A stretch of 64,000 bases of DNA. Origin: Allorhodopirellula heiligendammensis. Lineage in GTDB: Bacteria > Planctomycetota > Planctomycetia > Pirellulales > Pirellulaceae. The stretch lies in the NCBI RefSeq assembly GCF_007860105.1, contig NZ_SJPU01000001.1:1470118-1534117 (forward strand), read 5' to 3'. The notes beneath the pieces are model-generated. The model did no database searches and had not been told where the DNA came from. It saw nothing but the letters and a program-made list of their open reading frames with translations. Shown in pieces: positions 1 through 64,000 of the stretch (within the stretch, counting starts at the first letter, position 1; each line of letters opens with the position of its first letter). The position numbers were made by a program, and so were the translations under genes.

Positions 1-486
1 GAGGAGATTCGCCCCACCGTGATCAGTCACGCCGCCAATCGTCCGCAATCCGACCGCTCTCGGTTTCTTGCGGAATTCGATTGGACTGGTACTTTCGATC
101 CATCTCCGCTGCTCGCACTGCCGACAGCGATCGATTTTCTCAGTTCGCTCTTTCCAGCCGGGATGAGGGGACTGATGAATGCGAACCACGCCGCAGCCAT
201 CGCGGCGCGAAACGTGTTGGCGGAGACTCTGGAGATTGACCCGCCCGTCCCCGACGCGATGCTGGGCAGTCTTGTCACGGTGCCCTTGCCCGCTGCCAGC
301 TCACGGTCTCGCGACCAGTGGGCTTCACTCCAGCAGCGTCTGCGTGAGCATCACCGTTTCGAATTGCCGGTGTTTCCGGGGTTTGTCGCCGGTACATGGT
401 TCTTGCGAATATCGCTGCAAGCATACAACGACATCCAACAAGTCGAGCGGCTGGCCGAAGTACTGCGGGCGGAGTTGGCGTCGTAG
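1..486 (+). CDS. PLP-dependent class V aminotransferase, C-terminal part (isopenicillin N epimerase-like)
   Basis: The frame is open from the first base of the window, so the 5' end and the PLP-lysine part lie outside it. What remains is about 160 residues typical of the small domain of class V aminotransferases of the isopenicillin-N epimerase (CefD-like) branch: SHAANRP, then FLAEFDWTGTFDPS, a proline-rich 'LPTAIDFL' step, an NHAAAIAARNVL helix and a late VTVPLP strand. The FDWTGT motif near a substrate-binding arginine is characteristic of this branch. These proteins are cytosolic fold-type I PLP enzymes. The true substrate (epimerase, lyase or desulfurase-like) cannot be told from this fragment. 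The first ATG/GTG inside the window is not the real start. Confidence 0.8.
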   Translation, partial: EEIRPTVISHAANRPQSDRSRFLAEFDWTGTFDPSPLLALPTAIDFLSSLFPAGMRGLMNANHAAAIAARNVLAETLEIDPPVPDAMLGSLVTVPLPAASSRSRDQWASLQQRLREHHRFELPVFPGFVAGTWFLRISLQAYNDIQQVERLAEVLRAELAS

Positions 487-564
487 GCACCGTTACCGGG
501 CCATGGGTAGTGGAGGCGAAGGTCAGCTTGTGGCCGAAGATGGGCGTTATGAGAACTGGCCTTG

Positions 565-1017
565 TTAGCTCAATGAGGTGCGCATCCGGCTGGCGAGTCC
601 CCAAAACTGTTCGATCGCGGGAAGCGGTTTGAACTGGTACTTTCCGGGCCCGAGCGCGATCTTTTGCTCGGTATGTTCGGAGAGGACATTTTCGACAGTT
701 TCTTGCGACAGTTCGTTCTTGCTCACATCGATCGCGAGCAGTTCGTCATTGCGATCGGCGTTCAATTCGCCGTAGTTGCGTGCGGGCAGGAAGATCGTGC
801 CATTGTAGAAATCGACCGCGAAGGCGATTACTCCAGGAACCAAAAATAGCATCAAGCCCACGCCATCAAGGGCTGCGACCTTCCAGTCGATGGGACCTGT
901 GCGAGGTTGACCAACGCGTTCGGGGTGGAGGATCGACCCGCAGCCCGTCAGCGTAGTCGCCGATACCGAAAGTGAACTCGCGATGAGGAACCGGCGGCGA
1001 TCTTGAATGCGTGACAC
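565..1017 (-). CDS. Small lipoprotein, YceK-like
   Basis: With the GTG start at 1017 the protein is about 150 residues and begins with a basic stretch (RIQDRRRF), a hydrophobic run and the lipobox TLTGCGS, so it should be a lipoprotein. A start at 1083 (ATG) adds 22 residues in front of the signal peptide and looks less likely. After the lipid-anchored cysteine there is one long hydrophobic segment (GVGLMLFLVPGVIAFAVDF) followed by NGTIFLP, a pattern seen in small YceK-like lipoproteins. The rest is polar and has no catalytic motif that I recognise. It stands alone, with its 3' end facing the aminotransferase. Function unknown. Confidence 0.65.
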   Translation of the reverse strand: MSRIQDRRRFLIASSLSVSATTLTGCGSILHPERVGQPRTGPIDWKVAALDGVGLMLFLVPGVIAFAVDFYNGTIFLPARNYGELNADRNDELLAIDVSKNELSQETVENVLSEHTEQKIALGPGKYQFKPLPAIEQFWGLASRMRTSLS

Positions 1018-1189
1018 CTTGAACGATACTCCAGAACTGACGAGGCATCTGTCCAACGAGCATGCCGACAACACGCGACACACGGACAGAGATCACCTTC
1101 AGTTACTGCATCGACAAAGCGTAGGTCCAGATCAATGACGGCTGACCGCGAGCCACACCAGCGGGATGAGTGAAGGCCGGCTACTCTCG

Positions 1190-1717
1190 TTAGCGGTCCC
1201 GGACGTAGACGGGAACGATATAGGTGATGTCGGCAGGGCTGCCGCTGGTCGTCATCAGTCCAGCAGACCAGGTCGGGCGCAGGGAGGGCAGCAGTCCCCA
1301 TCGCTCTGCTTCCAAGCGAGCCGTGATCGCACGCATTTCGGCGAGCGCCCGGGCCTGGCGAATCCGCATCGCTTTGGATGGTTGCTGGACGGCTCGCGAG
1401 CCTGATCGATCGGTCAGGCGCAAGTCGGATGGGCTCTCGACGGCGCGGCGGGCTGCCTGACGGGATTGAGCGGTTTCACTGCTAGGAACGCTAGCTGGCG
1501 CAGGCAGCGACTCAAATTCTGCGGGCTCTTCATTCGTCTCGGCCGGGATCATTGGATCAGCGGCGCCGACCTGATCGAAGAACGCGAAAGTTTCATTGTC
1601 AGTTTGCGCGAACAGCTCGTCATAATCCTGCGCGCCCGCTGTCGACGCGGTCGCCAAAACAAACATAGTTGTGACCAGTCGAAAAAAACGCTGCGATAAA
1701 AGAAATCGTCGATTCAT
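1190..1717 (-). CDS. Exported protein of unknown function
   Basis: About 175 residues from the ATG at 1717, chosen because it places a Sec signal peptide directly at the N-terminus: MNRRFLLSQRFF, a hydrophobic run (LVTTMFVLATAST), then AGAQDYDE as a likely signal peptidase I site. A start 17 codons upstream would bury the signal. The mature part is acidic and Pro/Glu/Ser rich in its first half, then has a basic helical stretch (RIRQARALAEMRAITARLEAERWG), and ends with a beta-rich tail containing ITYIVPVYVRDR. I do not recognise a family. It is transcribed away from the lipoprotein gene at 2046, with a 328-base gap between them. Confidence 0.6.
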   Translation of the reverse strand: MNRRFLLSQRFFRLVTTMFVLATASTAGAQDYDELFAQTDNETFAFFDQVGAADPMIPAETNEEPAEFESLPAPASVPSSETAQSRQAARRAVESPSDLRLTDRSGSRAVQQPSKAMRIRQARALAEMRAITARLEAERWGLLPSLRPTWSAGLMTTSGSPADITYIVPVYVRDR

Positions 1718-2045
1718 GATCCCGGGCCCGAAAGAATGCGTGGCGTACGAGGGAGCTATCGTCGACACCCTCGCCGGCTATCGAGACACACTGCATGTTT
1801 TTCTGTTCGCCGCATCGGTTCGATGGCAATTGTGCTCACAACGCCGATTATGCCGCTTTGTAGGTTGCGATTGCCTCCAGTGCGAACGTCGCCAGAAAAA
1901 ACGGCGAGAAGTGGGTGCAAAATTCGATGATTTTGGTAATCTTACATTTCAACGCAGACATCGCGTCGTCAGTGCTAACCGCTGTCGCGGCACGTTTGCG
2001 ATCACTCCTTCCTAACCTCCCTCCGATCACCTACGCACAAAACTC
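1718..2045. other. Divergent intergenic region without a gene
   Basis: About 330 bases between two divergently transcribed small exported-protein genes, so it must hold both promoters. It contains an A-rich patch (CCAGAAAAAACGGCG near 1900) and a pyrimidine-rich stretch just before 2046. I could not define convincing -35/-10 boxes, and no reading frame in it looks like protein. Confidence 0.5.
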
Positions 2046-2285
2046 ATGACACACAAATTTCTCTCGAGTATTTTCGCACTTGCCATTTTGACGACAACGC
2101 TTGGCTGTCCTCCACCAGCACCGCCTACTGGCGAAGAAGTTGACATCAGCACAGAGCAAACGGCGGACGTCAGCACTGCAGTCGGGGACAATATGACAGG
2201 TGTTGCTGAGGTTCCCTCGGATAACATGACCGGAGTCACCGAGGTTCCTTCGGACAACATGACAACCGGCAGCGAAACTCCCTAG
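2046..2285 (+). CDS. Mini-lipoprotein with DNMTG repeats
   Basis: A 79-residue product with a clear lipoprotein signal: MTHKFLSSIFALAIL, then TTTLGCPPPAPP, where the cysteine is the predicted lipid-attachment site and is followed by a proline-rich linker. The second half consists of three near-identical units of the form (G/S)DNMTGV(A/T)EVPS, the last one shortened, corresponding to roughly 36-bp repeats at 2188-2270. The mature peptide is strongly acidic and has no enzymatic motif. It may act as a surface spacer or bind cations, but that is inference. It ends 9 bases before the tsaE start and may be co-transcribed with it. Confidence 0.6.
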   Translation: MTHKFLSSIFALAILTTTLGCPPPAPPTGEEVDISTEQTADVSTAVGDNMTGVAEVPSDNMTGVTEVPSDNMTTGSETP

Positions 2286-2294
2286 TTTCGGTTC

Positions 2295-2885
2295 GTGCGT
2301 ATTTCAGGCGTCGGTATTGAGCAGCTCGTCCAGCTCGCCCACGCTGTGGTCGAACTGGACGTTCGTTCAGGAAACGCGTCTCGGCCGTTTTGTTTCGGTT
2401 TAGTCGGAACGTTGGGTGCGGGGAAAACTCGGCTCTGCCAAGAGATCGCTCAAGCTTGGGGGATCGACTCGGCTGAGGTGACTAGCCCGACGTTCACGCT
2501 GCTGAAAAGCTACGCAATTGCGAGCCGTGGTGACCCGCCCACCACGGCTCGGCAGCTGCACCATCTCGATCTCTACCGCGTCGGTGATGAAGACGAGCTC
2601 TGGGAGCTCGGATTAGACGAGTTGTGGGAGGCACCCGGTACCTGGACACTTGTTGAGTGGGCGGATCGGTTCGCCGATTGTATGCCAGCGGACATGATCT
2701 GGATTCGCATCGAGGTTGCTGACGACTCGATTGCTGGCAATTTATCGCATGGTGGCGACGGGGCGCCCCAGCCACTGCGAACGATCGAATTGCATTCTAC
2801 AGACCCTTTGCGGCAGGCGTGGTTGCAAGATTTGGGATCACGGCTCGGCGAGATCGGCTTCTCGGGCACGTTTGAGCGCTGCTAG
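2295..2885 (+). CDS. tsaE: tRNA threonylcarbamoyladenosine biosynthesis ATPase TsaE
   Basis: TsaE is the cytosolic ATPase that works with TsaB and TsaD to put the t6A modification on A37 of ANN-decoding tRNAs. The P-loop GTLGAGKT lies at residues 38-45. The switch-like stretch TSPTFTLLKSY follows at about 63-73, then HLDLYR (90-95), and the TLVEWADR signature (118-125) is near the end of the core. At 196 residues it is somewhat longer than bacterial homologues (about 150), because of an insertion around residue 75-87 and a C-terminal tail. The start is GTG at 2295, the only in-frame start that keeps the usual N-terminal length. Assignment is firm on motifs. Confidence 0.93.
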   Translation: MRISGVGIEQLVQLAHAVVELDVRSGNASRPFCFGLVGTLGAGKTRLCQEIAQAWGIDSAEVTSPTFTLLKSYAIASRGDPPTTARQLHHLDLYRVGDEDELWELGLDELWEAPGTWTLVEWADRFADCMPADMIWIRIEVADDSIAGNLSHGGDGAPQPLRTIELHSTDPLRQAWLQDLGSRLGEIGFSGTFERC

Positions 2886-2905
2886 ATAGCCCTACCGCGC
2901 TATCT
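2884..2905 (+). terminator. Possible terminator hairpin after tsaE
   Basis: A perfect 7-bp stem, AGATAGC paired with GCTATCT around the 8-base loop CCTACCGC, begins inside the tsaE stop codon and is followed by a short TTTA. The U-tract is weak, so it may be a processing signal rather than a strong terminator. Confidence 0.35.
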
Positions 2906-2975
2906 TTAGCGGAAAACCAAGAAACGTCTTCATTTTTTGTGTTAACCTTCCACCTCTTATTGGAATATAAGGGGT

Positions 2976-3518
2976 ATGGAACCGCATCAACAATCTGACG
3001 ATGAGACGGAGTTCGTGGCGATGCTCACGGGCAACCAGAGCGCAATCGTGCTGGCAGTGCGTGCGTTGATGCCTGGAGAGCGTTCCGTTGACGAGGTGGT
3101 GCAGCAGACCAATGCCAAGCTTTGGCAGAAACGCGGTGACTTCGAACGCGGGACGAACTTTCGTGCTTGGGCCGCCGCCATCGCTCGCTATGAGGTCTTG
3201 AACTACCGCAAGCAGCAGGCTCGCGATTCTCGGCTGACGTTTTCGGACGAGTTGGAGCACCAAATTGCCAGCGAAGTGGGCGAGCTGAATGATGATTTGC
3301 TTGACCGCCATGCTGCTCTGCAGGAGTGCCTTCACGAGCTCAAGCCGGAAAGTCGCGAGTTGCTGCTATCTCGCTACAACAGCGACGAGACTTTGGCGGA
3401 GCTCGCTTGTCGCATTGGACGTTCGGTTGGTGGGGTAAAAGTGACACTCTGTCGACTTCGTACCTCGCTGGCGCAATGCATCGAGCGGCGACGCAGTACT
3501 GAGGAGGGCTTGGTATGA
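2976..3518 (+). CDS. ECF-type sigma factor (Rhodopirellula/Verrucomicrobium family)
   Basis: A 180-residue sigma-70 family factor with regions 2 and 4 only. The region 2 part (residues about 10-90) contains DEVVQQTNAKLWQK and the conserved FRAWAAAIARYEVLNYRK helix. Region 4 (about 115-170) contains LKPESRELLLSRYN and the helix-turn-helix ETLAELACRIGRSVGGVKV, then LCRLRTSLAQCI. This is the planctomycete/verrucomicrobial ECF subgroup that is usually coupled to FecR-type membrane proteins. Here its last codons overlap the next gene by 4 nt (ATGA), which implies translational coupling. It should direct RNA polymerase to an unknown regulon, possibly including the genes just downstream. Confidence 0.92.
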   Translation: MEPHQQSDDETEFVAMLTGNQSAIVLAVRALMPGERSVDEVVQQTNAKLWQKRGDFERGTNFRAWAAAIARYEVLNYRKQQARDSRLTFSDELEHQIASEVGELNDDLLDRHAALQECLHELKPESRELLLSRYNSDETLAELACRIGRSVGGVKVTLCRLRTSLAQCIERRRSTEEGLV

Positions 3519-5185
3519 ACCGGGAAGAGCGTCTGCTGCTAATTGATTCGCTGCTCGACGGCAGTATTGACGAGGCCAACCTGCTACGAATTGAAGCCGA
3601 GTTGAGCGTTGATCCCCAGGTCCGTCAGGAATACTACCGTCGGTTGCAGCTCGACATCCTGCTCAAGCGTGAGGCCGAGTCGGGCTCATCCGTAACAGCG
3701 GAAGTCGTCGAGACGTTTAATCGTCTGCCGATGGAGTCGAAACGCGTGCCGAGTTCAGCTCCGGGCAAATTGGTCAAAATCCTGGCGGGCTCGCTGGTGG
3801 CAATCGCCGCCACGATGCTCTTGGTCGTCTCTGTCAATCGAGCGATCGTTCCCTCGGGCGGGGATGTCCGGGGCGACTCGATTGCGACATCGCGGGAGCC
3901 TTCGGCGAGCGGCTTTGCCGTACTCGGCGGCCTCGAAGATGCCATCTGGGCAGGCGCTCCGATTGCCGTTGGAGACCTGCTGCCGACCGGCGAACTGCAT
4001 TTGAAGTCGGGGCGGGTTCATATTGAGCTTTTTAGTGGAGTTCAGTTGGTGCTCGAGGGAGATTCGATATTCTCGATCGATTCGCCGATGCAAGTGACGA
4101 TGGCGAGCGGAAGTGCGCGGGCCCGTGTGCCGGAGCCGGCTCAGGGATTCCGAATCAAGACTTCCTCTGGGGATGTTGTTGATCTGGGCACGGAGTTTAG
4201 TGTCGACGTCGACGACAGTGGCGCGGACGTTCACGTCGTCGATGGCGAGGTTGAACTGCATCCTCACCGCAGCGACTCGCTGCGAATCGAGGCTGGAGTG
4301 TCCCGCCGCCTGGTGGGCACCGGCGGGATTGCCAACGCATCGACAGCGACATCGGTAGCAATCGGTCCGAGTGAGTTCGATGATCTTCGCCAGCAGCAGC
4401 AAAAGCAAAGGCTTGCGCACTGGACAGCGGCCCGCGCGGCGATGGCGATGGACCCGCGGGCGGTCGCTCACTTTCAATTCACTTCCGGGGTCTCAAATTC
4501 ACGTCAAGTCGAGAATCTGGCTCGTGGGGCGAGCCGTCCCGCTTCGGATGGAACAACCGTCGTCGCGTCTCGCACCTTGGACCGTTGGGGACGGCATGAT
4601 GCGGCCCTGGATTTCAGCCGGGTGGGTAGCCGCGTGCGTGTGAATGTTCCCGGCGAGCATCGAGGTCTGACGCTCATGTGCTGGGTCAAAATCAATAGCC
4701 TCGATCGCTGGTACAACTCACTGTTCTTGACCGATGGTCATGATGACCGTGAACCGCATTGGCAGTTGATGGACGATGGCAGGATCTTTTTCTCGGTCAA
4801 AGTTCCCGCTTCGATTGCTGGCGAACACAAGTCGGGAGCCATGGCTCAGCAAGTCTTTTATTCGCCGCAGGTTTGGGACGCGTCTTGGAGCGGACGATGG
4901 GTCATGTTGGCGGTTACCTATGACGTCGATCAGGCCCGGGTCACCCACTATGTCAATGGTGAAGCGATCAGTAGTGAATCGATCCCTGAGGACATGTTGG
5001 TCGACTCGATCCGCATCGGTCCCGCGTCGATCTGCAACTGGAGTGATCCGAAGTATCAAACAGACCCGCAGTTCGTGCTGCGGAATCTAAATGGAAGCAT
5101 GGATGAGTTTGCGTTGTATTCGGGTGCACTGCCCGCTGATGAAATCTTGCAATGGTATCGCGATGGAGATTCCGGTGAACTTTAA
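3515..5185 (+). CDS. FecR-domain protein with C-terminal LamG-like domain (probable sigma-factor regulator)
   Basis: A 556-residue single-pass membrane protein. The N-terminal 80 residues are helical and charged (EERLLLIDSLLDGSIDEANL), matching the cytoplasmic anti-sigma-like part. A hydrophobic segment at about 87-107 crosses the membrane. A FecR-like beta region follows at about 145-265, with the hallmark DLGTEFSV and VVDGEVELH motifs. The last 200 residues form a concanavalin/LamG-like domain (LTLMCWVKIN, MDEFALYSGAL). FecR proteins relay an outside signal to an ECF factor, and LamG folds often bind glycans, so the inferred role is to sense a surface ligand and control the coupled sigma factor. 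It overlaps that factor by 4 nt, and its own 3' end overlaps the next gene by 23 nt. Confidence 0.88.
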   Translation: MNREERLLLIDSLLDGSIDEANLLRIEAELSVDPQVRQEYYRRLQLDILLKREAESGSSVTAEVVETFNRLPMESKRVPSSAPGKLVKILAGSLVAIAATMLLVVSVNRAIVPSGGDVRGDSIATSREPSASGFAVLGGLEDAIWAGAPIAVGDLLPTGELHLKSGRVHIELFSGVQLVLEGDSIFSIDSPMQVTMASGSARARVPEPAQGFRIKTSSGDVVDLGTEFSVDVDDSGADVHVVDGEVELHPHRSDSLRIEAGVSRRLVGTGGIANASTATSVAIGPSEFDDLRQQQQKQRLAHWTAARAAMAMDPRAVAHFQFTSGVSNSRQVENLARGASRPASDGTTVVASRTLDRWGRHDAALDFSRVGSRVRVNVPGEHRGLTLMCWVKINSLDRWYNSLFLTDGHDDREPHWQLMDDGRIFFSVKVPASIAGEHKSGAMAQQVFYSPQVWDASWSGRWVMLAVTYDVDQARVTHYVNGEAISSESIPEDMLVDSIRIGPASICNWSDPKYQTDPQFVLRNLNGSMDEFALYSGALPADEILQWYRDGDSGEL

Positions 5186-8036
5186 ATTGATTTCGAGGGT
5201 CGGCACGGCTGCTCTTGTTCTGAGTGTTTGCAGCTTGAATGCTGCGGCGGACGAAGTGACGGAGCGGCTGTTTACGCTCAAGGTGCTTCCCCTGCTCAAA
5301 GACAAGTGCCTTGGCTGTCATGGTGGTGACCAAGAGGACATCAAGGGGGATTTCAGTGTGCTGACGCGAGAGGCACTGCTGCATGGCGGTGAATCCGAGG
5401 AGCCGGCAGTTGTGCCTGGACATCCCGACGAGGGCACGCTCGTTTCGGCAATTTCCTGGGAAGACTATGAGATGCCGCCCAAGGAGAATGATCGGCTCAA
5501 CGAAGACCAGATTGCGATCTTCCGGCGTTGGATTGAACAAGGTGCACCATGGCCCGACGAGGCGCAGCAAGCCAAGTATCGCCAGGAAGAAAGCATGCTT
5601 GAGACGACCGAAGATGGCGTGATCGTGACGACCAGCGGAGGCACGTCGAGCGAATGGACGAATCGCCGCTATCAGCCCGCTGATCTATGGGCGTACGCGA
5701 ACGTCAAACCGAAGTCCGAGTTGCTTCCCAGCGATGTCGAGGCTCGTGACGCAATCGACTTTTTTGTGAACCGAGGCCTCCAACATGCCGGCTTAACTGC
5801 GGCAGCCACAGCCAGTCCGAGGGCGTTGATCCGTCGGGCGACCTTTGATTTGACGGGGCTGCCACCGACTCCTGAAAAGATTGATGCATTCGAAATTGCG
5901 TACCAAGCAGACGCGCAACAGGCTTGGGAGTCGCTGATTGACGAACTGCTCGAAAGCCCTCGCTACGGTGAGCATTGGGCGCGTCACTGGTTTGACGTGA
6001 CGCGTTACGCTGATACCGGCGGAATGTCCAACGACTATGAACGCTCCAATATGTGGCGGTATCGGGACTACGTCATTCGGGCGTTCAATGAGGATAAACC
6101 CTATGACGAGTTTGTGATCGAACAGTTGGCTGGGGACGAACTCGCCGATCGATCGGTGGCTGCCCGGAAGGGCGACGACCGCAAACAAATCGAACAAACG
6201 CAAATCGAGGGAGACTACACGCCTGAGGAAGCGGAATGGATCGTAGCTACTGGTTTTCTCCGGATGGGGCCGTGGGACAACGCGATGATTGAAACCGAGG
6301 AGGCTCGGCAGATTTACTTAGATGACGTGCTCAATATCACCGGTCAAGCTTTTCTGTCGACGACGATGCGGTGCTGTAAATGTCACGATCACAAATTCGA
6401 TCCGATTCCCACGCGGGACTACTACCGCATGTATTCTGCGTTCGCAGGAACGCACATGGCCGAACGCAACGTTCCCATGCTTGCCGAGGAGAACCAGAGC
6501 GGTTTCGCCGAGGGACGCGAGCACGTGAAAAAAATGCTCGATTTTGCGGTCGCAGAAAAGAATCGTCTTGTCGAGAAACGCGAAGCTGCCGCGAGGGCTT
6601 GGTTCGACGAGCATCAACTTCCTTACAAGGACGAGAACGCTCGGAAGGATCTGCCAGATGAAGAAAAGCCACCCCGGGCGGTCGGGTTGGATCACGTTGA
6701 GCAAGGCCAATTGAAGGTTCGCGAGCAGGATGAGTGGATCTGGCGGCGCAGGCTCGAACGTTACCAACCGATGGCCCAGAGTGTGTTCAATGCCGATTCC
6801 GCTACCATGGCGTGGAACGGCGCTCGGCACCTGCGAATTACACGCAAACCTAAAAAACAGAACGAGTTGGAGAACTTTATTCTCATTGGCGGAGCCTTGA
6901 CGGCTCTGGGCGATAAGGTGTTGCCGGGGGTGATGAGCGCGGTCGTGATGCCGGTGAGTACCGCGAAGGACGACCCGTACCTGATTACCAACGATATCGA
7001 TGGACGTCGGCTGGAATTGGCTCAGTGGATTGCGAATCCGCACAATGGTTTGGCAACACGCTCGATTGTTAATCGGATTTGGCAATTTCACTTTGGGACT
7101 GGGTTGGCAGCCAACTCGACTAACCTCGGTGCCAAGGGGGCCAAGCCCTCTTATCCTGAATTGCTCGACTATCTTGCAGGCGACTTTGTCGAGGGTGGTT
7201 GGACGATGAAGCGAATGCATCGCATGATCATGTTGTCCGATGTGTACCAAAGAGCCTCGTCACCAGTGGATCGTCGCGTCAGCGAAGTGGACCCAGACGA
7301 TCGCCTGCTTTCGCACTTTCCACGACGGCGATTAGCAGCTGAAGAAATCCGCGATGGCATCCTGTCCTCGACGGGCGAGCTGGTGCACTGCGACGGGGGT
7401 TTGCCCGTGATGCCCGAGATCAATATGGAAGTGGCATTGCAACCGCGGATGATCCAGTTCTCCCTCGCACCGGCCTATCAGCCCTCACCGCTGCCGGAGC
7501 AACGCAATCGGAGAACTGTCTACGCCTACCACGTCCGTGGCCAAGCGGATCCATTCACAGAGTTGTTCAATCAACCGAATCCGAATGAGTCTTGTGAAGT
7601 ACGCGAGTCGGCCGCAGTAACTCCCCAGGTTTTCACGTTGCTCAACAGTGATTTGATTGTTGATCGCAGCATCGCGTTAGCGTTGCGCCTCGAGCAGGAT
7701 GCGGACACGTTGCCAGAGCAGATCGATCGAGCGTTTCGATTGGTGTTGGGGCGGCATGCCTCGAAGCAGGAGTCGCAGTGGATGTCCGAGTACGTCAACG
7801 ATATGCAGGCTTACCACGAGGGCGTGACTCCTGAACGACCTGAGTATCCCGAACAGATTACTCGTTCCCTGGTCGAGGAGTTCTCAGGTGAACCGTTCGA
7901 GTACACCGAAATTCTGCCTGGCTTTGCCAACTACCAACCTGACACGAAGCCCAGTGATGTGTCGCCACGTCAGCGAGCAATCGCGGATATGTGTCTGTTG
8001 CTATTGAACAGCAACGAATTCATGTACATCGATTGA
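5163..8036 (+). CDS. Exported PSCyt1-DUF1549-DUF1553 (PSD1) protein with c-type haem motif
   Basis: A 957-residue exported protein. The ATG at 5163 gives a clean signal peptide (FKLISRVGTAALVLSVCSLNAAA), while starts further upstream do not. A planctomycete-type cytochrome c domain follows with CLGCH at residues 49-53. DUF1549 (PSCyt2) covers roughly residues 185-400 and holds ATFDLTGLPPTPE, YGEHWARHWFDVTRYADT and a second CxxCH in CCKCHDHKFDPIP. DUF1553 (PSD1) makes up the second half with NRIWQFHFGTGL, SYPELLDYLA and SDVYQRAS. The family is nearly confined to planctomycetes and relatives. It is always found near DUF1501 genes, and its biochemical activity is not established; an extracytoplasmic redox role is inferred. 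It overlaps the FecR gene end by 23 nt. Confidence 0.9.
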   Translation: MEIPVNFKLISRVGTAALVLSVCSLNAAADEVTERLFTLKVLPLLKDKCLGCHGGDQEDIKGDFSVLTREALLHGGESEEPAVVPGHPDEGTLVSAISWEDYEMPPKENDRLNEDQIAIFRRWIEQGAPWPDEAQQAKYRQEESMLETTEDGVIVTTSGGTSSEWTNRRYQPADLWAYANVKPKSELLPSDVEARDAIDFFVNRGLQHAGLTAAATASPRALIRRATFDLTGLPPTPEKIDAFEIAYQADAQQAWESLIDELLESPRYGEHWARHWFDVTRYADTGGMSNDYERSNMWRYRDYVIRAFNEDKPYDEFVIEQLAGDELADRSVAARKGDDRKQIEQTQIEGDYTPEEAEWIVATGFLRMGPWDNAMIETEEARQIYLDDVLNITGQAFLSTTMRCCKCHDHKFDPIPTRDYYRMYSAFAGTHMAERNVPMLAEENQSGFAEGREHVKKMLDFAVAEKNRLVEKREAAARAWFDEHQLPYKDENARKDLPDEEKPPRAVGLDHVEQGQLKVREQDEWIWRRRLERYQPMAQSVFNADSATMAWNGARHLRITRKPKKQNELENFILIGGALTALGDKVLPGVMSAVVMPVSTAKDDPYLITNDIDGRRLELAQWIANPHNGLATRSIVNRIWQFHFGTGLAANSTNLGAKGAKPSYPELLDYLAGDFVEGGWTMKRMHRMIMLSDVYQRASSPVDRRVSEVDPDDRLLSHFPRRRLAAEEIRDGILSSTGELVHCDGGLPVMPEINMEVALQPRMIQFSLAPAYQPSPLPEQRNRRTVYAYHVRGQADPFTELFNQPNPNESCEVRESAAVTPQVFTLLNSDLIVDRSIALALRLEQDADTLPEQIDRAFRLVLGRHASKQESQWMSEYVNDMQAYHEGVTPERPEYPEQITRSLVEEFSGEPFEYTEILPGFANYQPDTKPSDVSPRQRAIADMCLLLLNSNEFMYID

Positions 8037-8181
8037 GCCGAGAGGCGGATGTCGTTGGTGAACCCACGAGGGCAGTGCCCAGAAGTGTTCGCAAGATTCG
8101 TGGCCCGCTTGACGCGGTCCAGCATGTTTTTCCAACAGTTAATTACCCATCGATGTTTTGTTGCATCGGCCTTTCGCCATA

Positions 8182-9609
8182 ATGAGTGTACCTATGAGAG
8201 TGAATGACAACGCTGCCAGACGGAACTTTCTCTACGGACTCGGAGCCTCACTCGGGTCGGTTGCCTTGAGTTCGCTGCTACAGGCTGAGGACAATTCAAC
8301 ACAATCGAATTCCAAGTCCTCGCCACTGGCACCCAAGCCTCCGGTGCTGCCGGCGAAAGCCAAGAACGTCATTATGTTGTTCATGGAGGGCGGGCCAGGG
8401 CATATGGACACGTTTGACCCCAAGCCCGAGTTGACGCGGTTACATAAAACGGAGTCGAAGCTTGCCGCAGGGCAGGAAACGGGCTTTAAGTTTTTTGTCG
8501 GTAGCCCGTTCGGATTTCGGAAGGTCGGTAATAATGGCATCGAAATGTGCGACCAATGGAAGCATCTTGCCGATCCTTACGTCGCAGACGAACTTTGTAA
8601 CTATCGAGGATGTCAAGCGGAATCGCTGAACCATCCCGAAGCACTCTTCCACATGAACACCGGCAGTCGCTTGGGCGGCGACCCGGCGGTTGGTTCATGG
8701 GTGAATTACGGGCTGGGTACGGAGAATCAGAATCTACCCGGATACGTCGTCATGACCGAATTGGCGCTCCCGCAGGGCGGCCCTGGTAACTGGAGCAACG
8801 GCTTTTTGCCACCCTACTACCAGGGAACTCGTCTGCGCTCGGAGGGCTCGCCCATTCTGGATTTGACACCGCAGTCGTTTAAGTCGCGTGAGCACCAACG
8901 TCGGGCTTTGGATGAACTGGCCCGGCTCAATCACCTTCATCTGAATTCGCTCGGAAGTGACGACCAGCGTTTGCAAGCACGGATGGAGAACTATGAACTC
9001 GCGTTCCGCATGCAGACGGAAGTTCCCAACGTTGTTGATCTGCAGCAGGAGTCGCAGGCAACGCTGAGTTTATACGGGCTCGATGAACCGGAGACCGAAG
9101 TCTTCGGACGGCAGTGCTTGATGGCCCGTCGCCTCGTTGAGAACGGAGTACGGTTCGTGCAGATCTTCAGCGGTGGATGGGATAGCCACGATTATCTTGA
9201 GCGAGGTCACACGTCGCGGATCAAGAGTGTTGACAAGCCTGTCGCAGCGCTGATTCGTGACTTAAAACAACGTGGCATGCTGGAAGATACCCTTGTGATC
9301 TGGACGGGCGAGTTTGGCCGTACACCGGATAACAACAAACGCGGTGGAGTGTACTCGCTCGGTCGTGGCCACAACAACCAAGCCATGACCATGTTGTTGG
9401 CGGGGGGCGGTGTGAAGCCAGGCGTGGTCGGTGCCACCGACGAACTGGGGTCCAGTGCCGTCGAGTGTGTGCACCCGATTCGCGATCTGCATGTAACCCT
9501 GTTAAACTTACTCGGTCTCGATGACAATAAACTCACCTACCTGCACGCGGGGCGATACAAACAACTCAGTCAGTTTGGCGGTGAGGTGATCAAAGAGCTC
9601 ATTGCGTGA
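8182..9609 (+). CDS. DUF1501 protein (alkaline phosphatase/sulfatase-fold, exported)
   Basis: About 475 residues from the ATG at 8182; an ATG four codons later (8194) is equally possible. The N-terminus carries a Tat-like RRNFLYGLG motif. DUF1501 hallmarks follow: VIMLFMEGGPGHMDTFDPKP near residue 55-75, LNHPEALFHMNTG, and near the end LVIWTGEFGRTPDNN and GRGHNNQAMTMLLAGGG. These align with metal-binding segments of the alkaline phosphatase superfamily, so a metal-dependent hydrolase is plausible, but no substrate is known. It follows the PSD1 gene at a distance of about 145 bases, the usual partnership in planctomycetes, so the two products probably act together outside the cytoplasm. Confidence 0.9.
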   Translation: MSVPMRVNDNAARRNFLYGLGASLGSVALSSLLQAEDNSTQSNSKSSPLAPKPPVLPAKAKNVIMLFMEGGPGHMDTFDPKPELTRLHKTESKLAAGQETGFKFFVGSPFGFRKVGNNGIEMCDQWKHLADPYVADELCNYRGCQAESLNHPEALFHMNTGSRLGGDPAVGSWVNYGLGTENQNLPGYVVMTELALPQGGPGNWSNGFLPPYYQGTRLRSEGSPILDLTPQSFKSREHQRRALDELARLNHLHLNSLGSDDQRLQARMENYELAFRMQTEVPNVVDLQQESQATLSLYGLDEPETEVFGRQCLMARRLVENGVRFVQIFSGGWDSHDYLERGHTSRIKSVDKPVAALIRDLKQRGMLEDTLVIWTGEFGRTPDNNKRGGVYSLGRGHNNQAMTMLLAGGGVKPGVVGATDELGSSAVECVHPIRDLHVTLLNLLGLDDNKLTYLHAGRYKQLSQFGGEVIKELIA

Positions 9610-9767
9610 GCATGGCGCATCTTCGGATATCTCGCTGACACCTCAGTTTCTAACCCTGCCGATTCCGCCGGGTAAGCGAAGTATATTGTGACTCAGAATT
9701 CGCACGCCCCATGAGGGCAGATAGGTCACTGTTCAATCTCTCCATATAACCTTAACAAAGTGTCTTC

Positions 9768-11471
9768 ATGAACCTTCGCTCCTTCCTCGCACATCAATTG
9801 CTCTTCGTAGCAATATTGACCTTGAGCAGCCTGGGGACCCACGCTCGTGGAGCCGATCGACCGAACGTACTTTTCATCATGTCGGACGATCACGCGGCGC
9901 ACGCTATTTCCGCATATCAGGGTCGTTTGGCGGAGATCGCGCCGACGCCGAATATCGATCGGCTGGCCAAGGAAGGAGCACTATTCACCAATGCATTCTG
10001 TACGAATTCGATTTGCTCGCCCTCCCGCGCCTGTGTACTGACAGGCCAATACGACCATACCAACGGTGCATTTGATCTAGGTGGACGGGTATCTCCCGGC
10101 AATCAGATGTTGGCGATTGAGATGAAGAAGGCGGGATACGAGACGGCGATGATTGGGAAATGGCACCTGAAAGATGAGCCGGCTGATTTCGATTATTACT
10201 GTGTGCTGCCCGGTCAGGGCAAGTATCACAACCCCGATTTTCGAGTCCGTGGAGACAAGCCTTGGGGCAAGAACTTGATTCATTTCAAGGACAAACACGT
10301 GACCGATGCGATCACAGATCTGAGCTTGGAATGGCTTTCGGAGGACCGCGATCAGAGCAAGCCATTCTTCTTGATGCATCACTACAAAGCGCCCCATGAC
10401 TATTTCGACAATGCCGAGCGGTACGAGTCGTATCTGCGGGACGTGAATATTCCAGAACCGGAGACTTTGTGGAAACGCGATCCTCAATTCGGTTCCCTGG
10501 CGACTCGCGGTGCCAATGACGAGCTGATTCCACACATTGGAACTTCCATCGGCGGCCGCAACCCTCGGCGATCGTACCTCGGCGACCTGCCAGAGCTATA
10601 TCCAGCGGAGTTCCCAGCGGACTTCGACCCCGCGGACTTCAGCGATGAGGAAAATACTCGTCTGGCCTACAACGCGTATTTAAAAAAGTACCTTCGCTGC
10701 GTGAAAGGAATTGATGACAATCTTGGCCGGCTATTTAAGTATCTCGAAGACAGCGGTCAGATGGACAATACGCTGATTATCTATACGGGCGATCAGGGCT
10801 TCATGCTTGGTGAACACGACTATCAAGACAAGCGTTGGATGTATGAGCAGTCGCAGCGAATGCCTTTTTTAGTTCGCTATCCCAAGCAGATCGCCGCTGG
10901 CCAGCAGTTCGATACCATTATTGAGAATGTGGACTATGGCCCGACGATGCTCGATTTTGCTGGCGCCGAGATTCCGACCAACGTCCAGGGACGCTCATTC
11001 CGCTCACTGCTCGAAGACGGCGAAGAGCCTGATGGGTGGAAGCAGGAGGCCTATTATCGTTATTGGATGCACATGGCCCACCACGACAACCCCGGACATC
11101 TCGGTATCCGGACGAAAACTCACAAGCTGATCTATTACTACGGTTGCAACTATGACGGCGGCTATCAAACCCCGGCGGGTTGGGAACTCTATGATCTGGT
11201 GAATGATCCCATGGAGACCCGCAACGTCATCGACGAACAGGAGAATCGAGAGTTGGTCAGCGAGCTGAAAAATCGGCTCGCCGAGCTCCGCACGCGGGTG
11301 GGCGACGACGGCAGCCACTTCCCTGACTGCGAAGCGATCGTGCAAGAATTTTGGGATTACGACGAAGCTGACCGTGCCAAAGCGATCGAAGTTTCACATG
11401 AGTATCTCAAACGCCGACAAGCGGAACTGAAGGCAGGCAAAGCCAATGTGCAGACTTGGGTCGGGAAATAA
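9768..11471 (+). CDS. Secreted sulfatase, CSPSR type
   Basis: A 567-residue S1-family sulfatase with a Sec signal peptide (LLFVAILTLSSLGTHARG) ending near residue 29. The metal site opens with NVLFIMSDDH at 33-42. The formylglycine motif is Cys83-Ser-Pro-Ser-Arg87, so maturation by a formylglycine-generating enzyme or anaerobic sulfatase-maturating enzyme is expected. IGKWHLKD, HHYKAPHDYF and the late metal motif IYTGDQGFMLGEH complete the active site. The family hydrolyses sulfate esters of sugars or other small molecules; this member resembles heparan N-sulfatase/iduronate sulfatase-like bacterial enzymes, but the exact substrate cannot be read. It is first of three sulfatase genes and is followed by a strong hairpin. 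Confidence 0.9.
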   Translation: MNLRSFLAHQLLFVAILTLSSLGTHARGADRPNVLFIMSDDHAAHAISAYQGRLAEIAPTPNIDRLAKEGALFTNAFCTNSICSPSRACVLTGQYDHTNGAFDLGGRVSPGNQMLAIEMKKAGYETAMIGKWHLKDEPADFDYYCVLPGQGKYHNPDFRVRGDKPWGKNLIHFKDKHVTDAITDLSLEWLSEDRDQSKPFFLMHHYKAPHDYFDNAERYESYLRDVNIPEPETLWKRDPQFGSLATRGANDELIPHIGTSIGGRNPRRSYLGDLPELYPAEFPADFDPADFSDEENTRLAYNAYLKKYLRCVKGIDDNLGRLFKYLEDSGQMDNTLIIYTGDQGFMLGEHDYQDKRWMYEQSQRMPFLVRYPKQIAAGQQFDTIIENVDYGPTMLDFAGAEIPTNVQGRSFRSLLEDGEEPDGWKQEAYYRYWMHMAHHDNPGHLGIRTKTHKLIYYYGCNYDGGYQTPAGWELYDLVNDPMETRNVIDEQENRELVSELKNRLAELRTRVGDDGSHFPDCEAIVQEFWDYDEADRAKAIEVSHEYLKRRQAELKAGKANVQTWVGK

Positions 11472-11499
11472 CACGAACTGGGTGTAAGCGACAATTCCA

Positions 11500-11533
11500 G
11501 GTTCATCCAGCGGACGCTTCCGTCGGATGAGCC
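11500..11533 (+). terminator. Likely intrinsic terminator after the first sulfatase
   Basis: GGTTCATCC pairs with GGATGAGCC (one G-T wobble) around an inner GACG-CTTC-CGTC hairpin, giving a long stem with a tetraloop. It is followed directly by ATAAAAAAC rather than a T-run, so on the plus strand it is a stem without U-tract. It lies 29 bases after the stop and would separate the first sulfatase from the other two. Confidence 0.45.
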
Positions 11534-11706
11534 ATAAAAAACATCGTGGATGCAGGACACGATTCGGAGCGGTTGACGCAACCAGGAGCGGCTGACTGTG
11601 TATCATTCATTTTGCAGTTTCAACACATCTTTCATCGTGTAGACTCAAGGTCCCTGACCGGAGTCATCGTGACTGAGCAAGCCAAGATCAGCAGTCGGAA
11701 AACTTG

Positions 11707-13248
11707 ATGAAAAAGCAATTAGTAGCACTCGTCTTCACCATGTCGGTGTTGTCGATCTGCGCGGCGTCAACGCATACCTGTGGCGCAGATCGCCCACCGA
11801 ACGTCATTCTCATTTTCGCTGATGACCTCGGTCCTGGGATGCTAGGATGTTACGGCCAGCAGGTCGTGACGACGCCCCATATCGACCAGTTGGCCGCTGA
11901 GGGGATGAAGTTTACAAACTACTACGGTGGTGTTTATTGTGCTCCAGCACGCTGGACGTTGCTGACGGGAATGCACGATGGCCGCGTCGGCGGTTGGGCC
12001 AATAGTCGCCCCGGACTGCCCATTCTACGCGACGCCGGCAAGATCACCGAAGCCCAATATCAAACGCGGTTGGCTGAGCTCAAACGGAATTCGCATCCGA
12101 TCGGTGATGATGAAGTCTTTTTGGCTCAGATCGCCCAGCATGCCGGGTATGAAACTGCTCAGTTTGGAAAACTCGATCGCGGTTTCCTTACCTGGCACGA
12201 ACGAGTCAAGCGGTTTGGGTGGGACTTCTACGAAGGTTACTACGACCACCAACGCTGCCATGGTTTCTATCCGCCCTACCTGTGGCGTAATGGCGAACGC
12301 TTTGAGTTACCAGGCAACAGGATGGCGGACTGCGGAAAGACCAGCGAGGCGGGCGACGAGCCGGTCGGGTACGGCGGCGAAACGTATTCGCAAAATGTAT
12401 TCATCGAAGGCATTCTGAAATATTTACGGTCGCATCAAGATAAGCCCTTCTTTCTCTATCATCCGACTCAATTGCCGCATGGGCCGGTGGCAATCCCGGA
12501 GCTACATCCCGACTTCGCAGATCATCCGTCGATGACGTTGGCAGAAAAAAAGTATGCGTCGATGGTCAAAATGCTCGACGATCATGTCGGATTGATCATG
12601 GCAGAGTTAAAGTCATTGGGACTCGATGACGATACGGTCGTTCTCTTTTCCTCGGACAACGGCCACGAGCTCTACTATGGGCCGAAGCCTGCGTACAAAA
12701 AACAGCAACTTCCTAGCGGCGAGCCAGCGAACTTGACAGACAAAAAATGGCGTACCCGGGAGCACGGCGATATTTTCGATGGAGCCGGTGGGCGAGCGGG
12801 ACTCAAACGCAGTGGCTATCAGGGCGGGATGCAATGTCCGCTGATCGTCCGTTGGCCCGGCAAGATCGCCAGTGGTACGGAGACCTCACTGTTGAGCTGT
12901 CACTACGACTTCTTGGCGACGCTGGCCGATCTCCTGGGTGAAGAAACTCCAGCGGGGAAAGACGGTATCTCCTATCTTCCGACTCTGCTCGGCAATCCTC
13001 AAACTCAAATGCATGATTATGTCATCATCAATAATCATTTTAATGCGATGGGTAGTCGTGCTTTGATTTCTCTCGAAGGTTTCAAACTTGTCGAGGCAGA
13101 CCGGGATCGTGACGACTTTCAACTTTACAATATTCTTGATGACAATGAAGAGCGTGTCGATCTGTCAGAGCGATACCCTGAAAAAGTCAAACAATTGAAA
13201 CAAACTTTGCGACAGCAGATTAACTCACAGCGACCGGATTTAAGATGA
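11707..13248 (+). CDS. Secreted arylsulfatase A-like enzyme, CAPAR type
   Basis: About 513 residues from the ATG at 11707; the TTG one codon before it is a less likely start. The signal peptide (KKQLVALVFTMSVLSICA) ends near THTCGA. The first metal motif is NVILIFADDLGPG. The formylglycine motif is Cys-Ala-Pro-Ala-Arg (about residues 78-82), a permitted CxPxR variant. KPFFLYHPTQLPHGP and the metal motif VLFSSDNGHELY follow, and the C-terminal subdomain has LYNILDDNEERVDLSERYPE. It should cleave sulfate esters in the periplasm or outside the cell. Its stop overlaps the next sulfatase start by 4 nt, so the two are translated together and probably act on the same substrate. Confidence 0.9.
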   Translation: MKKQLVALVFTMSVLSICAASTHTCGADRPPNVILIFADDLGPGMLGCYGQQVVTTPHIDQLAAEGMKFTNYYGGVYCAPARWTLLTGMHDGRVGGWANSRPGLPILRDAGKITEAQYQTRLAELKRNSHPIGDDEVFLAQIAQHAGYETAQFGKLDRGFLTWHERVKRFGWDFYEGYYDHQRCHGFYPPYLWRNGERFELPGNRMADCGKTSEAGDEPVGYGGETYSQNVFIEGILKYLRSHQDKPFFLYHPTQLPHGPVAIPELHPDFADHPSMTLAEKKYASMVKMLDDHVGLIMAELKSLGLDDDTVVLFSSDNGHELYYGPKPAYKKQQLPSGEPANLTDKKWRTREHGDIFDGAGGRAGLKRSGYQGGMQCPLIVRWPGKIASGTETSLLSCHYDFLATLADLLGEETPAGKDGISYLPTLLGNPQTQMHDYVIINNHFNAMGSRALISLEGFKLVEADRDRDDFQLYNILDDNEERVDLSERYPEKVKQLKQTLRQQINSQRPDLR

Positions 13249-14816
13249 CACTGCAGAAGAGATTCATTGTATTCAGTAATTCGTTTGGATTTGCGGCGCT
13301 GGCCGTGTTTTTGCTGATTGGGGTCGCGTGCAGTTCCGCCTCCGCAGAGCGGCCGAACGTGCTTTGGATTACCATTGAAGATTGGTCGCCGGACCTGTCG
13401 TGCTACGGAACCAAAGGGATCGAAACACCGAACGTTGACCAGCTCGCCGCTGAGGGGATTCGCTATGAGCGTGCATTCACAACCTCGCCGGTCTGTTCGA
13501 CATCGCGTTCGGCGATGATGACGGGCTTTCACCAGAACTATATCGGTGCTCAGCAGCACCGTACTGATGACAAGAAACCGTTGCCTCACGGCATCAGGCC
13601 GATTCCCCATTTGCTCGCTGATGCTGGCTACTTCACTTGCCTGATGAGCCGAAAGACGGACTGCAACTTTTTGCCCGACACGAAGGAAGAACTGTTTATG
13701 GGGTCGGACTGGAGCGAACGACAACCGGATCAACCGTTCTTTGCGAGGATCACTTTCGGCGGTACCCATCGGGCATGGAAACGAGACCCCGTGCGACCAA
13801 TCGCTATCGAAGACGTAGAATTGCCGCCGTATTACCCCGACACGCCCTTCATTCGTCGAGATTGGGCCAACGGTCTCGAACAGATGCAGTTAGTCGACCG
13901 GGAGGTAGGCGAACTTTTGACACGACTCGATGACGAAGGGTTATCCGACAATACGATCGTGTTCTTCATCGGTGATCATGGTCGCTGTCACATTCGGGGC
14001 AAACAGTTCCTGTATGACGAGGGAACTCGAATTCCGATGATTATGCGTTGGCCAGGTACGGTCGAACCGGGCCAGGTCAGCGATGACTTGGTAATGTCGA
14101 TCGATATTTGCGCCACCGTGCTCGATGCCGCCGGCGTGAAACCGGCAGTTGCGCTGCATGGGAAGAATTTGCGCAGCGACGCAGTGAAGAATCGGAAATA
14201 CGTGTTCGCTGCTCGCGACAAGATGGACGATACCCACGACGCTATGCGTAGCATTCGGTCCCGGGACCACAAGTTGATTTTGAATCTGATGCCAGAACGC
14301 GCCTACTGTCAATTCAGCTTTTACAAAGAGAGCGCCTATCCACCGCTCGCCGAGTTAAATGTTCTGAATCTGCAAGGCAAACTGACGCCGGAGCAAGCTG
14401 CATTCATGGCACCGAGCAAGCCTAAAGTTGAATTGTTCGACCTTCGTAGTGATCCACACGAAATCCACAATGTTGCGGACGACCCAGCATACGCAAACGT
14501 CAAAGCAGAGTTGCTCACGGAGTTAGAAAAGTGGCGCACACTCGTAATCAAAGACCAGGGGGTTTCGGATGAATTTCGAGGTGTCGGCGTCTTCCCCGAG
14601 ACCTGCCCCCTGCCCACCGTCGGCCAATGGGTGCAAGACCACGCGAACGAATTCGATTTCAAAACGGTTGGCGTTCCCGGCTGGTACCCCACCCGCACAC
14701 TCGAAGAATGGCAGGCGGTCAGGGATGCGTGGCAACCTTGGGTGTTCCGCGAGCCAACGAGTACGATGAAACGCCCGGTGATTTCGTATACGAAAAAGCC
14801 GAGCCAGAGGAAATGA
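13245..14816 (+). CDS. Secreted sulfatase with CSTSR active-site motif
   Basis: A 523-residue sulfatase with a hydrophobic signal (FGFAALAVFLLIGVACSSASA) and the first metal motif NVLWITIEDWSPD. The motif at the catalytic position is Cys84-Ser-Thr-Ser-Arg88, so the usual proline at +2 is threonine; the following SAMMTG is conserved. Further landmarks are ARITFGGTHRAW, DNTIVFFIGDHGRCHIRG and the FDLRSDPHEIHNVADDP tail shared by heparan N-sulfatase-like (SGSH) enzymes. The gene starts inside the stop codon of the preceding sulfatase. The atypical motif may still be matured, since planctomycete sulfatases with this variant are common to my knowledge, but that is not proven by sequence. Confidence 0.88.
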   Translation: MTLQKRFIVFSNSFGFAALAVFLLIGVACSSASAERPNVLWITIEDWSPDLSCYGTKGIETPNVDQLAAEGIRYERAFTTSPVCSTSRSAMMTGFHQNYIGAQQHRTDDKKPLPHGIRPIPHLLADAGYFTCLMSRKTDCNFLPDTKEELFMGSDWSERQPDQPFFARITFGGTHRAWKRDPVRPIAIEDVELPPYYPDTPFIRRDWANGLEQMQLVDREVGELLTRLDDEGLSDNTIVFFIGDHGRCHIRGKQFLYDEGTRIPMIMRWPGTVEPGQVSDDLVMSIDICATVLDAAGVKPAVALHGKNLRSDAVKNRKYVFAARDKMDDTHDAMRSIRSRDHKLILNLMPERAYCQFSFYKESAYPPLAELNVLNLQGKLTPEQAAFMAPSKPKVELFDLRSDPHEIHNVADDPAYANVKAELLTELEKWRTLVIKDQGVSDEFRGVGVFPETCPLPTVGQWVQDHANEFDFKTVGVPGWYPTRTLEEWQAVRDAWQPWVFREPTSTMKRPVISYTKKPSQRK

Positions 14817-15088
14817 CGCAGGGGGCGTGGCCGGGGGGCTACCGCCGGCGATGCAGTGGATTACGCAGCCTTGAATTGCTTCTTTTCGAAAACAGCATTG
14901 ACAGGAGCGCAAGCGAACTTATTATTTTCAGTGTTGCGAACGGTTATCAACTAGTTCGTTAAACAGAGTTCTAGCCAGCCAGTCGACGTCTCCAGAGACG
15001 CGGCACCGCCAGCGACACTCGCAATGATTATTGCTGCAGTGTTGTCTGCTGCCGCGTTTGCGCCCCTCGCTTGGTACTGGAGTTTCCT

Positions 15089-16135
15089 GTGAATTCACAG
15101 CGTCTCGAAGTCTGTTTGTCACTCCGTTCACGTCTTTCTCGTCGAACTGCGTTCACCTTGGTCGAGTTATTGGTGGTCATCGCGATCATCGGTGTGCTCG
15201 TGGGTTTGTTACTGCCAGCGGTTCAATCGGCCAGGGAGGCTGCTCGCAGGATGCAATGCTCGAACAATCTCAAGCAGATTGGATTGGCGCTGCACAACTA
15301 CTCGAGCGCCTACAACGAGGAGATTCCCAGCGCCGGCCTGCCCGGCATCGGATATCCCAACGACCATTCGCCGCAAGCCAGACTGCTGCCATTCTTGGAG
15401 CAGGCGAATCTCCAGGACCTGATTGACTGGTCGATCCAAATGGGGCACCCGGGCAGCGGTAGTTTGCCGGAAGAGCTGTGGCCGGTCGCGGAGTACGTTG
15501 TGCCCACGTTCCAGTGTCCGAGCATGCCGGGCAATCCGGTCACCCCGTTCACAATGGCTGATGGCAACACGGTCAACACGTCAGGGGCCAGCTACGCGAT
15601 GATACACGGCAACGGTTTAGACGGTGTGACACACGCCGGCCAAGCCGCCAATGGGTTGTGCTGGGTCGAATCACGATTGCGTTGGCGTGATATCCTCGAT
15701 GGATTGAGCAACACGGTTGCCTTTGCAGAGACAACCGTTGGCGCGGGTGCTGAGTCGAGCGGACCGACGACTTTGGATCCACTTGAGGTTGACTTGCGTG
15801 TCTGGCGAGCCAGCGGTTCGGCGAGCAACGCGTTGGATTGGTTGAATACTGGAAGCGGAACCGTTACTGGTTGGAATGGAGGCAAGTCAACGATTTGGTT
15901 GCGTGGAAGTTCGCCCAACGGGCTCGTCCTGGCGCTACCACTGACGCCCAACAGCAAGATTCCCGACTTTCAGTCTCGATCGGGCAAAGCGGGGGCATCG
16001 CGCAGTTATCACACTGGCGGAGTGCAGTTGCTCTACGCCGACGGCAGCGTGCATTTCACAACCGACAGTATCAACAAAGACACCTGGCATGCGCTTCTCA
16101 GCCGTGCAGGTAGAGAAGTTATCGAGCAACCTTAA
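15089..16135 (+). CDS. DUF1559 type II pseudopilin-like protein
   Basis: About 348 residues from the GTG at 15089, chosen because GGAG lies 6 bases upstream; a TTG six codons earlier is less likely. The N-terminus is a class III (prepilin) signal: basic leader, then [29 protein letters not shown], which I cite only as a hydrophobic helix at about residues 20-45. [24 protein letters not shown] is the DUF1559 (SBP_bac_10) signature. [10 protein letters not shown] in the middle and a C-terminal [12 protein letters not shown] motif complete the family pattern. Such proteins are processed by prepilin peptidase and occur in dozens of copies per planctomycete genome. Their role in a secretion pseudopilus or surface layer is not settled. 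Confidence 0.9.
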
Positions 16136-16157
16136 CGGTCTGCGAGCTCCACCGAAG

Positions 16158-16180
16158 AGTAGGGCAGGGCAGGGCGGGGC
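16158..16180 (+). repeat. Intergenic GGGCAGGGCAGGGCGG motif, copy 1
   Basis: AGTAGGGCAGGGCAGGGC followed by GGGGC, one of at least six intergenic copies of a 20-base motif with consensus ACCGCCCTGCCCTACCCCGC (this copy reads the complement). Other intergenic copies: 47151-47170, 49919-49938, 55191-55212, 59724-59744 and 61293-61314. Confidence 0.6.
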
Positions 16181-16282
16181 ACGAGCCATCGCAACCGCCC
16201 CGGATCTGCTGGTAGCAGCCGTCACTTTCCTCCGCCCATCATTTCCCGACCCCATCATCCAAGTGTCGCCAGGAGTTGTTCT

Positions 16283-17278
16283 GTGAGTGCCTCGATGCTG
16301 AAGTTCTTCCCCGGTATCGCCGCTATCGTATTCATTCTGTCTTGCCCAGGTCGATATAGCATCGCTCAGCCGCCCCGCCAAGAGGTCGGGGAGACGATTG
16401 CTGATCGACCGTCAAAACATTATCGATTTGAGCAGTTTCGCGTGAGCAGTCCCGATGGCGAGAGACACTGGCGTGTTCACTTAGCGATACCCAGAGCGGC
16501 CGTGCCACAGACGGGGTTTCCGTCGTTCTGGATGCTCGATGGAAATGCGGCCCTGATGGATCTGGACTCCGCGTTGCTGGAAAAACTAGGAGCCCAAACG
16601 GTTCCGCTGGCGCTCGTGTTTCTTTCGCATGAAAGCGAGTTTCGGATTGACTCGGCAGCTCGGTATCGTGACTACACTCCCACGCGCATGCCCACCGAAA
16701 TCGACGGTCCCATCCAAAATCTCACAGGCGGAGCCGATGCGTTGCTCGAGTTGATCGAGCGGACAATTCGACCGCAGGTCCATAAGCGAGTGCAACTCGA
16801 CAGCGAGGACCAGACGCTTTGGGGACACTCACTGGGTGGCGTATTCGTACTGCATACTTTGTTCACTCGTACCGGAGCGTTCCAAAATTATGTTGCGGGA
16901 AGTCCTTCGATGTGGTGGGGCAAAGGCGTTCCGGCAATCGAAGCCCAAAGATTTGCACTGCACAATGCAGGGCACGCGGTCAACGCGGCTATCCATGTTG
17001 GGGGGCGTGAACAAGGCGGCGGATCAAGAGCGACGCGGGGCATCAACAATCCACGTGTATCGGCGATGCTAGAATTGCGTCGATCCGTTCCGCCTGATGC
17101 TGCTAAGCAACTCGTGGCTGATTTGGAAGGCGTCGGCAAACTGCAAGTTACTTACCGTGAATTTCCAGAGCTTGACCACGGCGAAATGTTTCGCGCGTCG
17201 TTGGTAGGAGGCCTCTGCGCTGCAGCCGGTATCGAAGAGCCCGGAGACATCGCGGCAAACGATGCCATTGCGAGGTGA
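16283..17278 (+). CDS. Secreted alpha/beta hydrolase, IroE/esterase-D-like
   Basis: A 331-residue exported esterase. The GTG start at 16283 is supported by AGGAG 7 bases upstream. A signal peptide (FFPGIAAIVFILSCPGRYSIAQ) leads into a beta-sheet with FPSFWMLDGNAAL, the oxyanion-side motif, and then the nucleophile elbow GHSLGG at about residues 176-181. The late LDHGEMF provides the probable catalytic histidine. This pattern matches the putative-esterase family (PF00756) branch that includes the periplasmic enterobactin-hydrolase IroE. In this non-pathogen a role in siderophore or acyl-ester hydrolysis is possible; the substrate is unknown. It stands alone between a pseudopilin gene and a converging operon. 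Confidence 0.85.
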   Translation: MSASMLKFFPGIAAIVFILSCPGRYSIAQPPRQEVGETIADRPSKHYRFEQFRVSSPDGERHWRVHLAIPRAAVPQTGFPSFWMLDGNAALMDLDSALLEKLGAQTVPLALVFLSHESEFRIDSAARYRDYTPTRMPTEIDGPIQNLTGGADALLELIERTIRPQVHKRVQLDSEDQTLWGHSLGGVFVLHTLFTRTGAFQNYVAGSPSMWWGKGVPAIEAQRFALHNAGHAVNAAIHVGGREQGGGSRATRGINNPRVSAMLELRRSVPPDAAKQLVADLEGVGKLQVTYREFPELDHGEMFRASLVGGLCAAAGIEEPGDIAANDAIAR

Positions 17279-17476
17279 TAGGTGTTTGATGATAACAACA
17301 GCAAAGGTGCCGCGGCTGCCACCGCGAGACAGAAACTTGGGTCCATCCGGGTTGGTTGTGGGTAAATCCAGCATGTTGGATTTTAGAGGCATGGCGGTGA
17401 CCCGGGTGTGATCGAGAGAATGAGCAAGCACCTTGATTGCAGAAGCCACTGCCTAACGCAATTTCTGAGAGCGAGT

Positions 17477-17884
17477 TTAGGGAGCGGCGTTGATCTCTAC
17501 AGATCCAAGCATGCGGTCACCCAGTTCATCACCAAACATTCGGTGTAACGCGTCAGCCAATCGGTCGTAGTCCGATTGCTGAGGAACCGAGCCGATGGGA
17601 TAGGCCCATCCGTCGGACGCGTGTTCGACGGTGAGGTCACCAAAAGCATCTGGAAACTGTGAGAGAAAGGATTCGATTCGAATCTGTTGTTGGGTCGACG
17701 AGTTGCGGTAGACTTGCGAGTTGCCGACCACGGCACCATACATAAACGCGATTGGAATGGCGAGCAGCGCAAACAGGCAAATGACCGTGGGTATCCAAAA
17801 CCGTAGTGAGAGCAAGAAGGGTTGCGGAGCAACTCCGTGGGCTACATGGGGCGGATTGAAAGGGCGGGTGGAATCAGGATTCAT
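17477..17884 (-). CDS. Small single-pass membrane protein
   Basis: 135 residues with a proline-rich cytoplasmic head, one transmembrane helix (FWIPTVICLFALLAIPIAFMYGAVVG, residues about 29-53) and a polar outer part ending SVEINAAP. No family recognised. Its start codon abuts the stop codon of the SGNH hydrolase gene with no gap, so the two form an operon on the minus strand and the product may help that enzyme, though nothing in the sequence proves it. Confidence 0.6.
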   Translation of the reverse strand: MNPDSTRPFNPPHVAHGVAPQPFLLSLRFWIPTVICLFALLAIPIAFMYGAVVGNSQVYRNSSTQQQIRIESFLSQFPDAFGDLTVEHASDGWAYPIGSVPQQSDYDRLADALHRMFGDELGDRMLGSVEINAAP

Positions 17885-18655
17885 CTAGTTCGCCTGTGCT
17901 CTCATCAACTTGCTCAGTTCAGACGCGACGATCTCATGGCCAGCACGATTGGGATGGTTGCCTTGAGCCATGAATTTTTGCAGATCTTCACCGGCACTGG
18001 CACGGTTGGCAAACGCGGCATAAGAGTCGCTGATTGATACACCAAATTCCTCTGCCAAATCGCGGACTTGCTGGGCGTGCAGGCCGAGTGGGGTGGTGCT
18101 ATCGAGGATGTCCTCATGGAGATCGGGGGTCGGTGTTAACAATACAACACGCACATTTGCATCCAAGGCATTGCGAATCATCGACCGCCACGCCTCGGCG
18201 GCATTTTCCAAACCGACGCGGCGATCATTGAGGCAGTAGTCGATGAATACTAAATCGGGACGCAGCGACAACACGTCTCGTTCGAACCTCGCCGCTCCGC
18301 TGACTGCGTTCTCGCCGCCGATCGCCGTCACACTGACATCGATGACAGCTGTTGGATACTGCTCGCAGAGTTGACGATGAAACAGACTCGGGTAGGCATC
18401 AAAAGCACGGACGATCGGCGTTTTGAAATAACCAGCGGGGACACTGTGGCCGTGAAAGACGATCCGCACCATGCGGTTGTGCGGCCATTGTTTCTCCAGT
18501 TCGTGCTGAAGTCGCTCAAAGGGTGCGGCGAGTTCTACCGTTGCCGCCTGCGCCGTCGTGGAGTTCACGTCGGGGGACGTCGCGACCGAAACCGTTGCAA
18601 GGCACGCCAATAGCACACCAGCGGTCAGGGTGGGGGCCAAGAAAGTTCGCCTCAT
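17885..18655 (-). CDS. Secreted SGNH/GDSL hydrolase
   Basis: About 256 residues from the ATG at 18655, which puts the Sec signal (RRTFLAPTLTAGVLLACLATVSVA) at the N-terminus. The SGNH blocks are visible: block I is VFHGHSVPAG, with the Ser of GHS as nucleophile in place of the more usual GDS. Block II is TAIGGENAVSG. Block III is IDYCLNDRRVG, with the conserved Asn. The catalytic Asp-x-x-His is replaced by GNHPNRAGHE near the C-terminus. SGNH enzymes remove acetyl or other acyl groups from sugars and lipids. The product is exported, which fits polysaccharide de-acylation. The gene directly precedes a small membrane protein gene. Confidence 0.82.
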   Translation of the reverse strand: MRRTFLAPTLTAGVLLACLATVSVATSPDVNSTTAQAATVELAAPFERLQHELEKQWPHNRMVRIVFHGHSVPAGYFKTPIVRAFDAYPSLFHRQLCEQYPTAVIDVSVTAIGGENAVSGAARFERDVLSLRPDLVFIDYCLNDRRVGLENAAEAWRSMIRNALDANVRVVLLTPTPDLHEDILDSTTPLGLHAQQVRDLAEEFGVSISDSYAAFANRASAGEDLQKFMAQGNHPNRAGHEIVASELSKLMRAQAN

Positions 18656-18763
18656 GAGCCAGCCTCGCGAGTGTATCGATGGAGATGAAACGCAGTCAAT
18701 CAATTTTGAATACGGATAAACAATGTCGTCGCCCGCGTGGCAAGACTGGATTTGCCCCCGGCT

Positions 18764-19351
18764 CTACAGCACACCCTTGGTACTGGGGATGGCTGGATTG
18801 CGAGGATCTTTTTCCACGGCCATTCGGATGGCGCGGGCGGTCGCCTTGAAGACGCATTCAGAAATGTGGTGTGCATTGCGGCCGTGATGTAGCACCACGT
18901 GCAAATTGCATTTCGCATTGGCGGCAAACGATTGCCAGAAGTGTTCTACAAGCTCGCTGTCGAATGTTCCGATCTTGTGAGCTGCGATCGGGGCGTGGTA
19001 CTCGAACGCGTAACGACCGCCCATGTCGACGGCAGCTGTCACGAGACACTCGTCCATCGGCAATGTGAAGTGACCGTAGCGAAACACGCCGGCGCGGTTA
19101 CCCAACGCTTCGTCGATCGCGCTGCCCAACGCGATGCCGATGTCTTCGCAGGTGTGGTGATCGTCGACGTGCAAATCACCCGTGGCGTTGACGTTCAAGT
19201 CGATCAGCGAGTGCTTGGCAAATAGATCCAGCATGTGGTCGAGAAAACCGATCCCGCTGTTTCGAGTCCCATCACCGCTGCCGTCGAGATTGACCGAGAG
19301 TTGGATCTGAGTTTCGCCGGTGCGGCGATCAATGGACGCGGTTCGTGACAT
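18764..19351 (-). CDS. hisB: Imidazoleglycerol-phosphate dehydratase
   Basis: HisB removes water from imidazole glycerol phosphate to give imidazole acetol phosphate, step 6 or 7 of histidine synthesis, as a Mn-dependent 24-mer in the cytosol. The 195 residues are the usual length for a monofunctional enzyme. Signatures are GIGFLDHMLDLFAKHS (about 36-51), DLHVDDHHTCEDIGIALG with the metal histidines (60-77), and the second half repeats of the fold with EFYHAPIAAHKIGTFDSELV-like and HHGRNAHHISECVFKA (shown here in pieces). The C-terminus IPSTKGVL is typical. It lies downstream of hisC (122-base gap), transcribed in the same direction. Confidence 0.96.
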   Translation of the reverse strand: MSRTASIDRRTGETQIQLSVNLDGSGDGTRNSGIGFLDHMLDLFAKHSLIDLNVNATGDLHVDDHHTCEDIGIALGSAIDEALGNRAGVFRYGHFTLPMDECLVTAAVDMGGRYAFEYHAPIAAHKIGTFDSELVEHFWQSFAANAKCNLHVVLHHGRNAHHISECVFKATARAIRMAVEKDPRNPAIPSTKGVL

Positions 19352-19473
19352 GCTGATCTAAGTAGCGTGTGGGAGAAAGGGAGAGGGCATGCTTCGTAGG
19401 ATGATACCGTTGCCTGTCCACAACGGTATCGCTCGGGACAATGGTCCCCAGCTATGGCGACGCAGGCCCGGGG

Positions 19474-20559
19474 CTATGTCGTTAACTTCGCAAGTGCTCG
19501 TTGAATCATCAGCAAGCACGCATCGATTTGATCATCGGTGCCGACACTGATGCGGAGCCCATCGCCCCAATCACCAAAGTCCATATACCGCACCAGGATT
19601 TGATTGGCTTTGAGAAACTCGTAAATAGCTCGGTGTTCGCCGCTGGGGTGGGTGCACCAGACGAAATTGGCATGCGACGGTACCACGTCAAAGCCGAGGC
19701 CAGCGAGTTCGGTTTCCAGGCGGGCGCGGGTGCAATTCACGGAGGTGACGACATCGGCCAACCAAGTTTGACTTTGCATCGCAGCGGTCGCCGCGGCGAT
19801 CGAGATCGCATCGCAGTTGTAGCTGTCTTTAATTTTAGTCAGTTCAGCGATGACATGCGGCTGAGCGACCAGAAATCCAAAACGCACCCCCGCCAAGGCA
19901 TACGACTTGCTCAGCGTCCGGGTGACGAGAATCCGCTCGTGGCGTTGAACCAGATCCAAGCAGTTTTCTTCGGCGAAATCAGCGTAGGCTTCGTCGACGA
20001 CCAAGGGACAGGTCAATGAATCGGCGATCGACTCGATTTCGCTGGGCGGCACCACTGTCCCGCTGGGGCTATTGGGGTTGGGCAGCAGGACGAGACGCAG
20101 ATCTTCCCGCGGTTGGCGGAATTCGGCCGGCAGTTGCCAATCCTCGGTGAATGCAACCTGTTCCCACTTTGCACCTTGAATGTCAGCGAGAGTGCGGTAG
20201 AGGATGTAACTCGGTGTGGGCAAACGCAATGACTGTGATTCCCCGACAAAGCCGCGGACGAGCAGTGTGAGGATCTCATCGCTGCCATTTCCTGCGAGCA
20301 CCCATTCTGGGCCAGGCAATCCGAGAGCCTCAGCGGCAGCGCGACGGAAGCTGGTCGCCAAGGGATCGGGATAGCGATTCAGCGGCCCGTTGGCCGCCTC
20401 GGTGATCGCCCGGACCACTGCAGGCGGTGGCGGAAATGGATTTTCGTTGGTATTGAGCTTGATGAATTTGCCCGGCGGCGGTTGCTCCCCCGGTGCGTAC
20501 GGCTTCATCTGGGTCAGGGCAGGGCGGAATTGCAAGTCAGTGCAGTGGGGTAGAGCCAA
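19474..20559 (-). CDS. hisC: Histidinol-phosphate aminotransferase
   Basis: HisC is a PLP-dependent fold-type I aminotransferase that converts imidazole acetol phosphate and glutamate to histidinol phosphate. Motifs include KLNTNENPFPPPP near the N-terminus, GNGSDEILTLL, the LPNPNSPSGT loop, VVDEAYADF with the pyridine-binding Asp, and TLSKSYALAGVRFGF containing the PLP lysine. The C-terminus ends GDGLRISVGTDDQ. The conserved FRPALTQMKPYAPG segment starts before the first ATG (20508), so a TTG at 20559 or 20535 is the likely start. The gene is followed by hisB. Its upstream region holds an intergenic repeat and is shared with a divergent gene. Confidence 0.94.
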   Translation of the reverse strand: MALPHCTDLQFRPALTQMKPYAPGEQPPPGKFIKLNTNENPFPPPPAVVRAITEAANGPLNRYPDPLATSFRRAAAEALGLPGPEWVLAGNGSDEILTLLVRGFVGESQSLRLPTPSYILYRTLADIQGAKWEQVAFTEDWQLPAEFRQPREDLRLVLLPNPNSPSGTVVPPSEIESIADSLTCPLVVDEAYADFAEENCLDLVQRHERILVTRTLSKSYALAGVRFGFLVAQPHVIAELTKIKDSYNCDAISIAAATAAMQSQTWLADVVTSVNCTRARLETELAGLGFDVVPSHANFVWCTHPSGEHRAIYEFLKANQILVRYMDFGDWGDGLRISVGTDDQIDACLLMIQRALAKLTT

Positions 20560-20562
20560 TTG

Positions 20563-20603
20563 CTGTTAGCTACTAGCAGGAAGCTATTAGCTGCAGGCTA
20601 AGC
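20563..20603 (+). repeat. TAGC-rich palindromic repeat, copy 1
   Basis: CTGTTAGCTACTAGCAGGAAGCTATTAGCTGCAGGCTAAGC, quoted here only by its halves: CTGTTAGCTACTAGCAGGAA and GCTATTAGCTGCAGGCTAAG. Its reverse complement matches 26521-26562 over about 28 bases (AATAGCTTC...GCTAACAG). It begins 4 bases upstream of the TTG start of hisC. Confidence 0.55.
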
Positions 20604-20863
20604 GGAGGATCTGATGGGAAGGATGAACCCAATTTTAGGCGGATCACTGCTTGAGAGCGATAGGCCGGGTGAAATCGGGGCCCGCGGCTCTCAAGCTAGC
20701 AGGGAGTTGAAGAATAGCCCTCGTTTGCCCGCCGCCGGCGCGTTGCGGCTGGACGGGGCTAAAAAATCGCAATTGCGATTGCGTAAAACCAGTGCAATCG
20801 GAAAAATCCGGAATAGACTGGGCGCGAGTTGAAACGGATCCTTCCCTTCTGCGGTAATCAACC
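20604..20863. other. Divergent promoter region of hisC and a hypothetical gene, with a perfect 16-bp palindrome
   Basis: With the adjacent repeat this gap is about 300 bases. It contains the perfect palindrome AATCGCAATTGCGATT at 20765-20780, preceded by five A residues, about 85 bases upstream of the gene at 20864. A 16-bp perfect dyad is a reasonable operator for a dimeric repressor, though no regulator is identified. No coding frame was seen. Confidence 0.5.
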
Positions 20864-21682
20864 ATGTGGCCACTGACCAACGGCATGCGATGCCTCACAG
20901 GAGCCGAAGCAGCGTTATTTCGCGGTTCGGCTGGCATGATGCTCGATCAGTTGACTACCGCGTACAACGCCGAACTCGCCGATTTGAGTGGAGGTACGGT
21001 CGCTGACGAATCTGCAGGCGGATATGGTTTCTTAGCACCGCATTGGTTTTCGATGTGGGAGCCCGAGCAGCGGATTTGGCTGCTCGAACGGGTGACGACA
21101 GCGCTGTTAACGGCACGCTCCGCTCCGCCTCATTCCGCTATCTTTGAAGCCACCGTGGAAGCGGTCTACATCGAACTGGCCGATCTTGTGGCGATGGAGA
21201 TCACGACCGGATTACCGATCGAGCGTGGCAGTTGGCGGGGAGCGTTACTGGATGCGTTCGTTCAACGCTGTCCAGAAGACAGTTTGCTCGGGGCGTTGCA
21301 ATTTGAAGCCACCACGCTCGACCCCTGTCTTCCCCCGTCACTGACCCGGCAGTGGAAGGCCGAGCAGGCTCGCGCGGATACCGATTCCGAGTCGCCCCAA
21401 AACCAGTCCAGCGAGTCCGGGCAATCGGGGACAGGCGGCGAGCCCGATTGGATGGCGTGGTGGACAAGTGTCATTGAGAGACTCGTCGACGCGACTTATG
21501 GGGTGCGCTTATATCAGGCCGCTGAGCGGTATCGCGATGACGATCCCAAGCGGCTGCGGCGATTTTTAAAGTCCAAGGGCGTCAACGACAAATTCTTACA
21601 ACGCATCCCGCCCCTGCGGTCGCGAGTCCAAACCCAAGCTGCGATCGACCGTCTGCAGGCGATCGTGTTTCAAGACGACTGA
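20864..21682 (+). CDS. Conserved-looking cytoplasmic protein of unknown function
   Basis: 272 residues without signal peptide or membrane helix. The N-terminal 130 residues look globular and helical (WLLERVTTALLT, AIFEATVEAVYIELADLVAMEI), then a low-complexity acidic/Gln/Ser linker at about 163-190 separates a C-terminal helical part with WMAWWTSVIERLVD, LYQAAERYRDDDPKRLRRFLKSKGV and FLQRIPP. The FLKSKGVNDKFLQRIPPLRS stretch resembles a small basic module, but I do not recognise a family. Its last 87 bases overlap the 3' end of the opposite-strand gene. Codon use is like its neighbours, so I consider it real. Confidence 0.6.
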   Translation: MWPLTNGMRCLTGAEAALFRGSAGMMLDQLTTAYNAELADLSGGTVADESAGGYGFLAPHWFSMWEPEQRIWLLERVTTALLTARSAPPHSAIFEATVEAVYIELADLVAMEITTGLPIERGSWRGALLDAFVQRCPEDSLLGALQFEATTLDPCLPPSLTRQWKAEQARADTDSESPQNQSSESGQSGTGGEPDWMAWWTSVIERLVDATYGVRLYQAAERYRDDDPKRLRRFLKSKGVNDKFLQRIPPLRSRVQTQAAIDRLQAIVFQDD

Positions 21683-22411
21683 GGATTCTGATTGTTCGTA
21701 CTTGCGAATCAATTTGGCACAGCGCGCCGCAGTTGCCCGGTTGACCAGTGCCACGGCAGAAGCTGCCAATGCGGCAACGCAAGTCAGCAATAGCCACATT
21801 CCGATACCCCAGAATATCGAGGTGTCCGAATAGATTGTCGCGGCGATCCACAGCAGTCCCAGTGCCGACATGCCCATAGCGCCTTTGCGTGCGGTGTGCG
21901 TGTTCGACCGGCATCGCTGCAAGATGTTCCTGGCGGCCGAATCAGCGTCACCGGCATGGATTGCCTGGTACTCATCGTAGTCGAGGTTGAATCCAAACCG
22001 AAGCTCGTCCGCGAGAGTCGGTTGGACGGCTTGGACGCTAATGTCGGCAGCAACGTAATCGCGGTAGGCGTTACGGAGCGAACGATTCTTCGTTCTGGTT
22101 CGGTAGCACCACAATGCGCACATGCCGCACCACACGAACCAAGTAACGTACGGCCCAGACCAATACAGGCTACCACCCGCTAGGATCGCAAAGAAGATGC
22201 TCAGTCCTGCCAGCAGGATGGTGAGATAATGGCGTTTCGTGTTGATCCGCGAAGCCAGTAGATTGATGCCGGGGCCATGCAGCATTTGATGCTGCTCGTA
22301 GGTCAGCGAAAGCTCTTTCAACGATTTCACCAGTACGTCGCGTTTCACCAATGCATCACGCTTGGCGATCGCGTCGGGAGCCGATTCCGTGTTCGCCATC
22401 GAGCAGGTCAT
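21596..22411 (-). CDS. Two- or three-pass membrane protein of unknown function
   Basis: About 271 residues from the ATG at 22411 (an ATG at 22399 is equally possible; upstream extension lacks support). A cytoplasmic helical head (KRDALVKRDVLVKSLKELSLTYEQ) precedes two hydrophobic segments, YLTILLAGLSIFFAILAGG and YVTWFVWCGMCALWCY. A polar middle domain (YDEYQAIHAGDADSAARNIL) follows, then further hydrophobic segments (GLLWIAATIY, WGIGMWLLLTCVAALAASAVAL). No family recognised. The last 29 or so codons run antiparallel to the end of the hypothetical gene at 20864-21682, an unusually long convergent overlap. Confidence 0.6.
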   Translation of the reverse strand: MTCSMANTESAPDAIAKRDALVKRDVLVKSLKELSLTYEQHQMLHGPGINLLASRINTKRHYLTILLAGLSIFFAILAGGSLYWSGPYVTWFVWCGMCALWCYRTRTKNRSLRNAYRDYVAADISVQAVQPTLADELRFGFNLDYDEYQAIHAGDADSAARNILQRCRSNTHTARKGAMGMSALGLLWIAATIYSDTSIFWGIGMWLLLTCVAALAASAVALVNRATAARCAKLIRKYEQSESSVVLKHDRLQTVDRSLGLDSRPQGRDAL

Positions 22412-22718
22412 GTGGATGGAGACAGGTAAAGTGAGAAACGGTGAAACAATGAATGCCAGGGAATCGTTCCGCCTCCGATCGTACTGGCCATCGTGCTGAT
22501 CGCAGGTGACGGCTTCGGCACGGTCCAAATAAAAAACTGAAGCGCGCCGTGAACTCGCTAGCGGGGGGCTGAACCAACCAGCGACCAGGACGATTGTAGC
22601 GAAAATCGTCGCGGCTCGCGCCTTTGACGAAGAGGTCTCGACGCGTAGACTTCCGGTTTGCTTCTATCCCCCGAACTGCTGCTGATCTGCTCAGCCGTTT
22701 GCGTCGCAAAGGCCCGGT
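22412..22718. other. Divergent intergenic region before the decarboxylase gene
   Basis: About 307 bases between divergently transcribed genes. I see no coding frame, no strong hairpin and no convincing promoter box; no Shine-Dalgarno-like sequence precedes the decarboxylase ATG. Confidence 0.4.
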
Positions 22719-24983
22719 ATGAAATTTCGTTTCCCAATTCTGATTATTGACGAAGACTATCGTTCGGAAAACACCTCCGGGCTCGGTATTCGTGCGCTCG
22801 CCGAGGCGATCGAGGCCGAGGGCGTCGAAGTGATCGGAGCGACCAGTTACGGGGACCTGTCCCAGTTCGCCCAGCAGCAATCACGGGCGTCGGCGTTTAT
22901 TCTCTCGATCGACGACGAAGAAGTCTTGTCGGAGGCCGAAGACGAGGGGCCCGCGATCCAGAAATTGCGCGAGTTCATCCAGGAGATTCGATTCAAGAAT
23001 AACGACATCCCGATCTTTTTGTATGGTGAGACCCGCACCTCCGCGCACATCCCTAACGATATCTTGCGTGAGTTGCATGGGTTCATTCACATGTTCGAGG
23101 ACACGCCGCAGTTTGTTGCCCGGCACATTCTGCATGAGGCCCGGGCCTACACCGATGGCTTGGCACCGCCATTCTTCCGGGCACTGTTGGAATATGCTAG
23201 CGACGGATCCTATTCCTGGCATTGTCCCGGCCACTCGGGCGGAGTGGCGTTTTTGAAGAGTCCCGTTGGCCAAATGTTTCACCAGTTTTTTGGTGAGAAC
23301 ATGCTACGGGCCGACGTCTGTAATGCTGTGGAGGAACTCGGTCAATTGCTCGACCACACCGGGCCGGTGGCGGCCTCTGAACGCAACGCAGCACGCATTT
23401 TCGACGCTGATCATTGTTTCTTTGTCACCAACGGGACCTCGACGAGCAATAAGATGGTGTGGCATTCGACGGTGGCGTCGGGGGACATCGTGGTCGTCGA
23501 TCGCAATTGCCACAAATCGATTCTGCACTCGATTATTATGACCGGCGCCGTGCCTGTGTTCCTGATGCCCAAACGCAATCACTTGGGACTGATCGGTCCG
23601 ATTCCCTTAGAAGAGTTTCATCCTGATAATATTCAACGAAAGATCGAGGCGAATCCGTTCGCCCGCGCCGCCCAAGCGGCCCATCCCGATCGCAAGCCGC
23701 GGATTCTGACGATTACCCAGTCGACCTACGACGGCATCGTCTACAACGTTGAGATGCTCAAAGAGTTGCTCGATGGCCAAATCGATACGTTGCACTTCGA
23801 CGAGGCGTGGCTGCCCCACGCAACCTTCCACGATTTTTATTCCAACATGCACGCGATCGGTCATGGTCGGGCGACATGCAAGGAGTCGATGGTGTTCGCC
23901 ACGCACTCAACTCACAAGCTGTTGGCGGGGATCTCGCAAGCGTCTCAGATTCTCGTCAAAGAACCGCGAAGCCGCAAACTGGATCGGCATATTTTTAACG
24001 AAGCCTATTTGATGCACTCGTCGACGTCGCCGCAGTACGCGATCATTGCGTCGTGTGATGTTGCTGCGGCGATGATGGAACCACCCGGCGGCACAGCCCT
24101 GGTGGAAGAGTCGATCCTCGAGGCCATGAATTTCCGCCGCGCGATGCGGAAAGTCGACGCCGAATGGGGTGATGACTGGTGGTTCCAGGTATGGGGACCC
24201 GACGAGATTCCCGACGAAGACATCGGTACACAAGCCGACTGGATCTTGAAAGCCGACGACGAGTGGCACGGCTTCGGCCACCTCGCTCCTGGTTTCAATA
24301 TGCTCGATCCGATCAAGGGCACCGTCGTCACGCCGGGGTTGAATCTCAACGGCCAGTTTGCCGACAGCGGAATCCCCGCGTCGATTGTGACGCGGTATCT
24401 CGCTGAGCATGGTGTGATCGTCGAAAAAGCGGGACTGTATTCGTTCTTCATCATGTTCACGATCGGTATCACCAAGGGGCGATGGAACACGCTCGTCAGT
24501 GCCCTGCAGCAGTTCAAGGATGACTACGACAAAAACCTGCCGATGTGGAAGATCCTGCCAGAGTTCGCGCAGCTCTTCCCGCAGTATGAGGCCATGGGGT
24601 TGCGGGATCTCTGCCAAGCGATCCACATGACCTACAAAGAAAACGACATCGCCCGGGTCACGACCGAAATGTACCTGTCGGACATGCAGCCAGCGATGAA
24701 GCCGTCTGACGCGTATGACATGATGACGCACCGCGAAATTGATCGGGTGGAAATCGACGATTTACTCGGACGAGTCACTGCGGTGTTGTTAACGCCCTAT
24801 CCGCCCGGCATCCCGCTGCTGATTCCGGGCGAGAGTTTCAATCGGACGATCATCGAGTACTTGCAGTTTGCACGGAAATTCAACGCCAAGTTCCCCGGTT
24901 TCCACACCGATATCCACGGCCTCGTTGAAGAAACGGTCGACGGCGTGCGGCGGTATTACGTCGACTGCCTGCGGATGTCTTGA
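22719..24983 (+). CDS. Orn/Lys/Arg decarboxylase (biodegradative type, fold-type I)
   Basis: A 754-residue PLP enzyme with the layout of the large bacterial lysine/arginine/ornithine decarboxylases. It has a response-regulator-like wing domain (FPILIIDEDYRSE at residues 3-15, IFLYGETRT near 105), the PLP core with WHCPGHSGGVAFLKSPVG, THKLLAGISQASQI with Schiff-base Lys400 in FATHSTHK, and FDEAWLPHA (pyridine-binding Asp). A C-terminal domain ends YYVDCLRMS. The length and HxxGGVAF motif fit the AdiA/LdcI branch. Arginine decarboxylase is the commonest label for planctomycete homologues and would feed agmatine and polyamine synthesis, but substrate choice is not certain. It is monocistronic by spacing. 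Confidence 0.9.
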   Translation: MKFRFPILIIDEDYRSENTSGLGIRALAEAIEAEGVEVIGATSYGDLSQFAQQQSRASAFILSIDDEEVLSEAEDEGPAIQKLREFIQEIRFKNNDIPIFLYGETRTSAHIPNDILRELHGFIHMFEDTPQFVARHILHEARAYTDGLAPPFFRALLEYASDGSYSWHCPGHSGGVAFLKSPVGQMFHQFFGENMLRADVCNAVEELGQLLDHTGPVAASERNAARIFDADHCFFVTNGTSTSNKMVWHSTVASGDIVVVDRNCHKSILHSIIMTGAVPVFLMPKRNHLGLIGPIPLEEFHPDNIQRKIEANPFARAAQAAHPDRKPRILTITQSTYDGIVYNVEMLKELLDGQIDTLHFDEAWLPHATFHDFYSNMHAIGHGRATCKESMVFATHSTHKLLAGISQASQILVKEPRSRKLDRHIFNEAYLMHSSTSPQYAIIASCDVAAAMMEPPGGTALVEESILEAMNFRRAMRKVDAEWGDDWWFQVWGPDEIPDEDIGTQADWILKADDEWHGFGHLAPGFNMLDPIKGTVVTPGLNLNGQFADSGIPASIVTRYLAEHGVIVEKAGLYSFFIMFTIGITKGRWNTLVSALQQFKDDYDKNLPMWKILPEFAQLFPQYEAMGLRDLCQAIHMTYKENDIARVTTEMYLSDMQPAMKPSDAYDMMTHREIDRVEIDDLLGRVTAVLLTPYPPGIPLLIPGESFNRTIIEYLQFARKFNAKFPGFHTDIHGLVEETVDGVRRYYVDCLRMS

Positions 24984-25326
24984 GTGCGGCACCATAGTCC
25001 CGAATGGGACGGAAGCCCTCTGCCGGGGACGCCAGTCCCCGGATGCATCGGTAGATCAATTTGGAGTCCCAGCGGGACGACAGCGAGGGTATCTGGCGGG
25101 TATCTGTCGCCCCGCTGGGGCTTTGGGATTCGGCTTCGGTCCAAATCCACGGGCTCACGCCCGTGGCTATCACCTGTCGTCCCATGCGGAAATGGGGCGC
25201 ATCCGGTGCCTTTAGTCCCCCGTGGTCAGCTTCTCGACCAAGGCGTATATTTTCGCCGACGGCTCGTTTTACGATCACGCTAAAAAACTATTTCACCCTC
25301 TGACCCGATCTGCTGGATTCGTCCTG
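24984..25326. repeat. Cluster of three hairpins (GC-rich planctomycete intergenic repeat)
   Basis: This 343-base gap contains three near-perfect hairpins in series. CCGGGGAC-gcca-GTCCCCGG lies at 25023-25042. CCCAGCGGGACGACAG pairs with CTGTCGCCCCGCTGGG at 25068-25083 and 25104-25119 with one mismatch. CCACGGGC-tcac-GCCCGTGG lies at 25147-25166. A further CGTCCCATGCGG follows near 25179. The phrases 'tcccagcgggac' and 'ccacgggctcacgcccgtgg' recur in many planctomycete and verrucomicrobial intergenic regions to my knowledge. No coding frame. It sits between the decarboxylase and sucC and may end transcription of the former. Confidence 0.6.
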
Positions 25327-26511
25327 ATGAAAATTCACGAGTATCAAGGCAAAGAACTCTTCCGCGCCGCTGGCGTCCCCGTGCTCGAAGGGCACATGGT
25401 GACCACGCCGGAGGAAGCGGCAGCCGCGTACACGAAACTCGGCGGCAAGATCGCGGTGGTCAAGGCCCAGATCCACGCGGGCGGTCGCGGCAAGGGGAAC
25501 GTGATCGACAATCCAGACCAAAAAGGTGTGGTGTTAGCCAAGTCGGCAGACGAGGCGAAAGCGGCCGCGGCGGGCCTGCTGGGCAATAAACTCGTGACGA
25601 TTCAGACAGGCCCCGAAGGCCAAACCGTCGGCAAGGTGTTCGTCGAAGCTGGCTGCGATATTGCTCGCGAACTCTACCTCGGCATCGTCGTCGACCGCGT
25701 TTCCTGCAAGCCAGTCTTGATGGTCAGCACCGAGGGCGGTGTCGAAATCGAGAAGGTTGCTGAGGAAACTCCTGAACTGATCCACAAGGAAGGTTTCGAT
25801 CCAGCCATCGGATTGGAAGCGTTCCAAGTTCGCAAGATCTGCAAAAAGCTCGGCATCGAAGGCGCCGCAGCCAAGAGTGCGTTCAAATTCATGACGGCGA
25901 TGTGCCGGTTCTTCATCGATTACGATTGTGCACTTGCCGAAGTCAACCCGCTCGTGATCACCGGAGACGGACAAATGATCGCTTTGGACGCGAAGATCAC
26001 GTTCGATGAAAATGCAATGTTCCGCCACAAGGACCTCGAGGAGTTGCGTGACCTCAGCGAAGAAGAGGAGAGCGAAATTCGGGCTGGCAAGGCGGGCCTG
26101 AGCTACGTCAAGCTCGACGGCAATATCGCTTGCCTCGTCAACGGTGCCGGACTGGCGATGTCGACGATGGACATCATCAAGTATCACGGTGGCGAACCAG
26201 CGAACTTCCTCGACGTGGGCGGCGGTGCCAACGCGGCTCAAGTCACCGAAGCCTTCCGGATTCTGCTCTCGGACAAGAACTGCAAGGGTGTGCTGGTCAA
26301 TATTTTCGGCGGCATCGCACGCTGCACGACGATTGCCTCGGCATTGATCGAAGCGAGCAAGGAAGTCGGTTTCAACGTGCCATTGGTCGTGCGTCTGGAA
26401 GGCACCGAAGTCGAAGAGGGCCGCAAGATGCTCGAAGACAGCGATGTCGACGTGATCACAGCGGTCGATCTCACCGACGCTGCCAAGAAGATCGTCGCCG
26501 CCACGGCTTAG
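25327..26511 (+). CDS. sucC: Succinyl-CoA ligase, beta subunit
   Basis: SucC is the nucleotide- and succinate-binding subunit of the TCA-cycle enzyme that makes ATP or GTP from succinyl-CoA. From the ATG at 25327 it has 394 residues, the normal length, with the canonical N-terminus [19 protein letters not shown]; the open frame upstream runs into a repeat region and is rejected. The ATP-grasp part carries [13 protein letters not shown], and the C-terminal ligase part carries [13 protein letters not shown] and NIFGGIARC. The catalytic partner sucD follows 147 bases later, with a palindromic repeat in between. Cytosolic. Confidence 0.97.
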
Positions 26512-26520
26512 TCGCGTCGC

Positions 26521-26562
26521 GACTGGCTGCTAGCGAATAGCTTCTGGCTGCTAGCTAACAGC
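26521..26562 (+). repeat. TAGC-rich palindromic repeat, copy 2
   Basis: GACTGGCTGCTAGCGAATAG then CTTCTGGCTGCTAGCTAACA, matching the reverse complement of 20563-20603. It lies between sucC and sucD and can fold on itself through its TAGC repeats, so it might lower sucD expression relative to sucC or stabilise the upstream message; that is inference. Confidence 0.55.
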
Positions 26563-26658
26563 CCTCCGGTACCGGTTGCAGTTGCTTCTTTCTCACACAT
26601 TTCATCTCACCTCGGCTGTTCGCGAGCCGCCAACAGTCAAACGCCAAAAGCTATCCTC

Positions 26659-27534
26659 ATGAGTATTCTGGTCGACAAAAACACCAAAGTCATTTGCCAA
26701 GGCATCACGGGCAATGCGGGCAAGTTTCATGCGATGGGCTGCCGCGATTACGGCACCCAGCTTGTTGGCGGCGTGACGCCAGGCAAGGGCGGCCAAGAGG
26801 TCGAAGGCATGCCTGTCTTCGATACGGTCGAAGAAGCCGTTCAGCAAACCGGCGCCGACGCGACGATGATCTTCGTACCGCCCCCATTCACCGCCGACGC
26901 GATCCTCGAGGCCGTCGATGCGGGCATCCGGATCATTGCTGCGATCACCGAAGGCGTGCCAGTGATCGACATGGTACGCGTCTATGAAAAGGTCAAAGCG
27001 AGCAATTCAATTCTGATTGGCCCGAACTGTCCTGGGTTGATCACGCCCGGTGAGTGCAAGATCGGCATCATGCCAGGTTACATTCACACCCCTGGGAAGA
27101 TCGGCGTCATGAGCCGCTCGGGCACCCTGACCTACGAAGCGGTGTGGCAGACCAGCAACCTGAAACTCGGCCAGAGTACCTGTGTCGGTCTTGGGGGCGA
27201 CCCCATTGTCGGGACAAACTATATCGACCTATTCAAGTTGTACCAGGAAGACGATCAAACCGAAGCGATTCTGATGATCGGTGAAATCGGCGGCAGCGCC
27301 GAAGAAGAAGCCGCCGCATACGTCAAAGCCCACGTGACCAAACCGGTTGCCGCATTCATCGCTGGCCGTACTGCACCTCCCGGCAAACGCATGGGCCACG
27401 CCGGTGCAATCATCAGCGGTGGTAAGGGAACCGCAGAAGAAAAGGTTGCAGCTCTCGAGGATGCGGGCATCGTTGTCGCCCCCAGTCCCGCGGAAATGGG
27501 CGATGCCGTTCTGCAAGCGATCAAAAACAAGTAG
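26659..27534 (+). CDS. sucD: Succinyl-CoA ligase, alpha subunit
   Basis: SucD binds CoA and carries the phosphohistidine intermediate of succinyl-CoA synthetase. The 291 residues are full length. The CoA-binding [11 protein letters not shown] is at 15-25, [14 protein letters not shown] at 72-85, and [20 protein letters not shown] follows at 121-140. The active-site His247 lies in [13 protein letters not shown], matching His246 of the E. coli enzyme. It follows sucC in the same direction and the two products form the alpha/beta enzyme. Confidence 0.97.
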
Positions 27535-27565
27535 TACAGCCCGCTGCACAGGTTTCCCAGCGCTT

Positions 27566-27640
27566 CACCCTCCCGGCGAAACTGGGAGGGTCGAGATACG
27601 AGCCTAGCGAGTTTTCCGGGGAGGGCCGACCACCGACGCA
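27566..27640 (+). repeat. ACCCTCCC/GGGAGGGT hairpin repeat after sucD
   Basis: A perfect 8-bp stem ACCCTCCC (27567-27574) and GGGAGGGT (27584-27591) around GGCGAAACT, followed by TCGAGATACGAGCCTAGCGA and a second GGGGAGGG block. The layout recalls an intergenic repeat of Rhodopirellula-like genomes. As it follows the sucD stop by about 32 bases it may also act as a terminator, although there is no U-tract. Confidence 0.5.
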
Positions 27641-27654
27641 TTGGACTAGGACGC

Positions 27655-28632
27655 ATGAATCAGTCTGCATCAACCTCATCGATCAATCCGCTCACGATGA
27701 TCATGCCGCAGCGGAAAATCACGGGCATGTCCGCGATTCTATTGCCTTTCCTCGCCGATGGGGAAATTGATTGGGGGAGTTTCGAGCAGCACACCGCGGC
27801 GACCCTGGACGCTGGTCTGACACCCGCGATCAATATGGATACGGGTTACGCCAACCTCATCACAGCGGACGTGCGCCAGGAAGCTTTGAATCGGGCCACA
27901 GCGGTTGCCGCTGGACGCTCGTTTCTCGGAGGCGTGTTTGTATCCGATAACGCGGGTGCTGCGTTCCAGCCCGATGCGTATCGTAGCGGCATCGCCGAAG
28001 TCCAAGCCAGCGGCGGCACGCCGATCCTATTTCAGTCCTACGGGCTGACGTCTGGAGATGACGATCAGATTCTGGCCGCCTACCAGACGCTCGCTCAGGA
28101 ATGCGATTCGTTCTACGCGTTTGAACTGGGCAATATGTTTGCCCCCTTCGGCAAAATTTACTCGCTCGAACTGTATGAGCGGTTGTTGGGGATTTCCAAC
28201 TGCGCCGGGGCGAAGCATTCGTCGCTCAATCGTGTGCAAGAATGGCAGCGGATTGAGCTGCGAAATCGCGTTCGCCCGGATTTCCTGGTGCTGACCGGAA
28301 ACGACTTGGCCATCGACATGGTGATGTATGGCAGCGACTATCTGCTGGGCTTGAGTACATTCCACCCGGCGGCCTTTGCCCAGCGTGACCAATGGTGGGC
28401 TGACGGAGACGCGAGATTCTTCCAGCTCAACGACCAACTGCAGTATCTAGGCATGTTTGCATTCCGCGCTCCGGTTCCCGCCTACAAACATTCGGCCGCC
28501 ATGTTTTTGCGGATGCGAGGCAAACTGGAGACGGATCAGACGCATCCCGAGAGCCCTGGCCGTCCGGATTCTGACCGCATCGTGCTGCAGCAGATCGCTG
28601 CCGACATCGACGCCATGCTGGCGGACGCTTAG
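27655..28632 (+). CDS. Dihydrodipicolinate synthase/N-acetylneuraminate lyase family aldolase
   Basis: A 325-residue cytosolic TIM-barrel class I aldolase. After a short N-terminal extension the barrel begins at KITGMSAILLPF, with GEIDWGSFEQHTAATLDAGL and the glycine-rich strand typical of this family. The Schiff-base lysine is Lys187 in CAGAKHSSLNR. VLTGNDLAID replaces the usual GND-x motif. The canonical DapA YNxPxRT loop is altered (SYG at 128-130), so it is probably not lysine-biosynthetic DapA but a member acting on a sugar acid or other 2-keto acid. It is 120 bases downstream of sucD, with a hairpin between, and is likely its own unit. Confidence 0.82.
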   Translation: MNQSASTSSINPLTMIMPQRKITGMSAILLPFLADGEIDWGSFEQHTAATLDAGLTPAINMDTGYANLITADVRQEALNRATAVAAGRSFLGGVFVSDNAGAAFQPDAYRSGIAEVQASGGTPILFQSYGLTSGDDDQILAAYQTLAQECDSFYAFELGNMFAPFGKIYSLELYERLLGISNCAGAKHSSLNRVQEWQRIELRNRVRPDFLVLTGNDLAIDMVMYGSDYLLGLSTFHPAAFAQRDQWWADGDARFFQLNDQLQYLGMFAFRAPVPAYKHSAAMFLRMRGKLETDQTHPESPGRPDSDRIVLQQIAADIDAMLADA

Positions 28633-28675
28633 CAGCCTGTTGAGTGTGGTGCTTTCGCTGTTGGGATGGACTGAT

Positions 28676-28738
28676 ACTAACCCGCAGCGCCAGGGAGGCG
28701 TGAGATGGATTGCCTCGCTGGCGCGTCGAGTTAGTAAA
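28676..28738 (+). repeat. 63-bp palindromic repeat, copy 1
   Basis: It starts ACTAACCCGCAGCGCCAGGG and ends CTGGCGCGTCGAGTTAGTAA. The ends pair (CTAACtC...GaGTTAG, GCGCCAG/CTGGCGC), giving one large imperfect stem. The reverse complement of 51596-51658 aligns along its full length at roughly 80% identity by eye. No gene or terminal duplication was seen, so it may be a MITE or REP-like element. Confidence 0.65.
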
Positions 28739-28820
28739 TCAACAGACGGTCAGAGCGTTTGACGCCCCTTGGTTTCCAAAGTGGCCGCCTTGAGTTTCGA
28801 AAGAGACTAGCCGATCCGGC

Positions 28821-29279
28821 TCAGCCTTCTTTCTTCTCTGCTTTCTTAAAGCCTTTGGCAAAGGCTTTTTCACCGAAAACGAGTTCGGAGGCTTCTTTTT
28901 TCTCGGCACCCTCTACTTTTGCCTTGCAATTCTTGCAGCAGAAAGCGACTTTCGTGCCGTCGACCTTGATCATGGTTTCAGGGTTGATCTTGCCGCCGCT
29001 GATGGGGCAACCCTTCTGCTCGTACTGGTGGGTTTGCACGAGTTGACGGTTGGCCTGGGTAGCGAACTTTTCAGGTGTTTTGGCAAATTTGCCGGCGCAG
29101 CCATTGCAGCAGAAAAACACCTTGCCTTCCTTGTAATCAGCGGACTTATCCGCGGTGGCGTCCTTGTCAGCGACCGCACACTTCACGCCTTCGAGATCGA
29201 CCTTGGCGGTCTCCGCCGCAAACACGGATGCGGAAGCTACCAAAAGCACGGCGACACCGGACAACAAGCGATTTTTCAT
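28821..29279 (-). CDS. Exported protein with two cysteine-rich metal-binding modules
   Basis: A 152-residue product with a signal peptide (LLSGVAVLLVASASVFA, cleavage at AETAK). Two TRASH/YHS-like modules follow. The first has Cys33 and then FFCCNGC at residues 54-60, followed by AGKFAKTPEKF. The second has GCPISGGKINPE with Cys90 and then AFCCKNCKAK at 112-120. This spacing (Cys...CC-x-x-C) is the pattern of TRASH/YHS zinc or copper sites, and GCPISG is common in the planctomycete YHS-like group. The C-terminus is very lysine-rich (KAFAKGFKKAEKKEG). Likely a periplasmic metal chaperone or sensor. Its 5' region has a small dyad (29315-29332). Confidence 0.75.
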   Translation of the reverse strand: MKNRLLSGVAVLLVASASVFAAETAKVDLEGVKCAVADKDATADKSADYKEGKVFFCCNGCAGKFAKTPEKFATQANRQLVQTHQYEQKGCPISGGKINPETMIKVDGTKVAFCCKNCKAKVEGAEKKEASELVFGEKAFAKGFKKAEKKEG

Positions 29280-29604
29280 TGGTTCACTCTCAAAATGGGC
29301 CCTAAAACTGTTAATTACGCGGGGTTGCGTAACCGCTACAGGCTGTGTAATTGCACGTTAGCTTACGGTACCGCAATGGTGGAAGTCAAATTCAGAAATC
29401 TGTCTGGTCGCCGTACCCGCCGTTCTGTTAGCGTGCGGTCGAAGACTATGACAATTGCGAAGTCTTGCGGGCATCCGGTCCGTGCGGTGGAGTCGCCGGT
29501 TTCGAGTGCCGATGTCATAGGTAAGGGATTACAGATTCGTCGAACGTGGATCAGTTGATTCCGATGAATCGCAATGACAGCAACGGATTTCGCTGAAGAG
29601 AGAT
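29280..29604. other. Divergent region between the metal-binding and DUF1571 genes, with a short dyad
   Basis: About 325 bases without a gene. It has the dyad TTACGC-ggggtt-GCGTAA (29315-29332), 36 bases upstream of the start of the minus-strand metal-binding gene and near the place expected for an operator. No other structure was evident. Confidence 0.4.
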
Positions 29605-30528
29605 ATGATGAAAACGCCACGACGCCAATTTCTTGGATTGAGCACGGGGCTGCTTACCGGTGGCCTGATTTCCAATGCGATCGCCTCACGCGTTGCCGCA
29701 CAGACGCCGGGAGAGCATCCTGAATGGGCGAACCCCGTCCACCGCGTTGCCAACGCCCCATCGGTACCGAAGGCATCCGTCCCCCAAGACGAACCGGGGA
29801 AGGCTGCCCTGCGCCGAGGTCTGGAAATGGCGCGGCAGTCACTTGAAATCTCCCGCAATGACGTTCGCGACTACACTGCTATCTTGGTCAAACGCGAGCA
29901 AATTGGTGGCACGGTGGGTGAGCATGAATACATGATGATCAAGGTTCGCAATCGGAAGGTATCCGGTGGTCAGCTGATCCAGCCGTTCAGCGTTTACATC
30001 GGCTTCCTGAAGCCGGCTGCGGTCAAAGGCCGTGAGGTGATTTACGTCGAGAACCGCAATGACGGAAAGCTGGTGGCGCATGAGGGTGGTTTTAAAGGAC
30101 GGTTCTTGCCGACCGTCAATCTGCCCGTTGACGGGATGCTGGCCATGCGTGGTCAACGCTATCCGCTGACTGAAATCGGCGTTGAGAAAATGATCGTGAA
30201 GCTGATCGAACGCGGTGAAAAGGCGATGCGGCACGAAGACGTCACGTGTGAGTTCCGCAAAGGAGCGAAACTGAAAGATCGCGTTTGCACCGTGCTAGAG
30301 GTAACCCAGCCGACGCAGCGACCTGACGCCGAGTTCTACCAAGCTCAGGTGTTCATGGACGATCAATTGAATATGCCGATTCGATATGTCGCATACCACT
30401 GGCCCGATCAGCCGGGCGGCCAAGGTGAGGTAATCGAGGAATACAACTACCTCAACCTCAAAATCAACGTCGGCCTGACTGACGCGGACTTCGATCCCAC
30501 CAATAAAGATTACAACTTTTATTCGTAA
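29605..30528 (+). CDS. Exported DUF1571 protein
   Basis: A 307-residue protein with a Tat-like leader (TPRRQFLGLSTGLLTGGLI) ending near AAAQT; start at 29605 or the next ATG at 29608. The body matches DUF1571: ARQSLEISRNDVRDYTAILVKRE, then IGFLKPAAVKGREVIYVENRND with KLVAHEGGF, and a C-terminal EEYNYLNLKINVGLTDADFD. The family is common in planctomycetes and has a lipoprotein-carrier/LolA-like beta sheet by fold prediction, to my knowledge, so a lipid- or lipoprotein-binding role in the periplasm is possible. It is not evidently part of an operon. Confidence 0.8.
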   Translation: MMKTPRRQFLGLSTGLLTGGLISNAIASRVAAQTPGEHPEWANPVHRVANAPSVPKASVPQDEPGKAALRRGLEMARQSLEISRNDVRDYTAILVKREQIGGTVGEHEYMMIKVRNRKVSGGQLIQPFSVYIGFLKPAAVKGREVIYVENRNDGKLVAHEGGFKGRFLPTVNLPVDGMLAMRGQRYPLTEIGVEKMIVKLIERGEKAMRHEDVTCEFRKGAKLKDRVCTVLEVTQPTQRPDAEFYQAQVFMDDQLNMPIRYVAYHWPDQPGGQGEVIEEYNYLNLKINVGLTDADFDPTNKDYNFYS

Positions 30529-30682
30529 CGGACCGTCGATGGGCGGCGATGTCCGTCGAGAGAAAGTAGCAACGCGCTAGCTGAGCTGGTGTGGGTGGGC
30601 TGCCGGAAGACGGTGTTGGCAGACGGAGAACTGTTATAGTGGGAGATAGTGTTCACGCTCCCGCCTAGAAAGTTCCCGCCCT

Positions 30683-33600
30683 ATGTCCGCCGCAATCCGT
30701 TGTTGGACTGGTTGTCTTGCGATTATCGTTTTGACCGTCGGAGCTTCGGCGGAAGAGACGGGATCTGCCGCGATGGAGGAAGAACGTTTTTTCGAAACGT
30801 TTGTCCGCCCCGTATTGGTCAACCATTGTAGTGAATGTCATGGCTCCGAAAAACAGTTCGCGGGCCTGCGTTTGGATTCTTGGACCAGTATCGCAGAAGA
30901 GAGCGATACCGCACCTGTCGTAATCTCCGGGGATCCCGACGCCAGCCTACTCATCCGGGCGATTCGTCGTGAAGGTGGGCTCGACATGCCGCCAGATGAT
31001 CCCTTGGACGAGAAATCAGTTGAAGTGCTCACGCACTGGGTTCGCAACGGGGCCTACTGGCCGACCTCTGCGGCGATCGATGACGACCGTAAGCCAGTTC
31101 AAGGCCACTGGGCGTTTCAGCCAATCGTTTCACCGGAGATACCATCTCTGCCGAGTGGGTCGAGTCGCTTCGCCCGGCAATGGCCGCGAACGACCATCGA
31201 TGCCTTTGTGATTGATAAGCTCCAGTCCCAGGAATTGCTTCCGGCCCGCGAAGCGGATCGACGCACGCTGATTCGCCGGGCAAGTTACGCGGTTACAGGG
31301 TTGCCGCCAAGTTCCGACGCGATCGAACGTTTTGTAGAGGATCCTGCACCGGATGCCTACGCTCGCTTGGTCGATCGGCTACTTGCCTCGCCTCAATATG
31401 GCGAGCATTGGGCGCGGAAGTGGTTGGATATCGCTCGGTATTCAGACTCCAAGGGGTACGTGTATGCGAGAGAAGAACGTTTTTGGACACATGCCTGGAG
31501 CTATCGAGACTGGGTCGTCAACGCCTTCAATGAAGACCGTCCTTACGATGAGTTTCTACTCATGCAGTTGGCGGCTGACCAGGTCGCTTCATCGCAACAA
31601 GATCTTGCCGCGATGGGCTATCTCACGTTGGGTCGCCGTTTTCTCGGGGTCAAGCATGACATTATTGATGACCGCATCGACGTCCTAACGCGAGGGATGT
31701 TGGGACTGACCGTCGCGTGTGCTCGCTGTCACGATCACAAGTTCGATCCCATTCCCACGGCGGACTACTACTCGCTTTACGGTGTATTTGATAGTTGTTT
31801 GGAACGGGAGCAATCTATCAGTGATATCAACACCCTCGATCCTGCCTACGTCGCTGAGTTGGACAAGCGCCAGCAGGCCTATGACAGTCGTATGAGTCAG
31901 GTCCGGCAGGAGTGTGCCGACCGCGTCCGCCAGCGGATTACAGACTATTTGGCGGCTCAATTTGAATTGGACGAATATCCAGATGAATCGTTCGGCCAGC
32001 TCTTTCAGAAGTCTGATTTACTGCCCACCGTCGTTCACCGTTGGAAGGAGTATCTGCGCGACGCCCAGGAACAGAACGATCCGGTTTTTTACGCTTGGCA
32101 TCGCTTCGCGCCGTTGGCGGACCTCTCCGAAGCTGAATTCATCGCGCAATCCCAATTGATCAGCGCGGAGCTACAGAACGCGGCAGCGGATCAGGTCCAT
32201 CCATTGGTCGCCAAAGCGTTCGTCGACCCACCGCAGAGTATCAGTGAAATGGTCGAAATCCACGGCAAGTTATTTTCCGCTCCGGAACAAGACTTGGACG
32301 CCGCACTGATCGCAGTACGGCAGGGTTCAAACTCTCCCTGTGAGATCCCGCCGGGGTCGATCGTGGAAATTGAGCTGATGATGGACATTGACAGCACTCA
32401 GGAATTGTGGGGACTGCAAGCTCAAGTCGATCGTTGGATCATTCAGGCGGAAGAGAACGACCAGCGCGTGAGGATCTTGATCGACCGAACGACTCCGGTG
32501 CAGCCGCGGGTTTTCCGGCGAGGGAACCCGTTGCGCAAACAGGATGCCGTCTCGCGTCACTTTTTGTCGTTGTTTTCGTCGGAACCCCCAGAACCGTTCT
32601 CGCGTGGTAGCGGCCGCTTGGAATTAGCGCAACGAATCATTGAACCGGGAAATCCGCTCACTGCGCGGGTGATCGTCAACCGCGTTTGGGGTCAGTATTT
32701 TGGACATCCGCTCGTCGCGACGCCCAGTGATTTCGGACTTCGGGCTTCACCACCATCGCATCCTGAGTTGTTGGATAGTTTGGCCACGGCATTGATCGAG
32801 AACCATTGGAGTCTGAAGGAACTGCATCGTCGCATTTTGTTGTCAGCCACCTTTCGCCAATCCGATCAGGGCTGCGAGGATTTGACCGTCCGCCCGGCGG
32901 CCCGGCGGCTTGATCCTGAGAATCGATGGTTGTGGCATTGGCAACCTCAACGCCTGACACTTGAGGAGATGCGGGATTCATTCCTATCCGTGACCGACGA
33001 CCTTGATTCTCGCATCGGTGGCAAACCGGTCGATACGCTTTGGAAGTCGCCATTCTCGCAACGCCGGGCGATCTATGGCGTCGTCGATCGCCAGTTCCTG
33101 CCGGGCTTGCTCCGCGCTTTTGACTTTGCCAATCCAGATCTCTCGATAGCGACGCGTTCTGAAACGACGGTCCCGCAACAATCGCTGTTTTTTCTCAACC
33201 ATCCACTTGTGTTGGAGCGGGCCAGAGCAATATCAGCCAGTGTCGAGGCGATCGCGTCCCCAGACGACCGCGTCGAAGCGCTTTTTCAAACGGTCTTGCT
33301 TCGCCCACCGACGCCCAGTGAGCGAAGCGATGCATTGCATTTCGTCACTTCGACAGACCCGCACACCCAGGGCGATGTACCACCTACCGCATCGGATTGG
33401 AGCTATGGGTATGGCAAATTGGACGAAGCGTCCAGCGTCGTCAAGCATTTTACAGAGCTGCCTCATTTCAGTGGTCAAGCATGGCAGGGCGGCCCGGCAT
33501 ATCCCGACCCGGCACTCGGGTGGGTACAGCTCAATGAGTCGGGCGGGCACCCGGGAAATGATCGTACCCACGCCGCGGTCCGGCGGTGGACTGCACCCCA

Positions 33601-34000
33601 TGACATGCACATCCAGATTCAGTCGGAAATCATGCACGAGCCGCCCCAAGGAGATGGTATTCGCGCATTTATCGTGACATCGTCGGTCCCGGCAGGCGTC
33701 GTCTCCCAAGCCACCGTGCATCAAAAATCCGCAAAGATGAATGTCGACGCACTGCTGGTGGCCGCGGGACAAACGGTCGACTTTCTGGTCGATATCGGTG
33801 ACAACCTGGGCTACGATCAGTTTTCTTGGGAAATTGTCGTTAGCGAGAAAGGAGATGACGGGACTTCCTCGTCGCATCCCGCCAATCTTGTGTGGGATGC
33901 GAAAGCCGATTTCGGCACGGTCAACAGCGAACCATTGTCAGCTTGGGAACAATTGACGCAGATCCTGTTAGGCACCAACGAGTTCCTGTTCGTTCATTAG
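30683..34000 (+). CDS. Large exported PSCyt1-DUF1549-DUF1553 protein with an added C-terminal beta domain
   Basis: A 1105-residue exported protein. The signal (CWTGCLAIIVLTVGASA) precedes a cytochrome c-type domain with CSECHGS at about residues 50-56. DUF1549 follows with ASYAVTGLPPSSDA, YGEHWARKWLDIARYSDS and a second CxxCH in CARCHDHKFDPIPTADYY. DUF1553 has NRVWGQYFGHPL, SHPELLDSLA and SATFRQSDQG. Unlike the 957-residue paralogue at 5163, it has an extra segment of about 150 residues near the end (roughly 925-1075) with SYGYGKLDEA, HIQIQSEIMHE and VDFLVDIGDNLGYD that reads as a beta-sandwich, perhaps ligand-binding. The partner DUF1501 gene starts 28 bases downstream. Confidence 0.88.
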   Translation: MSAAIRCWTGCLAIIVLTVGASAEETGSAAMEEERFFETFVRPVLVNHCSECHGSEKQFAGLRLDSWTSIAEESDTAPVVISGDPDASLLIRAIRREGGLDMPPDDPLDEKSVEVLTHWVRNGAYWPTSAAIDDDRKPVQGHWAFQPIVSPEIPSLPSGSSRFARQWPRTTIDAFVIDKLQSQELLPAREADRRTLIRRASYAVTGLPPSSDAIERFVEDPAPDAYARLVDRLLASPQYGEHWARKWLDIARYSDSKGYVYAREERFWTHAWSYRDWVVNAFNEDRPYDEFLLMQLAADQVASSQQDLAAMGYLTLGRRFLGVKHDIIDDRIDVLTRGMLGLTVACARCHDHKFDPIPTADYYSLYGVFDSCLEREQSISDINTLDPAYVAELDKRQQAYDSRMSQVRQECADRVRQRITDYLAAQFELDEYPDESFGQLFQKSDLLPTVVHRWKEYLRDAQEQNDPVFYAWHRFAPLADLSEAEFIAQSQLISAELQNAAADQVHPLVAKAFVDPPQSISEMVEIHGKLFSAPEQDLDAALIAVRQGSNSPCEIPPGSIVEIELMMDIDSTQELWGLQAQVDRWIIQAEENDQRVRILIDRTTPVQPRVFRRGNPLRKQDAVSRHFLSLFSSEPPEPFSRGSGRLELAQRIIEPGNPLTARVIVNRVWGQYFGHPLVATPSDFGLRASPPSHPELLDSLATALIENHWSLKELHRRILLSATFRQSDQGCEDLTVRPAARRLDPENRWLWHWQPQRLTLEEMRDSFLSVTDDLDSRIGGKPVDTLWKSPFSQRRAIYGVVDRQFLPGLLRAFDFANPDLSIATRSETTVPQQSLFFLNHPLVLERARAISASVEAIASPDDRVEALFQTVLLRPPTPSERSDALHFVTSTDPHTQGDVPPTASDWSYGYGKLDEASSVVKHFTELPHFSGQAWQGGPAYPDPALGWVQLNESGGHPGNDRTHAAVRRWTAPHDMHIQIQSEIMHEPPQGDGIRAFIVTSSVPAGVVSQATVHQKSAKMNVDALLVAAGQTVDFLVDIGDNLGYDQFSWEIVVSEKGDDGTSSSHPANLVWDAKADFGTVNSEPLSAWEQLTQILLGTNEFLFVH

Positions 34001-34027
34001 CCTCCTTTTTGAAGACGAGTTTTCGGT

Positions 34028-35455
34028 ATGTTTGAACTCAATCGACGTGAGCTTCTGCAGCGAGGCGGTCTCGGGATGGGGGCGCTGGGTTTGATGCAGG
34101 TGTTGGAGAGCGATGGTTACCGGGTGATGGGAGAACCGCTGCCGGTCGATGTTCCCGATCGCAATGCTCAGCCGCTCGCGGTGCGGCCTGCTCACTTCCC
34201 AGGCAAAGCGAAGCGAGTCATTCATTTTTTTCTGAATGGAGGGCCGTCGCACGTGGACACGTTTGATCCCAAGCCCGCGCTTGCCCGACATGCTGGTAAA
34301 CCTCTGTCGCAAACACTGACGACTGAACGAAAAACTGGGGCCGCGTTCCCTTCGCCATTCCGGTTCAAGCGATACGGTGAATCGGGGATTGAGGTCAGTG
34401 ATCTGTTCTCACGCACCGCCGAGCATATGGATGACATTGCGGTGATTCGGTCAATGGTGGCCGAAGTTCCCAACCACGAGCCATCCTTGATGCTGATGAA
34501 CTGTGGCGACTCAGCTCAGACACGGCCTAGCGCCGGTGCGTGGGTACTGTATGGCATGGGAACCGAAAACCAGAATTTGCCAGGCTTTATTTCCTTGTGT
34601 CCCGGTGGGCTACCGATCAAGGATACGGAAAACTGGCAATCCGCGTTTCTGCCGGGCGCCTATCAAGGCACGTATATCGATTCCCAGCATCGGGAGCTGG
34701 GACGATTGTTGGAGAATATTGAGCATCCCCAAATTCGTCGTGGCGACCAACGAAGACAACTTGATCTATTGGCTAAGTGGAATGCCGAGCATCACGCCCT
34801 GCATGTCGATGAGCGTTTGAACGCGCGCATCCACTCCTATGAACTCGCCTTCCGGATGCAGCATGAAGCTCGGGAGGCATTTGATATCAGTGATGAAACG
34901 GCGGCTACCCAAGCGATGTATGGCGATGGTGTGCATGGCAGGCAAACTCTGATCGCTCGGCGTTTGCTCGAACGAGGGGTGCGGTATGTTCAATTATGGC
35001 ATGGTGCGGGGCAGCCCTGGGATAACCACGACGATATTGAGAGCAATCATCGCCGGTTGGCGGGGGAATTGGATCCCGCGATCGCAGCGCTGCTGACCGA
35101 CCTCAAGCAGCGTGGAATGTTGGAGGACACCTTGGTGCTCTGGGGCGGCGAGTTTGGACGCACGCCCACGGTCGAGCTAGGGGCTAACGGGCAGACGAAA
35201 CTTGGCCGTGATCACAATCACTATGGGTTTACGGTGTGGATGGCTGGAGGAGGTATCAAGGGTGGTACGGTCCACGGTGCCACCGATGAGTTCGGTTTCA
35301 AAGCCGTAGAAAACCCGACCAGCGTTCACGATCTACACGCCACCATGCTCCATTTGCTGGGTTTCGATCACGAACGGCTCACCTATCGATACGCTGGCAG
35401 AGACTTCCGTTTGACCGACGTTCATGGCAGGGTAATTCAGGACATCATCGCCTGA
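34028..35455 (+). CDS. DUF1501 protein, second copy
   Basis: A 475-residue DUF1501 protein. The leader has NRRELLQRGGLGMGALGLM, a Tat-like form. The core shows VIHFFLNGGPSHVDTFDPKP, ALMLMNCG-like HEPSLMLMNCGDSA, TLVLWGGEFGRTPTVE and GRDHNHYGFTVWMAGGG. It ends with ERLTYRYAGRDFRLTDVHG. Together with the PSCyt/DUF1553 gene just upstream it forms the same two-gene unit as at 5163-9609. The two DUF1501 proteins are clear paralogues, but this locus has no sigma factor next to it. Confidence 0.9.
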   Translation: MFELNRRELLQRGGLGMGALGLMQVLESDGYRVMGEPLPVDVPDRNAQPLAVRPAHFPGKAKRVIHFFLNGGPSHVDTFDPKPALARHAGKPLSQTLTTERKTGAAFPSPFRFKRYGESGIEVSDLFSRTAEHMDDIAVIRSMVAEVPNHEPSLMLMNCGDSAQTRPSAGAWVLYGMGTENQNLPGFISLCPGGLPIKDTENWQSAFLPGAYQGTYIDSQHRELGRLLENIEHPQIRRGDQRRQLDLLAKWNAEHHALHVDERLNARIHSYELAFRMQHEAREAFDISDETAATQAMYGDGVHGRQTLIARRLLERGVRYVQLWHGAGQPWDNHDDIESNHRRLAGELDPAIAALLTDLKQRGMLEDTLVLWGGEFGRTPTVELGANGQTKLGRDHNHYGFTVWMAGGGIKGGTVHGATDEFGFKAVENPTSVHDLHATMLHLLGFDHERLTYRYAGRDFRLTDVHGRVIQDIIA

Positions 35456-35501
35456 GCGGACTGTCCCGAGTGTCGGACCGGAACCGCCGCCTAGCTACGA
35501 T

Positions 35502-36842
35502 CTACTTCGCCGGCACGAGTTCTCGTTTGACTTTCTCGATCGCTTCCAACCGCAGTTCGTTGTTTTCCGCGGGGAAGCCGATCGCTTGGACGATGAAACC
35601 GAAATTGGCGTGGATCGCATTCGGATCCAGGTGGTAGTCGGCGAGTTGTCGGTCGCTCAAAAGTACGATAGCTGCCATTGCCGCATCACGTAGTTGAGGT
35701 TCGATGACGTTGCCACCGAAGTATTGCACCTCACTCGCCGCTCGCTCGTCATCGAGATACTGGGCCACATCGCTGATATTGCTTTTGTCGCCGAATCTCG
35801 AAATCGCTTGCATGGCCATCGCGAGCGTGGGCGGGTCCGTCGATTTTTGCAACGTTTCCAACGCCAGTTGCAACGATTGATCCAGATTGCAGTTAATGGC
35901 AAACCACAGCATGTCTTGTCGGTTGCTCACATCTGAACGTGTGACCCAGCCACCCAGCAAGGCGCGAAACAATCCTGACAGCTGAGCGTCGATCAACAGT
36001 CGGCTTGTGGCTTCACGCCGCATGGTCGTGAACAGTGCACCTTCTTCAACGCGACTGATGGGCATGTCCTGATCATTGGCGAGCAACAATAGCGCGATCA
36101 CGTCGGCTTCGGTGGTCAAGCGATGTTCGACAAACATACCTCGTTGGATATCGATGATGGTGGCGCGGAACGCTTCGGCTCGCTGTTTCGTCGATCCTTC
36201 CAAGGCCGCAGCAGCAGCTTCGTGCCTCAAGAAAATCTCCACGTACAATTCGCGAACACGAATACCATCGCCCAGGATCTTGCGGGCCACGTTCCAGCCC
36301 TCCATCGATACGTCCTTTCCAGCGAGAAACGCATCGACGCGGCCAGCGGTCTCGTTGCCCGCAATCCCATCGGCAACGGTGCCAGCCCGCATCCGGACTT
36401 CGAGATCTGCATGCTCCTGGGCTGCCTTTTGCAATACCGGCATTGCCTGCTTGCCGACCGCTCGCAGCTTGGCGGTCGCTTGCTCGCGGGCGGCAAACTC
36501 TGCCCTGCCGAGTTGATCGACCCACTGAGAAATCTCGTCTGGAGTCGCCTTAGCACCCGCCGAGGGCACACCGTCAGGGGCCGCTTCGCTGCGAGGCTGT
36601 TGTGCCACAGCCGGCGTCTGGGTCTGTGCTCGGAACACATCCGCGATCTTGTCACTGGCTAGGTGTGGCTGCGTTAAAGCGGCCGAAACACTCGCCGGCT
36701 CGGGGATGTCCGCCACCGTGTCGGGCGCGGGAGCCGGTGCCTGAGCGGGCGTGTCCTGCGCGGGCACCTGGCTGGCGGGCACAATAACAGCACACAGCAA
36801 CATGGTGCACGCGAGCCAGCGTTGTTCAAGTAATATCATCAA
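35502..36842 (-). CDS. Exported HEAT-like helical protein
   Basis: A 446-residue protein with a signal peptide (WLACTMLLCAVIVPASQVPAQ) followed by an Ala/Pro/Gln-rich linker (DTPAQAPAPAPDTVADIP). From residue 100 it is helical, with DEISQWVDQLGRAEFAAREQATAKLRAVGKQAMPVLQKA resembling HEAT-repeat units (quoted only as DEISQWVDQLGRAEFAAREQ). Further helices follow to the C-terminus, including STDPPTLAMAMQAISRFGDK and a late RLEAIEKVKRELVPAK. HEAT-containing exported proteins are frequent in planctomycetes and usually mediate protein contacts. The gene converges on the DUF1501 gene and has no obvious partner. Confidence 0.72.
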   Translation of the reverse strand: MMILLEQRWLACTMLLCAVIVPASQVPAQDTPAQAPAPAPDTVADIPEPASVSAALTQPHLASDKIADVFRAQTQTPAVAQQPRSEAAPDGVPSAGAKATPDEISQWVDQLGRAEFAAREQATAKLRAVGKQAMPVLQKAAQEHADLEVRMRAGTVADGIAGNETAGRVDAFLAGKDVSMEGWNVARKILGDGIRVRELYVEIFLRHEAAAAALEGSTKQRAEAFRATIIDIQRGMFVEHRLTTEADVIALLLLANDQDMPISRVEEGALFTTMRREATSRLLIDAQLSGLFRALLGGWVTRSDVSNRQDMLWFAINCNLDQSLQLALETLQKSTDPPTLAMAMQAISRFGDKSNISDVAQYLDDERAASEVQYFGGNVIEPQLRDAAMAAIVLLSDRQLADYHLDPNAIHANFGFIVQAIGFPAENNELRLEAIEKVKRELVPAK

Positions 36843-37087
36843 AACGATCCACTGCGACTGACGCGTTCAAATCGAACCCCCCGGCAAGCACGCTCACTCG
36901 AACGCACCCCATTTCTTCAAACCACTGGCATTGTACGTCATGTGAGTGCGAAAAATCCACCAGTTGCCCAATCCGATGCCCATCGCTAAGCTGCGATTCA
37001 CTCTGGTCAAGTTTCTCAAGAAATTTGGCTCGCAAACATGTAGGGATTTGCGGCCGCTTGCAGCCTCACTGCTAAAAAGCCATTACG

Positions 37088-38293
37088 ATGAAAACCAATT
37101 CTGCACAAACTCATTCCACCCCATCAATCGGCATCTCCACTCGTAGCGTCCATGGCGGCGAGCGGCATCAGAATTCGGAGGGGGCTCTCGCGAGCCCTAT
37201 TTACGGGGCGTCGACGTTTGCCTTCGATTCCACTGATGATCTGATCGAATTCGTCGAGGGCCGCAGCGATCGCGTCGAGTACGCCCGCTATGGCAACCCG
37301 AATGAACGGATCGTCGAAGCCAAGCTGGCTGCACTCGAAGGCGCCGAGGATGCAATTCTCTACTCCAGCGGCATGGCCGCCGTGGTAGGGGTGTTGTTGA
37401 GCCAGTTGTCCGCCGGCGATGAAGTCATCTTTTTTGATGAGTGCTACCACCGCAGTCGTGAGTTCTGCTCCGATCACTTGTCTCGTTATGGGATCGTCAC
37501 CCGCGAAGTCCGCACGGGTGACTTTGCCGCCATGGAAGCCGCGATCACTTCCAACACCAAAATGTTGGTGTCTGAGTCGCCCACCAACCCGCATCTCACC
37601 TGCGTGGATCTCGAAAAGTTCGCGGCCGTTGGCAAAACTCACGGGATCGAAACGCTGATCGATGCAACGTTAGCTACGCCCTATAACGTCAAGCCAATTG
37701 AATATGGTGTGGACTACGTCCTGCACTCGGCGACGAAGTATTTTGGCGGACACAATGATTTGTTGGCTGGCGTGATTTGCGGTAGCCGTGAAATGCTCAA
37801 GCCGGTTCGGGACTTCCGCGGTTACCTCGGCAGCGTCTGCTCGCCGCACAGTCTGTACCTGCTCGAACGGGGACTCAAGACGTTTGCACTGCGGATGGCT
37901 CGGCATAATGAAAACGGAATGGCTGTTGCCACGTTCTTAGAAAACCATCCCCGCGTCGGTCGTGTCTACTATCCTGGCCTTCCATCGCACCCTACCCATG
38001 CGGTGGCAGCGAAACAGATGAACGGGTTCGGTGGACTGATGACGTTCACGGTCAAAGACGCCGACGGCAAGGAGGCTTCCCAAGTCGTCGATGCGGTCAC
38101 GATACCGCGGATCGCAGCGAGCCTCGGTGGTGTCGAGTCGCTCATTGAGCAGCCGCTGGTGATGAGCTATCTGCACTACACGCCCGAGCAACGCCAGGCA
38201 GTGGGCATCGACGACAATATGATTCGCCTGTCCTGCGGCATCGAAGATTCAGCCGACTTGATCGCCGACCTCGATCAGGCTCTGAGCAAGTAG
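37088..38293 (+). CDS. metB: Trans-sulfuration enzyme (cystathionine gamma-synthase/lyase family)
   Basis: A 401-residue PLP enzyme of the Cys/Met metabolism family. It has SVHGGERHQNSEGALASPIYG near the N-terminus, YARYGNPNERIVEAKLAAL (PLP-phosphate and substrate contact), SSGMAAVVGVLLS, the pyridine-binding Asp in IDATLATPYN, and the Schiff-base Lys217 in HSATKYFGGHND. The C-terminal half has HPRVGRVYYPGLPSHP and SLGGVESLIEQP. The synthase, gamma-lyase and O-acetylhomoserine sulfhydrylase branches are hard to separate by motif; the symbol is therefore tentative. Either route handles methionine/cysteine interconversion in the cytosol. The stop codon TAG lies inside a repeat element. Confidence 0.85.
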   Translation: MKTNSAQTHSTPSIGISTRSVHGGERHQNSEGALASPIYGASTFAFDSTDDLIEFVEGRSDRVEYARYGNPNERIVEAKLAALEGAEDAILYSSGMAAVVGVLLSQLSAGDEVIFFDECYHRSREFCSDHLSRYGIVTREVRTGDFAAMEAAITSNTKMLVSESPTNPHLTCVDLEKFAAVGKTHGIETLIDATLATPYNVKPIEYGVDYVLHSATKYFGGHNDLLAGVICGSREMLKPVRDFRGYLGSVCSPHSLYLLERGLKTFALRMARHNENGMAVATFLENHPRVGRVYYPGLPSHPTHAVAAKQMNGFGGLMTFTVKDADGKEASQVVDAVTIPRIAASLGGVESLIEQPLVMSYLHYTPEQRQAVGIDDNMIRLSCGIEDSADLIADLDQALSK

Positions 38294-39010
38294 GATGGGA
38301 CCATCGTCCCGTCCGTGACCGCTCAACGCCCGTGACTGCGTTAGCCCGCGGCTGGCGGACACCGCAGATTGCTTTTCTAGATTGCTTTGGTGAAGGGCTG
38401 AAGACTTGGTCCACCCATGTTTTAGCGACCAGAAGAATCTCCCTAGCACGGCGTTGCCAGCTGCTGAACGCCAGGTTGACGCTGGAATACAAATTGACGA
38501 TACGAGCAAAGTCTTAAATAGAGCTAAGTCGTATTGTCCACATCGCCCTACGGTAGTTTCAATGGGTGTCGCCTTCAAATGGTCGATCGCGTTGATATCC
38601 GCTCCCTCGGCGACTGCCGCCGCGATTCGTTCATCCGCATTTCGCACCCCAGCTCTGATAATCTTGTGTAAAACGGTGTCACCGTGTCTGCCTGGCGCCG
38701 TGGGGACACCGCCATATTTCATCACCTCGAGAAATTGTGTTGAGAATTGCGATCGGGCGGCCCCATGCATCACCGTATCTCCCGATCGAAAGACGTTTGG
38801 CAAACCCAGCCTAGAAGTGTGGCGGACGTGGGGATCTACATCATTTTCCAACAGGACTAAGAATCTTTCGAGCTGGTTGTCTGAGAAGTTGGTACCCCAG
38901 ACGGACAATGACAGCAAAAACCATCGATTTTGAGGACAAGTCCCAGCTACTTGTGGTGTCGTGGCTAGGCAATCGGGGATTCGCCTCGGCGTATGCAGAT
39001 CGAGATACAC
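38249..39010 (-). pseudogene. Ankyrin-repeat gene remnant
   Basis: The frame (253 codons) holds two recognisable ankyrin-like units: GDTVMHGAARSQFSTQFLEV, then GDTVLHKIIRAGVRNADERI with AAAVAEGADINAIDHLKATP and IETTVGRCGQYDLALFKTLL, after a LERFLVLLENDVDP helix. Beyond about residue 168 the text turns into unstructured sequence that runs antiparallel into the end of the trans-sulfuration gene. A different frame after that point (SSVNLAFSSWQRRAREIL) may hold some sense, hinting at a frameshift. No good signal or start is seen at 39010. I read it as a broken ankyrin gene, not a working one, but a short intact protein is not excluded. Confidence 0.45.
38291..38330 (-). repeat. Two-hairpin repeat, partial copy at the end of metB
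   Basis: TAGGATGGGACCATCGTCCC continuing GTCC. GGATGGGA (38293-38300) pairs with TCCCGTCC (38307-38314). It is one member of the family with full copies at 40912-40979, 42137-42201 and 50441-50524, in opposite orientation. It provides the stop codon TAG of the upstream gene (38291-38293). Confidence 0.6.
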
Positions 39011-39044
39011 TTAAGCAGGTCGGGGGAAATGTTTCGGTATAACT

Positions 39045-39106
39045 CACGTAGGCGAGTCTCTCCGAGACTCGCAACTCTCAGCGTCTCGGAGAGACGCTGC
39101 TACGTG
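39045..39106 (+). repeat. Nested triple hairpin repeat
   Basis: Outer ends CACGTAG and CTACGTG pair, enclosing two further hairpins: GCGAGTCTC-tcc-GAGACTCGC (39052-39072) and AGCGTCT-cggag-AGACGCT (39080-39098). The two inner arms are also reverse complements of each other apart from a few bases, so the 62 bases can form one long hairpin or a cruciform-like three-stem structure. Single copy in this window. Confidence 0.65.
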
Positions 39107-39254
39107 GTTTCACCGAATTACTTGTGCGTACCTGCTTACGACGGCAGTATGAAAATTTGTAATCGGACGACCGGACGGTTATGCTAGCGAGCCCTCGCAA
39201 CGCTGCATCCGCGGCGTTCACCCATCTCGCCAACCTTCATTGAAAACTGTTCAC

Positions 39255-40709
39255 ATGACCGACCGACGAAACTTCTTGAAAACGTCAGCCACCGTGGCGG
39301 CCCTCGGTGCCTCCACACTTTCAGCCCAATCAGCCTCGGCCGCTGCGGGCAGCAATGAGCGGATGCGAATTGGATTCATCGGCCCCGGTGGCCGTGGCTT
39401 TGGTGCCCATGTGAAGTCGTTGTGCGAACTCCATGCGGCGGGGCGGGCGATTGATTTGGTCGGTGTTGCGGAGGTTTTTCAGGTCCAACGCGACCGCGTC
39501 GCGGATCATATCAAGAAGGAGACGGGCACTGATCCAGGCCGCTATGTTGACTATCGTGACATGATCGAGAAGGAGAATTTGGATGCCGTCTGCATCGGTA
39601 CTCCGGATCACTGGCACCACAAACAGACCATTGACGCGCTTGCTGCGGGACTGAACGTCTACTGCGAAAAACCCATGACCAAGACGGTCGAGGAAGCGTT
39701 CGACGTTGAAGACAAGTGGCGGGCCAGTGGCAAGGTGATGCAAGTCGGCGTGCAATCGACCAGTCTGCCTGTTTGGAACGAGGTGAACAAACTTCTGTGC
39801 GACGGCAAGCTTGGCAAGGTACTGGGATTCCAGACGGAATACTTCCGTAATTCCGATGTGGGGCAGTGGCGTTACTACAAACTCACTCCGGACATGACGC
39901 CCAAGTCCATTGACTGGGACCGTTGGCTCGGGCGTGAACATGATCTGGCCGAAGGCATGCCGTTCGACCGAGAAGTTTATAAGCAGTGGCGTCGGTTTTG
40001 GCCGTTCGGAAGCGGTATGTTCACGGATCTGTTCGTGCACCGCACCACCTCGATGCTCAAGGCGACGGGCCTGCGAGTCCCCGGACGAGTTGTCGGTGCT
40101 GGGGGGATTTTCCTTGAGTACGACGGGCGCGGTGTGCCTGACGTCGCGACCGTCGCGGCTGACTTTAATGAGGGCGTCCAAGGATTGGTCACCGCCACCA
40201 TGTGCAACGAAGAATCACGCGTTAACCAATTGATTCGCGGTCACTACGGGACGTTCGCATTCGGAAATGGCGAGGGCTTTGACGGATTCGACTTCATCCC
40301 CGAGCGGGGTCCCGTCACACACGTCCGTCAGGAAGCTGAACGCATCACCACCAAACCGGTGAAGAACACTACCTTGGCACACTTTGCGAACTGGCTCGAC
40401 GCCTGTGAAGCGAACGACCCATCGATGTGCAATAACCAACCGGATCTAGGAGCAGCTGCCATGTCAGTCGTGAACCTAGGAGCGCAAAGCTATCGCAAGG
40501 GCAAAGTGTACTTTGTCGATGATCGCAAGATCTCGGATGTCGACCCCGGCTGGGCCGCCAAATGGGAAGCCCGGTCGCTGGCAGGAGGACCGCCGTCACA
40601 CATTCCAGGCTGGAATGCCGGTGACTACGGCAGTACGCAATCGGACCCCGAATACATGAAGTACGGTGGGCCTTGGGTCGATGGAAAAGACCCCGCTGGC
40701 GGCGCCTGA
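39255..40709 (+). CDS. Gfo/Idh/MocA-family oxidoreductase, Tat-exported
   Basis: About 484 residues from the ATG at 39255; the TTG five codons earlier is a weaker start. The N-terminus is a Tat signal (DRRNFLKTSATVAALGAS) ending at SASA. The nucleotide-binding Rossmann part begins RIGFIGPGGRGFGAHVKSL, and the EKP motif lies in VYCEKPMTKTVEEA, with TPDHWHHKQT before it. A later TDLFVHRTTSML, where the family has its D-x-x-x-H catalytic pair, is followed by a C-terminal beta-sheet domain. These NAD(P)-dependent enzymes oxidise sugars or inositols. Export with bound cofactor fits the many planctomycete members. It is the first gene of a likely carbohydrate locus. Confidence 0.87.
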   Translation: MTDRRNFLKTSATVAALGASTLSAQSASAAAGSNERMRIGFIGPGGRGFGAHVKSLCELHAAGRAIDLVGVAEVFQVQRDRVADHIKKETGTDPGRYVDYRDMIEKENLDAVCIGTPDHWHHKQTIDALAAGLNVYCEKPMTKTVEEAFDVEDKWRASGKVMQVGVQSTSLPVWNEVNKLLCDGKLGKVLGFQTEYFRNSDVGQWRYYKLTPDMTPKSIDWDRWLGREHDLAEGMPFDREVYKQWRRFWPFGSGMFTDLFVHRTTSMLKATGLRVPGRVVGAGGIFLEYDGRGVPDVATVAADFNEGVQGLVTATMCNEESRVNQLIRGHYGTFAFGNGEGFDGFDFIPERGPVTHVRQEAERITTKPVKNTTLAHFANWLDACEANDPSMCNNQPDLGAAAMSVVNLGAQSYRKGKVYFVDDRKISDVDPGWAAKWEARSLAGGPPSHIPGWNAGDYGSTQSDPEYMKYGGPWVDGKDPAGGA

Positions 40710-41093
40710 TTTTTTGCTTGCAGTTGCTTGCACCGCGACTGTCATGCGCGTGGCCGTATCTATTTTTTAGCAACCACGGATGGTCCTGTCCGCGACGAGC
40801 CCGCTTGGTCCGGGACGTAGGTTCCCGGTCTACGTTACCCTTATCCGCGTTGCCCCGTACGGGCGACAGCTAACGCCGTGACCGATTCTCGTGCGGTGTT
40901 TTGCTGGATTTGTAGCTCGGAACAATGTCCCGAGCGTGCAGAAGAATGGTCGCGGACGGGACGATGCTCCCATCCTGCGTTTAATAAAATCGCTCACGGC
41001 GGTGGGCGGCAGCCGCGCTCATCCCGTGCTGACACGGAGGACGCTGGCATTGAATTCACGGATCACGCAGTCGCATCTCACTAGGCAACCACC
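40710..41093. other. Intergenic region between the two Gfo/Idh/MocA genes, with repeats
   Basis: 384 bases. It has an early T6 run after the first gene (40709-40716 area), a CCGGGA...TCCCGG dyad near 40818-40836, the perfect 10-bp palindrome CCCGTACGGG near 40854 and a full copy of the two-hairpin repeat at 40912-40979. No coding frame looks real. The second gene is preceded by a short A/C-rich leader. Confidence 0.5.
40912..40979 (+). repeat. Two-hairpin repeat, full copy A
   Basis: First dyad: TAGCTCGG...CCGAGC (40912-40935). Second dyad: GGACGGGA (40954-40961) with TCCCATCC (40968-40975) around CGATGC. The linker GTGCAGAAGAATGGTCGC matches the same segment of copy B in outline. Confidence 0.65.
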
Positions 41094-42107
41094 ATGGACT
41101 CCCATTCAATCCGATTCGCACTCTTCATGGTCTGTTCTTTGGTCGGCACAGTCGATCGTGCGATCGCGGAGCGACCTTCGACTCCATTGCGGGCTGGCAT
41201 CATTGGGATGGACGCTCACGCATTGCCATGGGTGCAAATCATCAATGATCCCAAGACAACCGGCGAGCTAGCTGAGATGAAAGTTGTCGCTGGCTTTCCC
41301 GGCGGCAGTACCGATATCCCAGAAAGCATGGAACGCATCGCAGCGAACACTCAACCGATCGCGGACCTCGGCGTCGAGATTGTTGATTCGATCGATGATC
41401 TGTTGCCGAAAGTCGATGTGGTGTTGATGCTGAGCATTGATGGTCGTAAACATCTGGACGAGGCGAACAAGGTTTTTGCGGCGGGTAAACCAGTCTTCAT
41501 TGATAAACCAGTCGCCGGTTCGCTTGCTGAGGCGATCGAAATCTTCCGCTTAGCTCAACTTCATCAAGTGAAATGCTTCTCCAGTTCCGCGCTCCGATTC
41601 GCGCCCAAAACAGTCAACATTGGTGAGCGTGAGAAATTGGGTGAGGTAGTGGGTTGTGATCAATACGCACCCTGTACGCTCGAACAACATCATCCTGATT
41701 TCTTCTGGTACGGTATCCATGGCGTTGAACCGCTATTCACCATTATGGGCAGTGGCTGCGTTTCAGTATCTCGCATCCATACCAAAGGAACCGACATGAG
41801 TGTGGGCGTTTGGCAGGATGGACGGATTGGCACGTTCCGCGGCATCCGTGACGGCCAGCGTGGCTACGGAGCGACCGTCTTCGGTACCCAAGGAATCGTT
41901 CAAGCAGGTGCGTTCGAAGGCTATGAACCATTGATTGTCGAGATCATTCGTTTTTTCAAGACAGGCGAACCACCGGTAACACCGGAACAGACTTTAGAGA
42001 TTTTTGCGTTCATGGAAGCTGCCGATGAGAGCAAACGCCGTGGTGGTGCTCCCGTGACACTCGACAGCGTGATGCAGAAAGCGCGAAGCTTGGCCGCTGA
42101 AAAATAG
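41094..42107 (+). CDS. Gfo/Idh/MocA-family protein, exported
   Basis: A 337-residue protein with a signal peptide (IRFALFMVCSLVGTVDRAIA) and a Rossmann start at LRAGIIGMDAHALPWVQII. The GxGxxA-like glycine pattern is altered (GMDAHA), so cofactor binding may be weaker or different. VFIDKPVAGSLAEAIEIF replaces the EKP motif as DKP. The later part keeps the beta-sheet fold (YGIHGVEPLF) with a possible catalytic His in the GIHG turn. It lies after the larger family member and before the propeller-haem protein, so the three are likely to act on the same substrate outside the cytoplasm. Confidence 0.8.
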   Translation: MDSHSIRFALFMVCSLVGTVDRAIAERPSTPLRAGIIGMDAHALPWVQIINDPKTTGELAEMKVVAGFPGGSTDIPESMERIAANTQPIADLGVEIVDSIDDLLPKVDVVLMLSIDGRKHLDEANKVFAAGKPVFIDKPVAGSLAEAIEIFRLAQLHQVKCFSSSALRFAPKTVNIGEREKLGEVVGCDQYAPCTLEQHHPDFFWYGIHGVEPLFTIMGSGCVSVSRIHTKGTDMSVGVWQDGRIGTFRGIRDGQRGYGATVFGTQGIVQAGAFEGYEPLIVEIIRFFKTGEPPVTPEQTLEIFAFMEAADESKRRGGAPVTLDSVMQKARSLAAEK

Positions 42108-42136
42108 GGCGAGAGATCGGTGCTCGGATGATAACG

Positions 42137-42201
42137 TAGCTCAGGACGATGGTCCTGAGCGAGCAAGTGCGACCCGGACGTGACGAAGGTTCCATCCTAC
42201 G
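42137..42201 (+). repeat. Two-hairpin repeat, full copy B
   Basis: First hairpin GCTCAGGAC-gatg-GTCCTGAGC (42139-42160), perfect 9-bp stem. Second arm: GGACGTGA...TTCCATCC, partly decayed. Placed between the second oxidoreductase gene and the propeller-haem gene, where it could attenuate or protect the transcript. Confidence 0.65.
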
Positions 42202-42223
42202 ATTTATAACTGAGAATTGATAC

Positions 42224-45200
42224 ATGATGAGCAACGCTTCCATCCGCTTCGTAATCGCATTTTTGTTAAGCACATTGTGTGGCGTAAACTCGCCAGCCAT
42301 GGCAGCGGAGTGGGAAACCGTGTCTGTTCCCGGCGGCCAGGAATTCACCGGCAACGCGTGGTACCGAACCTGGTTCAAACCACATCCAACGTTCTTCACT
42401 CAACATGAACGCGACCTGTTCGGAGAATCGGTGATCCTCAACATTCGCGATCTCCCTGGGGCTCACGAAGTCTATCTCAACGGTACAAAGATCGGCGGCG
42501 GGGGATCCTTTCCACCGGAGTATGTCGATGGCCGAGCCGGAAACCATCGCTATAAAATACCTTCGGGCAGCTTGGTTCCTGACCAATGGAACGAACTCAC
42601 CGTGCGAGTCTACACCCCGGACGGAGATGGTTCGGTAGAGCAGGGTGGCTTCCTCTCCGAGGCGCCGTTTGTGATGAACTACTTTTGGGAATGTGTTTTC
42701 GCGGGCGACTGGGAGTTTCGACGAGGCGAGGATCCACCCGAATTCGCTGGTGCTGTGCAGACGAAGCCCACCACCTCGGCATTTGACTCGTTTCATGAGT
42801 CGAATCGCGTCCTCGGGGAAGCCGACACGCTGGTCCACGGTGAAAAAATGTCTCCCGCCGATTCGTTGGCGGCGATGAAAACACCGGAGGACCTGACGGT
42901 GGAGTTGATGCTCAGTGAGCCATTGGTTGCCCAGCCGACTCACTTCAGTTTTGACTCCCGCGGGCGACTGTGGGTGGCTCAGTACCGTCAGTATCCGTAT
43001 CCGGCAGGCCTGAAGATGATCAGTCGGGACAAGTACTATCGCTCACACTACGATCGTGTACCGCCACCGCCACCGCATCATGACCGTGGCCGCGACGTGA
43101 TTTCGATCCATGAAGACACTGATGGCGACGGCGAATACGACAAGCACTCCGTGTTTCAAGATGAACTCAATATGGCCAATGCGGCCGTTCGCGGGCGTGG
43201 CGGTGTGTGGGTCATGCACACGCCCTATCTGTTGTTTTATCCCGACGCGAATTTCGACGATGTGCCCGATGGGCCTCCCGTTGTCCATCTCCAAGGCTTT
43301 GGACTGGAAGACTCTCATTCGGTCGCCAACGGCTTGGTGTGGGGCATGGATGGATGGCTCTACGGTGCCCAAGGGAGCACGACGAGCTGTCACGTTACCC
43401 GACCTGGGATGGATGCCCCCGACGATCCAGGCATTTATTTTCAAGGCTGTATGGTCTGGCGATATCACCCCGAGACCCATCGATTCGAGATCTTCTCGGA
43501 AGGCGGTGGCAATAACTTTGGTTTGGAGGTCGATTCCGGCGGACGACTCTTCACAGGCAACAACGGCGGCCAAACACGCGGTTGGCATTATCTCCAAGGC
43601 GGGTTGCACCTGATGCAGGGAACGACCCCAAACAAATTTGGCCCCGTCCGAAACGAGTTCGCCTTCGGACACCTGCCTTACATTGCCAACGAACAGCCCA
43701 TTCCACGATTCACACACTTCGCCACGCTGGTCGAATCGACCGCGATGCCGCCGAATTATCACGACACGTTCTTCAGCGTCGAGCCACTACACAATTTTGT
43801 GATCGCCAGCAAACGACTCGTTGATGGGGCGACGTTCACGACCAGCGATACCGAAAAAGTCCTGACGTCCGAGGATCCCGCTTTTCGGCCAGTGTACATC
43901 GCCAATGCGCCCGACGGCTCGATCCTGGTTGCTGACTTTTACGAGCAGTATATCGCCCACGGCCAGCACTACCAAAGTCAGATCGATCCCACGACGGGAC
44001 GCATCTTCCGCTTACGCGGCCGAGACGAACCACTGGAGAACGACCTGAATCTAGATGCCAAGGACACCGACGAGCTGATTGCACTACTCGATCACCCCAA
44101 TCGCTGGCATCGACATACCGCCGTGCGACTATTGGGTGAGCGAAAAGATCCGACATCGGCCGCGAAACTGCGCCAACTCGTCATCGACGGCAGTTCCCAC
44201 GAATCGTTGGCGGCGTTGTGGGCACTATATCAAGGGTTCGGTCTTGACCCTGAGACCGCTTTGACAGGCGTCGCTCACGACGTGCCCCTGCTCCGGTACT
44301 GGACCATTCGATTCATTTGCGACGATGTTGGATTCGCTAACAAACGAACCGTGATTGGATTGACCGACAGTCTTGGTGGGCCGGCGGTAGACGATCCGAC
44401 GCGGGTCGCCGATGACCTATTCGCCGCCATGCTGGCCCAGACCGAAATCGAGGACAACGCCGAAGTCCGATCTCAGATTGCGGCATCCGCGCGTCGGCTG
44501 CCTGTCGATCAAGCGCTGCGTTTAGTGACTGCTGTCCTGGCTCATGACGAAGACGTTAATGACAAGTACGTACCGCTGCTGTGTTGGTGGGTACTCGAGA
44601 ACAACCTCGATCGGGATCGCGACGCGATCATGGCAATGTTCGAAGACCCTGCGTTTCGCCGCAAACCGATGGTCGTCAAACACATCCTTTCGCGCATGAT
44701 GAATGGACTCGCCCTCAAAGGTGGCAACCATGACTTGCAACAGTGTGCCCGATTGCTGGAACTCGCCGACGGGCAAGCACAAACGGACGCATTGCTCGCG
44801 GGTTTTGAGCTCGCATACGCCGGGCGACGGATGGTGGGGCTGCCTGACCAACTTGTCCGGGCACTGGTCGACAGCGGTCGCTCATCGCTCGAATTGAATG
44901 TGCGTCTGGGTGATGAATCGGCCCGGGACGAAGCGATTGGGTTGCTGCGAAACCGCGAGGCAGACAGTCAGACGCGAATTGTGATCGCGAGAGTCCTCGG
45001 CGAGGTCAAGGCACACGAGGCGCTAGGAAGTCTGCTCGACGTATCGGTCTCCGCCACCGACCCAGAGCTCCAGCGAGCCTCGCTGACAGCTGTTTCGGTC
45101 TTCGAAGAGCCGGCGATTGGTGAGCGGTTGGTCAGCGAATTTGGCACCTTCGCCAACGAGGTTCGCCCCGCCGTCTTCGATTGCCTCCTCAGCCGCACCG

Positions 45201-45826
45201 CGTGGACGCGCCAGATGATCGATGCCATTTCGACTGGCAAAATTGCCGCTGATGCCATCCCGAGCGACGTGGTCGAGCAACTCAGGCGGCATGGCGATGC
45301 GAAAATAGCCAGCCTCGCGGTGGAGCAATTCGGAGCGAGCCAAGAGCACAACCCAGCGGAATCGATAAGGGAGATCGAGCGAATCCGCGCGGTGGTCGAA
45401 GATGGTACTGGGAACCCCTACGCAGGCGAGGCCATTTTCATGACACAATGTGCCGCCTGCCACCGGCTATTCCACAAAGGCGGTAACGTCGGCCCCGACT
45501 TGACGCCGTACCAACGAGGAAATTTGGACACTTTACTATCGAGCGTCGTACAACCGAGCGCTGAAATTCGAGAAGGGTTCGAGCAGGTTACGCTACTGAC
45601 ACTCGATGGTCGCCTCCTGACCGGATTCTTAACCGACCAAGACAATCAGATTGTTACGTTGCGAGGAAAGTCGGGTGAGGATATCCGCGTCGAACGCGAC
45701 GACATTGAATTGATCGAACCGGTCGGTCGCAGCCTCATGCCAGACGGGTTGCTCGATGAGCTCACCGACGAACAACTACGCGACTTTTTCGCTTACCTGC
45801 GAATCTCACAACCTATTAGCAACTAA
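42224..45826 (+). CDS. PVC-type propeller-HEAT-cytochrome c protein with N-terminal jelly-roll
   Basis: A 1200-residue exported protein. After a signal peptide (IRFVIAFLLSTLCGVNSPAMA) comes a galactose-binding-like jelly-roll (residues about 30-165, WYRTWFKPHP, HEVYLNGTKIGGGG). It is followed by the GDH-like beta-propeller (about 220-610), with FDSRGRLWVAQYRQYP, GRGGVWVMHTPYLLFYPD and ANGLVWGMDGWLYGAQGS. HEAT-type repeats follow (about 625-1030). The C-terminal cytochrome c has CAACH at 1076-1080 and GGNVGPDLTPY, and a closing SLMPDGLLDELTDEQLRDFF. This is the PVC haem-binding architecture. The propeller-plus-haem combination suggests a sugar or alcohol dehydrogenase that hands electrons to the haem. 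The jelly-roll may bind carbohydrate. Confidence 0.88.
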   Translation: MMSNASIRFVIAFLLSTLCGVNSPAMAAEWETVSVPGGQEFTGNAWYRTWFKPHPTFFTQHERDLFGESVILNIRDLPGAHEVYLNGTKIGGGGSFPPEYVDGRAGNHRYKIPSGSLVPDQWNELTVRVYTPDGDGSVEQGGFLSEAPFVMNYFWECVFAGDWEFRRGEDPPEFAGAVQTKPTTSAFDSFHESNRVLGEADTLVHGEKMSPADSLAAMKTPEDLTVELMLSEPLVAQPTHFSFDSRGRLWVAQYRQYPYPAGLKMISRDKYYRSHYDRVPPPPPHHDRGRDVISIHEDTDGDGEYDKHSVFQDELNMANAAVRGRGGVWVMHTPYLLFYPDANFDDVPDGPPVVHLQGFGLEDSHSVANGLVWGMDGWLYGAQGSTTSCHVTRPGMDAPDDPGIYFQGCMVWRYHPETHRFEIFSEGGGNNFGLEVDSGGRLFTGNNGGQTRGWHYLQGGLHLMQGTTPNKFGPVRNEFAFGHLPYIANEQPIPRFTHFATLVESTAMPPNYHDTFFSVEPLHNFVIASKRLVDGATFTTSDTEKVLTSEDPAFRPVYIANAPDGSILVADFYEQYIAHGQHYQSQIDPTTGRIFRLRGRDEPLENDLNLDAKDTDELIALLDHPNRWHRHTAVRLLGERKDPTSAAKLRQLVIDGSSHESLAALWALYQGFGLDPETALTGVAHDVPLLRYWTIRFICDDVGFANKRTVIGLTDSLGGPAVDDPTRVADDLFAAMLAQTEIEDNAEVRSQIAASARRLPVDQALRLVTAVLAHDEDVNDKYVPLLCWWVLENNLDRDRDAIMAMFEDPAFRRKPMVVKHILSRMMNGLALKGGNHDLQQCARLLELADGQAQTDALLAGFELAYAGRRMVGLPDQLVRALVDSGRSSLELNVRLGDESARDEAIGLLRNREADSQTRIVIARVLGEVKAHEALGSLLDVSVSATDPELQRASLTAVSVFEEPAIGERLVSEFGTFANEVRPAVFDCLLSRTAWTRQMIDAISTGKIAADAIPSDVVEQLRRHGDAKIASLAVEQFGASQEHNPAESIREIERIRAVVEDGTGNPYAGEAIFMTQCAACHRLFHKGGNVGPDLTPYQRGNLDTLLSSVVQPSAEIREGFEQVTLLTLDGRLLTGFLTDQDNQIVTLRGKSGEDIRVERDDIELIEPVGRSLMPDGLLDELTDEQLRDFFAYLRISQPISN

Positions 45827-45839
45827 ATTGATTGCCAAA

Positions 45840-45859
45840 GAACAAGGCCGCTAACTTGT
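45840..45859 (+). terminator. Weak hairpin after the propeller-haem gene
   Basis: AACAAG-gccgctaa-CTTGTT, 6-bp stem, 13 bases after the stop codon and followed by AAAG. No T-run, hence low weight. Confidence 0.25.
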
Positions 45860-45981
45860 TAAAGATCAATACAGGCGGCACGTCATCACTGGGTAATGAA
45901 TCCTGTCGCGGCATGCTGCCGTCGCTGGTGCAACTCTAGTCGACCACGTCAAACGGCCTTCCCACTCACAAAAGAACCGAC

Positions 45982-47139
45982 ATGATTCAAAGTCTTCTGC
46001 TGTCCATCGCCTTGGCATTGCTCCTCGCCAGTCCCGCGTATTCGCAGCTCGTGATCGACGCCAGCAAGTACGACTCGCTGCAAGCAGCTGCCGATGCGAT
46101 TCCGTCTGCAGGCGGTGTGCTACGGATTCCCGCAGGCGAGTACGAGATCACTCAGCCACTGCGCATCAAAACCGGCGACACACGTGTCGTGGGAGATGGC
46201 ACAGCGACTCATATCATTAATCAAAATACGGATGGTCAACCCGCGATCTTGATCGAGAACCCAGCCTATGCGAGTAAATCCACTCCACCGAAAGAGCGTC
46301 TCTGGCGAGTCAACCTCGCCAATCTGCGCGTCACGGGAAATAATAAAAGTGGAGCGGGAATCGAAGCCCGCTATATCGAGGAGATCTTCGTCCACGGTGT
46401 GACCAGCAGCTACCATGGCGGTGATGGGCTGAAACTTCACTATTGCTATGAAGACCCACGGATCAGCAACAATTTGTTTACATATAACAAACACGCTGGT
46501 TTGCAAATCGAAGCCTGTCACGACATTATCGTGTCAGCCAACCAGTTCGAAGAAAACCAGGACGGCGTTCGCTGCATCGATTCGTTTAACCTCACCATGA
46601 GCGGAAATAATTTAGACGACCATCTCGGCGATGGGTTGGTGATCGAAAATACGTATGGCAATGTTATTGCGTCCAACATGATCGAAGAGTGCCAAGGATG
46701 GGCCATTGTCCTGGATCGCGATTGCTATGGAACGACTGTTTCAGCCAATGTCATCGCCCATGATTTTGGCGGTGGGATTGACTTACGCGACGCTCACGGA
46801 TGTGCGATTTCGGCGAACACGTTCACAATTGTGAAGAATGCGGCGATCGCAGTTCGCGAATCATCCGCCAGCATCACGATTAGTGCCAATAACTTCAGTG
46901 ACACCTGGATTGGCAACGATCCTGATGGCAAACCACTGCAAAAACGTAGTGACGAGTCATCGAAGACCGAGCAGACCCCCAACGAAGCAACGGGTGTCCT
47001 CCTGCAAGATTGCGAAGGCATCGTCATTTCGGGAAACCTCTTCTCAAGGCTGGCTACTGAGTCTGTTCGCCAAGAGGGTCACTGCCAACGTATCTTGATC
47101 AACAACAACGGTGAAATGCGACGTGGTGATCAAAACTGA
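45982..47139 (+). CDS. Secreted right-handed parallel beta-helix protein
   Basis: A 385-residue protein with a signal peptide (SLLLSIALALLLASPAYS) and a pectate-lyase-superfamily start (IDASKYDSLQAAADAIPSAG with GVLRIPAGEYEIT). From about residue 110 it is built of rungs of around 22 residues with repeating N and I ladders (NLFTYNKHAGLQIEACHDI, SANQFEENQDGVRCIDS, SANVIAHDFGGGIDLRDAHG). A typical carbohydrate-binding or cleaving beta-helix fold is clear; the catalytic residues are not. It follows the propeller-haem gene in the same direction and belongs with the locus. Confidence 0.82.
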   Translation: MIQSLLLSIALALLLASPAYSQLVIDASKYDSLQAAADAIPSAGGVLRIPAGEYEITQPLRIKTGDTRVVGDGTATHIINQNTDGQPAILIENPAYASKSTPPKERLWRVNLANLRVTGNNKSGAGIEARYIEEIFVHGVTSSYHGGDGLKLHYCYEDPRISNNLFTYNKHAGLQIEACHDIIVSANQFEENQDGVRCIDSFNLTMSGNNLDDHLGDGLVIENTYGNVIASNMIEECQGWAIVLDRDCYGTTVSANVIAHDFGGGIDLRDAHGCAISANTFTIVKNAAIAVRESSASITISANNFSDTWIGNDPDGKPLQKRSDESSKTEQTPNEATGVLLQDCEGIVISGNLFSRLATESVRQEGHCQRILINNNGEMRRGDQN

Positions 47140-47150
47140 TTGGATCTGCC

Positions 47151-47170
47151 GGGGCAGGGCAGGGCGGTCC
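47151..47170 (+). repeat. Intergenic GGGGCAGGGCAGGGCGG motif, copy 2
   Basis: GGGGCAGGGCAGGGCGGTCC in the 51-base gap between two converging genes, in the same orientation as the copies at 16158 and 49919. Confidence 0.6.
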
Positions 47171-47190
47171 TTGCGAACCGCACCAGCCAC

Positions 47191-48834
47191 TCAGTCCAGC
47201 AAAATCTTCCAGCGGCCTGCCGAACGCTGAGCGTGGAACTTGGCGCTAGTACCTCGGATATTCAAAATTAAACCGTTCGCGTTGACTTGCGCTGTCCAAT
47301 TGGATTGCTGCGAGGGAGCCATCGCAATGACTTGGTCGAGCGCAAGAATCAGGCGACCACGATAGGTCGCCAACTCCGAGATGAGCTGCTGTCGGGGCTG
47401 AGTATGGTCCGCTGTCGACTCATTGAACAACACGCACTCGTCAACGAATGTCGCGAACTCTTTCTGCTCGAGGTACCCCAACGCAAGTTGCATGTCGTCC
47501 ATGAATGTGGCCATCATGCCGTCGAGACGCTCCTGCTTCGTTCTTAACGCTCGATAGGCGTCTTCGCGATTGACTTTCTCAAGTGGAATCCGCCGGACCT
47601 TACCGTCGGACATCAATAGAACGAGCAAATTATTGTCGACGTCGATCTGCCTCGCTTGAATGCTGCCCCGACCTTTGACATCCCGCCACGTTTCCAATGG
47701 AAAGGATTCAAATTCCTTGAGTTGTGACTCAGTGAAAGATTGTTGCGGCGGCTGAAGTACGTCGAGATTAACGACCTCGCGTGCTGCTCGCGTGCCCAAC
47801 GCTCCCCAAATCCCGTACGGGCTTGGCGAACCTGGTGGAGCGGGCGTTCCGTTTGGGTAGTCTCCGATCGCGACGGACGGACTGTCTGCCTGGCCGGCAT
47901 CGATCGTATCAGATACAAACGCGACCTTGCCATCGGACATCAACACATGCACGCCACCGTCATGATGACTCGAGGCCGACATCACGCCTTCTAAGAGCCC
48001 TTTGTCCGAAGTACAGGAGGGCGAATTTGGTGGCAGAATGGTTTGGAATCCGATCGATAGAAGTGATCCGTCGGCCCACACTGCCGGCCGGGGATCATCC
48101 CAGAAGTCGGTCGCGGCATCTTGATGAGCGACTAGGCAGCGTGACGGATCAGCGATCATTCCCGTGACATTCTTAGCGGTACGGGTCCCCGTGAGCTTGC
48201 CCTCGGTCATCATTAGAGTATTTGAGAGTCCATCTAGAACGTCTCGAAAGCGGACTTGATGTTGACGAATGAACAACCCACGTGTGGTGGCTCGGTTGTC
48301 GCCATAAGGCGGTTCAGCATCCAACCATGCCGCTCCGACGTTTTCGATTGCGTCGCCATAATTCAAAAGGTAACTCGATGCGACTTTGTTTTCATCATGT
48401 GCCGGATCGTCGGGGCACACGAGCGCGTCAGGACGCCGCGACCAAGGCGAGTATTTGCTGGGTGGATACCAAGGCACCGGCCCCATTGCTGGAAAATACT
48501 CACCGTTCTCCGACCTCGGATTGGCGATATCCTGCCACAATGCCTGCTGTTCGATAAATGGTGTCACACCGACTAAACCACACAGCCGATTGGCATTTCC
48601 GAGCATCGGTTCGGACTCACTGCCCGCTGATGTGCCGCCGCTTCCAAAGGGCAATTGGTTATACGCCGAGTGATAATTATGGAAACCAAGCCCAATCTGC
48701 TTGAGATTGGCGGAACACGAATTCATTCGCGCCGTCGCCCGCATGCGTGAGACGGACATGGACAGTAGCGAGACCGCAACGAGAGCGAGCATCGCTCCCC
48801 CAGTCAAATCAATTAGCGTCAGTCGACGGCTCAT
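47191..48834 (-). CDS. DUF1559-type protein with C-terminal SHD1-like region
   Basis: About 547 residues from the ATG at 48834, four codons after an upstream ATG. It starts with a short basic leader and hydrophobic helix (RLTLIDLTGGAMLALVAVSLLS), but it lacks the usual FTLVELLV text, so processing as a pilin is doubtful. The DUF1559 signatures are there: SCSANLKQIGLGFHNYHSAY, DGLSNTLMMTEGKL and HVLMSDGKVAFVSD. After about residue 365 there is an SLA1-homology-domain-1-like stretch: ETWRDVKGRGSIQARQIDV, LLVLLMSDGKVRRIPLEKVN, REDAYRAL. The remaining 130 residues are helical and end in a small beta part. SHD1 is a module first known from yeast endocytic adaptors and is common in planctomycetes. 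Confidence 0.78.
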   Translation of the reverse strand: MSRRLTLIDLTGGAMLALVAVSLLSMSVSRMRATARMNSCSANLKQIGLGFHNYHSAYNQLPFGSGGTSAGSESEPMLGNANRLCGLVGVTPFIEQQALWQDIANPRSENGEYFPAMGPVPWYPPSKYSPWSRRPDALVCPDDPAHDENKVASSYLLNYGDAIENVGAAWLDAEPPYGDNRATTRGLFIRQHQVRFRDVLDGLSNTLMMTEGKLTGTRTAKNVTGMIADPSRCLVAHQDAATDFWDDPRPAVWADGSLLSIGFQTILPPNSPSCTSDKGLLEGVMSASSHHDGGVHVLMSDGKVAFVSDTIDAGQADSPSVAIGDYPNGTPAPPGSPSPYGIWGALGTRAAREVVNLDVLQPPQQSFTESQLKEFESFPLETWRDVKGRGSIQARQIDVDNNLLVLLMSDGKVRRIPLEKVNREDAYRALRTKQERLDGMMATFMDDMQLALGYLEQKEFATFVDECVLFNESTADHTQPRQQLISELATYRGRLILALDQVIAMAPSQQSNWTAQVNANGLILNIRGTSAKFHAQRSAGRWKILLD

Positions 48835-48996
48835 TTTCTTCCCCAATTATCGTTTACGGAGTTTGAATGTTCCTTCATTGTAGCGGATTGCAGATTCGCC
48901 AATGCGATCGACACGGACACGTATCGGGGACGGAAGTAGATGAGTCCGAAGAGACGCTCGCTTCGATTGAGCTGATCAAAGATATGTTTTCGCAGC

Positions 48997-49908
48997 TCAG
49001 TCCAGCACATCATCCGGTAAGGGCTCGCCGCCTTGCGGTGTGATGAGGGCGTTGACGGTCATGGGCGCTGTCGTTTCAGGAAGAAAGTGGCTTCGTCCAT
49101 CGACGGTGACAACGCATGCTCCACCGTCGGTCACACCGCCGAGATCTGTTCCGCTGGATGAATTGATTGCACCGGCAGATCTTGCGAAATCGAGGTCAGC
49201 CGGTTCCGTCCAAATGCTCGGCGCGGAGCTCTCAACTAATAGGATGGTTTGTGTGGCACCATCGATTACTTGCTTAGGCCCAAGTGGCCCCGAACTGGGA
49301 AATAGCGTTCCCGCTCCGGTAACCAGATGATACACCGTCTCCGTAGCCCATGAATTGGTATCGGGATGACGGTAGATCGTTGGCATGCCGCGATAACTAA
49401 TCTGTTGGTTTTGAGCACTGTCCCAGGACGCACCGAGATCAAATTGGTCGTAGAGTTCTTCTTCGCCGAGGTAGGGTAGGATTGCTACCCGCCACGACAA
49501 CAGCGGATTACCGGCGTGATCGAGAATCGCCGGGGCAGGGTAGATGCCATGGTCAGCAGCATAGGCGTTGAGCGCTTGAGCAATCTTTTCTAAGTTCTTC
49601 ATGCTGCCCATTCGTGTTCGCCCCGTCCGCAACTTTGCCGCCGTTGTACCGCCGACACGCACGATCGCGATTCCAGCGGCACCGACGATCAATAGCATCA
49701 CCACAGCGACCGCCACCCACGCCACCGAGCGTTTGCGTCGCGTTCGCGCGGGACGCTGCACATGCGGACCATTCGCGCGGGCACCGGGTGCAAAATTGGG
49801 CAGTGTGATCTCATGACCGCAAACCACGCACTCACCAGACTGGCCGCTGAATGCATCGTCGACCTCCGTGCGTGTGTCGCAATGTGGGCAGGTAAATAGG
49901 TAGGGCAT
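48997..49908 (-). CDS. Zinc-ribbon, single-pass membrane DUF1559-like protein
   Basis: About 303 residues from the ATG at 49908, which begins MPYLFTCPHCDTRTEV; a longer start is less likely. The first 40 residues form a zinc ribbon (CPHC...CVVCGHE). A basic linker and one transmembrane helix (VAWVAVAVVMLLIVGAAGIAIV, about 60-82) follow. The outer part resembles the DUF1559 fold: SMKNLEKIAQALNAYAADHG, LSWRVAILPYLGEEELYDQF and late VVTVDGRSHFLP. The architecture thus puts a DNA- or protein-binding type zinc ribbon inside and a pilin-like domain outside. It is transcribed toward the SHD1-bearing gene with about 160 bases between them. Confidence 0.75.
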   Translation of the reverse strand: MPYLFTCPHCDTRTEVDDAFSGQSGECVVCGHEITLPNFAPGARANGPHVQRPARTRRKRSVAWVAVAVVMLLIVGAAGIAIVRVGGTTAAKLRTGRTRMGSMKNLEKIAQALNAYAADHGIYPAPAILDHAGNPLLSWRVAILPYLGEEELYDQFDLGASWDSAQNQQISYRGMPTIYRHPDTNSWATETVYHLVTGAGTLFPSSGPLGPKQVIDGATQTILLVESSAPSIWTEPADLDFARSAGAINSSSGTDLGGVTDGGACVVTVDGRSHFLPETTAPMTVNALITPQGGEPLPDDVLD

Positions 49909-49918
49909 GCGATTTAGA

Positions 49919-49938
49919 AGAGGGCAGGGCAGGGCGGC
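49919..49938 (+). repeat. Intergenic GGGCAGGGCAGGGCGG motif, copy 3
   Basis: AGAGGGCAGGGCAGGGCGGC, between the zinc-ribbon gene start and the dtd start. Confidence 0.55.
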
Positions 49939-49990
49939 TGTGAGGGAATACAATGATCACCTTCCTACCCTATCTTAGCGAGACTGATCA

Positions 49991-50443
49991 GTGAAAGTCA
50001 TCCTGCAGCGAAGCCTGCAAGCCAGCGTGCAAGTTGAAAATGAGATCGTCGGTCAGATCGAACAGGGTTTGGTCGCGTTAGTTGGGGTAGGGCAGGGCGA
50101 TAGCGAAGAAACCGTGCGTGCATTGGCTGAGAAAACGGTGAACCTGCGGATCTTTTCTGACGAGAACGGCAAGATGAACCGGAACGTGATCGAGTCGGGA
50201 GGCGGTATTCTCGTGATCAGCCAATTCACCTTGCTGGCTGATTGCCGGAAGGGCCGTCGCCCTTCGTTCACAGACGCCGCGCCACCGGATCGCGCAAAGG
50301 AGCTCTACGAGCTTTATGCCGAGCACCTCGCGGCGCGAAACATCTCCGTCGCCCGTGGCATCTTCGCGGCCGACATGCAGGTGAGCTTGATCAACGACGG
50401 CCCGGTCACGATTATCCTCGACTCCGCGGAGATCCAAGCGTAG
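49991..50443 (+). CDS. dtd: D-aminoacyl-tRNA deacylase
   Basis: Dtd removes D-amino acids (and Gly from tRNA-Ala) from tRNA in the cytosol, a homodimer acting through RNA-based chemistry. The 150-residue length is typical. Motifs: MKVILQRSLQASVQV at the N-terminus, LVALVGVGQGDSEE, the SQFTLLADCRKGRRPSF signature (residues about 77-93), and the NDGPVTIILDS C-terminus with the Gly-cis-Pro. The stop codon lies at the start of a two-hairpin repeat. An intergenic GC-rich repeat lies just upstream. Confidence 0.96.
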   Translation: MKVILQRSLQASVQVENEIVGQIEQGLVALVGVGQGDSEETVRALAEKTVNLRIFSDENGKMNRNVIESGGGILVISQFTLLADCRKGRRPSFTDAAPPDRAKELYELYAEHLAARNISVARGIFAADMQVSLINDGPVTIILDSAEIQA

Positions 50444-50524
50444 GTTCGGGCCATCGACCCGCGGGAGCAGATCGGTGCAGGCGAGGGAGATATCTCGGAC
50501 GGGATAATCGGTCCCATCCTATGA
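50441..50524 (+). repeat. Two-hairpin repeat, copy C
   Basis: It begins with the dtd stop codon TAG, then GGTTCGGGCCATCGACCCGC in place of the first dyad. It ends with GGACGGGA (50497-50504), TAATCGG, TCCCATCC (50512-50519). The linker is about 40 bases and longer than in the copies at 40912 and 42137. Confidence 0.6.
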
Positions 50525-50525
50525 G

Positions 50526-51386
50526 CTAACGCCACTCATCGCGGGGGAGGGTAGGGCGGTCGCGTGGATCAGCGATCCGCTTGGAATCGGATGGACCTGT
50601 TTGCCAAGCTTCCATGGGCGAAAACCCGGAGGCGGGTTGGCTTTGCTGCGAGGAACGCGATGGCAAGGTATATGGGCCGGGCCCAGCCGACCAGTCCGAT
50701 TCGGGTATGGAGTATCGCTCGCGTTCCAATCGCACCCGCTGGCGAAGCCGATCGAGGATTCCATGGTCACCCCACGCGACGTAACACAGCAACACGAGTT
50801 TGCCCCACACCGACACATTCGCCCACCAATCTTTCCCAAAGAATTTCAGTGCGGTTCCAAATGATTTTTTCACCCGCATCCCGCGACCACTGAAATCGAG
50901 ACTCCAGATCTCGTCCAAAATTAAATGGGTCAAAAAACCAACCAACACCGCGAGCGACTTGTAGACTCGAATCGCCTCGCTGGGGCAAGGCATGATCAGG
51001 TATGCGGCCACGCATGCACTGAACGCCGCCGGGATGCTGTGCCACATGCCGCGGTGGACTGTGTAACGCCGAAAAAATTCGACGACGACGAAACGAATCG
51101 TGACGTAAATCAGCATCGCCGCCAGCGCCATCGCTTCGTGAGAAAGCCCCATATCACGAAATCGTTCCACCATCAAAATGGGGATCACTGCTGACAGGAA
51201 CAGCGTCGTTTCGCGTAACGGAACGCCCGTGTCGGAATCGAGATCAGGCAGCATTCCCGCAACGCTACACAAGCCACCGGCAAGCAACGCACTTTCGATC
51301 GACATGCCCTGCGTGGCCACGCCCCAATACCCGTAGACAACGCCCACGACGGTGCTGGTCGAAATATGGGTTTTGAAGCCAGCCAA
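50526..51386 (-). CDS. YdjM/DUF457-type membrane-bound metal-dependent hydrolase
   Basis: A 286-residue inner-membrane protein with the family's start MAGFKTHISTSTVVGVVYG, metal ligands in AGMLPDLDSDTG and YTVHRGMWHSIPAAFSA, and four to five hydrophobic segments in the first 170 residues (TLFLSAVIPILMV, LAVLVGFLTHLILDEIWSLD). A long polar C-terminal tail from residue 215 is specific to this protein. The family includes LexA-regulated YdjM of E. coli, but the reaction is unknown. It is convergent with dtd; the tail-coding end carries a GGGTAGGGCGG segment, which is probably part of the coding sequence. Confidence 0.78.
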   Translation of the reverse strand: MAGFKTHISTSTVVGVVYGYWGVATQGMSIESALLAGGLCSVAGMLPDLDSDTGVPLRETTLFLSAVIPILMVERFRDMGLSHEAMALAAMLIYVTIRFVVVEFFRRYTVHRGMWHSIPAAFSACVAAYLIMPCPSEAIRVYKSLAVLVGFLTHLILDEIWSLDFSGRGMRVKKSFGTALKFFGKDWWANVSVWGKLVLLCYVAWGDHGILDRLRQRVRLERERYSIPESDWSAGPGPYTLPSRSSQQSQPASGFSPMEAWQTGPSDSKRIADPRDRPTLPRDEWR

Positions 51387-51718
51387 GAGAAGAACAGCGA
51401 TACAGGAGGAACGGCGGCGCCCGGAGCAGAGCAGGGCGATCGTAAAAAATTTGAAGAGGATTCACCCCTGCGATTAGCAAACTTCAGCCGCCTGTCGCCA
51501 CACCGGAAAATTGATCGATTGCTCTTCGCCCTGCTCCGTTCGTTCTGGTACAAGGCGAGGGTTACTTGCCGTTTTGGCGCTTAGCGGCGTGCTGATTTAC
51601 TAATCTGACGCGCCAGAGAGGCAGCCCATCTCGCTCCTCGCTGGCATCTCGGGTTAGTTTTTCATCAAAATAACTCTGTCCGAATGGATAGGCCCATTTC
51701 ACCAGCAAATTTGTTACT
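51387..51718. other. Divergent region before the CvpA gene
   Basis: About 330 bases, including a palindromic repeat at 51596-51658. The early part has a CGGCGCCCGGAGC patch and the rest no coding frame with typical codon use. Confidence 0.45.
51596..51658 (-). repeat. 63-bp palindromic repeat, copy 2
   Basis: Begins TTTACTAATCTGACGCGCCA and ends TGGCATCTCGGGTTAGTTT. The reverse complement aligns with 28676-28738 across the whole length at roughly 80% by eye. Both copies keep the outer TAAC/GTTA ends and GCGCCAG/CTGG arms. Confidence 0.65.
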
Positions 51719-52432
51719 GTGCAGACTTACGACATTCTCATGGCGATCGTTCTTATCGGTGCGATGCTCCTGGGCGCGCTGAAAGGATTTGCTTGGCAAC
51801 TCGCCTCGATCGTTTCGATCGTTGTCAGCTACGCCGTCGCATATCACTATCGCGAACCCTTCAGTCAGAACATTCAGGCAGAGCCGCCCTGGAATCGGTT
51901 TCTGGCGATGCTAATTCTGTTTGTCGGGACCTCCATCGTGATCTGGGTCGCGTTTCAAATGATTCACAGCACGATCGATCGCATGAAATTGAAAGAATTT
52001 GATCGTCATGTCGGCGCGCTCTTCGGGCTCGGCAAAGGCGCCATTTTCTGCACATTGATCACATTGTTCGCCGTCACCTTGCTCGGAGAAAAATCCAAAC
52101 ATGCGATCACGGCGAGTCGCAGCGGGCGTTGGATTGCGAGGTTGCTCGATCAATCCGACGCGGTCATGCCGGAGGAATTAGCCGCGGTGGTCCAGCCGTA
52201 TCTCGATCGCGCCGAATCACAACTCGAGTCGGCGGGAAACGCTCAGCCGTGGCTTGCCGGAGCCTCTCCAACAGCACGTGACGCCACGTCGTTTCCAGGC
52301 AATCCGTCGGCGCCAAATCCAACCTGGTCAACAGCTCAAAACCAAGCCTCGGCACCCGCGTCTCCGACCACGAATTTCGCTGCACCGCCACAGTGGCAGC
52401 AAGCCGCTCGGCCGGCTCCATGGCAGCGATAG
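51719..52432 (+). CDS. CvpA-family membrane protein
   Basis: A 237-residue protein starting at GTG 51719. Its first 150 residues hold four hydrophobic helices: YDILMAIVLIGAMLLGALKG with the family's G-x-x-xG-F pattern, LASIVSIVVSYAVAYHY, FLAMLILFVGTSIVIWVAFQM and KGAIFCTLITLFAVTLLGE. An LDRHVGALFGLGKG-like loop (here FDRHVGALFGLGKG) precedes the last helix. The tail from 175 is Ala/Pro/Ser rich and disordered. CvpA was first linked to colicin V production and is widely found as a membrane protein of uncertain function. Confidence 0.82.
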   Translation: MQTYDILMAIVLIGAMLLGALKGFAWQLASIVSIVVSYAVAYHYREPFSQNIQAEPPWNRFLAMLILFVGTSIVIWVAFQMIHSTIDRMKLKEFDRHVGALFGLGKGAIFCTLITLFAVTLLGEKSKHAITASRSGRWIARLLDQSDAVMPEELAAVVQPYLDRAESQLESAGNAQPWLAGASPTARDATSFPGNPSAPNPTWSTAQNQASAPASPTTNFAAPPQWQQAARPAPWQR

Positions 52433-52479
52433 AACAAGGACCGATCGGCGACGCGCCGGTCGGCCGGCGCTGCCGTCGG

Positions 52480-52567
52480 GCCCCAGCCCACTGAGCCGTC
52501 AGGCGCCAGCCCACCGAGCCGTCAGGCGCCAGCCCACCGAGCCGTCGGGCGCCAGCCCACCGACCGA
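52480..52567 (+). repeat. 23-bp tandem repeat, nearly four units
   Basis: Unit GCGCCAGCCCACCGAGCCGT followed by CAG, starting at 52480 (variant GCCCCAGCCCACTGAG), 52503, 52526 and 52549 (partial). The spacing is exactly 23. Single-base differences separate the units. Not a multiple of 3 and outside genes. Confidence 0.75.
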
Positions 52568-52756
52568 TATCCCAAGCGCACCTCGAGAGCACGTCACAAC
52601 GACCTGCGAAGCGCATCGCAACGCAGCACACGCATCACACTGGCGGAGCGGTTCGGCCTAATCTAGCTAAAACGAGCGTTTCAAGCGGATTGAATACAAC
52701 ATAAGAGGCATTATCGGACGTTGCGGGGCGGTTGGAATCGCTTGCCCATTCCTGCT

Positions 52757-52776
52757 GGGCAGGCTTTCGCCTGTCC
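52757..52776 (+). terminator. Hairpin between converging CvpA and accA
   Basis: GGGCAGGC-TTTC-GCCTGTCC, 8-bp stem with one G-T wobble, followed by GTTT on the plus strand. It could end transcripts from both sides, with only weak U-tract evidence. Confidence 0.4.
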
Positions 52777-52820
52777 GTTTGGGGATGACTTGGATGACTG
52801 GGCGGATGCCTGTGGGCGGC

Positions 52821-53801
52821 TCAGCTGACCAATTCGCTGGCTTCGCCGGACTCCAAGAACACGCCGATGCGGCGGAACTTTTCGTATCGCTGCTCCACGA
52901 GTTCATCGATCGGCAGCGCTTCCAAATGCACGAGCTGGCGAGACAGATAATCCTTCATCCGCGATGCCATTTGATGGTGATCACGGTGGGCGCCGCCGAG
53001 CGGTTCTTCCAGCACGTCATCGACGATTCCAAGTCGCTTCAAATGCTCGCTGGTGAACTTCAAGGCAGCCGCGGCTTTGGGAGCGTGCTCGTGGCTCTTC
53101 CACAAAATTCCTGCGCAGCCTTCGGGGCTGATCACGCTGTAATAAGCATGCTGCATGACGGCCACTCGGTCGCCGACGCCGATGCCCAAAGCACCGCCTG
53201 AACCACCTTCTCCGATCACAACGCAGATAATCGGCGTTCTTAGCCGACTCATCAAAAACATGCTCTCGGCGATCACTTGGGCTTGGCCGCGTTCCTCCGC
53301 TCCGATACCAGGATATGCACCGGGCGTATCGATAAAGCAGATTACGGGGAGTTTGTATTTTTCCGCGAGCTTCATCCGCAGCATCGCCTTGCGGTAGCCC
53401 TCGGGATGAGCGCATCCGAAATGGCACGCCGCGCGTTCTTTGTAGGTTCGGCCTTTCTGATGGCCGAGCACCATTACCTTGAAACGATCGAGCTTGGCGA
53501 AGCCAGACAACATGGCGCGGTCATCACCAAAATGACGATCGCCATGCAGTTCAACGAATTCATCAAACGCGAGGTTCAGGTAATCTCGTGTGTACGGTCG
53601 ATTCTTGTGCCGTGCTACCTGCACAGTCTGCCAAGGGTCGAGCGAACTGTAGGTCTCCTTCAGTTTGGCGACGCGCGCCATTCGCAGCGATCGAATCGCC
53701 GACTCGATTTCGGTCGTGCGATCGGTTGTCCGCTCGAGCGAAACAATTTTCTCTTCGAGATCCGCGATCTCGTATTCGAATTCTAAACCAGGACCCGCCA
53801 T
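52821..53801 (-). CDS. accA: Acetyl-CoA carboxylase carboxyltransferase, alpha subunit
   Basis: AccA is the acetyl-CoA-binding half of the carboxyltransferase that makes malonyl-CoA for fatty acid synthesis. The 326 residues are full length. It opens with FEYEIADLEEKIVSLE and the crotonase-like core follows with RPYTRDYLNLAFDEFVELHGDR, the GHQKGR loop, CHFGCAHPEGYRKAMRLM-like text (here AHPEGYRKAMLRMKLAEKY), FIDTPGAYPGIGAEERGQ and EGGSGGALGIGVGDRVAVM. The gene starts 3 bases after the stop of a Ser/Thr kinase gene, so they form an operon on the minus strand. Confidence 0.96.
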   Translation of the reverse strand: MAGPGLEFEYEIADLEEKIVSLERTTDRTTEIESAIRSLRMARVAKLKETYSSLDPWQTVQVARHKNRPYTRDYLNLAFDEFVELHGDRHFGDDRAMLSGFAKLDRFKVMVLGHQKGRTYKERAACHFGCAHPEGYRKAMLRMKLAEKYKLPVICFIDTPGAYPGIGAEERGQAQVIAESMFLMSRLRTPIICVVIGEGGSGGALGIGVGDRVAVMQHAYYSVISPEGCAGILWKSHEHAPKAAAALKFTSEHLKRLGIVDDVLEEPLGGAHRDHHQMASRMKDYLSRQLVHLEALPIDELVEQRYEKFRRIGVFLESGEASELVS

Positions 53802-53804
53802 TGT

Positions 53805-54806
53805 TTATTCCTGTTCCTTCCGTTTTCTGTCTGCTGCTTTTCGCTGTTTATCTTCTTCCGATTCTTTGACGACGTCGTAATTCCCATCGGGGCGTTTGAT
53901 CATGTCGTCGGCAGACTTCATTCCGCCCATGTCATCGAACACGCTCACTTCTGGTGCCTTGGGCCGCTTCAGCCAAATCTCCATGGACCGAAATTCCTTC
54001 AAGAATTCCCAGACCGAACTGGGCCGATCCTCTTGCTTCTTCGCCATCATTCGTTTGATCAACACCGCAAACTCCGGTGTCACATTGTCGTTGTAGACGA
54101 TCGGGCTGGGGATAGATCCTGTCAGATGCTTGGACAAGAGATCGTTGGGCGTTTGACCTGTGTAAGGTGGTTTGCCAGTCACCAACTCGAACAGCACGCA
54201 ACCGAATGAATAAACATCCGTTCGCTCATCGCAGAGCTTGCCGCGAATCTGTTCGGGTGCCATGTAGCTCCGAGTGCCCTGGACAGTTTTGGAGCGGTAA
54301 AACATCTTTTTGATGCCGGTAAGTTTCGGCTCTGCGATCGTAAAGTCGATCAGTTTGGTCTCACCATCGCGGGCAACGAGGTAGTTGTCCGGCTTGATAT
54401 CGCGGTGAATCCAGTTCTTGGTGTGCATGTAGTACAAACCCTCGGCGGCCTGCTCGATAATTTTTTTGAGCATGAAGGCGAGCGATTCAGGACCTTTGCG
54501 AAGGGCCTGTTTCATGTTCAATTCACTGAACAATTCCAGCACCAGAAAGGGGCGGCCTTTGTCCGTCTGCAGGTCGATCACCTTGATGATCCGCGGGCTC
54601 GCCAATGCTTTGCCGACGTTATATTCGTGCTTGAGTAAGCTGATCTCGTTTTTGTCTTTGGAGCTGCTTTCGCGCAGTACCTTCAGCGCGTAGCGTTGGT
54701 TGTCCGAGCTGGTTTCGTCAATCGCTTCCCAGACCTCCGCCGTGGAACCGATCCGGATCAATCGGGCGAGTCGATAAGGACCAAGGAAATCGCGGGATTT
54801 TGACAT
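53805..54806 (-). CDS. Serine/threonine protein kinase with DFT in place of DFG
   Basis: About 333 residues from the ATG at 54806, which removes a low-quality N-terminal extension (residues rich in Pro/Arg) and starts at MSKSRDFLGPYRLARL. The kinase fold has the glycine-poor loop RIGSTAEVWEAID, Lys42 in YALKVL, Glu in the C-helix, HRDIKPDN (134-141), then the magnesium motif as IDFTIAE (Asp154-Phe-Thr) and GTRSYMAPEQIRG. SFGCVLFELVTGKPPYTG closes the core and a charged C-terminal tail follows. No transmembrane helix follows, so it is cytosolic. The Asp is intact, so activity is possible. It is upstream of accA in the same operon and might be linked to its control. Confidence 0.85.
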   Translation of the reverse strand: MSKSRDFLGPYRLARLIRIGSTAEVWEAIDETSSDNQRYALKVLRESSSKDKNEISLLKHEYNVGKALASPRIIKVIDLQTDKGRPFLVLELFSELNMKQALRKGPESLAFMLKKIIEQAAEGLYYMHTKNWIHRDIKPDNYLVARDGETKLIDFTIAEPKLTGIKKMFYRSKTVQGTRSYMAPEQIRGKLCDERTDVYSFGCVLFELVTGKPPYTGQTPNDLLSKHLTGSIPSPIVYNDNVTPEFAVLIKRMMAKKQEDRPSSVWEFLKEFRSMEIWLKRPKAPEVSVFDDMGGMKSADDMIKRPDGNYDVVKESEEDKQRKAADRKRKEQE

Positions 54807-55229
54807 CAGGCTGGCGACAAGAAGACGAGGACAGAAAACACCGGTCAGGTGGATTGTAACGGCGACATGATACCCCAGACCACCCTTACACCGAAAGGGA
54901 AGTGTCCGTGGGGCGAAGTGTCCGTGGGGCCAGGCGGGTGGGTTCCGATGGGGCGTCTGCCACTTCTCGCGTTTCTTCGCAGCGCAGACTGGGAGCACCT
55001 GCTCGGCCATCATGGGGCTGCGAAGGGGTTTCATGGCAATTCATGACGGCGGATACTGCCAGCCCTGCAAAAACCGGGGTCACCCGAAACGTCCCCGGAA
55101 ATCTCGCTGAAGGCTCGATCTCCGACCCTGCCCGTTTCGGACCCTGCCCGTTTCGTCGGGCGGGTCAAAAATCAAAACCGCCCTATTCAAAACCGCCCTG
55201 CCCTACCCCACAGGCTCCCACTCTCTGCC
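54807..55229. other. Divergent region between the kinase and sirtuin genes, with short duplications
   Basis: 423 bases. It includes GAAGTGTCCGTGGGG twice in tandem near 54899-54930, GACCCTGCCCGTTTCG twice in tandem near 55130-55160 (followed by a GGGCGGG run), and AAAACCGCCCT twice just before the 55191 copy of the CCGCCCTGCCC motif. A minus-strand open frame continuing the kinase upstream of 54806 reads as repeats and is rejected. No new gene seen. Confidence 0.5.
55191..55212 (-). repeat. Intergenic CCGCCCTGCCCTACCCC motif, copy 4
   Basis: AACCGCCCTGCCCTACCCCA, 18 bases upstream of the sirtuin start, in the opposite orientation to the copies at 16158, 47151 and 49919. Confidence 0.6.
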
Positions 55230-55979
55230 ATGAACATTCTTGTGCTCACCGGTGCCGGCATCTCGGCCGAGTCCGGCATCCCCACCTTTCGCGACGCCGA
55301 TGGATTGTGGGAGGGACACGCGGTCGAAGAGGTCGCGACACCGCAAGGGTTTGCCCGCAATCCCAAGCTGGTCCACGAGTTCTACAACACCCGCCGGCGG
55401 TGTTTGCTCTCGCCGGAGATTCAGCCCAATGCGGCTCACCGCGCGTTGGCAGATTGGGAGCGTGAGCACAGCGCACGGTCGGCGGGCGATTTTCTGCTCG
55501 TTACACAAAACATCGACGATTTGCACGTGCGGGCGGGCAGCCAGAACGTGTTGCCGATGCACGGGGAGCTGCTCAAAGTGCAGTGTCTCGAATCAGGGCA
55601 AGTGTTCGATTGGCGGGAGGACCTCAGCCTCGAGACTCCTCATCCCGAATTTCCCGATGAAGAATCACGACGGGGTTGGCTGCGCCCACAAGTGGTGTGG
55701 TTTGGTGAAGTTCCGCTGGGGCTGGGCGTGATCGAGCGAGCCGCCGCGCAGGCCGATTTGTTTGTGGCGATTGGCACTTCCGGACTGGTCTATCCCGCCG
55801 CGGGAATAGTGCAGTCGACGAAGCCCACATGCCACAAAGTCGAAATCAATCTCGGTAATACACCCGCATCGCCCGCTTTTGATGAGCATCGCCGCGGCCA
55901 AGCGAGCGTTGAGGTGCCTAGGTTGATTCGTGAATTGCAGGCATCCGGCTCGGTTCCCCACCGACGCGATGACGCCTGA
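55230..55979 (+). CDS. cobB: Sirtuin-type NAD-dependent protein deacylase lacking zinc cysteines
   Basis: A 249-residue Sir2-family protein. NAD-binding GAGISAESGIPTFRDADGLW is at residues 8-27, TQNIDDLHVRAG at 92-103, the catalytic His111 in MHGEL, then FGEVPLG and the late GTSGLVYPAAG. Residues Tyr52 and Arg55 (EFYNTRR) form the Y-x-x-R pair that class III sirtuins use to accept succinyl and malonyl lysine. The zinc site of CobB is degraded: Cys119 remains but the other three usual cysteines of the ESGQVFDW...LRPQVVWFGE segment are missing. It thus looks like a zinc-free desuccinylase-type enzyme that restores lysine on metabolic enzymes. A strong hairpin follows. Confidence 0.88.
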   Translation: MNILVLTGAGISAESGIPTFRDADGLWEGHAVEEVATPQGFARNPKLVHEFYNTRRRCLLSPEIQPNAAHRALADWEREHSARSAGDFLLVTQNIDDLHVRAGSQNVLPMHGELLKVQCLESGQVFDWREDLSLETPHPEFPDEESRRGWLRPQVVWFGEVPLGLGVIERAAAQADLFVAIGTSGLVYPAAGIVQSTKPTCHKVEINLGNTPASPAFDEHRRGQASVEVPRLIRELQASGSVPHRRDDA

Positions 55980-56325
55980 ATTTCATAACACCACGAGTTC
56001 CGACAGGGACTCGTGGTTGCCAGCCCAGCTGACAATCCACCCCTTGCCCCCGTGATAGGCAGCATCGCAAGGGGAGGCGTCAGGTTTGGCGTCGCTGTAG
56101 TCTTTATCGGGAGTCAAGACACTCCAGGAGTCAAGGCACTCGCTGTCCGGTCGTAACGATTGATCCAAATTTCGACACCTCACCCCGCTAGCGAGCCGTT
56201 TTTCAGCAGTATTGACCGATGCGGGTAGCCTAGCAGCGACGAAGGAGGGGGAAGCCAGAGGTGTGAGGAGGAATCGCCTCGCAGTGCATCTCCCTTCGAA
56301 AATCCCTCGTATTGGACCTACAAGC
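55980..56325. other. Intergenic region after the sirtuin gene
   Basis: 346 bases. It begins with a hairpin (55990-56017), then a GGAGTCAAGACACTCC/GGAGTCAAGGCACTCG direct repeat near 56110-56142. A plus-strand open frame that extends the next gene upstream from 56326 has no signal-like or conserved look and is not used. Confidence 0.45.
55990..56017 (+). terminator. Hairpin after the sirtuin gene
   Basis: ACCACGAGT-tccgacaggg-ACTCGTGGT, perfect 9-bp stem with a 10-base loop, 10 bases after the stop codon. The 3' side runs on as TGCC, so there is no U-tract; it is more a stable 3' end than a strict intrinsic terminator. Confidence 0.45.
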
Positions 56326-57369
56326 ATGACGCTGAATCGTTCTCTCGTAATCACCTCCCTCTTCATCCTGTGTGGACTGTCGGCGACGATGTCTTCGGGG
56401 CAAACCTTCGCTACGCGATATGCCAGCCACCAGGAATTAAGCGATCCATGGTCGCTCAAGCCCTGGTCGATCGATTCGTCCAGCCTGTTTCTGTTCCGCT
56501 CCGATCCAGGTTCCAGTCAGTTGGTGAGCAGCATCGTTGGGGATCCCAGTAATTCCGTGAACGCTGAGGACTTGTCCTATGGATTCGCGTACGGCTACCA
56601 GTTGCAACTCGAACGCCAGCTCACGCACCGCACACGGTTTGAGTCTCGCTACTTTGGGACCGATGACTGGGACGACCGAACCTCGCAGGCGACGACTCCC
56701 AATCAGTTCTTTTCGCCGCAGCTCGTGCAGGTGGGTTCGTCGGCGATTCCCCGGACAGCGGGAACGTCGATCCAATCGCGTTTGGCATCGAAGCTGTACA
56801 GTTTCGAATTGAACATGAATCATCAAGTTACCCAAAATATCGAAGCCATTGCCGGATTTCGATATGTGCGACTGAAGGACAATCTGAGCTTAAACATCCC
56901 CGACGCTAGCATTCCAATTGTCGGGCCAGTTCCCACCGTTGCGCAAACTGAAGCCAGTAATGACTTGTTTGGCGGACAAATCGGAGCTCGTGCACGCCTG
57001 TGGGGGACTTCGCGACTCTCGTTGACCACGGATTTCAAAGGCGGAATCTATGGTAACGGGGCCCACCAGCGATCGAGTATTGCGACGCAACTCCCATTGG
57101 TGGGAAACCTCGCATCGACCGCAAATGACTTTGACGACACCGTCGCGTTCGTCGGCGAATGGACGTTGCAGACTAACTACAAACTCACGGATCGATGGTC
57201 CGTGGACCTCGGATATCAATTGTTGTGGATCGATGGGGTTGCGGTTGGAACCGACCAGCTCGCCGCCAGCGACTACAAGATTGGGAACATTGGCCCCGGC
57301 AACGGCATCGACTCAAAAGACCATGTGTTCTACCAAGGCATCCTGCTCGGTATTGACTACACTTGGTGA
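56326..57369 (+). CDS. BBP7-like outer-membrane beta-barrel protein
   Basis: About 347 residues from the ATG at 56326, giving a clear signal (LNRSLVITSLFILCGLSATMSSGQ). The remaining sequence is alternating hydrophobic/polar beta strands with an aromatic-rich character: GFAYGYQLQLERQLTHRTRF, IEAIAGFRYVRLKDNLSL, WTLQTNYKLTDRWSVDLGYQ, and the last strand ILLGIDYTW with a terminal aromatic, as in outer-membrane barrels. The family (BBP7) is planctomycete-specific. Porin or adhesin function is inferred only. It stands alone. Confidence 0.72.
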   Translation: MTLNRSLVITSLFILCGLSATMSSGQTFATRYASHQELSDPWSLKPWSIDSSSLFLFRSDPGSSQLVSSIVGDPSNSVNAEDLSYGFAYGYQLQLERQLTHRTRFESRYFGTDDWDDRTSQATTPNQFFSPQLVQVGSSAIPRTAGTSIQSRLASKLYSFELNMNHQVTQNIEAIAGFRYVRLKDNLSLNIPDASIPIVGPVPTVAQTEASNDLFGGQIGARARLWGTSRLSLTTDFKGGIYGNGAHQRSSIATQLPLVGNLASTANDFDDTVAFVGEWTLQTNYKLTDRWSVDLGYQLLWIDGVAVGTDQLAASDYKIGNIGPGNGIDSKDHVFYQGILLGIDYTW

Positions 57370-57576
57370 GCGTCCAGCGACGGTCCTGCGTCGAGCGATG
57401 TGAACTTACGAGCCATCCAGCGGGTGTCCTGACCCGCGGTGGCTCCGTTCAAACACGACCTGCTAGCGATACGCGGCTGTCGCTCGGTGTCAACCAAAAA
57501 CCGGAACGCATCGCACTGGGGCGTGTAGAATAACGGTCGTCTCGTTCACGCGTTATCTCTCGCCTGAGGTGGTTCC

Positions 57577-59721
57577 ATGACCGTTCTGCATCGATGTTTC
57601 CAGCACAAGATCCCTTGTTCAAGGCACCTCGGGTGCATGGGAATTCTGATGTTTTGGTTGGCGACTGGGCTCTCGGCGACTGGGCTCTCGGCTGCCGAGC
57701 CAGCGACTGGCGACGATGCTGCGGATGCCGTTCAGCCATCGGCTCAAGCGGCGGTCGTCGATACTGGCGAAATCACTCATGTGACTTTGTTTCGCGACTC
57801 GGCTCTGGTGACCCGCTCCATTTCTTTAGGCACCGATCAGCCGCTGCTGCCTGGTACGCACGAAGTGCTCGTGACTAAGCTTCCTGAACAATTGGTGGCT
57901 TCAAGTGTGTATGCCGAGGGGAATGAAAGGGTCTCAATTCGTGCCGTCCGGGTGCTGCAAGAGCCGATTGGCGAGTCGTCACGAGCGGACGTCCAAGAGC
58001 TGGACGAAAAATTCGCTGAACTGAAACTGAATCAAGAGCAACTCACAACCGCTCGCGAAGTCGCTCAGAGCAATCTCGCCACGCTTGATCGCATGATTGC
58101 CTTCACCCAGCACGCTGCCGAGAGCGACCTCAATCATGGTGTGCTCAATGCAGAAGCTTTGACGCATTTGTTGGACTATTCGATGAAACAGCGTGCCGGC
58201 CTCAATGAGAAGCTGCTCGACATCCAGAACGAGATCGAAGATCTCCATGAACTTCAAGCCTTGTTCAGTCGCGAACGGTCACGCCTGACCGACAGTCATG
58301 CTCACACTCGCTTCGAGACGCGTGTCTTCATTGATGTGCGTGATCCCGCCGCAGGCGGCGTGACAGGAGATGAAGCCGACAGCGAAGCATCCCCCAAAGC
58401 GTCTGTCGCCACCGGCAATACGATCCGACTGAGCTATTCCGTCGGCGGTTGTGGCTGGTCACCCCAATACGCGGTCAACGGTTCGGTCGATTCCGATCAG
58501 TTTACCTTGCGTTATGGGGCGATCATTAGCCAACTCAGTGGAGAGTCTTGGGACCAAGTTCGCTTGACGTTGTCAACCAGCTCACCGCAGGTCTCTGCGG
58601 CAGGCCCCAGCCTCGCTCCGCTACGGGTGCAAACGACTTACGCTGGCGAATCGCCCGAAGGTTCGCTCGATGATCTTTTCGGGAGCAACGAATCCTCCAA
58701 GCCGCAGCCCAGTTTCGACAACATGCAAATAGAACCCAACGCTGGGGTGCAGCGGGCTATGCCGAATCAAATGGCCACCAGTGGCTCCGCCTACAGCGGT
58801 GGTGAATCACCATTGCAAAGCAAAATGCTATCGCTCCGTAGCCGCCAGCGCACCGTCGAGCAGTCCAGCGGAAAAGGCATGAAGTCTCACGAGGCCGCAG
58901 CACGCGACATGCAACTCAATCGCATCGCCGATGAAATGCAGGGACTTGAGTTCATGGCTTCGGCTCGGAAGGCACGCGGCCTGGCTTCGGATGCAGTCGA
59001 CGAAGTCGCCAGTCAAACCTATGTGATTGAGGGTCGCGTTAGCTTGGATTCGCGCCGCGAACAGCAACTCGTCGAAATTGTCGAAAAAGATCTGTCCGGG
59101 GAGCTCTATCACGTGGCGATTCCCCTGCTGAGTAGTTTCGCTTACCGTGAGGCCGAACTCGTCAACGAACTGCCCTTCGGTTTACTCAGTGGGCCGGCCT
59201 CGATCTATCTCGATGATCGCTTTGTCGGCATGATGAACATGCCCACAACCGCCAGTAAACAGAAGCTGCTGATTGGATTCGGAGCCGACGGGCAAGTCCG
59301 TACCCGACGCGAACTCATCGAAAAGAGTGATGCGATCCAAGGCGGCAATCGAAAACTCGGTTTCGAGTACCGTCTGGTGCTCACGAACTTTAAAGAACGA
59401 GATGTCACGGTGCGTCTGCTCGACCGGATCCCGCTGAGCAGCCAAGCCGAGCAGATTCGCGTCACCCTCGGCGACGTCTCTCCAGCCCAAAGTGATGACA
59501 AGCTCTTCGAACGAGCCCAAAAACCATTCGGTTTATTACGTTGGGATCTAACACTCGGCAAATCAACGTACGGTGGCGACGCAACCGATGTGAAATATAG
59601 CTACAGCGTCGAGTTTGATCGCAGCCAGGCTCTCTCGGTCGAACCAACCAGCGAGCAAGACATCACCGAATTCGACATGGGCGGTGGGATGGGTGGCGGC
59701 ATGGGCGGAATCGGCCGCTAG
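57577..59721 (+). CDS. DUF4139-domain (mucoidy-inhibitor-like) exported protein
   Basis: A 714-residue protein. The signal is not typical but hydrophobic (MGILMFWLATGLSATGLSAA around residues 21-40). The N-terminal beta part (THVTLFRDSALVTRSISL) leads into a coiled-coil (DVQELDEKFAELKLNQEQLT, RAGLNEKLLDIQNEIEDLHE). The DUF4139 beta part then begins at TIRLSYSVGGCGWSPQYAV and ends SYSVEFDRSQAL. A short Gly/Met tail (DMGGGMGGGMGGIGR) closes it. This is the arrangement of MuiA/YjgA-like DUF4139 proteins; their role at the cell envelope is not established. It has no operon neighbour. Confidence 0.82.
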   Translation: MTVLHRCFQHKIPCSRHLGCMGILMFWLATGLSATGLSAAEPATGDDAADAVQPSAQAAVVDTGEITHVTLFRDSALVTRSISLGTDQPLLPGTHEVLVTKLPEQLVASSVYAEGNERVSIRAVRVLQEPIGESSRADVQELDEKFAELKLNQEQLTTAREVAQSNLATLDRMIAFTQHAAESDLNHGVLNAEALTHLLDYSMKQRAGLNEKLLDIQNEIEDLHELQALFSRERSRLTDSHAHTRFETRVFIDVRDPAAGGVTGDEADSEASPKASVATGNTIRLSYSVGGCGWSPQYAVNGSVDSDQFTLRYGAIISQLSGESWDQVRLTLSTSSPQVSAAGPSLAPLRVQTTYAGESPEGSLDDLFGSNESSKPQPSFDNMQIEPNAGVQRAMPNQMATSGSAYSGGESPLQSKMLSLRSRQRTVEQSSGKGMKSHEAAARDMQLNRIADEMQGLEFMASARKARGLASDAVDEVASQTYVIEGRVSLDSRREQQLVEIVEKDLSGELYHVAIPLLSSFAYREAELVNELPFGLLSGPASIYLDDRFVGMMNMPTTASKQKLLIGFGADGQVRTRRELIEKSDAIQGGNRKLGFEYRLVLTNFKERDVTVRLLDRIPLSSQAEQIRVTLGDVSPAQSDDKLFERAQKPFGLLRWDLTLGKSTYGGDATDVKYSYSVEFDRSQALSVEPTSEQDITEFDMGGGMGGGMGGIGR

Positions 59722-60043
59722 CGAACCGCCCTGCCCTGCCCCGCAATGCTGTGAGGGGCCAACCGCGTCTCGATCTTCTGGTAAGGGGCTCGCGGCATTT
59801 CGCTGACCAATTTCAATGCCGGGTGGCTTGCGATGTCGAGAGGTTTGAAGAGATGGATACCAGACGGCTAGCGCCGCTCCGCCCAGGCTGCAAGCGGTGT
59901 CTTCCGCCCGGTTCCGCCCGGTGGTCGATTTAGCGACATGGTGCGTCGGCGGGCAAGCGCCGCGGCTCGCTATCGGTGGGCGCTCGGCACGCCCTCGCGT
60001 GAATGATGCCGATGGAATCGACCGTCCGCGAAGACCATTTCGA
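59722..60043. other. Intergenic region with a CCGCCCTGCCC motif and a duplicated CCGCCCGGTT
   Basis: 322 bases between two converging genes. It has the motif at 59724-59744 and TTCCGCCCGGTTCCGCCCGG near 59908. Otherwise featureless, no coding frame seen. Confidence 0.45.
59724..59744 (-). repeat. Intergenic CCGCCCTGCCCTGCCCC motif, copy 5
   Basis: AACCGCCCTGCCCTGCCCCG, starting 3 bases after the DUF4139 stop, same orientation as the copies at 55191 and 61293. Confidence 0.6.
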
Positions 60044-61024
60044 TTACTTAAGCTCGTTATCGAGTTCTGCTGCCTGCTCGATTGCTTCCTCGATAGGTAG
60101 ACCCGGACTAACTCCAGGGCGCGTATGGCCGATGTCGCTCAGCCACGCGTCTCGTATCAATTGTTGGCGTTTGCGAACGATCCCGAGTTGCTTGGGATCG
60201 AGCTGGGTAGGGGTGATACCCCAGGCCCGCGTGATCGCTTGGCCAATCACGCGGTGGCCTTCAGCATCGACGTGGACGCCATCGCCCGACATCACGAAGT
60301 TCGGGTCGCTCACCCGTTTGGACTGCATGTATGCAGTCACCGGGGTATACAGATCAATGACCATTTCGGCCCGATCGGATTGCTGCACGATCCACTCCGC
60401 ATAGGCCTTCATCACATCGTCATAGTTTTCATAGACCTGCATCCACGAATACTCCGGCGCACCGTCCGGTATCAGTTTCCCTTGCTTGGCCAGTGGCAGT
60501 GGATCAAAGGGTGGCGGCGTCATCAGGACTAATTTGGCGTCTGTGTTATGGACTGCCTCGATCAACTTGTTGATACCCGTCCGATAGGCTGCAAAACGAT
60601 CCTCGGCGAGCGGATAGTAGATGCCATCGTTCATGCCATAGCAGGCGACGACGACATCGGGTTGCAACCTGGTTAGGGTGCGAGCGAGACGCTCATGCAC
60701 GTCAGGCCGCGGAAACGGGTGTGCGGGCTCGGACAAACCGCTGCAGGTTTCGCTTGAAAGCCCGAGGTTAATGATCTCAGGACGTGGCTCGATGCCGCTG
60801 GCGATGATCTGGCCTTCAACGACGCTGACGAATCCGCCCGCGAAGGTGTTCGAGTCACCGAGAAATACGATCCGTTTGGCTTGCAGGGGAAACGCGGGCT
60901 CAGCTGCTCGGGCGATCGCCCGCTCGGTACTGAAGGTGATCATGGCGATCGCAAACAAAATGGCAAAACGCCATGTGAATTGCAGGGGTCTATTTCCATT
61001 CATTGTATCGAGCGATGTGGGCAT
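60044..61024 (-). CDS. Secreted SGNH/GDSL hydrolase, second copy
   Basis: A 326-residue enzyme with a signal peptide (WRFAILFAIAMITFSTERAIA); start at 61024 or an ATG seven codons later. Block I is IVFLGDSNTFAGG with the nucleophile Ser in GDS. Block II is NLGLSSETCSG and block III is ACYGMNDGIYYPL. The catalytic Asp-x-x-His is DGVHVDAEGH. A C-terminal helical extension of about 60 residues is family-specific. The type suits carbohydrate esterases that remove acetyl groups from polysaccharides, which fits the theme of this window. A very small open frame ends 6 bases upstream. Confidence 0.85.
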   Translation of the reverse strand: MPTSLDTMNGNRPLQFTWRFAILFAIAMITFSTERAIARAAEPAFPLQAKRIVFLGDSNTFAGGFVSVVEGQIIASGIEPRPEIINLGLSSETCSGLSEPAHPFPRPDVHERLARTLTRLQPDVVVACYGMNDGIYYPLAEDRFAAYRTGINKLIEAVHNTDAKLVLMTPPPFDPLPLAKQGKLIPDGAPEYSWMQVYENYDDVMKAYAEWIVQQSDRAEMVIDLYTPVTAYMQSKRVSDPNFVMSGDGVHVDAEGHRVIGQAITRAWGITPTQLDPKQLGIVRKRQQLIRDAWLSDIGHTRPGVSPGLPIEEAIEQAAELDNELK

Positions 61025-61030
61025 CGGTTG

Positions 61031-61198
61031 CTATTGAGGCTGGAGTGCAGGGGTGGCGTTGCGGTCAAGAATGCCGTCGTTACTGGTACTGTAGAGCATC
61101 GACGAGTCAACTGGTTGCTCCTCGCCAGGAAATTGAGCACCCGCAGTTTGGTGAGGGACATCAGGTGTCCAAAGCATGGAAAGCCGTGGCTTTCTCAT
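61031..61198 (-). CDS. Possible 55-residue peptide upstream of the SGNH gene
   Basis: It starts MRKPRLSMLWTPDVPHQ and ends DGILDRNATPALQPQ; the composition is peptide-like, not shadow-like, but there is no signal, no family and no ribosome site that I can see. With its stop 6 bases before the SGNH start, it could be a leader peptide or a leftover of an older gene. Low confidence. Confidence 0.2.
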   Translation of the reverse strand: MRKPRLSMLWTPDVPHQTAGAQFPGEEQPVDSSMLYSTSNDGILDRNATPALQPQ

Positions 61199-61292
61199 GG
61201 GTAGTCGCTGGATGATTTTATTGCTGACGCCCCGTTTTTGGCTCAACCGCCGTACCCTCCCCTCGGCTCGCTGGTCGGGGTAAAAACTAGGT

Positions 61293-61314
61293 GACCGCCC
61301 TGCCCTACCCCGCG
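61293..61314 (-). repeat. Intergenic CCGCCCTGCCCTACCCC motif, copy 6
   Basis: GACCGCCCTGCCCTACCCCG, about 27 bases upstream of folD, near-identical to the 55191 copy. Confidence 0.6.
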
Positions 61315-61340
61315 TCAACCGAGAAACCGAAGGTCTGAAC

Positions 61341-62252
61341 ATGTCCGCTACGCGGCTCGATGGTAAACAAATCGCACTTGAAATTCGCAATGAAGTCGCC
61401 CGTGACGTTCAACAATTTGTCGCTGCTGGGAATGCGCCACCAAAACTAGCGGCGATTTTGGTGGGTGAGGATCCCGCCAGCCAGGTGTATGTGCGGAATA
61501 AGGAACGCGCTTGTCAACGCGCTGGAATCGCCAGCCAGCTTGACCGGATGCCAGCAACAACCACGCCAGCGGAACTGCTGGAGCGAATCGACTCGCTCAA
61601 TCAAGATGCATCTGTCAATGGGATTTTGGTCCAGCTCCCGCTGCCTGAGACGCCCGTGGGCGAGCCAGCATTGGACGAACGAGCGGTACTCGACGCGGTC
61701 GATCCGATGAAGGATGTCGATGCCTTTTCGCCGATCAATGTCGGGTTGCTCATGCAGGGCCGGCCGCGGTTCTTGCCGTGCACCCCCCATGGGATCATTC
61801 AGATGCTGCATCGCAGCCAAATCGAAACCGCAGGCAAGCACGTTGTCGTGGTCGGACGCAGTGAGATCGTGGGCAAACCGATGGCCATGATGCTCGCGCA
61901 GAAGAACGGCAGCTGCGGCCCCGAAACTGCAAATGCGACGGTGACGCTTGCTCACAGCCGCACTCAAAACCTTGCCGAGATCTGCCGCACGGCGGACATC
62001 TTGATCGCTGCGGTGGGACGACCCGAGATGATTCGGGGGAACATGATCCGTCCGGGTGCGGTCGTTGTGGACGTCGGTATCAACCGCGTCGATGACCGAC
62101 TCGTCGGCGACGTTGCGTTTGCTGAAGCCGAACAGGTGGCCTCGGCAATCACGCCGGTCCCAGGTGGTGTCGGTCCACTGACGATTGCCATGCTGCTGCA
62201 CAATACGCTGTTGGCTGCAAAACTTCAGGCCCGCGAAGGCGCCGTCGGATAG
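61341..62252 (+). CDS. folD: Methylenetetrahydrofolate dehydrogenase/cyclohydrolase
   Basis: FolD catalyses NADP-linked oxidation of methylene-THF and hydrolysis of methenyl-THF to 10-formyl-THF in the cytosol. The 303 residues fit. Motifs: PPKLAAILVGEDPASQVYVRNK with the catalytic Lys, VNGILVQLPLPE, PCTPHGIIQML, the Rossmann stretch KHVVVVGRSEIVGKPMAMML, and the PVPGGVGPLTIAMLL C-terminus. It contains a few extra residues around 190-200 (KNGSCGPETANATV) compared with E. coli FolD. It is followed by the secreted hypothetical gene 10 bases later, though functional linkage is unlikely. Confidence 0.96.
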   Translation: MSATRLDGKQIALEIRNEVARDVQQFVAAGNAPPKLAAILVGEDPASQVYVRNKERACQRAGIASQLDRMPATTTPAELLERIDSLNQDASVNGILVQLPLPETPVGEPALDERAVLDAVDPMKDVDAFSPINVGLLMQGRPRFLPCTPHGIIQMLHRSQIETAGKHVVVVGRSEIVGKPMAMMLAQKNGSCGPETANATVTLAHSRTQNLAEICRTADILIAAVGRPEMIRGNMIRPGAVVVDVGINRVDDRLVGDVAFAEAEQVASAITPVPGGVGPLTIAMLLHNTLLAAKLQAREGAVG

Positions 62253-62261
62253 AATGCAGGT

Positions 62262-63005
62262 ATGAAACGCATCTATTTCGCTACCGTTGTTTTTCCGACG
62301 CTGATCTGGTTCACCACGGCGCCCGTCCCAGCGTTGTCGCAGACGGTTCAACTGCCCGCAATCCGGCAGTTTTGGTACAGCGGCGGCGTCGCGGTGCCTG
62401 ATCGGGGTTCGGCTGACCTCGGTGGCAATCGATCTTCCGCGATTACGTCCTCGTCCCGCGGCGTTCCCGGCTTAGGGCGTCTGCCGGGCGGCACGTATCG
62501 CAGTGCCCAGTCCTCGAGCGGCGGGGTGTCGGTGCATACAACTATCATTGACCTCGACGAAATGGATCGGCAGATATTGGGCTACGACCCGCATGAGGCA
62601 AGACGAGCTCGTCAGCGAGGGACAACCGTCATCACGGCGGAATCAGAAATTGCTGAAGCGAAATCTCTTGTTCGCAATGCTCGGCGGGCAATCCGTGAGG
62701 GAAATCGATCACTCGCCAATGACACGTATGCCTTGGCGATCGAGAAGTTGGGCCGGCACGAGGAGGCAGCCGAGCTGCTCGCCTACGCACGAGCAGAGCA
62801 CGCCAGGGTATGTGAGGAAGTCTCTGCAGCACAGGAGCGGCCCCGCATTATCGCGTCGGCTTCTGTCACCCGAGCCAACCCCCGACGGGCGAACCCGTCG
62901 GTCGACAATGTAGCCAGACAGCTCCGTCCGCCAGAGTTGGATGCTGCTCAGAGCTCCCGACGGGCGCCGTTTTCTCGTGATCATGTTTTGCGGGTGGAGC
63001 CTTGA
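62262..63005 (+). CDS. Secreted protein with helical C-terminal part, unknown function
   Basis: 247 residues with a signal peptide (IYFATVVFPTLIWFTTAPVPALS). The early mature part is Ser/Gly rich, the middle contains a basic helical segment (ITAESEIAEAKSLVRNARRA) that resembles a TPR-like helix pair (NDTYALAIEKLGRHEEAAELLAYAR), and the end is rich in Arg/Pro. No family assigned. It lies between folD and the GspF-like gene with the stop overlapping a TTG start of the latter, so a role in secretion assembly is possible. Confidence 0.6.
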   Translation: MKRIYFATVVFPTLIWFTTAPVPALSQTVQLPAIRQFWYSGGVAVPDRGSADLGGNRSSAITSSSRGVPGLGRLPGGTYRSAQSSSGGVSVHTTIIDLDEMDRQILGYDPHEARRARQRGTTVITAESEIAEAKSLVRNARRAIREGNRSLANDTYALAIEKLGRHEEAAELLAYARAEHARVCEEVSAAQERPRIIASASVTRANPRRANPSVDNVARQLRPPELDAAQSSRRAPFSRDHVLRVEP

Positions 63006-63016
63006 TAGGCCAGCGG

Positions 63017-64000
63017 ATGGGCTTAAAGGCTGCCAGAGATTTCTGTCAACGTTTCGCGACCGGAATGCACGCCGGCGTGGACCTGCTGCGGATGCTCGAC
63101 AGCGAAGCAAAGATCGGTCCTCCCCGGCAACGGCTGGCGATTACAGAACTCCGCGGCGAGGCCGCCGCCGGCGTGACGCTGGCCGACGGCATGAAAAAGC
63201 AGCCGAAATTCTTCCCGCCACTACTGCGATCGATGACCCATGTCGGCGAGGCGACCGGCACGCTGGAACGGACCCTGTTCAAATTGGCGGAGTACTACGA
63301 CCAGCAGCTCACCCTGCGGAACAATTTCCAGCGTGCGATTGCGTGGCCGGCAATTCAATTCGTGATCGGTGTGGGTGTGCTGTCGCTGGTGATCTGGATC
63401 ATGGGAATCATGAATACCGGTGGTCGCCAAATGGCAGACATTCTGGGCATGGGGCTGACCGGAACGTCCGGCGTGTTGAAATTCTGGGGAATATTGCTGC
63501 TATTTTTCGCTTTTGTGACCGCTGCAATTGTTTCCTTTCAGAAGAACGTCGGGGGAATTCAGAATGCAATTCCGCTGCTCTATAAAATCCCAGGGATCGG
63601 CAGCCCCCTGCAAACGATCACGCTTTCACGGTTCACCTGGACACTTTCATTAGCCCTGGGCACGGGCTTAGATCCGATCCGAGCAATCCGGCTGGCGCTT
63701 GACTCGACCGATAGCGACTTTTATCGCAGCGGCGGGGACGACGCCGAAGCAGCTATCCGTGGGGGATCGACTCTCACCGAAGCGCTCCAGGCAACGGCCG
63801 TTTTTCCGGAAGAATTTTTGACTCAAGTGAGCGTGGCGGAATTGTCTGGGACCGACGCGGAATCGATTGCGCATGTCGCCCGGGACTACGACGCTCGCGC
63901 CAAAATGGCGACGCGGGTCATCGCTGGGATCGCGACCGGTGCCATCTGGCTGATGGTGGCTGGATTCTTAATTTTCTTCATTATTCGAATCGTCATGATG
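63017..64000 (+). CDS. Type II secretion/type IV pilus GspF/PilC-family membrane protein, 5' part
   Basis: 328 in-frame codons to the window edge from the ATG at 63017; a TTG at 63002 that overlaps the previous stop codon is an alternative start. The first GspF domain (ARDFCQRFATGMHAGVDLLR, FPPLLRSMTHVGEATGTLER) is followed by transmembrane segments (FVIGVGVLSLVIWIMGI, FWGILLLFFAFVTAAIV), then a second such domain (LSRFTWTLSLALGTGLDPIRA, FLTQVSVAELSGTDAESIAH), and a last hydrophobic run to the window edge. GspF/PilC is the inner-membrane platform on which the secretion or pilus ATPase acts. The gene may be nearly complete, as family members have 350-400 residues. It suggests a secretion apparatus that could act with the pseudopilin-like proteins. 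Confidence 0.85.
   Translation, partial: MGLKAARDFCQRFATGMHAGVDLLRMLDSEAKIGPPRQRLAITELRGEAAAGVTLADGMKKQPKFFPPLLRSMTHVGEATGTLERTLFKLAEYYDQQLTLRNNFQRAIAWPAIQFVIGVGVLSLVIWIMGIMNTGGRQMADILGMGLTGTSGVLKFWGILLLFFAFVTAAIVSFQKNVGGIQNAIPLLYKIPGIGSPLQTITLSRFTWTLSLALGTGLDPIRAIRLALDSTDSDFYRSGGDDAEAAIRGGSTLTEALQATAVFPEEFLTQVSVAELSGTDAESIAHVARDYDARAKMATRVIAGIATGAIWLMVAGFLIFFIIRIVMM

Follow-up and report, generated by a model that had tools for sequence, protein, structure and literature searches.

A family of GTAG-tagged REP dimers in Allorhodopirellula heiligendammensis, very probably spread by a RAYT transposase

The 64,000-nucleotide stretch of DNA analysed here (the window) carries a short repeat of paired hairpins whose copies lie between genes, and at two of these copies the TAG at the edge of the repeat is also the stop codon of a gene. 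The question raised by this locus is whether the repeat is a device that serves gene ends or a mobile element whose copies have survived there. The first-pass annotation favored the former, proposing that the element inserts at, or is kept at, gene ends, perhaps for termination or mRNA stability.

Architecture and genomic census of the repeat

The element consists of two GTAG-tagged REPs arranged head to head as a dimer (BIME/REPIN). Each REP is a 25-nt imperfect palindrome with GTAG at its 5′ foot, and the two types are REP-A, GTAGGATGGGACCATYGTCCCGTCC, and, on the opposite strand, REP-B, GTAGCTTGGGACCATTGTCCCGAGC. The four copies reported by the first-pass annotation were all found in the window (Table 1), with the true start one base earlier than had been given, at the G of GTAG, and the “first dyad” and “GGACGGGA...TCCCATCC arms” described there correspond to REP-B and REP-A within a single dimer. 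The copy at 38291, which had been called partial, is in fact a complete REP-A with an intact, uninterrupted 9-bp stem (-15.4 kcal/mol, z -4.1 for the RNA fold against shuffles). In addition, the window contains a fifth copy, a REP-B, to the left of which a GTAG-led hairpin of other sequence begins at 19396. The dimer that starts at 42136 is 65 bp long and belongs to the commonest length class in the genome (9 of 29 pairs). A degenerate pattern, derived post hoc from the copies, gave six matches in the window, representing five places, one of them matched on both strands, as compared to a mean of 0.14 matches in 100 shuffles of the window. An Rfam search gave no matches in the window at gathering thresholds.

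Table 1. REPs and REP dimers of the window, scored with covariance model R1
Feature	Position	Strand	Score and component REPs
REP-B, additional fifth copy	19431..19455	-	33.6 bits
Single REP-A	38290..38314	+	44.7 bits
REP dimer, GTAG ends outward	40912..40978	.	REP-B 40912-40936 (+), 26.3 bits; REP-A 40954-40978 (-), 35.4 bits
REP dimer, GTAG ends outward	42136..42200	.	REP-B 42136-42160 (+), 32.8 bits; REP-A 42176-42200 (-), 32.8 bits
Diverged REP dimer, between dtd and next gene	50440..50523	.	Right REP 22.0 bits; left REP 10.2 bits

With as many as three mismatches allowed, a 21-base probe matched 55 times across the genome, and reading the same probe backward gave no match. Covariance model R1 was built from 49 distinct REPs, four of the 53 available having been excluded from alignment A1 (two with a better reverse-complement REP, one with an indel and one identical at 27 nt). 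The whole-genome covariance search, which the first-pass annotation had suggested as a check, revealed further copies: R1 gave 125 matches when E values up to 10 were admitted, of which 98 REPs at 69 sites were kept at E up to 0.0804 and the 27 above this cut-off were dropped. As R1 scored 150 of 3055 candidates, 98 may be a lower bound. All 29 pairs of REPs less than 300 bp apart are oriented +-, that is, with GTAG outward, and 27 of them measure 65-135 bp, the remaining two being 187 and 262 bp long. Single REPs occupy 40 of the 69 sites; in the account of REPIN populations given in PMC8049555, single REPs are usually decaying remnants.

The GTAG foot is nearly invariant, with G1, T2, A3 and G4 present in 52, 50, 48 and 53 of 53 REPs, respectively, and base 4 pairs with C25 in 44 of 49. 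The stem above it displays compensatory changes among the 49 distinct sequences: pair 5-24 is GC in 25, CG in 14 and UG in seven, pair 6-23 is AU in 26 and UA in 17, and the two pairs covary between the REP types. Changes on both sides of a pair were counted in 41 cells versus 18.0 in shuffles. At pair 7-22, 37 of 53 REPs have T.G, a wobble on the GTAG strand and an A.C mismatch on the other strand. At most sites, the shared sequence ends at GTAG, except for a C at position -1 in 66 of 97.

Gene context and use of TAG as a stop codon

Genes were called by a simple caller trained on the window's genome. None of the 68 classified sites lies inside a called gene when margins of 10 bp are allowed; the remaining site of the 69, C5:67496, has no called neighbors. 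One gene reads through a REP, ending 6 bp beyond it, and the 5′ end of another overlaps a REP by 15 bp; at C6:62471, the read-through gene was passed over in the assignment of neighbors. The test for enrichment at 3′ ends proposed by the first-pass annotation was run: 3′-facing gene ends lie within 30 bp of a site in 33 of 69 cases, as compared to 17.5 ± 2.7 under uniform placement in the same gaps, and 5′-facing ends do so in 11 of 67. Convergent gaps hold 12 of the 68 sites, close to their 16.7% share of intergenic bases, and are thus not favored; divergent gaps hold 11 of 68. Given this genome-wide spread, extragenic location and 3′ bias, the copies are neither confined to the window nor placed at random with respect to genes. 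The suggestion that the element inserts at, or is kept at, gene ends therefore holds for the 3′ bias and the location outside genes, but not for its reading as a termination device (see below).

The two stop codons noted at element edges are confirmed by the gene calls. TAG 38291-38293 ends a metB-type gene (37088-38293, 401 aa) whose product belongs to the cystathionine gamma-synthase/methionine gamma-lyase family, and TAG 50441-50443 ends dtd (49991-50443, 150 aa), which encodes a D-aminoacyl-tRNA deacylase. Across the genome, the TAG of a REP is the stop codon at nine of 69 3′-facing sides, where uniform placement gave a mean of 0.5 and at most five in 2000 draws, and where the 3′ end of a gene overlaps a REP, the TAG is used in frame in nine of ten cases (P 3.6e-4). 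The dtd copy is a tenth stop case, outside the set of 98 (right REP, E 0.215). When ordinary GTAG words that lie between genes or at stops are counted, 34 of 482 (7%) supply stop codons, a base rate that predicts about seven stops for 98 REPs (P of nine or more, 0.25), and in other planctomycete genomes TAG is the stop at two of 91 3′-facing sides versus 0.5 expected. The enrichment in stops is thus strong against uniform placement and weakened against both the GTAG base rate and the other genomes.

Eight of the nine TAG-stop proteins were searched against NCBIfam, the one left out being a sulfatase-like protein named by eye. Six of them (MetB-type, TsaB, BioF-type, FliI, RecJ and GcvH-type) match their family profile almost to its end, stopping no more than a few positions short, indicating that these six genes are not truncated. 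Of the other two, one has methyltransferase-domain matches only and one is without a match. The dtd product matches to position 145 of 146 of its profile.

Relatives of the family and REP-flanked transposases

The family is sparse among close relatives. At E up to 0.001 and with stricter filters, matches were found in two of 59 related genomes: one match in the 12 congeners (in G006), one dimer in 24 family members (in G028) and none in 23 genomes of the same order. A repeat search of five congeners, with the limit relaxed to E 0.1, gave 3, 0, 0, 0 and 2 matches. Named genomes, possibly without the window's own species among them, were also scanned with an exact pattern, and at least 119 stretches were recovered. 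Among the matches listed, at least 117 stretches fall in at least 11 planctomycete assemblies, several of them with a lake or pond in the title, and one stretch each comes from a Streptomyces (L239) and a Polyangiaceae MAG (L251). In each of the 11 planctomycete assemblies, between 14 and 135 matches were found at E up to 0.1. The 117 loci contain 233 REPs, with neighbors oriented +- in 85 cases, -- in 11, ++ in seven and -+ in none. These loci were found by exact pattern, which biases them toward well-kept copies, and their gene context was counted with L239 and L251 omitted and 33 of 130 sites near locus ends left unclassified. Over 92 classified sites, 3′-facing ends lie within 30 bp in 25 of 91 cases versus 17.1 ± 2.9 (largest draw, 28), and 5′-facing ends do so in two of 93; five of 97 sites are intragenic.

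The copies of the window's genome are diverged. Its 98 REPs comprise 88 distinct 25-mers with a mean of 2.4 mismatches from the consensus, a few of them shifted by indels, and its 27 strict-pattern copies are of 17 kinds, as compared to 27 kinds among 154 strict-pattern copies in the 11 assemblies. Three copy-bearing intervals were aligned with one congener, G006. The dimer at C2:2442281 is clearly absent at the syntenic place in G006, and at C2:2446080 G006 retains a decayed orthologous REP-B with four mismatches, which implies that the family predates the split from G006 and is nearly gone there. Over the three intervals, the comparisons neither demonstrated recent movement nor yielded an exact junction. 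In comparisons for empty sites, the region downstream of G006 metB is rearranged, and G006 dtd has TAG as its stop with no clear REP there and a diverged spacer. For gene 41127-42107, congener relatives are 48-50% identical, with one short piece at 56%, and no empty site was obtained. In the third of the intervals aligned with G006, the REP dimer C2:2440282-2440362 (L084) stands at a synteny break, its two sides matching different G006 contigs.

A RAYT flanked on both sides by REP-A/B, or a remnant of one, was found in three of the 11 other planctomycete assemblies within the subset of transposase matches examined, which came from a search with the NCBIfam RAYT model (30 loci) and then with the L304 protein as query (30 loci). 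In LacPavin MAG_52_12 (L324), the RAYT match at 1501-2169 lies between dimers at 1397-1485 and 2202-2289, which contain the consensus REP-A twice, the consensus REP-B once and a one-mismatch REP-B once. In Pirellula sp. CoA8_C32 (L323/L304), a 225-aa RAYT lies between REP-B copies, identical to the consensus except for C16, and REP-A variants GTAGGCTGGGACCATTGTCCCGGCC. In Pirellula sp. Tobar2m-G36 (L338/L347), a RAYT remnant lies between two consensus dimers; its pieces are 78% and 67% identical to the L304 protein, and the middle is missing. The L324 and L304 proteins are 67% identical to each other, and both keep the HUH residues H131 and H133 and the tyrosine Y191. The flanked RAYTs fall below the NCBIfam RAYT cut-off (78 and 66 bits versus 80). 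The other 26 loci from the L304 query are 27-48% identical, and none has REP-A/B within three mismatches; at least seven of them (L327, L329, L332, L339, L342, L346 and L351) stand between other GTAG palindromes. That related RAYTs are flanked by differing GTAG palindromes argues that a given RAYT tends to be associated with a REP of its own. Searched against the PDB, the L324 RAYT had a single match (E 0.029, named P43), which was taken as chance.

In the window's genome (assembly 97.6% complete, 35 contigs), no RAYT adjoining REP-A/B was found. With Pfam Y1_Tnp, six of its own transposases and 30 other loci were recovered, none with REP-A/B in the flanks, and a tblastn search of five of its own transposases against the REP loci found two distant ones only. 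The nearest homologue of the L304 protein in this genome (C2:475829-476407, L318) is 34% identical and is flanked by dimers of GTAGCAGCGTCTCTCCGAGACGCTG and GTAGCCGAGTCTCTCCGAGACTCGG. The window also holds a dimer of a second GTAG REP family at 39048-39103, with stems GCGAGTCTCTCCGAGACTCGC / CAGCGTCTCTCCGAGACGCTG, and this dimer has the first stem of the C2:475829-476407 flanks and a close variant of the second; the RAYT at C2:475829-476407 likely serves this second family. The second family has the same dimer architecture as REP-A/B, and its RAYT shares 34% identity with the REP-A/B-flanked one, whereas its stems differ from REP-A/B and its own RAYT is still in the genome. A second RAYT of this genome, at C2:1142321, lies between GTAGGGCCGGTTCC.. 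dimers. Within C2:1140872-1144243 (L006), a RAYT (NF047646, 178 bits) is accompanied by about six copies of its own REP dimer, GTAGGGCCGGTTCCCACCGGCC, arrayed in tandem with a unit length of roughly 235 bp.

REPs of this type have been described. Di Nocera et al. (2013, PMC3733652) report REPs of the GTAG and CGTC types from eight phyla, with GTAG REPs in the PVC superphylum, Planctomycetes being among the hosts, and, in R. baltica, several families and many tyrosine transposases. The GTAG REPs described there form head-head heterodimers, show a 3′ bias and have termini that “often provide” a TAG stop. Similar to these, REP-A/B combine a GTAG foot with a short palindrome in many copies, form head-head heterodimers, are intergenic and near 3′ ends, supply TAG as a stop and flank RAYT genes. 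Unlike them, REP-A/B have no cognate RAYT that could be found in the host genome, which is not disqualifying since published REP families can, by the same account, also be without one. REP-A/B is therefore a GTAG REP of an already published kind, 3′ bias and TAG stops included, the likeness to the 24 published families being drawn from their description. In literature on RAYTs with Planctomycetes or Rhodopirellula, no description of the REP-A/B family was recognized, and the core letters of REP-A/B were not found in the literature texts searched.

For E. coli TnpAREP, PMC8266576 describes strand-specific recognition of GTAG and of stem irregularities. The RAYT flanked by REP-A/B resembles the TnpAREP/BIME system as a putative single-strand HUH/tyrosine enzyme, and the conserved T.G pair 7-22 is a strand-specific irregularity of the kind that TnpAREP uses. 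According to the same paper, E. coli REPs differ in having a two-base mismatch bulge and cleavage at CT, where REP-A/B has one T.G pair and favors C, not CT, before GTAG, and the flanked planctomycete RAYT is a longer protein than TnpAREP.

Probable mobile origin of the family and competing readings

We consider it very probable that REP-A/B is a family of GTAG-tagged REP dimers (BIME/REPIN) that was spread by a RAYT. During a single-stranded DNA phase the GTAG strand would fold, and the RAYT would recognize GTAG and the irregular stem, cut, and paste copies elsewhere. Surviving copies would lie mostly behind genes, where harm is least, and a copy abutting a gene end in frame would end translation with its own TAG. 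The cognate RAYT would have been present once in the lineage and since been lost, leaving decaying orphan copies. In fact, the copies look like such orphans, given that no RAYT closer than 34% was found in the window's genome. Nunvar et al. (2013, PMC3686654) model the decay of REPs once their RAYT is lost, and the diverged copies together with the lack of a close RAYT are as expected from that model, which likewise has many degraded copies and no cognate RAYT found; its species are Pseudomonas and Stenotrophomonas, whereas here a RAYT with matching REPs occurs in other planctomycetes. Mobility, loss of the transposase and any role in RNA are what we infer from these observations. Counted against this explanation are the single REPs at 40 of 69 sites, the five intragenic sites in other genomes and the link to a RAYT, which comes from other genomes and not from the window's own.

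Could the hairpins instead be RNA elements, 3′ stabilizers or terminators kept by selection, with the transposase link incidental? The 3′ bias would fit such elements, although it is weaker in other genomes than here, as would the stable hairpin at 38290, the G.U wobble on the GTAG strand and the in-frame use of TAG at nine of ten overlapping gene ends. In the region 37000-51500, however, ten terminator-like calls were obtained where shuffles gave 15.0, none of them at the four copies, and no T-run follows the stems of these copies, so that the reading as a termination device was rejected. The gene-strand folds of two of the four window elements are also poor: that of the dimer at 50440-50523, on the + strand, is no better than shuffles (z -0.57), and that of another is weak (z -1.5). 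The near-absence of the family from 12 congeners with the same genes, the occurrence of the same REPs on both sides of RAYTs and the sites between divergent genes likewise speak against RNA elements, which makes this reading quite improbable; a RAYT-mobilized REP dimer tolerated behind genes accounts for the data more simply. The case is a warning against taking hairpin repeats with TAG edges at 3′ ends for terminators. It is also unlikely that orphan REPs were co-opted after RAYT loss as gene-end punctuation, with GTAG giving an amber stop and the hairpin an mRNA 3′ boundary. If they were, loss of a copy would lead to read-through of genes including those for RecJ, FliI, TsaB and the BioF-type and MetB-type proteins.

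Least probable, and to be regarded as very remote, is that the dimer is only the core of a longer non-autonomous element that has terminal inverted repeats of its own. Four sites, including 40912, share 27-73 bp outside GTAG at 73-89% identity, and outer arms CGCCGTGA.CGAT can be seen by eye from both sides. These are four of 69 sites, however; in two other pairs the shared stretch is no more than 17 and 26 bp, and elsewhere the shared sequence stops at GTAG, bar the C at -1. In the window, the sequence around the dimer at about 40874-41009 is common to C7:24553, C3:729686 and C2:1311135.

As a RAYT-spread family, REP-A/B would be a planctomycete REP family tied to a particular RAYT clade, and about 100 copies persisting without a matching RAYT would provide a natural test of REP decay after transposase loss. 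The L324-type enzyme and its exact palindromes are a candidate for biochemistry outside Proteobacteria.

Other repeats were also observed in the window. A GC-rich motif, GGGCAGGGCAGGGCGG, or its complement CCGCCCTGCCC..CCC, occurs at 16162, 20510, 49922, 55187, 59718 and 61287. A tandem repeat with a 23-bp unit, GCCGTCAGGCGCCAGCCCACCGA, and spacings of 23, 23 and 23 lies at 52472-52586, and a TAGC-rich inverted repeat pair of 31 nt, 84% complementary, is formed by 20562-20592 and 26532-26562.
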